In this document: piece by piece, positions 1 through 35,493 of the stretch
Layout of the letters: every line of letters starts with the position of its first letter
Position numbering within the stretch: the first letter of the stretch is position 1
Origin: an uncultured Verrucomicrobiota bacterium
Lineage (GTDB): Bacteria > Verrucomicrobiota > Kiritimatiellia > Kiritimatiellales > Tichowtungiaceae
Assembly: GCA_903826865.1 (NCBI GenBank)
Contig: CAIKGD010000068.1
Location: forward strand, 1-35,493
Length of the DNA stretch: 35,493 nucleotides
Direction of reading: 5' to 3'
The notes under the pieces: model-generated
The model's input: only the letters and a program-made list of their open reading frames with translations
What the model was told of the DNA's origin: nothing
Databases searched by the model: none
Program-made: the position numbers and the translations under genes

Positions 1-35
1 CCAACCATAAGCATAATTACCGGTTATTTTAATAG

Positions 36-64
36 TTGCACTTTTAATGCCGGATGCCATACAG
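36..64 (+). promoter_or_regulatory. possible weak promoter upstream of rpsJ
   Basis: The first 97 bases hold no gene that I can see. TTGCAC at 36-41 resembles a -35 box. Seventeen bases later ATACAG at 59-64 is a poor -10 match. A purine-rich stretch (AGAGAGAAA) just before the rpsJ ATG can serve as ribosome binding site. The true operon promoter could equally lie upstream of the window. Confidence 0.2.
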
Positions 65-97
65 GAGACCATCTTAAATCGGTAGCAGAGAGAAATT

Positions 98-406
98 ATG
101 AATAATCAGCGCATACGTATACGTTTAAAATCTTTTGACCACCGGGTGCTGGACGCCTCGTCAAAGGAAATTGTCGAGACCGCCAAACGCACCGGTGCCC
201 GCGTGGCAGGACCCATTCCGATGCCGACCCGTATCGAACGGTTCACTGTTAATCGCAGTCCGTTCGTGAATAAAAAATCAATGGAACAATTTGAAATCAG
301 AACGCATAAGCGTCTGCTTGACATTATTAACCCGACGATCAAAACAGTAGACGAGCTTAAAAAACTTAATCTGCCGGCGGGTGTGGACATCACCATTAAA
401 ATCTGA
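98..406 (+). CDS. rpsJ: 30S ribosomal protein S10
   Basis: S10 (102 aa, the usual length) is a 30S head protein and, with NusB, part of transcription antitermination complexes. The N-terminus begins [15 protein letters not shown], and the central [29 protein letters not shown] block followed in part by RTHKRLLDI is the S10 signature. It is the first gene of a classical S10 operon order and lies 8 bases ahead of rplC. The ATG has a purine-rich leader (AGAGAGAAA). No oddities seen. Confidence 0.97.
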
Positions 407-414
407 GTGAAATC

Positions 415-1044
415 ATGAAGAGTCTAATTGGAAAAAAACTGGGAATGACCCAGATATTCGATGAAGAAGGCCGGCGGGTTCCCGTTACGGTTATCGAAGC
501 GGGGCCGTGCAGTGTGGTTCAACGCAAGACAACCGGCACGGACGGCTATGAAGCGGTTCAGCTTGGGTTCGGCGCACAGAAGCCCGAACGGGTTGCTAAA
601 CCGCTGGCGGGGCACTTTAAGAAAGCCGGCGTCGGTACGTTACGGGAATTGCGCGAAGTTCGTGTGGATGCAGATGACGCCGCGAAGGCGGGCGATACAC
701 TGACGGCGGCTGTTTTTGAAGGTGTCAATTTTATCGACGTGCTGGGCGTTACCAAAGGTAAAGGCTTTCAGGGCGTAATGAAGCGGCATAATTTCAGCGG
801 CGGGCGTGAGACTCACGGTTCACATTTCCACCGGACAACCGGATCAATCGGTATGAAAGAGAAACCCGGTCGCGTCTTTAAGGGCAAGAGAATGGCCGGT
901 CAGATGGGCAGTACAGGCATTACGGTTCAAAATGTTAAAGTGATTCAGGTTCGTGCTGCCGAAAACCTGATCCTGGTCAAAGGCGCAGTGCCCGGCGCAA
1001 ACGGTACGACGCTGGTGCTGCGAGAAGCACTCAAAAGAAAGTAA
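415..1044 (+). CDS. rplC: 50S ribosomal protein L3
   Basis: L3 (209 aa) is an early assembly protein that binds 23S rRNA near the peptidyl transferase centre. The opening [20 protein letters not shown] and the central loop [17 protein letters not shown] followed by THGSHFHR and [20 protein letters not shown] are diagnostic. The central loop contains the glutamine (KGFQG) that PrmB methylates in E. coli. It sits between rpsJ and rplD in canonical S10-operon order. Start ATG at 415 directly follows the rpsJ stop. Confidence 0.97.
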
Positions 1045-1059
1045 TTTGAGAGGACGATC

Positions 1060-1683
1060 ATGAGTACATTGCCGCTTAAAGATTGCAAGGGAAAGAAGCT
1101 GGGTGAAGTAACCCTTAGCGATAAGTTTACTGTTGTGGATAAGGGTGCTCAAGCGGCTCATCAGGCTGTTGTAACCTATCAGGCCCATCAGCATCAGGGT
1201 TCTGCCAACACGCAACGCAAAGGTGAAGTTGCCGGTTCCGGCAAAAAACCCTGGAAACAAAAAGGTCTTGGCCGCGCGCGCGCCGGCTATCGTCAGTCGC
1301 CCGTGTGGCGTGGCGGCGGTGTGGCGTTCGGTCCTCATCCGCACAAAGTGCGCAAGCAGGTTCCCCGTAAGGTGGCCCGACTGGCCTTTGCGTATGCTTT
1401 CGGTGAAAAAGCGGCAGCCGGACAGGTGATGGTTATTGATGACCTCAAGTTGTCAACGCCGCGCACCAAAGAAATCTGCGCGCTGCTGCAGACTCTGGAA
1501 ATCAAAGGCAAGGCGCTGGTGATTCTGGGAGCGGCGGATACGAACATCCAGCTGGCAGCCCAGAATCTTCGGGACATCGAAGTGGTTTGCGCAGAGAACG
1601 TGAACACCTATCAGATTGTTCGTTATCCGCAAATTGTCATCACTAAAGCGGGTGTGGAAAAACTCGAGCAGCGCCTGGCTTAG
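1060..1683 (+). CDS. rplD: 50S ribosomal protein L4
   Basis: L4 (207 aa) lines the peptide exit tunnel; in E. coli it also represses the S10 operon through its leader. The tunnel loop is recognisable around residues 50-90: GSANTQRKGEVAGSGKKPW, then KQKGLGRARAG and RQSPVWRGGGVAFGP. The C-terminal half matches the globular L4 fold (LVILG, NVNTYQIVRYPQIVITK). A GAGAGGA ribosome binding site precedes the ATG. Whether this copy regulates its operon cannot be judged from the sequence. Confidence 0.97.
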   Translation: MSTLPLKDCKGKKLGEVTLSDKFTVVDKGAQAAHQAVVTYQAHQHQGSANTQRKGEVAGSGKKPWKQKGLGRARAGYRQSPVWRGGGVAFGPHPHKVRKQVPRKVARLAFAYAFGEKAAAGQVMVIDDLKLSTPRTKEICALLQTLEIKGKALVILGAADTNIQLAAQNLRDIEVVCAENVNTYQIVRYPQIVITKAGVEKLEQRLA

Positions 1684-1696
1684 GAAGGAATTTTCA

Positions 1697-1981
1697 ATGA
1701 AAGACGTATATAAGGTAATACAGAAAGTCATGCTGACAGAGAAGGGTACGCGCCTTTCCGAAAAGGAAAATAAATACACCTTCAATGTTCGCCCCGACGC
1801 CAACAAGGCCGAGATCAAGCAGGCGGTCGAAGATCTTTTCAAAGTGAAGGTCAGCGCGGTCAACACAATGAAGCGCCAAGGTAAGAAAAAACGTGAGCGC
1901 ACTGCCAGTGCCGGCCGGACAGCCGGCTGGAAGCGGGCGGTAGTAACGCTGGCCGAAGGCAGCAAGATTGATTTGGTGTAA
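1697..1981 (+). CDS. rplW: 50S ribosomal protein L23
   Basis: L23 (94 aa) sits at the tunnel exit and is the ribosomal docking site for trigger factor, whose gene lies at 30781 in this window. The body reads MLTEKGTRLSEKENKYTFNV, then ANKAEIKQAVEDLFKVKVSAVNT, the L23 core. I chose the ATG at 1697 because GGAAGGA lies 7 bases upstream and the product then begins MKDVYKVI like other L23 proteins. A longer frame starting at 1616 would overlap rplD heavily and adds no conserved sequence. Confidence 0.95.
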   Translation: MKDVYKVIQKVMLTEKGTRLSEKENKYTFNVRPDANKAEIKQAVEDLFKVKVSAVNTMKRQGKKKRERTASAGRTAGWKRAVVTLAEGSKIDLV

Positions 1982-1993
1982 GGAGTTTGAGTC

Positions 1994-2821
1994 ATGGCTT
2001 TAAAAACATATAAACCGACCACGCCGAGCCGCCGTCATACGGTGACATCTGCGTTTGAAGAAATAACAAAATCGACGCCGGAAAGGTCTTTGATACGTTC
2101 GAAGAAAAGTACGGGCGGGCGGAACAGTGCCGGACGCATTTCAACGCGGCATCGCGGGGGCGGACACAAGCGCCGTTACCGCCTGATTGATTTCAAGCGT
2201 AATAAATTCGGCATTCCGGCGAAGGTCGTGACGATTGAGTACGATCCGAACCGCTCAGCCCGTATTGCGTTGCTGAATTACGTGGATGGCGAAAAACGCT
2301 ACATGCTGGCACCGGTCGGTCTTCAGGTCGGCACCGTGGTGCTGTCCGGGCCGGAAGCTGAGCCGGCGGTGGGTAATGCGCTGCCGCTCGAAAAAATTCC
2401 GCTGGGCATGACGGTTCATAACATTGAATTGAAGGCCGGTTGCGGCGGGCAAATCGCCCGTTCAGCAGGTGCCGGTGCACAGTTGATGTCCCGCGAAGGA
2501 GAATTCGCCAACTTGAAGATGCCGTCGGGTGAAATCCGCCGGGTTCGTGTCAACTGCTACGCCACCGTCGGGCAGGTTGGTAATGTAGATCATGAAAATA
2601 TTTCCAGCGGCAAAGCAGGCCGGAAACGCTGGCTGGGCATCCGTCCGACCGTTCGCGGTGTGGCAATGAATCCGGTCGACCATCCTATGGGTGGTGGTGA
2701 GGGGCGCACTTCCGGCGGTGGTCATCCGCAGTCGCCGTGGGGCACGCTGGCTAAGGGTAAACGTACCCGCAAGAAAAAACTGGCTTCGAACAAGTACATT
2801 GTCGAACGGAGAAAGAAGTAA
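1994..2821 (+). CDS. rplB: 50S ribosomal protein L2
   Basis: L2 (275 aa) is a primary 23S rRNA binding protein near the peptidyl transferase centre. Recognisable blocks are [47 protein letters not shown] and the C-terminal NPVDHP-GGGEGR region. An oddity: the normally near-invariant DHPHGGGEGR reads [10 protein letters not shown] here (codons GAC CAT CCT ATG GGT at about 2677-2691). The first histidine, the one usually discussed as functionally important, is kept and the second is Met. Otherwise full length and normal. Confidence 0.97.
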
Positions 2822-2824
2822 TCT

Positions 2825-3106
2825 ATGGCTCGTTCACTTAAAAAAGGTCCTTTCATAGACGGAAAACTGCTCAAGAAAGTCGGGCAGATGGAAGTCTCCG
2901 GCAGAAAAAAACCGATCAAGACATGGGCACGCGCCTCAATGATTGTGCCGGAATTCATCGGTCATAATTTTTCCGTTCATAACGGGAAAGTTTTTGTGGC
3001 GGTATTTGTAACGGAAAATATGGTGGGGCACCGCTTCGGCGAGTTTGCTGCGACCCGTGCTTTCAGACAGCATGGCGTTGCGACGGACAAGACCGTTGCG
3101 AAATAA
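2825..3106 (+). CDS. rpsS: 30S ribosomal protein S19
   Basis: S19 (93 aa) is a 30S head protein that forms a complex with S13 and contacts the A-site t[22 protein letters not shown] at the start, then [23 protein letters not shown] and [14 protein letters not shown], are textbook S19 motifs. It begins 3 bases after the rplB stop. It is followed by an unusually long gap (92 bases) before rplV. Confidence 0.97.
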
Positions 3107-3198
3107 TATTTTTTTTGTGGAAGTTCTGGATTTGGAAATGGAATGACGTATAGTTGCCGCCCTTGTGTGAAAAAAACGGCACGATGAGAGAGAAAAAC
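3107..3198 (+). promoter_or_regulatory. long rpsS-rplV spacer with T-run and possible internal promoter
   Basis: Most neighbours in this cluster are 0-25 bases apart, but rpsS and rplV are separated by 92. A run of eight T lies at 3109-3116, about a dozen bases after a small hairpin (3081-3086 with 3093-3098, inside rpsS). TATAGT at 3149-3154 is a good -10-like hexamer, but no convincing -35 box sits 16-18 bases upstream. This could be a weak attenuator plus secondary promoter, or simply relaxed sequence. Confidence 0.25.
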
Positions 3199-3534
3199 AT
3201 GGAAGTTTCAGCAACAACTAAATATGTACGGATGTCGCCGATCAAGGCCCGCTATATGGCATCTGAGATCAGGGGTCTTTCTGTTGCGGAAGCCCTTCGT
3301 ATTACAAACTTTAACGCAATGAAAGCAGCCGCTGAGATCGGAAAAACGCTCAAGTCAGCTATTGCCAATGCGCAGAGCAATGAAAATGTCTCCGCCGATA
3401 ATCTTTTTGTGAAGGATGCTTATGTGGACGGCGGGCCGGTTCTTAAACGGTTCCGGCCCCGCGCTCGCGGTTCGGCCAGTGCCATTCGCAAACGCACGAC
3501 TCATATCACTGTGGTTTTAACAGATCGTAAATAA
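3199..3534 (+). CDS. rplV: 50S ribosomal protein L22
   Basis: L22 (111 aa from this start) has a long beta-hairpin that lines the exit tunnel. The core VRMSPIKARYMASEIRGLSV at the N-terminus and the hairpin end GGPVLKRFRPRARGSASAI then RKRTTHITVVL are typical. The start is uncertain. ATG at 3199 gives MEVSATTKYVRMSP, a normal L22 N-terminus, with GAGAGAGA upstream. ATG at 3184 or TTG at 3154 would add 5 or 15 residues that look non-conserved. Confidence 0.94.
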   Translation: MEVSATTKYVRMSPIKARYMASEIRGLSVAEALRITNFNAMKAAAEIGKTLKSAIANAQSNENVSADNLFVKDAYVDGGPVLKRFRPRARGSASAIRKRTTHITVVLTDRK

Positions 3535-3549
3535 GGAAAGGGAATCGTT

Positions 3550-4185
3550 TTGGGACAGAAAGTAAATCCTATAGGCTTCCGAATTGCGGTAAATAAGAAC
3601 TGGCGCTCTCGCTGGTTCGCCGGCAAGAAGGAATTTGCTGACCTGCTTCAGGAGGATATCCGTATCCGGGAAGCGGTACAAACGCGTCTGAAAGAAGCCG
3701 CGATTTCCAATGTGTTTATCGAGCGGTATGCCAATCGTGTCCGCGTGACCATTCGCACGGCCCGTCCGGGTCTGGTGATCGGCCGCAAGGGCGAAGATAT
3801 CGAAAAACTGCGCGAGCAGCTTGGCAAGATGACCAAAAAAGAAGTTTACATCGAAATTGACGAAGTAAAAAAACCTGACATTGATGCCAAGCTGGTGGCT
3901 GAGAGCATTGCGTTGCAGCTGGAACGCCGTGTTTCGTACCGCCGGGCGATGAAGCGTGCGATTCAGATGGCAATGGATGTCGGTGCTGACGGTATTAAAG
4001 TACTGGCTTCCGGACGTCTGGGCGGCGCCGAAATATCCCGTTCGGAGAGTTACAAAGAAGGCAGGATTCCGCTTCATACGTTACGGGCCGACATTGACTA
4101 CGGAACAGCAACATCCCGAACCGTAGCCGGTGCCATCGGCATCAAAGTGTGGATTTGTAAGAAGTATGAAAAGGCGCAAGCTTAG
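3550..4185 (+). CDS. rpsC: 30S ribosomal protein S3
   Basis: S3 (211 aa) sits at the mRNA entry channel. It starts with TTG, read as Met, giving [18 protein letters not shown], the universal S3 N-terminus. AAGGAAAGG lies about 8 bases upstream and supports this start. The KH domain carries [18 protein letters not shown] at about residues 76-93, and the C-terminal domain has [11 protein letters not shown] and [12 protein letters not shown] followed by [18 protein letters not shown]. Full length. Confidence 0.97.
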
Positions 4186-4197
4186 GAGTATTGACCA

Positions 4198-4617
4198 ATG
4201 CCTTTAATGCCAAAACGAGTTAAATACAGGAAAGTCCAGAAGGGCTCCCGCGGCGGTATGGCCAAAGCCGGCACCACGCTGGCTTTCGGTGAATACGGTC
4301 TGCAGGCGCTGGAGCGCGCATGGATCACAAACATTCAGATTGAGGCCTGCCGCGTGGCAATCAACCGAAACCTGAAACGTAAAGGGAAACTCTGGATCCG
4401 CATTTTTCCGGATAAACCTTTTACCAAAAAGCCGCTGGAAGTACGTATGGGTAAAGGAAAAGGCGGCGTCGAAGGCTGGGTTTCCGTAGTGCGTCCGGGA
4501 CGGATGCTTTTTGAACTCGACGGAGTGACTGACCAGCAGGCGCGCATTGCTATGCGGCTGGCCGCAACCAAGCTGCCTATACGGGTACAGTTTGTGACGC
4601 GCCATGCAAACCGCTGA
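4198..4617 (+). CDS. rplP: 50S ribosomal protein L16
   Basis: L16 (139 aa) binds near the A-site and the 5S rRNA region. [30 protein letters not shown] and [20 protein letters not shown] are the L16 signature. AGGAG at about 4184-4188 favours ATG 4198 over the in-frame ATG three codons later (MPKRV), although the latter matches many L16 starts. It precedes rpmC in the normal order. Confidence 0.97.
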
Positions 4618-4636
4618 TTTGAGATGAGAGTGCCGA

Positions 4637-4837
4637 ATGAAAAAAGTAAAAGAACTTACAGATAATACAACGGTCGAGCTGCAGCAGCAGCTTGAGGATG
4701 CGAAGAAGGAGCTGTTTACATTGCGCCTTCAGCAGGTTTCGGGGCAGCTGGAAAATCCGCTGCGGATCCGTGCCGCGCGTCGCTCAGTGGCCCGCATTAA
4801 AACGGTTATGAATCAGGCGGCGAAAGCCGAGGGGTAA
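4637..4837 (+). CDS. rpmC: 50S ribosomal protein L29
   Basis: L29 (66 aa) is a small two-helix protein near the tunnel exit, next to L23. [20 protein letters not shown], then [19 protein letters not shown] and [15 protein letters not shown], match the family over the full length. It lies between rplP and rpsQ as in most bacteria, with 3 bases to rpsQ. Confidence 0.95.
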
Positions 4838-4840
4838 AAG

Positions 4841-5092
4841 ATGGAGTCAAGAGGTCATCGGAAAGTACGCGAAGGTCGCGTGAGCAGTGTGTCGGGTAAT
4901 AAAACCATCGCTGTACTCATCGAACGCCGGGTCCGGCATCCGTTGCTGGGCAAAGAGTTGCGCGTGACAAAAAAAATTCATGCACATGATGAAAAAAACG
5001 AAGCAAAAGTCGGGCAGGTAGTGCGGGTGATGGAAACGCGTCCGATCAGTCGTCTGAAAAACTGGCGGCTTATCGAAATTCTTTCGAAATAA
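4841..5092 (+). CDS. rpsQ: 30S ribosomal protein S17
   Basis: S17 (83 aa) is an OB-fold primary binder of 16S rRNA. The sequence [20 protein letters not shown], then [20 protein letters not shown] and [19 protein letters not shown], covers the whole family profile. It starts 3 bases after rpmC, so coupled translation is likely. Confidence 0.96.
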
Positions 5093-5105
5093 GGCAGGTA
5101 ATAAA

Positions 5106-5471
5106 ATGATTTTAGTGCAAACCAGACTGGATGTCGCGGATAACACAGGCGCACGAAGCGTGCAATGCATCCGGGTGCTGAAAACCAAGCGCAATTATGC
5201 GAAGGTCGGCGAGATTATTAAAGTGGCCGTTAAAGAAGCTCAGCCGGGCGGTATCGTTAAAAAGGGCGAAGTTTGTGAGGCGGTGGTCGTGCGGACTAAA
5301 TCAGCGATTCGCCGTCGCGACGGCTCTGTTCTGCGTTTCGACCATAACGCGGCCGTTATCATTGATGCGGCAAAAAATCCTCGGGGAACACGCATTTTCG
5401 GCCCGGTAGCCCGCGAGTTGCGCGACGGAAACTTTATGAAAGTGGTTTCGCTCGCTCCGGAAGTGCTTTGA
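5106..5471 (+). CDS. rplN: 50S ribosomal protein L14
   Basis: L14 (121 aa) forms an intersubunit bridge with 16S rRNA. The start [20 protein letters not shown] and the block [20 protein letters not shown] followed by FGPVARELR are diagnostic. Its last bases overlap the upstream part of the rplX leader, and the rplX ribosome binding site begins right at its stop codon. Confidence 0.97.
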
Positions 5472-5488
5472 GGAGAGGAAATATTTTT

Positions 5489-5710
5489 ATGGCAACGATT
5501 AAAAAAGGCGATTTGGTCAAGGCCGTCTGCGGCGATGACAAAGGCAAGACCGGCAAGGTTCTTCAGGTGCTTCCGGGTACCGGACGGGTTCTGGTGGAGG
5601 GCCTTAATTTTGTGAAGAAGCATATGCGTAAGACACAGGACAAACCGCAGGGCGGTGTGTTTGAAAAGGAAGCTTCTATTCATATATCAAATCTGAAAAA
5701 AGCAGAGTAA
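5489..5710 (+). CDS. rplX: 50S ribosomal protein L24, short form
   Basis: L24 (73 aa from this start) is an assembly-initiating KOW-domain protein. KKGDLVKAVCGDDKGKTGKV is the KOW motif and NFVKKHMRKTQDKPQGGVFE then KEASIHISNL the following family block. The product stops right after HISNLKKAE, so the C-terminal extension seen in roughly 100-residue homologues such as E. coli L24 is absent. ATG 5489 was chosen because AGGAGAGGA at 5471-5479 is ideally spaced; an upstream TTG at 5468 overlaps that site. Confidence 0.94.
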   Translation: MATIKKGDLVKAVCGDDKGKTGKVLQVLPGTGRVLVEGLNFVKKHMRKTQDKPQGGVFEKEASIHISNLKKAE

Positions 5711-5742
5711 CTGATTAATTTATTTTAGAGGAGCGGGTCTTC

Positions 5743-6306
5743 ATGATTCCGACGATGAAAACAAAATATCGCGAACAAGTGGTGCCGGAACTTCAGAAGA
5801 AGTTCAATTACAGCAACCGCATGCAAATTCCGGCACTTTCAAAAATTGCCATTAACGTATCTGTCGGTATGCAGCATGATCGCGATGCATTGCAGGCGGT
5901 ACTCGACGATTTGACCAAAATAACCGGGCAGCGGCCGGTCACGATCAAAGCCCGGAAAAGCGTATCAAACTTTAAACTGCGCGAAGGCGTTTCGCTGGCA
6001 GGTAAAGTGACATTACGCGGTGTCCGGATGTATGAATTTCTGGATCGTCTGATCAATACAGCGTTACCACGTATCCGCGACTTTCGGGGACTTCCGCCTA
6101 AATCCTTTGATGGATTCGGAAACTACTCGCTCGGTCTCAAGGAACAGACTATTTTCCCGGAAATTAATCCGGACCATGTCCGCAAGGTACACGGCATGGA
6201 TGTGACATTTGTCACAACAGCCAAGACCGATTCCGAGGCCTACGAACTGCTCCGCCTTATGGGGATGCCGTTTGAAAACGCCAAAAACAAAGGTGAACAG
6301 CAATGA
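5743..6306 (+). CDS. rplE: 50S ribosomal protein L5
   Basis: L5 (187 aa) binds 5S rRNA and contacts P-site tRNA. Motifs include [58 protein letters not shown] and [29 protein letters not shown] sits upstream of ATG 5743; an in-frame ATG at 5755 is a less likely alternative. In most bacteria rpsN follows this gene. Here the stop overlaps the rpsH start by four bases (ATGA) and rpsN is missing from this position. Confidence 0.97.
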
Positions 6307-6701
6307 TATTGAGCGATCCTATTTCTGATATGCTGACGCGCATCCGCAACGCCAACATGGCGGCGCATACGAAAGTGCAGATGCCGCACTCCAAAATGAA
6401 GAGCGAGTTGGCCCGTATCCTTAAACAGGAAGGGTACATCAAGGACTACACCACCGAAAAAGTGGATGGAAAGGCAACGCTGGTTCTGCATCTTAAATAT
6501 CAGGATGATCAGAAACCGGTTATCCAGGGTCTGCGGCGTGTCAGTCGTCCGAGCTGTCACCATTATGTGACAGCGGCGGATGTTCCGCGTGTGTTGGGCG
6601 GTATCGGTACGGCGGTTCTAAGCACATCGTCCGGTATGCTCAGCGATAAAGATGCTCGCAAAGCCCATGTGGGCGGCGAAGTGCTTTGCTATGTATGGTA
6701 A
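6303..6701 (+). CDS. rpsH: 30S ribosomal protein S8
   Basis: S8 (132 aa) is a primary binder of the 16S central domain and in E. coli represses the spc operon. [20 protein letters not shown] at the N-terminus, [20 protein letters not shown] in the middle and the C-terminal [20 protein letters not shown] are typical. Its ATG overlaps the rplE stop in ATGA, so translation is probably coupled directly to L5 rather than to S14. Confidence 0.97.
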
Positions 6702-6722
6702 TTTCAAATCGAGGTTGTAACG

Positions 6723-7259
6723 ATGTCTAGAATAGGAAAAATACCTGTAACGGTTCCGGCTGGTGCTGAAGTGACGCTTAGCGGGAATGTTGCCACGGTT
6801 AAAGGTGCCAAGGGACAGAGTACCCTTAAGATTCCTGCGCAGATCACGGTGGCCGTTGACGGCGGACGGGTAACAGTTGGGCGAAAAGATGAAACGAAGG
6901 AAGCCCGCGCATTGCACGGAACCATTCGCAACACCCTCAACAATATGATTCTCGGCGTACAGAACGGGTATGTGAAAGAACTGGAAATTCAGGGTGTCGG
7001 CTACAAGGCGCAGTTGCAGGGAAAAACCCTGGTTCTTTCGCTTGGTTTCTCGCACGACATCAAATATGCGATTCCCGAAGGCATCAAAATCGAAGTCACC
7101 GGGGCAACCGATGTAAAAGTGTCAGGGCACGACAAGGCTCTGGTCGGTCTGGTCGCCGCGCGTATCCGCGCGTTCGCTCCTGCAGAACCCTACAAGGGTA
7201 AAGGAGTGCGGTACAAAGGTGAACAGGTCCGGCGCAAGGAAGGTAAGGCAGTGGCTTAA
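6723..7259 (+). CDS. rplF: 50S ribosomal protein L6
   Basis: L6 (178 aa) has two tandem alpha/beta domains and lies near the GTPase-associated centre. MSRIGKIPVTVPAGAEVTL, NMILGVQNGYVKELEIQGVG then YKAQLQGKTLVLSLGFSH, and the C-terminal EPYKGKGVRYKGEQVRRKEG are diagnostic. It lies 2 bases before rplR. Confidence 0.97.
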   Translation: MSRIGKIPVTVPAGAEVTLSGNVATVKGAKGQSTLKIPAQITVAVDGGRVTVGRKDETKEARALHGTIRNTLNNMILGVQNGYVKELEIQGVGYKAQLQGKTLVLSLGFSHDIKYAIPEGIKIEVTGATDVKVSGHDKALVGLVAARIRAFAPAEPYKGKGVRYKGEQVRRKEGKAVA

Positions 7260-7261
7260 TC

Positions 7262-7603
7262 ATGAAAGTCAAAAACAAATCAGATTATCGGAAGCGCAGA
7301 CATCTCCGTTTGCGGAACAAAGTGCAGGGAACCGCCGAGCGTCCGCGTATGGCTGTTTACGTCTCCAACCGTTATATTTACGTGCAGGTCATCGACGACG
7401 ACGCGCGGAAAACCATTTGCTCGGTTTCATCGCTGGGCGATAAGTGTACGGTGGATACGGCTAAAGTACTGGGTGCCAAAGCGGCGGAAACAGCCAAAGG
7501 GCAGGGTATTTCAAAAGTGGTTTTTGACCGTGGGGGCTTTGCCTACGGATCGCGCTTGCGTGCGCTGGCCGACAGTGCCCGCGAAGCCGGCCTTCAGTTT
7601 TAA
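7262..7603 (+). CDS. rplR: 50S ribosomal protein L18
   Basis: L18 (113 aa) binds 5S rRNA with L5 and L25-type proteins. [20 protein letters not shown] then [11 protein letters not shown], and [20 protein letters not shown] then EAGLQF, match the family end to end. The start is placed directly after the rplF stop with the binding site inside rplF. Confidence 0.97.
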
Positions 7604-7629
7604 TTTATGTAAATGAGGAGTTGCTCGAA

Positions 7630-8118
7630 GTGACTGAAAAATCAGCAGAAAAAAAAGTTAAATCGGAGTTCGAAGAACGTGTCGTTCACATCAACCGCAA
7701 TTCGAAAGTGGTCAAAGGTGGACGCCGGTTCAGCTTCGGCGCGCTGGTTGTCGTCGGCGATGGAGCCGGACGGGTCGGTTACGGCCTCGGTAAAGCCAAC
7801 GAAGTGGCCGATGCGATTCGCAAAGGCGGCGAAGCGGCCAAACGCGTCATGAAACCGATTACCATGAAGGGCACCACCATTCCGCACGAAACGACCGGTA
7901 AATTCGGCGGTGCGCAGGTTCTGTTGCGTCCGGCGTCTGAAGGTACCGGTGTAATTGCCGGTGGATCCTGCCGCGCGGTACTCGAACTGGCCGGTGTACG
8001 CGATGTACTCGCCAAATCGCTCGGAAGCAGCAATAAATTGAACGTAACCAAAGCCACCATGGCCGCCCTTGCCACTTTGCGTACACGCGAAGCGGCACTT
8101 GCGGCCCGCGGGAAATAA
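7630..8118 (+). CDS. rpsE: 30S ribosomal protein S5
   Basis: S5 (162 aa) helps maintain decoding fidelity and the mRNA entry helicase function. [20 protein letters not shown] then [20 protein letters not shown], and [20 protein letters not shown] then [13 protein letters not shown], are S5 signatures. I chose GTG at 7630 as start: AGGAG at 7616-7620 is 9 bases upstream, whereas the in-frame TTG at 7621 directly abuts it. The next gene is rplO with no rpmD (L30) in the 17-base gap. Confidence 0.96.
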
Positions 8119-8135
8119 AAAAGAGGTTTTTTAAA

Positions 8136-8576
8136 ATGGAACTGCATTCACTACAACCTGCAAAAGGTTCTACACACCGGAAAATGCGTGTTGGTCGCGG
8201 CCGGGCTTCCGGAAAAGGGAAGACTTCAGGCCGCGGTCATAAAGGCGCCTATGCACGCTCCGGCCACAAGCATAAGCCGCTCTTTGAAGGGGGACAGATG
8301 CCCATGGCCCGTCGCATTCCTAAACGCGGGTTTAGTAACTATAATCGTAAAGTGCTCGCTCCGGTAAACGTTGCTGCGCTGAACTCATTTGAGGCCGGCA
8401 CGGTAGTGACGCTGGAACTTCTGCGTCAGGTTGGTTTTGTTAACGGTCAGTGGGACGGCGTCAAAGTGCTCGGTAACGGTGAAATTTCTAAAAAAATAGC
8501 GGTCAAAGCCAATGCCTTCAGTGCTTCGGCCAAAGAGAAAATCGAAGCTGCCGGCGGCAGTTGCGAAACAGTCTGA
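8136..8576 (+). CDS. rplO: 50S ribosomal protein L15
   Basis: L15 (146 aa) is an early 50S assembly protein. The basic glycine-rich N-terminus [20 protein letters not shown] then KGAYARSG and the block [20 protein letters not shown] are typical, as is the C-terminal [20 protein letters not shown] then [18 protein letters not shown] site inside AAAAAAGAGGTTTTTT precedes the start. It leads into secY after 24 bases, the usual spc order. Confidence 0.97.
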
Positions 8577-8600
8577 CCCAAAATTTAAGCGGGGTAAACG

Positions 8601-9944
8601 ATGCTTTCCGCCTTCGTCAACAGCTTTAAGATTCAGGAATTGCGCCAGCGGATACTTTTCACCTTAGGCGTTATTTTTCTGTGCCGTCTGGTATCCGACA
8701 TTCCGATTGCGGGTGTGGATTTCAGCATGATCAGCAATTACATCAAGGCTTCTGCCGGGCAAGGCGTTGGATTCCTCGACATGTTCAACCTGTTCAGCGG
8801 CGGCGCGGTGGCAAACTGTGCCGTCGGTGCGCTCGGCATCATGCCCTACATCAGCGCTTCAATTATCATTCAGCTGATGACCGCCGTAGTGCCTGCGCTC
8901 GAGAAGCTGGTTCGCGAAGGCGAATCAGGACGGGCTAAAATTACACAGTACACCCGTTATCTCACCGTAGCACTCTGCGCGTTTCAGGGGTTTTTAATCG
9001 CCCGCGCGCTCGAAAGCGGACAGCTTTACTTCCCGGCGGATGTGGTACGGATTCCAGGACTTGGCTTTGAATTGCTTACCACGATGACTTTGGTCACCGG
9101 TACGCTCATGCTGATGTGGCTTGGCGAACAGATTACCGCACGCGGAATCGGTAATGGAATTTCCATGATCATTACTGTGAATATTGTCAGTCGTATGCCG
9201 GCGGCGGTGAGCGCGATGATCAGTATGTTCAAGCCGGTCGATGGTGTTGTGCGGCATTCTCCTTTCATGGCGGCTACCATGCTTATGATGGTTCTGGTGG
9301 TTGTCGCGGTGGTAGTGGCCGTTACGCAGGCCCAGCAGAAAGTTCCGGTTCAATACGCCAAGCGTGTTGTCGGCCGCAAGGTTTACGGCGGGCAGCACAC
9401 GTTCATGCCGTTGCGCGTTAACTATGCCGGCGTTATGCCCATCATCTTCGCACAGGCCATTCTGATGTTCCCTGCAAAAATTTTCAATATGATGCCTTGG
9501 CCCGCTGCTAAACAGATCGGAGCTGCGCTTGGCTATGGCACCGGTCTCTATATGACCTGCTTCGGCCTCATGATACTCTTCTTCTCCTATTTCTGGGTGG
9601 CTACGCAGTTCAATCCGGTACAGATCGCTGACGACCTTAAGAAATATGGCGGATACATTCCCGGCATACGTCCCGGAAAATCAACGGCTGAGTTTCTCGA
9701 CCGAACCATGACTCGTATCACGCTGGCCGGTGCGATCTTTCTAACCGGTATTGCGGTACTGCCCTCCATCATGGGCGCTCAGTTTGGAATTCCCGGACTT
9801 GTTGCCTCATTTTTCGGCGGCACCAGCCTGCTTATTATTGTCGGGGTCATGCTCGACACCATGCGCCAGATTGAGTCCCATCTGCTGATGCGCCACTACG
9901 ACGGATTTCTGAAAAAAGGAAAACTAAAATCCGGAAGAAGGTAG
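8601..9944 (+). CDS. secY: protein translocase subunit SecY
   Basis: SecY (447 aa) forms the protein-conducting channel of the Sec translocon in the inner membrane with SecE and SecG. The sequence shows about ten hydrophobic segments. Conserved family blocks include RILFTLGVIFLCRLVSDIPI, FNLFSGGAVANCAVGALGIM then PYISASIIIQLM, GEQITARGIGNGISMIITVN and FNPVQIADDLKKYGGYIPGI then RPGKSTAEFLDR. The C-terminal cytoplasmic tail ends RHYDGFLKKGKLKSGRR. It is followed after 3 bases by adk. Confidence 0.97.
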   Translation: MLSAFVNSFKIQELRQRILFTLGVIFLCRLVSDIPIAGVDFSMISNYIKASAGQGVGFLDMFNLFSGGAVANCAVGALGIMPYISASIIIQLMTAVVPALEKLVREGESGRAKITQYTRYLTVALCAFQGFLIARALESGQLYFPADVVRIPGLGFELLTTMTLVTGTLMLMWLGEQITARGIGNGISMIITVNIVSRMPAAVSAMISMFKPVDGVVRHSPFMAATMLMMVLVVVAVVVAVTQAQQKVPVQYAKRVVGRKVYGGQHTFMPLRVNYAGVMPIIFAQAILMFPAKIFNMMPWPAAKQIGAALGYGTGLYMTCFGLMILFFSYFWVATQFNPVQIADDLKKYGGYIPGIRPGKSTAEFLDRTMTRITLAGAIFLTGIAVLPSIMGAQFGIPGLVASFFGGTSLLIIVGVMLDTMRQIESHLLMRHYDGFLKKGKLKSGRR

Positions 9945-9947
9945 GCG

Positions 9948-10595
9948 ATGGAAGCAATTATTCTCCTCGGAGGTCCAGGCGCAGGCAAAGGAACATTGGC
10001 TGAAGACCTTAAACAGCAGACCGCCTATATTCATGTTTCTACCGGCGATATGCTTCGTGCCGCGCTCAAGTCCGGAAGTCCGGTTGGACTCGAAGCCAAG
10101 GCTTGTATGGAGGCCGGGGAACTGGTTCCCGATTCGGTTATTCTTCGCATTATCGAAGAACGTATTGCCAAAGAATCTGCTGCAGCCCGTTTCATGTTTG
10201 ATGGATTTCCCCGCACCATTGATCAGGCCCTTGGCCTTGATCAGCTTTTAAAAAAATACAGCGGAGTCATCGCGCACGTTTTCAATCTGGAAGTCCAGCG
10301 GAAAGTCCTGCTCAGACGGCTTACTGGCCGCCGCGTCTGCAAAACCTGCGGTGCGGTATATCACATGATTACACGGCCTCCGGAGAAAGAAGGCGTTTGC
10401 GACAGTGACGGCGGCGAACTGTACCAGCGTGCCGATGACAGCGAAGCCACCATACTCAACCGTCTCGAAGTTTACGAAAAGCAGACAGCGCCGCTCATAT
10501 CCTATTATCAGCGGCAGGGGCTGATTCGTGACATCGCTGCCGGCGGACACGCCGACGCAACCACTGCGCTCGTTCTCGACGTACTCAATGCGTAA
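9948..10595 (+). CDS. adk: adenylate kinase, zinc-lid form
   Basis: Adenylate kinase (215 aa) interconverts ATP+AMP and 2 ADP in the cytosol. The P-loop GGPGAGKGT is at residues 8-16, FDGFPRT at about 84-90 is the AMP/ATP binding signature, and RADDSEATILNRLEVY is a late conserved block. The lid carries C131-x2-C134 and C151-x2-D154, the Cys3-Asp zinc site of Gram-positive-type long adenylate kinases. It sits between secY and map, the standard spc tail. Confidence 0.97.
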   Translation: MEAIILLGGPGAGKGTLAEDLKQQTAYIHVSTGDMLRAALKSGSPVGLEAKACMEAGELVPDSVILRIIEERIAKESAAARFMFDGFPRTIDQALGLDQLLKKYSGVIAHVFNLEVQRKVLLRRLTGRRVCKTCGAVYHMITRPPEKEGVCDSDGGELYQRADDSEATILNRLEVYEKQTAPLISYYQRQGLIRDIAAGGHADATTALVLDVLNA

Positions 10596-10604
10596 GGACG
10601 GCAG

Positions 10605-11351
10605 ATGATTATTATTAAGACCCCGCTTGAAATCGAGGCTATGCGCCGGGTCAACCGCATGACCGCCCGTGTGCGCGATGAACTTGCCGCCATGGTGCGC
10701 CCCGGTATCACCACGCTTGAGCTGGGCAATGCCGCTTTTGAGCTTGTTCAAAAACTGGGCGCGACCAGCGCCTTTTACGGCTATCACGGTTTTCCGGGAC
10801 ATATCTGCGTTTCAATAAATGAGGAAGTCGTTCACGGTATACCGGGTCGCCGTGTCATTAAAGAGGGCGATATTGTCAGTATTGATACCGGGCTCGCTTT
10901 CGGCGGGTTCATCGGTGACACAGCCGTCACGGTGGCGGCCGGTGAAATTGATGATAAAAAAAAGAAACTGCTCGAGGTGACAAAGGCTGCACTGGACGCC
11001 GGAATTTCCAAGGCGGTGGCCGGCAACCGCCTCGGCGACATTTCATACGCTATCCAAACGGTTGTGGAAGCGGCTGGTTTTTCCGTTGTGCGTGAATTTG
11101 TGGGCCACGGTATTGGCCGCGACATGCATGAAGATCCGCAGATTCCAAACTTCGGAAATCCAGGTCGCGGGCCGAAACTTAAACCCGGTATGACGTTTGC
11201 CATCGAACCGATGGTCAATGTCGGCGGCTCAAAAGTGAAGGTTTTGGATGATAATTGGACTGCTGTCACCTGCGACGGCAGTGCATCGGCTCACTTTGAG
11301 CACACTGTTGCGGTCGGCGCAACCGCTCCGGAAATTCTCACGCTTACTTGA
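10605..11351 (+). CDS. map: methionine aminopeptidase, type I
   Basis: MetAP (248 aa) removes the initiator Met from nascent proteins. All metal ligands of the pita-bread fold are visible: D94 (SIDTG), D105 (FIGDTAV), H168 (GHGIGRDMHEDP), E201 (FAIEPM) and E232 (FEHTVAV), with substrate-binding H77 (VVHGIPG) and H175. It lacks an N-terminal zinc/SH3 extension, so it is a type Ia enzyme. In many bacteria infA/rpmJ/rpsM follow; here a promoter region and rpsA follow. Confidence 0.96.
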   Translation: MIIIKTPLEIEAMRRVNRMTARVRDELAAMVRPGITTLELGNAAFELVQKLGATSAFYGYHGFPGHICVSINEEVVHGIPGRRVIKEGDIVSIDTGLAFGGFIGDTAVTVAAGEIDDKKKKLLEVTKAALDAGISKAVAGNRLGDISYAIQTVVEAAGFSVVREFVGHGIGRDMHEDPQIPNFGNPGRGPKLKPGMTFAIEPMVNVGGSKVKVLDDNWTAVTCDGSASAHFEHTVAVGATAPEILTLT

Positions 11352-11380
11352 TTTCAAAAGGCGAAAAACGCATTTGAGCC

Positions 11381-11408
11381 TTGTTTTTGCAGGTTGCCTA
11401 ACTATGAT
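11381..11408 (+). promoter_or_regulatory. probable promoter of rpsA
   Basis: TTGTTT at 11381-11386 and TATGAT at 11403-11408 are separated by 16 bases. The -10 matches the consensus at 5 of 6 positions. The roughly 140-base leader to the rpsA ATG is rich in short GC stems, for example CGGCC-GGGT-GGCCG at about 11442-11455. That would suit an autoregulatory leader, as known for S1 in other bacteria, but no specific S1 site is identifiable here. The 200 bases between map and rpsA hold no gene. Confidence 0.45.
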
Positions 11409-11551
11409 TTCCGCTCTTTATGAACCGCAGTTTGTGAGTTAACCGGCCGGGTGGCCGTGAACAGTTTGCGGAGAAAGAAAATAACCCCGGGGCGGGGCGC
11501 ACCGTTCAATACGATTGCGGACGCCGCCGGACAGAGATAGAAAATAAAAAC

Positions 11552-13285
11552 ATGGAACAGACACTAAAAACCGACGGCTTTTCAATCGGGCTGGATGCCG
11601 CTGCTGTCGATGCAATGTACAACAACACCCTCAAGGACTTTTCCGTTGGTTCGATTGTGCCCGGCAAAGTACTTCGCATTCAAGATGATGAAGCTCTCAT
11701 TGATATCGGATACAAATCTGAAGGGATTGTGGACGGCGATGAGTTTGAAGACATCGACACTGTCAAAGTAGGCGATACGATCGAGGTCTTTATCGAAAAC
11801 CTCGAAAACGACTACGGAATGGTCGTCCTCAGTAAAAAACACGCTGAGCAGCAGCGCAAGTGGGATCATATTGTCAACGACTGCGAAGAAGGCAGTCTGG
11901 TTGAAGGCACAATCACCCGCGCCATCAAAGGCGGTTTTATCGTCGATATCGGCGCCGATGCTTTCCTGCCGGGCTCACAGGTGGATGTTGTTCCGGTGCG
12001 CAACCTCGATGACTACATCGGCAGAACGTTGCAGGTCAAAATCATTAAAATTAACAAAGAGCGCAAAAACATCGTTGTCTCCCGCCGTGAGATCATCGAA
12101 GAAAGCCGCCGCGAACAGAAACTTAAACTGCTCGGCGAAATCAAGGTTGGCCAGCTCCGTAAAGGAACGGTCAAGAATATCACCGACTTCGGTGCCTTTG
12201 TGGATCTCGACGGTATCGACGGTCTGTTGCATGTCACCGACATGAGCTGGGGCCGCATTAATCACCCGACAGAAATGGTCAAAGTCGGCGACGAAATCGA
12301 GGTAATGATTCTTGATATCAACCTTGATAAAGAACGTATTTCGCTTGGCCTGAAACAGACGCTTTCCAATCCTTGGCAGGATATCGACGCTAAATACCCG
12401 ATCGGTACCCGCGTTCGCGGCAAAGTGGTCAGTCTGGCCCCGTATGGTGCGTTTGTTGAAGTCGAAGAAGGTGTGGAAGGCCTTGTCCACGTTTCTGAAA
12501 TCTCGTGGACTAAACGCATTCAGCGTGCGTCCGACGTCCTCAAAGTCGGCGACGAAGTCGACGCGGTTGTTCTTTCGATCAATACAGACGACAAGAAAAT
12601 ATCGCTTGGCATGCGCCAGACTGAAGAAAATCCGTGGGAAGTCGCTGCACACAAATACCCGATCGGCTCACTGGTCAAAGGCAAGGTGCGCAACTTCACA
12701 TCCTACGGCGCCTTTGTCGAAATTGAAGAGGGTGTAGATGGTATGATTCACGTGTCCGATATGTCCTGGACGCGCAAAATCAACCATCCTTCCGAAGTCC
12801 TCAAGAAGGGTGAGGAAGTCGAAACAGTCGTGCTCGAAATTGATGCCGTCAACCAGCGCATCTCTCTCGGTCTGAAACAGGCTCAGGAAGATCCGTGGGC
12901 ATGCATCAACGACACCTACAAAGAAGGCCAGAAGATCTCCGGCAAAGTTACCAAGCTCACCAATTTCGGTGCGTTTGTGGAACTTGAAGACGGTATCGAC
13001 GGTCTGGTTCATATCAGCCAGATCAGCGATGCGCATGTCGAAAAAGTCAAAGATGTTCTCAATATCGGCGATTTGGTTGAAGCCCGTATCGTCAAGATTG
13101 ATCCGGTCGAACACCGTATCGGCCTCAGCATCAAGGCGGCGAAGATTGCGGACGAAGACTTCGAGATCAGCGAAGAGCTGCTCACCGGTCTGCGTCCGGG
13201 CGAAGAGATGGTTGACCTCTCCTCGGCCTTTGACGGTCTGCTGACCGGCAACGAAGAGTGGCACCCCGGCCAGAAAGCCGAATAA
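11552..13285 (+). CDS. rpsA: 30S ribosomal protein S1
   Basis: S1 (577 aa) delivers structured mRNAs to the 30S subunit. Six S1/OB-fold repeats are readable at about residues 33-96, 115-181, 200-269, 285-356, 371-443 and 459-529. Repeats 3-6 show the classic pattern FGAFVDL-GIDGLLHVTDMSW and YGAFVEVEEGVEGLVHVSEI. The first two are more divergent, as in other S1 proteins, where they bind S2 and the ribosome. The length is close to the E. coli protein. Its position straight after map is unusual, because S1 commonly lies by cmk or lytB. Confidence 0.96.
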   Translation: MEQTLKTDGFSIGLDAAAVDAMYNNTLKDFSVGSIVPGKVLRIQDDEALIDIGYKSEGIVDGDEFEDIDTVKVGDTIEVFIENLENDYGMVVLSKKHAEQQRKWDHIVNDCEEGSLVEGTITRAIKGGFIVDIGADAFLPGSQVDVVPVRNLDDYIGRTLQVKIIKINKERKNIVVSRREIIEESRREQKLKLLGEIKVGQLRKGTVKNITDFGAFVDLDGIDGLLHVTDMSWGRINHPTEMVKVGDEIEVMILDINLDKERISLGLKQTLSNPWQDIDAKYPIGTRVRGKVVSLAPYGAFVEVEEGVEGLVHVSEISWTKRIQRASDVLKVGDEVDAVVLSINTDDKKISLGMRQTEENPWEVAAHKYPIGSLVKGKVRNFTSYGAFVEIEEGVDGMIHVSDMSWTRKINHPSEVLKKGEEVETVVLEIDAVNQRISLGLKQAQEDPWACINDTYKEGQKISGKVTKLTNFGAFVELEDGIDGLVHISQISDAHVEKVKDVLNIGDLVEARIVKIDPVEHRIGLSIKAAKIADEDFEISEELLTGLRPGEEMVDLSSAFDGLLTGNEEWHPGQKAE

Positions 13286-13293
13286 ATTGGCAG

Positions 13294-13337
13294 GGACACC
13301 TCGCCGAGGTGTCCACGGACGGTTCGGCGAACCGTCC
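13294..13337. repeat. paired palindrome (REP/BIME-like), copy 1, after rpsA
   Basis: Two perfect palindromes stand 2 bases apart: 13294-13314 (arms GGACACCTCG/CGAGGTGTCC) and 13317-13337 (arms GGACGGTTCG/CGAACCGTCC), each with one central base. Read inward from both ends the halves are GCAGGGACACCTCGCCGAGG and GTAGGGACGGTTCGCCGAAC (first 20 bases). They differ at three stem positions, and each change is compensated in the opposite arm. The outer foot is GTAG on one side and GCAG on the other. It lies 8 bases after the rpsA stop and before a separate terminator. Confidence 0.75.
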
Positions 13338-13349
13338 CTACCTTTTATG

Positions 13350-13383
13350 AACCTGCAGGTTGTAAACGCCTGCGGGTTTTTTT
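13350..13383 (+). terminator. intrinsic terminator after rpsA
   Basis: A 10-bp stem AACCTGCAGG/CCTGCGGGTT (13350-13359 with 13369-13378, one G-U) with a 9-base loop is followed directly by T residues to 13383. This is a standard rho-independent terminator. Its last T lies only 13 bases before the tyrS ATG, so it could also act as a leader attenuator for tyrS. Confidence 0.8.
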
Positions 13384-13396
13384 ATGCTCGCGGATC

Positions 13397-14596
13397 ATGA
13401 ATACAGACGAACAGCTCAAACGGCTCACTGCCCGCCATGTGGATCTTTTTTCCGTCGGCGAACTGAAGAGGAAACTCGAAGCCGCCGCGAAGGAAAAACG
13501 CAGCCTGCGCATCAAATACGGCGCCGATCCCTCTGCGCCGGACATGCATCTCGGTCATGTGGTCGGGCTGAATAAACTGCGCGAATTTCAGGATGCCGGC
13601 CATATCGTGGTTTTCATCATTGGCGACTTCACCGGCATGATCGGCGATCCGTCCGGCAAATCAGCCACCCGCCCGGCGCTTTCGCGTGAGCAGGTTGCCG
13701 CCAACGCTGAAAGTTACAAACAGCAGGTTTTTAAAATCCTTGATCCGGCGAAAACCGAAGTACGCTTTAATTCGGAATGGCTCGGCGGAATGAAGTTTGA
13801 AGATGTAATCCGTCTTTCTGCGCATGTGACAGTCGCTCAATTGCTGGCGCGCGACGACTTTTCGAAACGCTACGCTGACAATCGCCCGATCTCTCTGGTC
13901 GAGTTTCTCTATCCGCTCGTTCAGGCCTATGACTCCGTCATGGTCCAAGCCGATGTCGAACTCGGCGGAACCGACCAGCTTTTCAATCTGCTGCTCGGCC
14001 GCGAATTACAGAAGGTTTACGGTCAGGAGCCGCAGGTGGTCATGACGCTTCCGCTCATCGAAGGACTCGATGGTGTGCAGAAAATGAGCAAGAGCCTTGG
14101 CAACTACGTTGGAGTCAACGAGTCGGCCAAAGATATGTTCGGCAAGCTCATGAGTGTCAGCGACGAACTGATGTGGAAATATTTTCTGTATGTTCTCTGC
14201 CGCGACCCGGCGGAAATCAAATCCATGCAGGCCAAGGTCGCCTCCGGCGAACTGCATCCGCGCGCCGTCAAAGACGAGCTGGGCCGTTGCGTGGTTGACC
14301 GGTTTGCCGGTGCCGGCGAAGGGTTGAAAGCCTCCGATGAATTCGCCCGTATCTTTTCCAAGAACGAACTGCCGGACGATATGCCCGACCTGAAGCTGTC
14401 TGGCGACACCGGAATCATTGACCTCGTTATGAAAGCCGGGTTTGCGCCGTCCAACAGCGAAGCCCGCCGCCTCATCCAGCAGGGCGGAGTGCGCATCAAC
14501 GATGAACAGATTTCTGACGTCAAAGCGGTCATTACGCCAGCCGACGGCATGATCCTCAAAGTCGGCAAACGCAAGTTCGCCCGCATCGTTTGTTAA
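13397..14596 (+). CDS. tyrS: tyrosyl-tRNA synthetase
   Basis: TyrRS (399 aa) is a class I aminoacyl-tRNA synthetase charging tRNA-Tyr. The HIGH box is HLGH at residues 51-54 within [20 protein letters not shown]. The KMSKS box is K229-MSKS within [17 protein letters not shown]-terminal S4 RNA-binding domain ([20 protein letters not shown]) is present. The HLGH form and the [19 protein letters not shown] block resemble the TyrZ-type branch rather than the E. coli type. The ribosome binding site is weak (GCGGATC) and the ATG follows a terminator by 13 bases. Confidence 0.95.
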
Positions 14597-14619
14597 ATCA
14601 ATGATTTGGGGAGGTTAAA

Positions 14620-14970
14620 ATGAGCGTTATTGTTGGGCGTTTTTATTTCAAGCTGACTGAGAACGGTAATTTGCTCGGTGAGTATTCAAATAATATTACC
14701 CAGAAGGCTTATACAGAAAGTGCCGTTCGCATCGAAGCTGGCAGAAATGAATTTAGCGGAGACTATCATTCGGCTTGGGTCGAGGACGGTAAGGCGATTT
14801 ATGCGAAGCTTGTCATTGGGGAGTCTGTTTTTGGGAAAATCTATAGTCTGAAATGGGAAGAGAAGAGCGGCGTGGCGCTTTTCGTAGGAAGAGGAATGTT
14901 GGTTGACGGAATTCTGATCGGCAACTACAGCAACGACCTTGAATACGTAACCCCGGGTGGAAGTCACTAG
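14620..14970 (+). CDS. hypothetical protein with repeated G-x-L-x-G-x-Y-S-N motif
   Basis: I do not recognise this 116-residue protein. A strong GGGGAGG site 6 bases before the ATG supports translation. There is no signal peptide or membrane segment. Two short related stretches, GNLLGEYSNN near the start and GILIGNYSND near the end, flank a middle of alternating hydrophobic and polar residues (GDYHSAWVEDGKAIYAKLVI), which suggests a small all-beta protein. It follows tyrS by 23 bases and may be co-transcribed with it. Confidence 0.65.
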   Translation: MSVIVGRFYFKLTENGNLLGEYSNNITQKAYTESAVRIEAGRNEFSGDYHSAWVEDGKAIYAKLVIGESVFGKIYSLKWEEKSGVALFVGRGMLVDGILIGNYSNDLEYVTPGGSH

Positions 14971-14994
14971 TGAGTTGCTGATAGAAGCTGGAAT

Positions 14995-15043
14995 GTGGAA
15001 AAGGCATCTCCCCTCTTCAAAGTAGCAGGGATGCCGCTTCCAC
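14995..15043. repeat. decayed paired palindrome, copy 2
   Basis: GTGGAAAAGGCATC at 14995-15008 faces GATGCCGCTTCCAC at 15030-15043 (12 of 14 complementary). The right half, read in reverse, shares GTGGAAGCGGCATCC with the single hairpin after clpX at 34165. The stems are imperfect, so this looks like a degenerate copy of the paired-hairpin family. The rest of the 300-base stretch 14971-15270 holds only a short palindrome (TTTCCA-5-TGGAAA at 15051-15067) and no convincing gene. Confidence 0.5.
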
Positions 15044-15270
15044 CTTCCAGTTTCCAAAGTCTGGAAAACCGGTCGCTTACAGGACGATCCAAAAGCTATG
15101 GAGAAGTTCATAGTAGAGGGTATTGATCTGTCAGCCGAGAATGGAGATACGTTGGACGGCGATGGGAAATAGCGCGCCGCTTCACTCTGGCCATTCTTCG
15201 CGCGTCATGGCGGAAGTTCATTGGTGCTTTAAGTTCGACTTAGTTTCACTCTACAGTTAAGAACTCCGGC

Positions 15271-16539
15271 ATGAATTTGGTCATTCTAAAAAAAGGTCGC
15301 GAAAAAAATCTGCTTCAGCGGCATCCGTGGATTTTTTCCGGCGCGATTGAGCGGGTAGCGGGCGATCCAAATTCCGGCGAAACCGTGACCGTTTGTTCGT
15401 TTGACCGTAAACCGTTGGCACAGGCGGCGTGGTCGCCACAGTCGCAGATTGCCGCCCGCGTCTGGAGCTTCGACCCGTCGACGGTGATTGACGCCGGATT
15501 TTTCCGGACGAAGCTGCAAAATGCAATTGCCGCCCGTTGCCATCTAACAGATAAGGAGTTTTTATGTGGCGCAGGCGACTCGCCTGCGAAATGTTGGCAG
15601 ACGAGGGCGTCTGCCCCACCGTCCAATGCAAAACACTTCAATTCCAACGCGCTCCGGCTGGTTGCGGCGGAATCCGACGGGCTGCCCGGCCTCATCATTG
15701 ACCGCTATGCGGATTGGCTGGTCTGCCAGTTTCTTTCCGCCGGTTCCGAGCATTGGAAAGAGACGATCACCGGAATTTTGCAGGAGCTTTTCCCCGGACT
15801 GTCTATCTACGAACGCTCCGATGTTTCTGTGCGCGAGAAGGAAGGCTTGCCATCGCGTTGCGGCGTTCTGGCCGGCACGGAGCCGCCGGAACGGGTCGAA
15901 ATCAGCGAAAACGGCATGCGCCTGCTGGTTGATATTAAAGGCGGCCACAAGACCGGTTACTATCTCGATCAGCGCGACAGCCGTGCGGCGGTGCGCAACT
16001 GGGCGTCCGGACGCGATGTGCTCAACTGTTTTTCCTACACCGGCGGGTTCGGCGTAGCCGCGCTGCTCGGCGGAGCTACGCACGTGACCCAAATGGACAG
16101 TTCCGGCCCGGCGCTTGAGATTGCCAAGCAGAACGCAGAACTGAACGGACTCGACCCAACGGCTTCAGAATATATCGATGGCGATGTCTTTAAGGAACTG
16201 CGCAGCTTCCGCGACTCGCGGCGCGACTTTGACCTCATCATTCTTGATCCGCCAAAATTTATCGAATCGCGCAGTCAGCTCGAGGGCGGAGCGCGCGGCT
16301 ATAAAGACATCAACCTGCTGGCGTTTAAGCTGCTGCGTCCGGGCGGACTGCTTTTCACTTTTTCCTGTTCCGGGCTGATGGAGATGCCTCTGTTTCAGAA
16401 GATCGTTTCGGATGCGGCTTTAGACGCCGGACGGAGCGCGCAGATTCTGGCGGTTTTAAACCAATCGCCGGATCATCCGGTCGCACTCAATTTTCCGGAA
16501 GGAGCCTATCTTAAAGGTCTTCTTTGCCGCGCGGAATAA
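15271..16539 (+). CDS. rlmI: RlmI-type 23S rRNA (cytosine-C5) methyltransferase, with in-frame repeat insertion
   Basis: This class I SAM-dependent methyltransferase (422 aa) belongs to the RlmI/PUA-domain family, whose E. coli member makes m5C1962 in 23S rRNA. An N-terminal PUA-like domain (ILKKGREKNLLQRHPWIFSG) precedes the central HKTGYYLDQRDSRAAVR, the SAM-binding VLNCFSYTGGFGVAALLGGA, the catalytic ILDPPKF and a late FTFSCSG. The usual length is about 396. The excess of about 26 residues falls near positions 98-124, where a palindromic element (15566-15619) is translated as CGAGDSPAKCWQTRASAP. The reading frame is otherwise intact. Exact rRNA target is inferred from family only. Confidence 0.88.
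   Translation: MNLVILKKGREKNLLQRHPWIFSGAIERVAGDPNSGETVTVCSFDRKPLAQAAWSPQSQIAARVWSFDPSTVIDAGFFRTKLQNAIAARCHLTDKEFLCGAGDSPAKCWQTRASAPPSNAKHFNSNALRLVAAESDGLPGLIIDRYADWLVCQFLSAGSEHWKETITGILQELFPGLSIYERSDVSVREKEGLPSRCGVLAGTEPPERVEISENGMRLLVDIKGGHKTGYYLDQRDSRAAVRNWASGRDVLNCFSYTGGFGVAALLGGATHVTQMDSSGPALEIAKQNAELNGLDPTASEYIDGDVFKELRSFRDSRRDFDLIILDPPKFIESRSQLEGGARGYKDINLLAFKLLRPGGLLFTFSCSGLMEMPLFQKIVSDAALDAGRSAQILAVLNQSPDHPVALNFPEGAYLKGLLCRAE
15566..15619. repeat. paired palindrome inserted in frame within rlmI, copy 3
   Basis: The 54-base element (18 codons) runs from GTGG to CCAC. Its left hairpin is CGCAGGCGA-C-TCGCCTGCG (15570-15588, 9-bp arms) and its right hairpin GGCAGACG-AGGG-CGTCTGCC (15596-15615, 8-bp arms). 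Read inward, the two halves GTGGCGCAGGCG and GTGGGGCAGACG differ by changes that are compensated across each stem. Its length is a multiple of three and it contains no stop in the rlmI frame, so the host gene survives. Confidence 0.75.
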
Positions 16540-16544
16540 AGTTT

Positions 16545-16608
16545 GTACAGCCGTTTGCTCGTCAAACGGCTTATAACGGCAGGGCCGTTTGCAAGCAAAC
16601 AGCCGTAC
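16545..16608. repeat. paired palindrome, copy 4, after rlmI
   Basis: Left hairpin AGCCGTTTG-CTCGT-CAAACGGCT (16549-16571) and right hairpin GGCCGTTTGC-AA-GCAAACAGCC (16583-16604) are bounded by GTAC on both sides (16545-16548 and 16605-16608). Read inward the halves start GTACAGCCGTTTGCT and GTACGGCTGTTTGCT, again with a compensated stem change. It begins 5 bases after the rlmI stop and may act as its transcript end. Confidence 0.7.
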
Positions 16609-16653
16609 CCAAAGTGCCTGCTTGAAGGGGCTTCTCTGCAGTGGGAATAAAAG

Positions 16654-16682
16654 TTTCCAAACACTGGGAAAATGCGTATACA
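16654..16682 (+). promoter_or_regulatory. possible promoter of the first BcsL/CelD-type gene
   Basis: TTTCCA at 16654-16659 and TATACA at 16677-16682 are 17 bases apart, each matching consensus at 4 of 6 positions. The -35-like box is part of a small palindrome TTTCC-8-GGAAA (16654-16671), so a regulator may bind there. The gene starts at 16718 with AGAGAGGG upstream. Confidence 0.35.
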
Positions 16683-16717
16683 GCTATCCGTATTTGAATT
16701 ACAGCAGAGAGGGTTGA

Positions 16718-17926
16718 ATGAGCATCGTTTGTAAAAGTCCTGAAATGGGGTTTGAGCTTCCCGAACCGGTCTGTACGCCGCACGGTACCCGTCTGGAAGT
16801 GATTCGCGATTTCGAAGAGCTGCAAAAGCATGCGGACGCGTGGAACCGGCTGGTTACAGAGACCGGACAGCGCCCGGAGATGTCTCATGCATGGGTCGCC
16901 ACCCATCTTGAAACCCGTCTGAACCCCGGTGACAGCTGGTTTTGTCTGCTGGCCTATGATGATCAGCAGCTCACCGGTGTACTGCCTGTTGTCACCGTTC
17001 CGCGCCGCTGGCCGGGCCGGAAGAAATGCCTGCGGTTTGAAACACCGTACGACATTTTTATGACCGGTGCGGTTGAAGCCCTGATGCGCCGGGGCTGTGA
17101 AGAAAATGTGTTTCCGCTTTTTCTAAAATACCTGTGGAGTATCCCCTGCGATTGCTGCTGCCTGCGTATCCGCGGCCTGCCGTGTATACGGCTGCCGGAT
17201 TTGCTCAGCAGGCGTTTCTGCCGCGGCAGCCGTCCGGTAACCGACACAGATGGCAGCGAAAGTTTTATTGAAGTGCAGGGCAGCGCGGAAAACTACCTCA
17301 GCACACTTTCTAAAAAGTTCTTCACCAACTATCGCCGAGTCGGACGGCGCATTCAGGAGCAGCCCGAGGTCCGTTTCCGTTTTGAAACCGGCAATGCGGA
17401 GATCAATACTGAAAAATTCATGGACATTGAACATCAGAGCTGGAAGGCGCAGCGCAAAACCTCCATCCGCTCCGATGAATCGTATATAAAATTTTTCCGC
17501 CTGCTGACAAAACGTCTGGAAGCGCAAGGCTGGCTGCGCTGGGCCTTTCTTGATATCGCCGGCGAACCTGTCGCCGGACAATTCATGGCGCAGAGCGGTG
17601 ATACACTGTATGTCGTCAAAATCGGCTATAACGAAAAATTCTCGAAGCTGTCGCCCGGTTCGGTGCTTTTCGGGCATGTCATCGAGAAGACTTTTGAGTC
17701 CGGCGGGGCAAAGGAACTTAACTTTATGTCCGGTTATTCGTGGCTGAATGATTGGAATGTCCAGATACGTCCGATCGCTAATATTGCCTTTTTCCCGGCC
17801 AGCGCCCGTCGCTGGGGACTTTGCAAACAGCCGCTGCAGCTGCGCTCGCTGATCAACCGGAATCCGAAGCTGAAGAAAGTCGTTGAAGGTTTTTCCGACC
17901 GCCTGCTCAACAGGGCGGACGCATAA
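16718..17926 (+). CDS. BcsL/CelD-type GNAT acetyltransferase (FemAB-like)
   Basis: This 402-residue protein resembles the BcsL/CelD group of double-GNAT-fold acyltransferases linked to exopolysaccharide or cell-envelope modification. Typical parts are the N-terminal HADAWNRLVTETGQRPEMSH then AWV, LLAYDDQQLTGVLPVVTVPR, the central LSKKFFTNYRRVGRRIQEQ, and the late LDIAGEPVAGQFMAQSGDTL then YVVKIGYNEKFSKLSPGSVL. Unusual is the cysteine cluster CDCCCLRIRGLPC near residue 143. Substrate unknown. The gene is convergent with a paralogue at 17958-19142 (31 bases between the stops). Confidence 0.75.
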   Translation: MSIVCKSPEMGFELPEPVCTPHGTRLEVIRDFEELQKHADAWNRLVTETGQRPEMSHAWVATHLETRLNPGDSWFCLLAYDDQQLTGVLPVVTVPRRWPGRKKCLRFETPYDIFMTGAVEALMRRGCEENVFPLFLKYLWSIPCDCCCLRIRGLPCIRLPDLLSRRFCRGSRPVTDTDGSESFIEVQGSAENYLSTLSKKFFTNYRRVGRRIQEQPEVRFRFETGNAEINTEKFMDIEHQSWKAQRKTSIRSDESYIKFFRLLTKRLEAQGWLRWAFLDIAGEPVAGQFMAQSGDTLYVVKIGYNEKFSKLSPGSVLFGHVIEKTFESGGAKELNFMSGYSWLNDWNVQIRPIANIAFFPASARRWGLCKQPLQLRSLINRNPKLKKVVEGFSDRLLNRADA

Positions 17927-17957
17927 AATTCAAAAGATTGGAAACTTCGTAAAACGG

Positions 17958-19142
17958 TTATCGCTCCGTATCGAATTTATGAACCTTTCCGGACTGAATA
18001 ATCAGTGTTAACAGGTTCGAGAAAACAGGAATTTTTGGAAAAACAATCAGATGATAAAGGGGCCTTCTCTGAACATTCCATTTTGACAATTCCGGCGGGC
18101 CGGATACCAGATTCACTTCATCAAATTCTCCCGAATCAAAGGCCGCCTGAATCACTTTGAGCATCAGCAGATTGCCCGGAGAACATGCGATATACTCGGC
18201 ATCGTAGCCCATTTTCAGAATGTAAAGGGTGCGGGTATTCCGCATGGCATAGTGTGCGGCGATGGTTTTATCGCCGCTTTCCAGAAAACTGAAGGCCATC
18301 AAATCTTGTCTGGAAAGGCCCTCCGCCGCGGCTTCAAATGTTACAGCGCTGCTCGGATAGTCTTTGATAGAAGAGCTTTTCTGCCCCTTCCAGTTCCGGT
18401 TTTCGACATCCAGAAAACGACCGGTGTTTTCCTGCGCGGAACGGGTATTTTCACAGAAGACAAAGCGGGACTCCGGAACTTTTTCCAGCTCGCGGAAGGC
18501 TCTTTTCAGGTTTTGCCGGAATTTTGCGGACAGGCCTGAAAAATATTCTTCTCCTTTTCCTGCCACCGGGATGAAAGCCTCAAATCCGGCCGGTTTTTGC
18601 ACCACAGACATTCTGTGTTTTTTACCGGCGAAATATTTCATAGAGGCATAATGCTCCGGAATGTGCTTAAGGCTGAGGTACGGGGAAACCGCCGGGATGT
18701 GATTCAGGTAATCCAAAAAAACACCAAAAATATCCTCCCGGCCGGGAAGCGTCAGGCAGTCTGTTCCGCTGGTGTGCGCAAAATGGTTCGGCAGTTTAAA
18801 CAGTTGCAACGAATGTGTCATGAAACGGTACGAGTACCCGGCTACTAATGGCAGAATCCCGATTACCCGGTCGTTTTCATAGGCGAACAGGCATAGCCAC
18901 TTTTCCGGCGGATTGACCAGGTTTTCAAAAAACGCGCTCATCCACGGGTAGGAAAGAAGCGGCGACAGCCGGTCTGCCTTTCTAAACAGTTCATTCCAGT
19001 CGTTCGCATGGTCCGTTAGCTCATCGAAGGTTCTCACATCCGCCAGCCGGATGCCTGCCGGCGGTTTGTATTCCCAGTGGTCGGGCAATCCGTACTGCTT
19101 TGATATAACCCGCGACAGAATTTTTTTTATGTGCTGTTTCAT
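17958..19142 (-). CDS. second BcsL/CelD-type GNAT acetyltransferase
   Basis: This 394-residue protein has the same architecture as its tail-to-tail neighbour: DHANDWNELFRKADRLSPLL then SYPWM, LCLFAYENDRVIGILPLVAG, LSAKFRQNLKRAFRELEKVP, and FLESGDKTIAAHYAMRNTRT then LYILKMGYDAEYIACSPGNL. The two are clear but well-diverged paralogues. I chose ATG 19142 (MKQHIKKIL); a longer frame from GTG 19265 adds 41 residues without family character, and neither start has a strong ribosome binding site. It lies 160 bases downstream of the MFS gene on the same strand. Confidence 0.72.
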   Translation of the reverse strand: MKQHIKKILSRVISKQYGLPDHWEYKPPAGIRLADVRTFDELTDHANDWNELFRKADRLSPLLSYPWMSAFFENLVNPPEKWLCLFAYENDRVIGILPLVAGYSYRFMTHSLQLFKLPNHFAHTSGTDCLTLPGREDIFGVFLDYLNHIPAVSPYLSLKHIPEHYASMKYFAGKKHRMSVVQKPAGFEAFIPVAGKGEEYFSGLSAKFRQNLKRAFRELEKVPESRFVFCENTRSAQENTGRFLDVENRNWKGQKSSSIKDYPSSAVTFEAAAEGLSRQDLMAFSFLESGDKTIAAHYAMRNTRTLYILKMGYDAEYIACSPGNLLMLKVIQAAFDSGEFDEVNLVSGPPELSKWNVQRRPLYHLIVFPKIPVFSNLLTLIIQSGKVHKFDTER

Positions 19143-19302
19143 ACAGTTTAACGGCAAAAGCTTCTTAATACGATTATCCGGACTCGTATAACAATTCGAA
19201 AACCTGATTGTTAGCGGTAAAATGGCGAAAAGACCATTAAAAACAGGCTGGTCTATATGGCACACACGGATGCAAAAACATCAATGGTTTATGCGTGATA
19301 CG

Positions 19303-20733
19303 CTATTTTTCCTGACTGTTTGACGGCGCGTAGCGCCTGATAAATTCGCCGGCCTGTCCGAAAAGAGGCTGTCCGACGCCCAGCCGCCACAGGATGCGCA
19401 TAGTGGAAATCGGCTCAGCGGCACGCACTTCACGGAACTGCGGCAGCATGACCCATGCGGCGAGTGCCCGGGCGATGCTGGAGACAATAAATACGACGGG
19501 CAGCGACGAAATAAGCGTTACCTGAATCGTTCCCAGTTTGAATGCAGCCGGAGCATGTTCAGCGATGGTCGCGCCGATCAGCATTCCGCCGGCTACCGAA
19601 AAAAGACCGTTAATTACATTGTAGTAACTGAACGCCCGGGCGCGTTTTATCGGAGTGACCGCATCATAGACAAAGTTGGATGCCGCCAGATTGAAGCCCG
19701 ACCAGGTCGCGCCCGAAACCACCTGGGCCAGAAGCAGCACAAGATAATTGGTTGAGAAAATCCAGAACAGCGGCAGCACGGGCAGAAGACAGCTGGTGGC
19801 CACCAGTATGGCGCGGTTGCCGTGCCGGTCGCTGAGTGCGCCCCACCAGCGTACGAACAGCGTCTGTGACAACAGGAAGGCAACCATATTGACCGTGAAA
19901 TGGAGATATGACCAGTGCATATCCCGGAGCATGTAAACGGCGAAAAAGGGCGAGGCGATCTGGGTGGTTCCATTCATCAGAGCGACCGTAAAGGTGAATT
20001 TAGCGAAATTGGATTTGGGTGTGGCCCGCACAAAATCCAAAAACGAGAAATAGGCTTTTTCCTGAGTTTTCTGTAACGGCGTGTCATAATGCCGTCGCAT
20101 GAAGAATATGCTGATAAAACGGGCCAGACAGGCGGTCCCGAATAAAAATCCGAATCCGGTGACCGGGTGCCCTGAGATTTCCCATTGATTGATGATGGCG
20201 CCGGCCAGCAGCATGGACGTCAGCATGGTGTACATGGCAATGCGCGTCCGGTTTGAAAAATAACGGCCGCGGTCTGCCGGACCAACTACATCTCCCATCA
20301 GACTCATCCACGAGGGAACCGCTAATCCGGAAAAGAAAAAGCAAACCGTTACAGCGGTCAGCAGCACCGGTATGCCGCCTGCCGGAAGCAAAACGGGCAG
20401 AATGAAAAGAGGCAGATAGGAGGCTGCCTGCACGGCAAAACCGGTCAGAATGATCGGCAGGCGGCGGCCAACCCGGTCGAGCAGGGCAGAGCCCGTAAGC
20501 TGAGCCAGCGCGGCAATCAGAACCGGTCCGGTGCCGACAAACGCCATGGCAAGATTGCCGGCATTCAGAAAAAGGGCAAACGGGGCGATATAGGTTTCTC
20601 CGAAACCCCACAGCACAGCCCATAACGAACCCTCCCAGATGGACAGGCGCTGTGTTCTGCGGTTCAAAATGAGAGGGTCTGAAGATTCTGCCGGGGCGGT
20701 CAGGTCGCGGACGGTAGCGAAAAAGCGTTTCAT
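19303..20733 (-). CDS. MFS transporter
   Basis: This 476-residue inner-membrane protein shows about 12 hydrophobic segments. A major-facilitator type loop is visible: DRVGRRLP between helices 2 and 3, and in the second half [11 protein letters not shown], the same motif repeated, as expected of the duplicated MFS fold. Substrate cannot be told. The ATG overlaps the pyrG stop (ATGA at 20730-20733), so the two genes are translationally coupled. A longer start at 20835 lies inside pyrG and was rejected. No operon partner suggests what is transported. Confidence 0.8.
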
Positions 20734-22337
20734 AGACTGTTCTTGATGGCGGCGGCGACAAAGTCGCGGAAGAGCGGGTGCGGAAGCACCGGCTGGCTTT
20801 TCAGTTCCGGATGCGCTTGTGTGGCGACGTACCACGGGTGATCCGGCAGCTCAATCATTTCAACGACGCCGATGTCGGGGTTGATACCGGAAATGATCAG
20901 ACCGTTTTTCTCAAGCTGCTCGCGGTAGTGGTTGTTGACTTCGTAGCGGTGACGGTGGCGCTCGGAGATTTTCTTCTCGCCGTAGGCCGCCAGCGCTTTG
21001 GTGCCTTTTTCAAGAACACAAGGGCAGGCGCCGAGGCGCATGGTGCCGCCTTTCTGGGTTACGGCGCGCTGTTCCTCAAGCAGACAGACGACCGGATCTT
21101 CGGTTTTAACGCCGCGCTCTTCGTCGAATTCGGTGCTGTTTGCACCGGCCAGTCCGCAAACATTACGGGCGAATTCGATCACCGCGCATTGCAGTCCGAG
21201 GCAGATGCCGAGGAAAGGAATTTTGTTTTCGCGGGCGTACTGCGCCGCACGGATTTTACCTTCCATACCGCGCGAGCCGAATCCCCCGGGGATCAGAATG
21301 CCGGCAACGGTTTTTAGAATTTCAGGGTTTGTTTCGATCTCTTCCGCGTTGAATTTGACAATCTCCACTTCGTATTCTGCGGCGTAGCCGCCGTGGTAGA
21401 GTGCTTCGTAGATGGATTTGTAAGCATCCTGCAGTTCAGAGTATTTTCCGACCACGCCGATCCGGACTTTGCCTTGCGGATTTTTTATGATGGAAATGAG
21501 CTTCTGCCAGTCTTTCAGCGGGCGGGTGGGGCGCGCGATGCGGAAATGGTTGAGAATCAGTTCATCGACACCCTGTTCGGCCAGCACCAGCGGAATTTCG
21601 TAGATGGAGGTTTCGACATCTTTTTCGACAATGACGCACTCTTTGGGCACGTTGCAGAACATAGCCAGTTTGTCGATGTGTTCCTCGGTCAGATCCACTT
21701 CGGTGCGGCAGACGATAACATGCGGCAGAATGCCGATTTCGCGCAGTTTGGCGACGCTCTGCTGGGTGGGTTTTGTTTTTACTTCACCGGCGGCCCGGAT
21801 ATAGGGAACGTAGGTGAGGTGAATGTACATGGAGTTGTCGCGTCCGACTTCCGCGCCGAGCTGGCGCAGCGCTTCAAGAAAGATGAGCCCCTCGATGTCA
21901 CCGACGGTACCGCCGAGTTCGATCACAATTACATCGGGATTTTCAGCTTCAAGCTGGCGGATTTTAAATTTAATTTCGTTGGAGATATGCGGAATCATCT
22001 GAACGGTTCCGCCGAGGTAGTCGCCGCGCCGTTCTTTGTGGAGCACATCCCAGTAAATACGGCCTGCCGTGATGTTGCTCTTCTGCGAGGTGGGCTGGCC
22101 GGTGTAGCGCTCGTAGTGGCCGAGGTCGAGGTCGGTTTCCGCGCCGTCGTCGGTGACATACACCTCGCCGTGCTGATAAGGGCTCATGGTACCGGGGTCA
22201 ACGTTGAGATAGGGGTCGAGTTTCAGCATGCGGATGTTAAGCCCGCGGTTGATAAGAAGGCGTCCGATGGATGCGGCGGTGATGCCTTTGCCTAGTGATG
22301 AAACGACGCCGCCCGTTACGATAAGATATTTGGCCAT
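20730..22337 (-). CDS. pyrG: CTP synthase
   Basis: CTP synthase (535 aa) aminates UTP to CTP using glutamine. The synthase domain opens [20 protein letters not shown] then AASIGRLL (P-loop) and continues [20 protein letters not shown] then [16 protein letters not shown]. The C-terminal class I glutamine amidotransferase has the catalytic Cys in FLGICLGLQ and the His/Glu pair in THAHPE-like [15 protein letters not shown] 22337 gives the standard N-terminus; a longer frame from 22424 adds 29 unrelated residues. Confidence 0.96.
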
Positions 22338-22462
22338 TTTCTTTCCCGTGGTCTGTTTAGATTGCTCGCTACGGGAAGGCACTTTAAGGACGGGAAGCGG
22401 GGTTGTCCAAGGAATAGTTTCCAATGTTTTGAACTTTTTTGAAAACGCCGGGAATTGCAGGG

Positions 22463-23410
22463 TCAGTCCTGCTTGCGGCGGTAGGTTTCGAGCACTTTTA
22501 TGTAGTTGGCACGCTCGAATTCACCGGGATTGGGAACCGCCCGCTGGCTCATGGTTCCTTTGAACTGCTCCACAGAGTCATATTCCTTGATCCGCATCCA
22601 TTCCTGAAGTTCTTTGATCAGCGTGCCGGCATATTCCGGCCCGTTTTTGATCAGCGCGGAAGCGGTCATAACGGCGTCCGCGCCGGCCAGCAGGTATTTG
22701 ACGACTTCCGCGCCGGTCTGCACGCCGATAGAGGCGGCCAGTGAAGCTTTAAGCTTGCCGTGCAGCATGGCGATCCAGCGCAACGGCAGGCGGATTTCCG
22801 CGGCGGTACTGAAATCAAGCGTGGCTTCGACCTCCATGGCGTCGAGGTCAAAGTCGGGCTGGTAAAAGCGGTTGAAAAGGACAAGAGCATCGGCTTCCGC
22901 ATCATCAAACTGTCCGGCCATGTTTCCCAGCGAGCTGAAGTACGGGCTGAGCTTCATGGCGACGGGAATCCGGACGGCGTTTTTGACTGCTTTGAGAATG
23001 TCGAGGTGCCGCTTTTCAATATCGGCACCGGTTTCACCGGGATCGGCGGCGACGTGGTAGATATTCAGTTCAAGTCCGGCGGCTCCGGCCTGTTCGACCT
23101 TTTTGGCATATTCGACCCAGCCCTCGCTGGTGATGCCGTTGAGGCTTCCAAGGATTGGAATCCCGGCGGTTTTTACGGCCAGAGAAAGGAGATTAAGATA
23201 GGCCTCCGGGTCAACGGTGTAGACATCCGGGAGGTAGGGGGTTTCGCTGCCGGTTTCGAGCTGTTCGGCGAAGAGAGAGAACATAACCACAGCCGCAGCA
23301 CCGGCGTCGGCGGCACTGCGAATGCTGTCAATGTTCTGACTGACTGGCGAAGAGGCGGCAATGACCGGGTTTTTAAGCTCCAGACCCATGTAGGTGGTTT
23401 TTAAATTCAC
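22463..23410 (-). CDS. dihydroorotate dehydrogenase-like flavoprotein
   Basis: This 315-residue TIM-barrel protein matches the DHODH superfamily ([61 protein letters not shown]). In true DHODH the orotate-binding segment reads N-x-SCPN after ELN. Here it is [10 protein letters not shown], so orotate is unlikely to be the substrate. The start is GTG 23410 with AGGAGG about 10 bases upstream. It is the last gene of the nifJ-rubredoxin-DHODH-like operon, suggesting a redox role with ferredoxin or rubredoxin (inference). Confidence 0.8.
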
Positions 23411-23434
23411 GATCAGCTGCCTCCTGCCGGTTTT

Positions 23435-23459
23435 CGAACCGGTTTATGCAACCGGTTCG
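23435..23459 (-). other. hairpin at the end of the rubredoxin gene
   Basis: CGAACCGGTT and AACCGGTTCG (23435-23444 and 23450-23459) form a perfect 10-bp stem with a 5-base loop that includes the rubredoxin stop codon. No T-run follows on the transcribed strand, so it is more likely an RNA-processing or stability element between rubredoxin and the DHODH-like gene than a full terminator. Confidence 0.5.
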
Positions 23460-23605
23460 AAATAATCTTTACCGACGCCGCATTCAGGACAAACCCAGTC
23501 GGCCGGGAGGTCTTTAAATGCAGTGCCGGGAGCAATGCCGTTGTCCGGATCGCCGGCTGCCGGATCGTAGATATAACCGCAAGGTACGCATGTGTATTTT
23601 TGCAT
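23444..23605 (-). CDS. rubredoxin
   Basis: Rubredoxin (53 aa) is a small cytosolic one-electron carrier with a single Fe(Cys)4 site. Both ligand pairs are present: C6-x2-C9 in [10 protein letters not shown] and C39-x2-C42 in [14 protein letters not shown], along with the conserved aromatic and loop residues [18 protein letters not shown] lies upstream of the ATG. Sitting between nifJ and a flavoprotein, it may serve as their electron carrier or in oxygen defence. Confidence 0.96.
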
Positions 23606-23626
23606 CGGATTCTCCTTTGTATTTAA

Positions 23627-23857
23627 TTACATGATTTTGCCGAGATTTTCCATGAACGCCATGCGGCGTTTGGCATCCTCTTCCGCCTGCTTGAAGATCG
23701 CTTCCGCTTCCTGCGGGGCGGCCTTGAGCAGCGCGCTGTAACGGCGTTCGCTGCGGATGAAGTCCTGGAAATTGCCGGTGGGCGGCTTGCTTTCCCAGGT
23801 GAAGCGTTTGCCTTCTTCGCCCGCCGGATTGTAGCGGTAGAGCGGCCAGTAACCGCA
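23627..23857 (-). pseudogene. nifJ: severed C-terminus of nifJ, in frame behind an internal TAA
   Basis: These 76 codons (CGYWPLYRYNP through NLGKIM and a TAA at 23627-23629) continue the nifJ frame without any shift. They correspond to the normal end of pyruvate:ferredoxin oxidoreductase, where the KLAV-x-CGYWPLYRYNP junction is continuous. The only interruption is the TAA at 23858-23860, where homologues usually have D/E or similar. The sequence has no further stops and still looks constrained. There is no ribosome binding site for separate translation. Confidence 0.85.
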
Positions 23858-26800
23858 TTACACCGCCAGTTTTTCTTCGACCTGAGTCTTCATCATGTCG
23901 ATGCCGTGCGCGATACACGGAGCGTAGGCGATAACGATGGACGGGCCGTTGTAGGCCGCCGCTTCCATCAGCGCTTTCTGCGTCTGCATGCGGTTGGCGC
24001 CCATCGAGATCGAGGCGACGTACACATAACCGTAGCTCATGCACATGAATCCGAGGTTCTTCTTACCGGTCCGCTTGCCGGCGGCGGCAAACTGAGCGAC
24101 CGCACCGATCGGGGTGGACTTGGACATCTGCCCGCCGGTGTTGGAATACACTTCGGTATCGAGCACCAGAATGTTGACGTTCTTGCCGGAAGCGACGACA
24201 TGGTCGAGTCCGCCGTAACCGATGTCGTAAGCCCATCCGTCACCGCCGAAGATCCAGACGCTCTTATCAGCGAAGAAATCCTGCAGTTCGGTGATCTTGG
24301 CCAGTACTTCTTTCAGCTCACCCGAAGCGGCTTTGAGCGCGCCCGGCAGGAGCATCTTGACGGCATTCTGCGCAATGACAGCCGCATCGTTGGCGGTATT
24401 ACCCGCTTCGAGCGCTTTGGTCATGGCGGCGGCGAGATCTTTGTCGACGCCGAGTTCGATGGCCCGCGCGGTTTTAATCTTGAGCATGGTGCGGTTGTTA
24501 TCCACCGCCAGGCGCATGCCGAGACCGTATTCCGCATTATCTTCGAACAGCGAGTTGCCCCAGGCCGGACCGCGGCCTTCTTTGCTCTTGCAGTAGGGAA
24601 TCGCCGGGAATGTTCCGCCGTAGATGGAGGAACAGCCGGTGGCGTTGGCGACGATCATGTGTTCGCCGCAGATCTGGCTGACCAGTTTGACGTACGGAGT
24701 TTCACCGCAACCGCCGCAGGCGCCGGAGACCTCAAACAGAGGCTTCTTGAACTGAAGACCCTTGAGAGTTGCTTCGGCGGCACCGTCAAGAACGTTATCC
24801 GGAAGCGCTTCGAAGAATTCGGCATTCTTGCGTTCGCCGGCTGCGCGTTCTTCTTCAATCGTCTTGAATTCGAGCGCTTTGGTCTTGGCCGGGCAGGTTT
24901 CAACGCAGACGCCGCAGCCGGTACAGTCTTCGATGTAAACCTGGATCTTGTATTCGAGATTCCGGTCGTTCTTGGTGTTCGATTTGATGGTGCAGAAACC
25001 TTCCGGTTTTTTCGTCAGGTCTTTCGGATCCATCTGCTTGGCGCGGACAACGGCATGAGGGCAGGCCATTACGCACTGATTGCACTGAATGCAGTTTTCT
25101 TTGACCCAGTGCGGGACGCGCGGAGCAATACCGCGTTTTTCCAGCGCGCTGGTGCCGGTCGGCAGAATACCGTCGAACGACATTTTGGAAACCGGAACGT
25201 CGTCGCCTTTCAGCAGCAGAACCGGTTCCATCACATCTTTGGCAAAACAGCCGGGGGCTTCGTTGATCAGTGCCGGGAACACATAGGACTTGGTGATTGT
25301 TGCCGGAATTTTGACCTGCTGGAGCGCGGCGCAGGCTTTGTCCACGCAGGCCCAGTTCATCTTGATGATATCTTCACCTTTCTTGGCGAAGCTCTTCTTG
25401 ATGGCGTTTTTGATCAGCTCGATCGCCTTGTCTTCCGGCAGTACGCCGGAGAGCTTGAAGAAGGCCGTCTGCATGACCGTATTGATACGGCTGCCGAGAC
25501 CGGCTTCCACCGAGATCTTCAGTGCGTCGATGTTGTAGAACTTGATCTTGCGCTGAATGATGGTTTCCTGCATCTCGCGCGTCAGGTGATTGAACACCTC
25601 GTCGCTCGGGATTTCGGAGGTCAGCAGGAAGGTACCGCCTTCCTTGATGCAGCTGAGCATATCGTAGCGTCCGATGTAGGCCGGGTTGTGGCAGGCCACA
25701 AAGTCGGCGTGCTGAATCAGGTAAGGATAGTTCACGCTGCTCTTGCCGAAGCGCAGATGCGAAACCGTGATCCCGTAGGATTTCTTCGAGTCATACACGA
25801 AGTAGCCCTGCGCCTTCAGGTCGGTATTGTCGCCGATAATCTTGATTGAGTTCTTGTTCGCGCCGACCGTACCGTCCGAGCCGAGGCCCCAGAACATGCA
25901 GTTCACCACGTCTTTGGCTTCGATGTTCATTTCCTTGCCGACTTTGAGCGACAGGTTGGTCACGTCGTCGTTGATGCCGACGGTAAAGCCGTGGAACGCT
26001 GCGCCGTCGAGGTGGTCGTAAACCGCTTTCACCATCGCCGGTGTGAATTCTTTGGAGGAAAGGCCGTAACGGCCGCCGATGATTTTGATGCCCTTGTTTT
26101 CCAGAGCGGCGGTTACGTCGAGGAACAGCGGCTCGCCGATGTTGCCCGGCTCTTTGGTGCGGTCGAGTACGGCGATCTTCTTGACCGTTTTCGGCAGGCA
26201 GCTGACGAAGGCTTTGACCGAGAAGGGGCGGAAGAGGCGAATTTTGATCAATCCGAGCTTTTCACCTTTAGCGTTCAGATGATTAATGGTCTGTTCGATC
26301 GTATCGCAGGCAGAGCCCATCGCGATAATTACTTTATCGGCATCCGGTGCACCGATGTAGTCGAACAGGTGGTACTGGCGGCCGATCTTTGCGGCCAGCT
26401 TGTTCATGTAGTCTTGCACGATTTCCGGCAGAGCATCGTAGTACTTGTTGCAGGTTTCCCGTCCCTGGAAATAAACGTCCGGGTTCTGTGCTGCGACTTT
26501 CAGCACCGGAGATTCAGGGCGCAGACCGCGCTTGCGGAAGCGCTCAACAAATTCCGGTTCCAGCATTTCCTTGATGGTGTCGTAACCGATTTCTTCAACT
26601 TTCTGCACTTCGTGCGAGGTGCGGAAACCGTCGAAGAAGTTTACGAACGGAACCTGACCTTTCAGCGTCGAAAGGTGGCTGACAATCGCGAGGTCCATCG
26701 TTTCCTGAATACCGTTGGCGGCCAGCATGGCCCAGCCGGTGTTACGGACGCTCATCACGTCGGAGTGGTCGCCGAAAATAGAGAGCGACTGTGCGGCCAG

Positions 26801-27145
26801 CGAACGGGCTGAAACGTGGAAAACCGCCGGCAGCATTTCGCCCGCGATCTTATACATATTAGGAATCATCAGCAGCAGACCCTGCGACGCGGTGAACGTC
26901 GTCGTCAGCGAACCCGCGCTCAGCGCGCCGTGCACGGCACCGGCGGCACCGGCTTCCGACTGCATTTCCGTCACGCTCACTACGGAACCGAAAATGTTTT
27001 TGCGACCCTGGGCGGCCCAGGCGTCTGCATATTCGCCCATGTTGGACGAAGGGGTGATGGGATAAATCGCCGCGATTTCGCTGAAGGCATACGCCACATG
27101 CGCCGCCGCTGTATTTCCGTCAATGGTGACCATTTTCTTACTCAT
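23858..27145 (-). CDS. nifJ: pyruvate:ferredoxin (flavodoxin) oxidoreductase, truncated by in-frame stop
   Basis: PFOR oxidises pyruvate and CoA to acetyl-CoA and CO2, reducing ferredoxin, in anaerobic metabolism. The single-chain form is clear: AYAFSEIAAIYPITPSSNMG at the start, two 4Fe-4S motifs near residues 683 and 741 (CIQCNQCVMACPH, CTGCGVCVETCP), the proximal-cluster CGGCGE at about 810, and the TPP site GGDGWAYDIGYGG followed by DTEVYSNTGGQ. The frame gives 1095 residues and ends at KLAV with TAA. With the in-frame tail to 23627 it would be 1172, a normal length. The start has AGGAG 11 bases upstream. Confidence 0.93.
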   Translation of the reverse strand: MSKKMVTIDGNTAAAHVAYAFSEIAAIYPITPSSNMGEYADAWAAQGRKNIFGSVVSVTEMQSEAGAAGAVHGALSAGSLTTTFTASQGLLLMIPNMYKIAGEMLPAVFHVSARSLAAQSLSIFGDHSDVMSVRNTGWAMLAANGIQETMDLAIVSHLSTLKGQVPFVNFFDGFRTSHEVQKVEEIGYDTIKEMLEPEFVERFRKRGLRPESPVLKVAAQNPDVYFQGRETCNKYYDALPEIVQDYMNKLAAKIGRQYHLFDYIGAPDADKVIIAMGSACDTIEQTINHLNAKGEKLGLIKIRLFRPFSVKAFVSCLPKTVKKIAVLDRTKEPGNIGEPLFLDVTAALENKGIKIIGGRYGLSSKEFTPAMVKAVYDHLDGAAFHGFTVGINDDVTNLSLKVGKEMNIEAKDVVNCMFWGLGSDGTVGANKNSIKIIGDNTDLKAQGYFVYDSKKSYGITVSHLRFGKSSVNYPYLIQHADFVACHNPAYIGRYDMLSCIKEGGTFLLTSEIPSDEVFNHLTREMQETIIQRKIKFYNIDALKISVEAGLGSRINTVMQTAFFKLSGVLPEDKAIELIKNAIKKSFAKKGEDIIKMNWACVDKACAALQQVKIPATITKSYVFPALINEAPGCFAKDVMEPVLLLKGDDVPVSKMSFDGILPTGTSALEKRGIAPRVPHWVKENCIQCNQCVMACPHAVVRAKQMDPKDLTKKPEGFCTIKSNTKNDRNLEYKIQVYIEDCTGCGVCVETCPAKTKALEFKTIEEERAAGERKNAEFFEALPDNVLDGAAEATLKGLQFKKPLFEVSGACGGCGETPYVKLVSQICGEHMIVANATGCSSIYGGTFPAIPYCKSKEGRGPAWGNSLFEDNAEYGLGMRLAVDNNRTMLKIKTARAIELGVDKDLAAAMTKALEAGNTANDAAVIAQNAVKMLLPGALKAASGELKEVLAKITELQDFFADKSVWIFGGDGWAYDIGYGGLDHVVASGKNVNILVLDTEVYSNTGGQMSKSTPIGAVAQFAAAGKRTGKKNLGFMCMSYGYVYVASISMGANRMQTQKALMEAAAYNGPSIVIAYAPCIAHGIDMMKTQVEEKLAV

Positions 27146-27390
27146 ACCTGCTTCTTTCTCCTGAGGATTGTGCGTTTCTATTTAAATTCCGTGAAAACTC
27201 TCATAGCCGGTTTGTTGCCTTTGCCGCTTTCCTGCCGCTTTTCCGTAAAAACGGGGTCCCTGCAAATCCGGTTTCCGCTGTTTGCCATGCGGAGCCGAGA
27301 GAATTTCAAAAATCGGCCCCGAACAGAAGCCTTTTTTGACGATAAAATCAGGTAAATGTCAGTGCAGGCGCTGTAAGCCAACTTAAAGAG
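27146..27390 (-). promoter_or_regulatory. upstream region of nifJ, no clear boxes
   Basis: The 439 bases between the nifJ start and the lipoprotein start hold no gene. The nifJ-proximal 245 bases must contain its promoter, but I could not find a convincing -35/-10 pair on the minus strand. The remainder contains a paired palindrome (27391-27462) and a possible forward promoter. Confidence 0.3.
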
Positions 27391-27462
27391 GTGGAACGCG
27401 ACCGCCGGGCGCGTTTTGCTTGTCCGCCGAAGGAGGAAGCGTGCTCGGCGATCACGCTCCAC
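27391..27462. repeat. paired palindrome, copy 5, upstream of nifJ
   Basis: The element runs from GTGG (27391-27394) to CCAC (27459-27462). Hairpin 1 is at 27395-27415 (arms AACGCGACCG/CGGGCGCGTT) and hairpin 2 at 27438-27458 (arms AGCGTGCTCG/CGATCACGCT), each 21 bases with one central base and 9 of 10 pairs. Read inward, the halves begin GTGGAACGCGACCGCCGGGC and GTGGAGCGTGATCGCCGAGC: the differences are transitions, and most are compensated within the stems. Confidence 0.75.
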
Positions 27463-27512
27463 CTTTGAGGAAAGATCAGCCGACCACTTACCGGTTCTTG
27501 TGCAAATTAAGC

Positions 27513-27541
27513 TTCTTAAATTCCGCAGCTTGGCCTATAAG
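27513..27541 (+). promoter_or_regulatory. possible promoter of the TPR lipoprotein gene
   Basis: TATAAG at 27536-27541 matches the -10 consensus at 5 of 6 positions, and TTCTTA at 27513-27518 lies 17 bases upstream as a weak -35. The gene begins 43 bases further on, with AAGGA as binding site. Confidence 0.3.
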
Positions 27542-27584
27542 TCGGCGGTGTGGGAACACACCCTAAACGTAAAAGGAACTGGAG

Positions 27585-28301
27585 ATGATAAACTCAAAAA
27601 TATTGGCCACTCAGTTTATGGTTGTCTTGTTACTTTGTGGTTGCCGGGATACGCCGATTAATGAAATTCCCATGTATGGGGAAGGGCTGGAGTCACCCAG
27701 TATTCAAAAGGCGAATCAGGAGTTTATTGATCAGGCTGTGAAGACAGACGGAACCCGGGAAAAGGCGAGCAAGGCAGCTTCGGACCGTGCTTGGCAGTAC
27801 TACTATCAGAAACATGATGTTAGTACTGCAATGAAGAGGTTTAATCAGGCTTGGCTCCTCGACACAAACAACGCGAATGCCTATTGGGGATTTGGAATTA
27901 TTGTTGGGCAACGAGCAGAACATGCAGACACCGAACGCAATTTGCGGCAATCCATAACGTTTTTGGAAACCGCTTGTGAGAAATCTCCGAATAACTCCCG
28001 AATTATGGTTGATCTTGCATTTTCACATACGATGTTGGGTGCTGCTGTTTTAAAACAGCACCACCGTCCTGGGGTAGACGATGAATTTGCAAAGGCACAA
28101 GCGCTTTTTGAGTCGGCGATGAATCTCGAACCCGATTATCCGCTTTTGCATTACAACTGGTCGGTTCTTGAATTTTACAGAGAAGACTACTCCAGTGCTA
28201 AGACAAGACTGGATGAAGCTGTACGCTTGGGATTCAAACCCGATCCGAGTTATTTAAAAGACCTGAACCGGCTAAAAGATCGAAGCAACAAAAGCAAATA
28301 A
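27585..28301 (+). CDS. TPR-containing lipoprotein, function unknown
   Basis: This 238-residue protein begins with a signal sequence ending in a lipobox-like LLLCGC, so Cys20 is probably lipidated and the protein exported and membrane-anchored. The rest holds several tetratricopeptide-like helix pairs (AMKRFNQAWLLDTNNANAYW then GFG, and AQALFESAMNLEPDYPLLHY), which usually mediate protein contacts. The gene is noticeably more AT-rich and uses different codons from its neighbours, so horizontal origin is possible. AAGGA lies about 8 bases upstream of the ATG. No operon partner is evident. Confidence 0.75.
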   Translation: MINSKILATQFMVVLLLCGCRDTPINEIPMYGEGLESPSIQKANQEFIDQAVKTDGTREKASKAASDRAWQYYYQKHDVSTAMKRFNQAWLLDTNNANAYWGFGIIVGQRAEHADTERNLRQSITFLETACEKSPNNSRIMVDLAFSHTMLGAAVLKQHHRPGVDDEFAKAQALFESAMNLEPDYPLLHYNWSVLEFYREDYSSAKTRLDEAVRLGFKPDPSYLKDLNRLKDRSNKSK

Positions 28302-28304
28302 TAG

Positions 28305-28420
28305 CTATATACGCTTTTTCAGCTGGGAGATCATGACCGAATCAACAAATGCGGCGGGCAGGGCGCGGCGGACGAAGGCTCCAAAATAGGCGACGGCGGT
28401 GACGCGGGCGCGGATCGGCG
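28305..28420 (-). pseudogene. C-terminal remnant of an SDR paralogue
   Basis: On the minus strand this stretch reads PIRARVTAVAYFGAFVRRAL then PAAFVDSVMISQLKKRI and a stop. It aligns with the C-terminus of the intact SDR at 29626 (PIRARVTAVAYFGAFVRRFV then SASLIDAAMIAGLKKQLS). Homology ends abruptly at about 28420; upstream the sequence turns AT-rich and non-coding. The copies are clearly diverged, so this is an old tandem duplicate or a replaced gene end, not a fresh duplication. The ATPase gene sits between the two. Confidence 0.85.
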
Positions 28421-28440
28421 TATAGAATATCATAAAAATA

Positions 28441-28481
28441 TATGTTGAACATCGGCATATAACATACCAATATTCAACACA
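28441..28481. repeat. 41-base palindrome ending at the ATPase start codon
   Basis: The sequence is symmetrical around base 28461: 15 of 20 positions pair as Watson-Crick, and the other five are A-C oppositions on the plus strand. On the minus strand those five become G-T, so a minus-strand RNA could form a 20-bp stem with five wobbles. The right arm ends on the A of the ATG at 28481 and no Shine-Dalgarno is present. It may be an operator for the ATPase gene or the terminus of an inserted segment. Confidence 0.6.
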
Positions 28482-29629
28482 TGATAAATCGTCCTAAGCT
28501 GATTCAGCAGGTAGCCTCCGGATTAGCCGAATCGCCAGTGACAGCGCTTCTGGGAGCCCGACAAACCGGGAAAACCACTCTTGCGCGTATGATTGCCGAT
28601 CAATCCGGCAAAGAAGTCCATTGGTTTGATCTGGAAAGCATGCAAGGTCGCCGTGCGTTGGAAAAGACACCGGAACTTACCCTGTCGGATTTAAAGGGTC
28701 TGGTGGTGATTGATGAGGTTCAGCGGATGCCGGAGCTGTTTACGTTGCTTCGTCCGCTGGCAGATCGTCCGGCAGCGCCTGCCCGTTTTCTTCTGCTTGG
28801 CAGTGCCGCCCCGGAACTGGTGCGAGGCGCATCCGAATCGCTGGCCGGACGGATTCAATTTGTGCAGGTACCGGGATTGAGTCTGGACGAAACCGGCGGC
28901 GACCAGCAGCACATCCTGTGGTTCCGCGGCGGGTTTCCCCGCTCTTTTCTGGCCGCAAGTGATGAAGCGGCCCGGCGATGGCTGGACGGATTCATCCATA
29001 CTTTTTTAGAGCGGGATATTCCTCAACTGGGCATTCAGGTTCCAGCGCCGACATTACGCCGCTTCTGGAATACGGTCGCACATTATCACGGGCAGGTGCT
29101 CAACGCCTCCGAACTGGCGCGCACGATGGATATAACACCGCACACGGCCCGGCACTATCTGGATATTCTCTGCGGAGCTTTCATGCTGCGCCAGCTTCAG
29201 CCGTGGAGTGAAAACCTTAAAAAAAGGCAGGTAAAGTCACCCAAAATTTATTTACGCGACAGCGGACTGCTCCACGCTCTTTTAGAGCTGGATTCGTTGA
29301 GTGAACTCCGGACTCACCCCCGCTACGGAGCCTCATGGGAAGGATTTGCGCTGGAACAGGTGCTTGCCCGGTTTGGAGAACGCAATGCTTTTTTCTGGGC
29401 GACGCAGCGCGGTGCGGAGTTAGATCTGATGCTTGTACGATCCGGTCGGCGCTGGGGATTTGAATTCAAATGCTCCGATGCGCCGGATATGACACGCTCC
29501 ATGCACATTGCAATGGAAGACCTGCAACTTCAAAAGTTGTTCGTTATTTACCCCGGCGCACAGCGGTATTCACTGAGTGAAAAAGTGGAAGCAGTTCCGT
29601 TGCGGGAACTCAGTACTTTAAATCTTTAG
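28481..29629 (+). CDS. AAA-family ATPase with DUF4143 (AAA_14/DUF4143)
   Basis: This 382-residue protein has a P-loop GARQTGKTT (residues 25-33), Walker B LVVIDE (74-79) and a sensor-like LLLGSAAPE. The C-terminal DUF4143 part has a winged-helix-like segment (LNASELARTMDITPHTARHY) and a nuclease-like strand pattern GAELDLM followed by GFEFKCSD, resembling a PD-(D/E)xK core (D...E-x-K). Such genes are widespread, mobile and of unclear function. It lacks a Shine-Dalgarno. Its stop overlaps the convergent SDR stop by four bases. Confidence 0.85.
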   Translation: MINRPKLIQQVASGLAESPVTALLGARQTGKTTLARMIADQSGKEVHWFDLESMQGRRALEKTPELTLSDLKGLVVIDEVQRMPELFTLLRPLADRPAAPARFLLLGSAAPELVRGASESLAGRIQFVQVPGLSLDETGGDQQHILWFRGGFPRSFLAASDEAARRWLDGFIHTFLERDIPQLGIQVPAPTLRRFWNTVAHYHGQVLNASELARTMDITPHTARHYLDILCGAFMLRQLQPWSENLKKRQVKSPKIYLRDSGLLHALLELDSLSELRTHPRYGASWEGFALEQVLARFGERNAFFWATQRGAELDLMLVRSGRRWGFEFKCSDAPDMTRSMHIAMEDLQLQKLFVIYPGAQRYSLSEKVEAVPLRELSTLNL

Positions 29630-30495
29630 GAAAGCTGCTTTTTCAGCCCGGCAATCATGGCCGCATCGATCAGCGAGGCGGAGACGAAGCGGCGGACGAA
29701 CGCTCCAAAGTAGGCGACGGCGGTAACGCGGGCGCGGATCGGCGGACGCGGACTTTCCAGACATTGGAAAATTTTCTCAGCAACCGCTTCCGGCGGTTTT
29801 GTGAACGCGCCCGCTGTGCGGTGCGCTTTGCCGGTTTTGCGCGTTTCAATCGCTTCCTTGTAGAACTCCGTGAACGGTGAATCGGGGTTCAATCCGTAGC
29901 GTTCGGTGCGGTGTGCCAGATTTTCCGAGAACTTCGTGGCGATCGGCCCCGGCTGGATAATTGAGACGGCGACGCCGGAATCGAACAGTTCGCGGCGCAG
30001 TGCGTCGGAAAGCGCTTCGACCGCGAACTTTGACGCCGAATAAACTCCGGCGAAAGGCAGGCTCAGTTCGCCGACCACGGAGCTGATGTTGACAATGCGG
30101 CCGTAACCCTGTTTGCGGAAAAGGGGAATGAACCGGTTGGTCAGTTCCTGCAGTCCGAAGACGTTCACTTCAAAAATATCGCGGAACATGGCGCGCGGCG
30201 CGTCTTCTACCGCCGAGGTAAGCCCGAAGCCGGCGTTGTTGACGACGGCACCGAGCTGTCCGTTGAAGCGTTTCAGTACGGCGTTGGCGGCGTCAGCAAC
30301 CGAGGCGCTGTCGGTGACGTCGAGGGCGACGGGATCAAAACCTTCAGCGCGGAGCATATCGAGATCGGCGGTTTTGCGGGCAGTCGGAGCGACCTGCCAG
30401 CCGCAGTCGCGCAAAAGCCTCACTGTGGCCAGTCCGATGCCGGATGAACAGCCGGTGACCAGTACTGTTTTTGGATTTACTGCAGGATATTTCAT
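29626..30495 (-). CDS. SDR family oxidoreductase
   Basis: This 289-residue classical short-chain dehydrogenase has the nucleotide-binding TGCSSGIG (residues 14-21), NNAG in VVNNAGFGL, the catalytic Ser in NISSVVG and the catalytic Y-x3-K in YSASKFAVEALSDALRREL. The C-terminal extension after about residue 200 is longer than in minimal members. Substrate unknown. ATG 30495 was chosen because GGAGG lies 5 bases upstream; a longer frame from 30537 adds 14 residues. A second copy of its C-terminus survives at 28305. Confidence 0.85.
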   Translation of the reverse strand: MKYPAVNPKTVLVTGCSSGIGLATVRLLRDCGWQVAPTARKTADLDMLRAEGFDPVALDVTDSASVADAANAVLKRFNGQLGAVVNNAGFGLTSAVEDAPRAMFRDIFEVNVFGLQELTNRFIPLFRKQGYGRIVNISSVVGELSLPFAGVYSASKFAVEALSDALRRELFDSGVAVSIIQPGPIATKFSENLAHRTERYGLNPDSPFTEFYKEAIETRKTGKAHRTAGAFTKPPEAVAEKIFQCLESPRPPIRARVTAVAYFGAFVRRFVSASLIDAAMIAGLKKQLS

Positions 30496-30518
30496 AGTAC
30501 CTCCAATTGAATGTCCCA

Positions 30519-30619
30519 AACCCACCCCGTCCGTCACTTCGTTCCGGCCACCCCTCCCGTGGAGGGGAACTTTGCAGAATCCCCTCCGGCGCAGGGGTGT
30601 CCGCAGGGCGGGGTGGGTT
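30519..30619. repeat. MITE-like element with 11-bp terminal inverted repeats
   Basis: AACCCACCCCG at 30519-30529 is exactly inverted at 30609-30619. Inside are two further hairpins, CCCCTCC-CGT-GGAGGGG (30551-30567) and an imperfect CCCCT...AGGGG (30581-30597). The 101-base element is non-coding and lies between the SDR gene and the tig promoter. It could be a miniature element or a paired-hairpin repeat of another type. Confidence 0.6.
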
Positions 30620-30713
30620 GTGTTTTTAAATGATATCTAACCGGCAGATGTTTTAGCCTCTCTGCTTTCCGATGTCCGGAAAAATCGAACATTAGAATCC
30701 GTCGGTTTGGAAA

Positions 30714-30742
30714 TTGACCTCGCCGGAGGCGTACCGTATTCT
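30714..30742 (+). promoter_or_regulatory. tig: probable promoter of tig
   Basis: TTGACC at 30714-30719 and TATTCT at 30737-30742 are separated by 17 bases, a good sigma-70-type promoter. The trigger-factor ATG lies 39 bases downstream with AGGAG in between. Confidence 0.65.
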
Positions 30743-30780
30743 GTGCCGCTTTTAATTTCCAATAAAACAGGAGAATTTTG

Positions 30781-32076
30781 ATGAAGGTTTCAATGAAAAA
30801 CGCCGGACCGTGCCGCCAGACGATGAAAATCGAAGTGCCGGCTGAGACTATCGCCGCCGAACGTGCCGAGCTGCTTAACTATTACACCAAAGGCGTCAGC
30901 GTGCCGGGCTTCCGTAAGGGGCATGCTCCTAAAGCGCTGGTGGAAAAGAGGTTCGCCAAGGATATGGCCGCCGATCTGAAGGATCGCATCGTGCCGAAGT
31001 TCTATCACGAAGCCATCGAAAAAGAAGGCGTGAAAGTGGTCGCGGTTGTTGATGTCGGCGAGCCGGAACTGGTCGAAGGCAAGCCGCTTAAATTTGAAGT
31101 GACAGTCGACGTCGTGCCGGAATTTAAACTCCCGAAATACGAAGGCATTTCCATTAAGGCTGAAAAGACCGATGTTTCTGAAAAACAGGTCGACGAAACG
31201 GTTCAAAGCATTCTGCGGCAGCACGCGACCTATGAAGACATCACAGGACGCGCCGCCAAAGAAAAAGACATGGTTCAGGTTTCCTACGAATCGACCATCG
31301 GCGGCCAGCCGCTCGAAGAAAAGGTTCCGCAGGCGCGCGGCCTCGGGCGCGGCACGGGTTACTGGATCACCTGCGATGAAGAATCGTTCCTGCCGGGTAT
31401 GGGCAAGGCGCTGATCGGCGCGAAAATCGGCGACAGGAAAGATGTCACCGTTAAATTTCCTGACGGATACATTGTAAAAGAACTCGCCGGCATGAAGGCC
31501 GAGTTCAAAGTGGAAGTCACCGGCATGCGCGAAACGAAACTGCCGGAGCTCAATGAAGAGTTTCTGAAGAAACTCCGTATCGAATCAGAAGCTGAACTGC
31601 GCAAAAATATCCGCGAGCATCTGGAAGAGGCGGCGAAGAACAAGGAAAAGAACCGCCAGCAGGATGAAGTATGCGAATTCCTGCTTCACAAGACCAAGCT
31701 CGACGTTCCGGAAAGTGCCGTTAAAGAACAGGCGCGCAATCTGACGTATGAGCTGGCCCGCCAGCGCATGATGCGCGGCATGAGCCAGGATCAGATCAAA
31801 GCGCAGAGCGAAGACATGTTCAAAGAAGCCAAAGAAAAGGCCGAAGAACAGGTGAAGCTGCGCTACATTGTCATGGCTGTTGCTGACGCGGAAAACATCA
31901 AGGTCGACGGGCAGGAAGTATCGGCTGAAGTGGTCCGCATGGCCGTTCAGCAGCGCCAGGATGCCGCCGAGTACCGCAAAAAACTGGAGAAGGAAGACCA
32001 GCTTGGACTGGTCGCCGACCAGCTCCGCTTTACCAAAACAGTTGAGTTCCTGCTCGAAAAAGCCAAAATAAAGTAA
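30781..32076 (+). CDS. tig: trigger factor
   Basis: Trigger factor (431 aa) is the ribosome-bound chaperone that docks on L23. The N-terminal ribosome-binding domain carries the GFRKGHAPKALVEKRF segment. A PPIase-like FKBP domain spans about residues 155-240 (KDMVQVSYESTIGGQPL), and the long C-terminal helical arms follow (RKNIREHLEEAAKNKEKNRQ and later). A TTG three bases upstream was not used because ATG 30781 is well placed behind AGGAG. The order tig-clpP-clpX is conserved in many bacteria. It has its own promoter. Confidence 0.95.
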   Translation: MKVSMKNAGPCRQTMKIEVPAETIAAERAELLNYYTKGVSVPGFRKGHAPKALVEKRFAKDMAADLKDRIVPKFYHEAIEKEGVKVVAVVDVGEPELVEGKPLKFEVTVDVVPEFKLPKYEGISIKAEKTDVSEKQVDETVQSILRQHATYEDITGRAAKEKDMVQVSYESTIGGQPLEEKVPQARGLGRGTGYWITCDEESFLPGMGKALIGAKIGDRKDVTVKFPDGYIVKELAGMKAEFKVEVTGMRETKLPELNEEFLKKLRIESEAELRKNIREHLEEAAKNKEKNRQQDEVCEFLLHKTKLDVPESAVKEQARNLTYELARQRMMRGMSQDQIKAQSEDMFKEAKEKAEEQVKLRYIVMAVADAENIKVDGQEVSAEVVRMAVQQRQDAAEYRKKLEKEDQLGLVADQLRFTKTVEFLLEKAKIK

Positions 32077-32105
32077 GTTATCGGTTAATAGTTAAAAGTT
32101 ATCAG
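32077..32105. repeat. AT-rich GTTATC/GTTAA repeat block, left of clpP
   Basis: Directly after the tig stop lies a run of GTTATCGGTTA and GTTAAAAGTTATC. Both words recur inverted right of clpP (TAACCGATAAC at 32874-32884 and GATAACTTTTAAC at 32879-32891). The clpP gene is therefore bracketed by inverted copies of the same motif. Confidence 0.5.
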
Positions 32106-32117
32106 GCCAGGAGAGTG

Positions 32118-32164
32118 CCGGAATAGCTGAGCGTGAGCGGTTCGTGCTACACGAATATTCCCGG
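32118..32164 (+). other. structured segment between tig and clpP
   Basis: CCGGAATA and TATTCCCGG (32118-32125 and 32156-32164, one bulge) close a segment that contains a 6-bp hairpin TTCGTG-CTA-CACGAA (32141-32155) and possibly a second small stem GCT...AGC. It could be a small structured RNA or leader element. It does not have the arms or CCA-end of a tRNA. A 7-bp hairpin GGGGCCG-TTC-CGGCCCC (32191-32207) follows just before the clpP ribosome binding site. The block AATAAC repeats three times between them. Confidence 0.4.
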
Positions 32165-32223
32165 ACAACTAATAACGAATAACAAATAACGGGGCCGTTC
32201 CGGCCCCCAACGAAAGGGTGCAA

Positions 32224-32805
32224 ATGCTTATTCCGATGGTGGTTGAACAGACCGGGCGCGGCGAACGCGCGTATGACATTTATTCGCGGCTGCTCAAAGA
32301 GCGGATCATTTTTATCGGCACGGAAATCAACGATGACGTGAGCAATCTCATCATCGCGCAGTTACTGTTCCTGCAGAGCGAAGATGCCGAAAAAGATATC
32401 AGCATCTACATCAACTCGCCCGGCGGTGTCGTCACGGCCGGTATGGCGATCTATGACACGATGCAGTTCCTGAAGTGCCCGATCACCACCTATTGCGTCG
32501 GCCAGGCCGCCAGCATGGGCGCGGTTCTGCTGGCCGCGGGCACCAAAGGCAAACGCTTTGCGCTGCCCAATGCGCGCATGATGATTCATCAGCCGCTCGG
32601 CGGTTCTCAGGGTCAGGCCACGGATATTGAAATCCAGACCAAAGAGATTCTCCGCATGAAAAAGCGGCTCAACGAAATCCTGGCTTTCCATACCGGCCAG
32701 TCGCTCAAGACGATCGAAAAAGACACCGATCGCGACTTTTTCATGTCCGCTGCTGAAGCCGTCAAATACGGCCTCGTCGACGAAGTGGTTGTCAAAAAGC
32801 AGTGA
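32224..32805 (+). CDS. clpP: ATP-dependent Clp protease proteolytic subunit
   Basis: ClpP (193 aa) forms the tetradecameric serine protease chamber used by ClpX. The catalytic triad is Ser97 (GQAASMGA), His122 (MIHQPLGG) and Asp171 (DTDRDF), numbered as in mature E. coli ClpP. I chose ATG 32224, giving [20 protein letters not shown], with AAAGGG just upstream. An in-frame GTG at 32218 overlaps that site. It is followed by clpX after 101 bases that hold repeats. Confidence 0.96.
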
Positions 32806-32819
32806 GACTGCTTTTTGAC
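32791..32819 (+). terminator. perfect 13-bp hairpin over the clpP stop codon
   Basis: GTCAAAAAGCAGT and ACTGCTTTTTGAC (32791-32803 and 32807-32819) pair perfectly with a 3-base loop. The stem includes the last three clpP codons and the TGA. There is no T-run beyond the stem, so it may be a weak terminator, or an RNA-stability structure that sets ClpP above ClpX. Confidence 0.45.
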
Positions 32820-32893
32820 AGTTATCAGTTAATAAAATCAGTTATCAGGAAGTTCCGGATAACCGTTAACTGGTAACCGATAACTTTTAACTG
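32820..32893. repeat. AT-rich GTTATC/GTTAA repeat block, right of clpP
   Basis: The block contains several copies of GTTATC and GTTAA in both orientations. A near-perfect palindrome with outer arms GTTATC/GATAAC and inner arms GGAA/TTCC lies at 32841-32863. It ends just before the clpX ribosome binding site and carries inverted copies of the words found left of clpP. Confidence 0.5.
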
Positions 32894-32906
32894 AACCGAA
32901 GGTTTT

Positions 32907-34163
32907 ATGAATAACACCAAGCAGCCTCGCAAACCCGTTTGCTCTTTTTGCGGAAAAAGTGAAAAAGACGCCCGGCATCTGATCGCCGGGCCGGACGGCA
33001 TTTGCATCTGCAATGAGTGCGTTGAACTCTGCGATGCCATGATTTCCCAGCAGGGACAGCGCGGCAAAGCCGCCGCAGAAACCGGCACGATCAAAGTACC
33101 CAAGCCGCACGAAATAAAAAAGAAGCTCGATGAGTATGTCATCGGGCAGGAGCACGCCAAAAAAGTGCTCTCCGTCGCCGTCCACAACCATTACAAGCGG
33201 ATGACCGATGTCACGTCCAAAGACGACGGCGTTGAACTCGAAAAGAGCAACGTCCTGCTGGTCGGCCCGACCGGCAGCGGTAAAACACTGCTGGCCAAAA
33301 CACTCGCGCGCATTCTCGACGTGCCGTACGCCATCACCGACGCCACCACCGTCACCGAAGCCGGCTATGTCGGCGAAGACGTCGAAAGCATTCTGCTGGC
33401 GCTGCTGCAGAACGCCAACCACGACGTCAAACGCGCCGAGCGCGGCATCGTGTACATCGATGAAATCGACAAAATTTCCAAGAAAACCGACAACGTCTCC
33501 ATCACGCGCGACGTTTCCGGCGAAGGCGTTCAGCAGGCTCTGCTGAAAATCATCGAAGGCACCATCGCCAGCATTCCGCCCAAAGGCGGACGCAAGCATC
33601 CGCAGGAGGAATACATCAAGCTCAACACGAGCAACATTCTCTTCATCTGCGGCGGCGCATTCGTCGGCCTCGATGACATCATCAAGCGCCGTACCGATAA
33701 AAAAGTGCTCGGATTCGGCGCGATTAATGAACAGGTTTCCGAGGATTGGAAACCCGAAACCATGAATGTGGAGCCGGAAGACCTGCTCAAATATGGACTC
33801 ATCCCCGAATTCATCGGCCGCCTGCCGCTGGTCGTTCAGCTTCAGGAACTTTCTGAAGACGATTTGATTCACATCCTGACTCAGCCGAAGAACTCCATGG
33901 TCAAACAGTACAAAAAACTACTCGCCATGGATTCGGTGGAGCTGGAGTTTGATGACGATGCGTTACGCGCACTGGCCAAAATGGCGCTCAAACGCAAAAC
34001 CGGCGCCCGCGGACTGCGCGCCATCCTTGAGCATCTGATGCTCGACGTCATGTACGAAGTGCCGCAGCGCAAAGACATCACCAACTGCCGCATCACCAAA
34101 GACGTCGTCGAAGGCCGGGCGCACCCGATTGAACTGGGTGATTTGAAGAAGAAGTCCGCTTAG
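32907..34163 (+). CDS. clpX: ATP-dependent protease ATP-binding subunit ClpX
   Basis: ClpX (418 aa) unfolds substrates for ClpP. The N-terminal zinc domain has C12-x2-C15 and C35-x2-C38 ([20 protein letters not shown] then CNEC). The AAA+ module has Walker A GPTGSGKT (120-127), Walker B VYIDEID (182-188) and, later, the ClpP-docking loop that reads LGFGA (the IGF loop). The sensor-2 arginine block [12 protein letters not shown] is present. The full-length product ends in [14 protein letters not shown] precedes the ATG. Confidence 0.96.
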
Positions 34164-34164
34164 T

Positions 34165-34187
34165 GTGGAAGCGGCATCCTGCCGCTT
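34165..34187. repeat. single GTGG-headed hairpin after clpX
   Basis: GTGG (34165-34168) is followed by the perfect hairpin AAGCGGCA-TCC-TGCCGCTT (34169-34187), starting 2 bases after the clpX stop. The word GTGGAAGCGGCATCC also occurs inverted in the decayed element at 14995-15043. This looks like half of the paired-palindrome family and may double as a transcript end, though no T-run follows. Confidence 0.6.
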
Positions 34188-34227
34188 TAGCATTCGACTC
34201 AATGGCCTGCTTTGCTATACTCAGAGA

Positions 34228-34428
34228 ATGAAAACCGGCGGGCATCCATATCCTGAATTGGATAAAAGCGTTCTTTCTGTTGGTTGGGTAAATGAGCCTG
34301 ACGAACCGGCTTACTGGCACGCCAGAACGTTCGATGAACGGTGGCAGGCGATCGAAATTAACCGCAGTGTGGTTTACGGCTATGGAGAAAATCCCCCGCG
34401 ATTTCAGAGAGTTCTTGAGATTGCTTAA
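34228..34428 (+). CDS. small protein upstream of a nucleotidyltransferase
   Basis: This 66-residue product starts MKTGGHPYPELDKSVLSVG and continues with FDERWQAIEINRSVVYGYGE then NPPRFQRVLEIA. From memory, similar small proteins of the form 'R-T-x-E-E-R ... YGY ... RLQRVLE' sit just ahead of nucleotidyltransferase genes in many bacteria. I cannot name the family. AGAGA lies upstream of the ATG. It overlaps the next gene by 47 bases in another frame. A partner role, perhaps antitoxin-like, is inference. Confidence 0.6.
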   Translation: MKTGGHPYPELDKSVLSVGWVNEPDEPAYWHARTFDERWQAIEINRSVVYGYGENPPRFQRVLEIA

Positions 34429-34822
34429 CGCCGAAGGCGTTGAATATCTCCTGATCGGCGGATATGCCGTCGGACACTACGGTTTCCCCCGCGCAACCGC
34501 TGATATGGACATTTGGATCGCCATCCATCCCGACACCGCCAAGCGGATGGTTTCAGCGCTTCTGAAATTCGGGTTTCGCCCGGATCAGATCGATACAGAG
34601 ACGTTTCTTGAAAAAGGACGCATTATCCGGATGGGTGTTCCTCCGATGCGCATTGAGGTTCTTAACGACATTTCCGGTGTGAAGTTTGCTGAATGTTATG
34701 CGCGGCGCAACATGATTGAAATTGGCGGGACTCCTGTTTCGCTGATTAGTCTCGATGACCTGAAGCGTAATAAAAAGGCGGCTGGCCGTTACAAAGATTT
34801 AGAGGATTTGGAAAATCTCTAA
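34382..34822 (+). CDS. nucleotidyltransferase-fold protein (MenA/AbiEii-like)
   Basis: This 146-residue protein has the nucleotidyltransferase motif GGYAVGHYGFPRATADMDIW (GG...D-x-D) and the later block VSLISLDDLKRNKKAAGRYK with DLEDLENL typical of AbiEii/MenA-like and related family members. ATG 34382 (MEKIPRDFREFLRLLNAEGV) matches the usual start of these proteins. An upstream start at 34292 adds residues translated from the small gene's sequence in another frame. Function (toxin, RNA-modifying enzyme or other) cannot be decided. Confidence 0.75.
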   Translation: MEKIPRDFREFLRLLNAEGVEYLLIGGYAVGHYGFPRATADMDIWIAIHPDTAKRMVSALLKFGFRPDQIDTETFLEKGRIIRMGVPPMRIEVLNDISGVKFAECYARRNMIEIGGTPVSLISLDDLKRNKKAAGRYKDLEDLENL

Positions 34823-34852
34823 TAATCAATTCAGCTTAAAAACAAGGCGCAA

Positions 34853-35260
34853 ATGGTTGGGCATAAAGAAAACAAAGCGACACACGGATTGCTAGAGGTC
34901 GGATGCATGCTTATTTCCTTCGGTGTCAAATGTATCATTACGCGAAGATACTTGTTTTTATATGTTTCGGGTGAAGCCCAGCAAGCGATATCGGTTGGTC
35001 TGTTGGCCGTTTGCTTTGGAACCTGGTGGAGTTATTGTTTCCTGAGGCAAAATAAAACGTTCGTCGAAGAAAACCTACGGCAGTTTGCGCAGTTTTTTCT
35101 CTTACTTACCCTTCTAGTCGCAGCATACATTTTGCCTGCATTTTTTACGGCGCTTGCTTTTAAATTGCTTTATGTAGCCATCCCTGTATCTGTGTTGCTG
35201 CTGAGTTATCAGTTCGTGAATAGAGTTATTGCGTGGTATAAGGACGGCGAAAAGCGATAG
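34853..35260 (+). CDS. small membrane protein, function unknown
   Basis: This 135-residue protein has three to four hydrophobic segments (about 18-36, 45-66, 79-99 and 100-125) and a basic C-terminus (WYKDGEKR). I do not recognise a family. The start is supported only by a weak AAGG and may instead be the Met at residue 19. The gene is AT-rich relative to the ribosomal region. It lies 30 bases after the nucleotidyltransferase gene. Confidence 0.5.
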   Translation: MVGHKENKATHGLLEVGCMLISFGVKCIITRRYLFLYVSGEAQQAISVGLLAVCFGTWWSYCFLRQNKTFVEENLRQFAQFFLLLTLLVAAYILPAFFTALAFKLLYVAIPVSVLLLSYQFVNRVIAWYKDGEKR

Positions 35261-35350
35261 CGACACTTCCATCAAACGTAAACGTAGTATTTATTCCCGC
35301 CACGTTTTTTATTTTGATACGATGCGAGTATCACATCTATATCAGATTAT
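35261..35350. other. AT-rich spacer before parB end
   Basis: About 90 AT-rich bases separate the membrane protein from the convergent parB 3' end. I see no convincing gene, terminator or RNA in it. Confidence 0.4.
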
Positions 35351-35493
35351 CTATAAATCGTCCGAGCTGATGCCGAGGATTTCGAGGACGCGGGTGAGGT
35401 CTTCGTTGTTGTAGTAGTCGATCTGGATGGCGCCTTTGACCTTTTTGCCGTTGGAGAGCGTTTTGGTTGAGGTGATGTGCACCGCTGTGCCGA
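35351..35493 (-). CDS. parB: chromosome partitioning protein ParB, C-terminal end (partial)
   Basis: On the minus strand the last 47 codons read GTAVHITSTKTLSNGKKVKG then AIQIDYYNNEDLTRVLEILG and ISSDDL with a TAG stop. This is the C-terminal dimerisation domain of ParB/Spo0J (LGTxVxI ... KGxIxIxYYSxEDLxRILE). The gene continues beyond the window's right edge, so its start is not seen. ParB binds parS sites and spreads to segregate the chromosome; no parS is claimed here. Confidence 0.85.
   Translation of the reverse strand, partial: GTAVHITSTKTLSNGKKVKGAIQIDYYNNEDLTRVLEILGISSDDL

Follow-up and report, generated by a model that had tools for sequence, protein, structure and literature searches.

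An in-frame REPIN in rlmI of an uncultured Verrucomicrobiota bacterium, most likely copied in by a RAYT embedded in frame in cca

The rlmI gene of an uncultured bacterium of the Tichowtungiaceae (Kiritimatiellales) contains an additional segment which we interpret as a REPIN, most likely copied in by a RAYT transposase that is itself embedded in frame within that genome's cca gene, and tolerated in a loop of the enzyme. We give this reading a probability of about 0.85. The window, which is the whole stretch of DNA analysed, is a contig of 35,493 nt. In the mechanism that we propose, a mobile, non-autonomous element built from an inverted pair of REPs, with GTGG at both outer ends, would have been copied into rlmI, most likely by the HuH/Y1 single-strand transposase in cca. 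It would have fallen in the helix-strand loop which follows the PUA domain, at about residues 91–121, and RlmI would keep working with a disordered loop of 26–31 residues. The insertion probably survived because it lies in a loop, keeps the frame and is free of stop codons whichever of the six frames is read.

The palindrome in rlmI

The gene rlmI, which codes for a 23S rRNA m5C methyltransferase, occupies positions 15271–16539 of the plus strand, an ORF of 422 aa. An earlier note on this DNA had placed a palindrome in its reading frame at 15566–15619. The palindrome is there: these 54 nt, GTGGCGCAGGCGACTCGCCTGCGAAATGTTGGCAGACGAGGGCGTCTGCCCCAC, form a double hairpin on the plus strand, assigned as a REPIN from its fold and its repeat family, and they are translated as CGAGDSPAKCWQTRASAP, residues 99–116 of the ORF. 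The element can be written as GTGGCGCAGGCGACTCGCCTGCG-AAATGTT-GGCAGACGAGGGCGTCTGCCCCAC, two halves around a spacer of 7 nt. REP 1 (15566–15588, plus strand) has the GTGG tag followed by the hairpin CGCAGGCG-ACT-CGCCTGCG, while REP 2 (15596–15619, minus strand) is inverted and has the hairpin GGCAGACG-AGGG-CGTCTGCC followed by CCAC, which is GTGG on the minus strand. There are two hairpins of 8 bp and a closing GTGG/CCAC stem of 4 bp. As DNA it folds with -20.9 kcal/mol, against a mean of -9.6 for shuffled sequences (z -5.6), and none of 200 shuffles was as good. The rlmI copy is the most diverged of all copies, with a loop of 3 nt in REP 1.

The element has no stop in all six frames, and the same is found in the eight copies tested (8/8), but only in 3.4% of the 54-mers of the window. 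A selection of codons for six open frames was considered and rejected: 25% of random double hairpins with an equal G+C content are also open, so that this feature is largely compositional.

As RNA the fold is very stable (-31.9 kcal/mol, z -3.9). It might then be thought that the palindrome is kept because it acts in the mRNA as a regulatory hairpin of rlmI or makes translation pause, or else because its loop alters the enzyme. However members of the same family are spread over many genes of unrelated function and over intergenic sites, no T-run for a terminator follows the hairpin, Rfam gave no match in positions 14000–18000 and the congeners manage without the element. We consider this explanation very unlikely.

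The insertion and its host protein

The rlmI product has the PUA_3 and Methyltrans_SAM domains of Pfam. The RlmI model PRK15128 matches it with E 7e-154, yet the score is under the cut-off of the model. E. coli RlmI (3C0K) is the nearest solved structure and the best fold match, and rlmI has no second match within its own genome. The product had been described as about 26 residues longer than the family norm, which agrees with the comparison with E. coli RlmI: the latter is shorter by 26 codons, as query residues 96 and 126 align to residues 97 and 100 of the 3C0K chain. A gap in close relatives had also been named as a sign of insertion, and it is found in G005, G008 and G013, the three congeners whose complete RlmI could be compared. 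Their proteins are about 90% identical and continuous across the site, where they lack 93 nt (31 codons), approximately at positions 15541–15633 of the plus strand, with edges uncertain by a few codons.

The excess had been equated with the palindrome. It is true that the element lies inside the insert, but the insertion exceeds the 54 nt of the REPIN by 24–39 nt. This additional part, which consists of a left piece CATCTAACAGATAAGGAGTTTTTAT and a right piece CGTCCAATGCAAAACAC, has no BLAST match elsewhere in the genome; it could be older than the palindrome. The excess length, and the fact that three congeners with a complete RlmI were compared, leave some room for another reading, in which the segment has belonged to the RlmI of this lineage since ancient times and was lost by the congeners. 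Nevertheless the segment is missing from E. coli RlmI and from 13/13 aligned relatives, distant ones included, and its sequence matches a repeat dispersed in the genome. An ancient origin is refuted for the palindrome itself and we find it most improbable as a whole.

The dN/dS of rlmI against its congeners is 0.09–0.10, with 0.06–0.09 in most pairs of congeners. We see no sign of decay, because we do not find the gene above most congener-congener pairs. RlmI is under purifying selection. In the AlphaFold2 model the mean pLDDT is 88, about 88–90 outside the disordered stretch, and residues 95–121 are the sole run of three or more residues with a pLDDT below 50. The segment is therefore predicted to loop out. 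We infer that RlmI is active with the insert, and the added loop is probably neutral.

The repeat family in the genome

The copies of the element were counted from BLAST and pattern searches. In the genome (G000) there are 13 BLAST matches, with 81–96% identity outside the element itself; its pattern has 7 exact matches, against none for a reversed-pattern control. The cores of the copies measure 54–56 nt and the GTGG/CCAC ends are present in 8/8 copies caught by the core pattern. One copy in frame is found in pabB (peptide VGQTPSSARFPQAGAPAP) and one in leuS (VGQTPPSAILPQAGAPAP), while alaS has two, CGAGAPACGKTADEGVCP and a close variant of it; the names of these three genes are our own reading of their sequences. 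A search for similar peptides in other proteins had been proposed, and these are such cases. Four intergenic sites also hold copies and there are further ones around the RAYT. The total is about ten, and five of the roughly nine dispersed copies lie in frame in conserved genes. They vary in orientation and reading frame, and the absence of stops from all six frames of the element makes this possible.

The window has a single copy of this family, contrary to the claim that the same type of repeat is also found between genes there. Just downstream of rlmI, at 16547–16611, there is another double hairpin, which begins and ends with GTAC. Exact matches to its first 28 bases are found at three other places and a nearly exact one at a fourth. 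It was examined as a member of the rlmI family and rejected: the layout is the same, but the sequence is unrelated and no matches are shared.

When the element was compared with 288 genomes of the class, matches appeared in G000, G007 and G008, and weakly in G025. The first two are those which have the sister RAYT type described below; the match in G008 is read as a REPIN remnant at the cca site. In alaS, two loops carry the GTGG family in G000 and G007, GTAG-tagged repeats in G008 and G013 and a third type in G012; for the in-frame copies of alaS, leuS and pabB in general, the loops of congeners are either empty or differently filled. Within a genome the copies in the alaS loops resemble each other, and between these groups they are dissimilar or similar only in part (L120–L124). 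This turnover may be due either to repeated hits or to an overwriting of resident REPINs by the prevailing family.

A RAYT in frame within cca

On contig C42 of G000 the matches of the element cluster around a Y1 transposase. It is a RAYT found in frame within the gene of the CCA tRNA nucleotidyltransferase and flanked on both sides by REPs of the rlmI family (locus L067, 3360–5393, minus strand). The ORF of 677 aa starts with the PolyA_pol head and the RNA-binding domain, followed by a REP peptide, the RAYT, further REP peptides (VAQTPSPAEK...WQTRASAPP) and finally the HD and C-terminal part of cca. The rlmI peptide, CGAG...WQTRASAPP, corresponds to the left and right ends of this arrangement minus the transposase. 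The RAYT gives PF01797 above the cut-off, and the fusion matches NF047646 with E 2.7e-19 and 69.5 bits, below the curated cut-off of 80. The HuH motif and the YIxxNP tyrosine are kept, and PNHVH is invariant among the RAYTs compared. Pfam gave no intein splicing domain in the fusion at E 0.01, so that it is presumably unspliced. Its AlphaFold model (mean pLDDT 57, pTM 0.40) is too poor for use.

The presence of family REPs around this RAYT leads us to infer that it moved the element into rlmI, although similar REPs may have been moved by a RAYT since lost. A repeat like the Rickettsia palindromic elements, unrelated to RAYTs and with an unknown route of spread, would look alike, since in that case in-frame palindromes in housekeeping genes also give a new peptide loop. 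However the GTGG tags at both ends and the REPs at the sides of the RAYT speak against it, and the Rickettsia repeats are reported to be tagged CGTC and to have no dedicated transposase (PMC3733652). We think that such an origin is very improbable. An artefact of assembly or binning might also be suspected in a metagenome-derived genome in 88 contigs. But the flanks are those of an ordinary in-frame rlmI, and in G007 too members of the family lie in frame, both in the alaS loops and next to its own cca RAYT; an artefact has a practically negligible probability.

The cca gene of G007 has the same RAYT construction as G000, with 76% identity and the same REP family around it. Within the genus at least eight genomes have an empty cca site, G008 has only a REPIN there and four genomes have a RAYT; at least six genomes from the order's other family also have the site filled by a RAYT. 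A palindrome-coded peptide without RAYT is found at this site in G008 (L094) and G024 (L113), which may be either a remnant or a precursor. In G036 (L109) the insert contains a C-terminal piece of RAYT plus REP peptide in several tandem copies (KENPAKAHLKPKTYRLGNG...). The tree of cca, with the insert removed, demands at least seven changes of RAYT presence. In this tree G000 and G007 are not sisters, a starred branch being placed between them, whereas their RAYTs are sisters with support 100/99. Such a mismatch would result either from site-specific exchange among genomes or from the sorting of old alleles.

RAYTs in frame in other genes

Stop-free RAYTs with host domains on both sides, confirmed by Pfam, are also found in PriA, XseA, HypF and a B12/radical-SAM DUF4080 protein. 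Other confirmed hosts are an Eco57I-type methylase, ValS, LeuS and a glycosyltransferase. The genomes concerned are spread across the phylum. Among the RAYT matches listed, about 39 lie in frames of at least 500 codons, a number which is an upper bound because frames may extend by chance. In a tree of 28 in-frame RAYTs, most of them from different genomes, the host label requires four changes for five host types. This is the minimum possible, and it indicates that RAYTs sort by host site and not by genome.

In two families of the order there are RAYTs in priA, inserted at about the same point of the gene and belonging to two RAYT lineages (L070, L072, L076, L078–L084, L088). Three of them (L078, L081, L084) have the REP-coded peptide NVDATPSSRL in frame within the RAYT, and in L084 the catalytic tyrosine is gone (QHIEDNP).

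In the open-licence PMC literature we found no description of whole RAYTs in frame within conserved host proteins; what is described there are REPs inside genes, those of RAYTs included. It is conceivable, at slightly less than even odds, that in Kiritimatiellota and other Verrucomicrobiota RAYTs are intein-like passengers, REP-flanked and stop-free, which are fixed in particular loops of conserved proteins (among them those of cca, priA and xseA), are inherited and also move from one genome to another without a change of site, while each one seeds and overwrites the in-frame REPINs around it in its genome. If so, it would be explained why the REP families of the alaS loops differ between congeners and yet match within a genome.

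Comparison with known systems

REPINs are two inverted REPs around a short spacer which form one hairpin structure; they are dispersed and tied to RAYTs (PMC3116915, Bertels and Rainey 2011). The rlmI element shares these features: it has an inverted pair with a GT[AG]G foot and a short spacer, dispersed copies in low number and a RAYT in the genome, flanked by REPs. It differs from the REPINs of Pseudomonas, which were described from extragenic DNA and count in the hundreds (PMC3116915), since here there are few copies and about half of them are in frame.

In RAYT subclass 2.4 the REPs have a GT[AG]G "double foot", and some RAYT genes contain REPs in frame (PMC6006769, Quentin et al. 2018). 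Here too we find an element that starts with GTGG and finishes with CCAC, the PNHVH and YIxxNP motifs and in-frame REPs in the RAYTs embedded in priA. The motifs of the cca RAYT and its double-foot REPs agree with this subclass, an assignment which comes from motifs and not from placement in a tree. The difference is that here an entire RAYT lies in frame within a host protein; the same paper left aside proteins of unexpected length, taking them for fusions or errors of annotation (PMC6006769). Intragenic GTAG REPs, for example in Opitutus terrae, form in-frame dimers of 20–30 codons in conserved genes (PMC3733652, Di Nocera et al. 2013). Our REP pairs are similar and belong to the same wider bacterial group, but a RAYT inside a host ORF does not appear in what the text of that paper says on REPtrons.

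REPINs, intragenic REPs, double-foot REPs and in-frame REPs in RAYT genes are already published, and the rlmI copy alone is of a known type. What seems new, judging from open-licence papers, is the whole RAYT in frame in a host gene together with the REPIN in rlmI. Inteins with homing endonucleases are mobile in-frame sequences, found patchily at one conserved site of essential proteins, with a DNA-cutting enzyme inside. The cca RAYT resembles them by being in frame, patchy at one site and with an enzyme inside; it differs in that Pfam reported no splicing domain. The empty, palindrome-only and RAYT-filled states of a single site in one genus offer a natural series for the study of insertion and excision.

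According to PMC8266576 there is no evidence that tnpAREP is mobile, and two points are open: the mechanism by which REPs spread, and the reason for the behaviour of RAYT genes, which resembles that of housekeeping genes more than that of transposons. A RAYT in frame in an essential protein would not be lost by frameshift or stop without harm to the host, and therefore it should persist in a housekeeping-like manner.

The likeness to Rickettsia palindromic elements proposed in the earlier note holds as an analogy, in both cases in-frame palindromes adding a peptide loop to functional genes, but not as kinship: our repeats are tagged GTGG and linked to a RAYT, those of Rickettsia are reported to be tagged CGTC (PMC3733652). 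For protein evolution, the agent of such palindrome-coded loops is still missing in Rickettsia, while here a likely one can be named.
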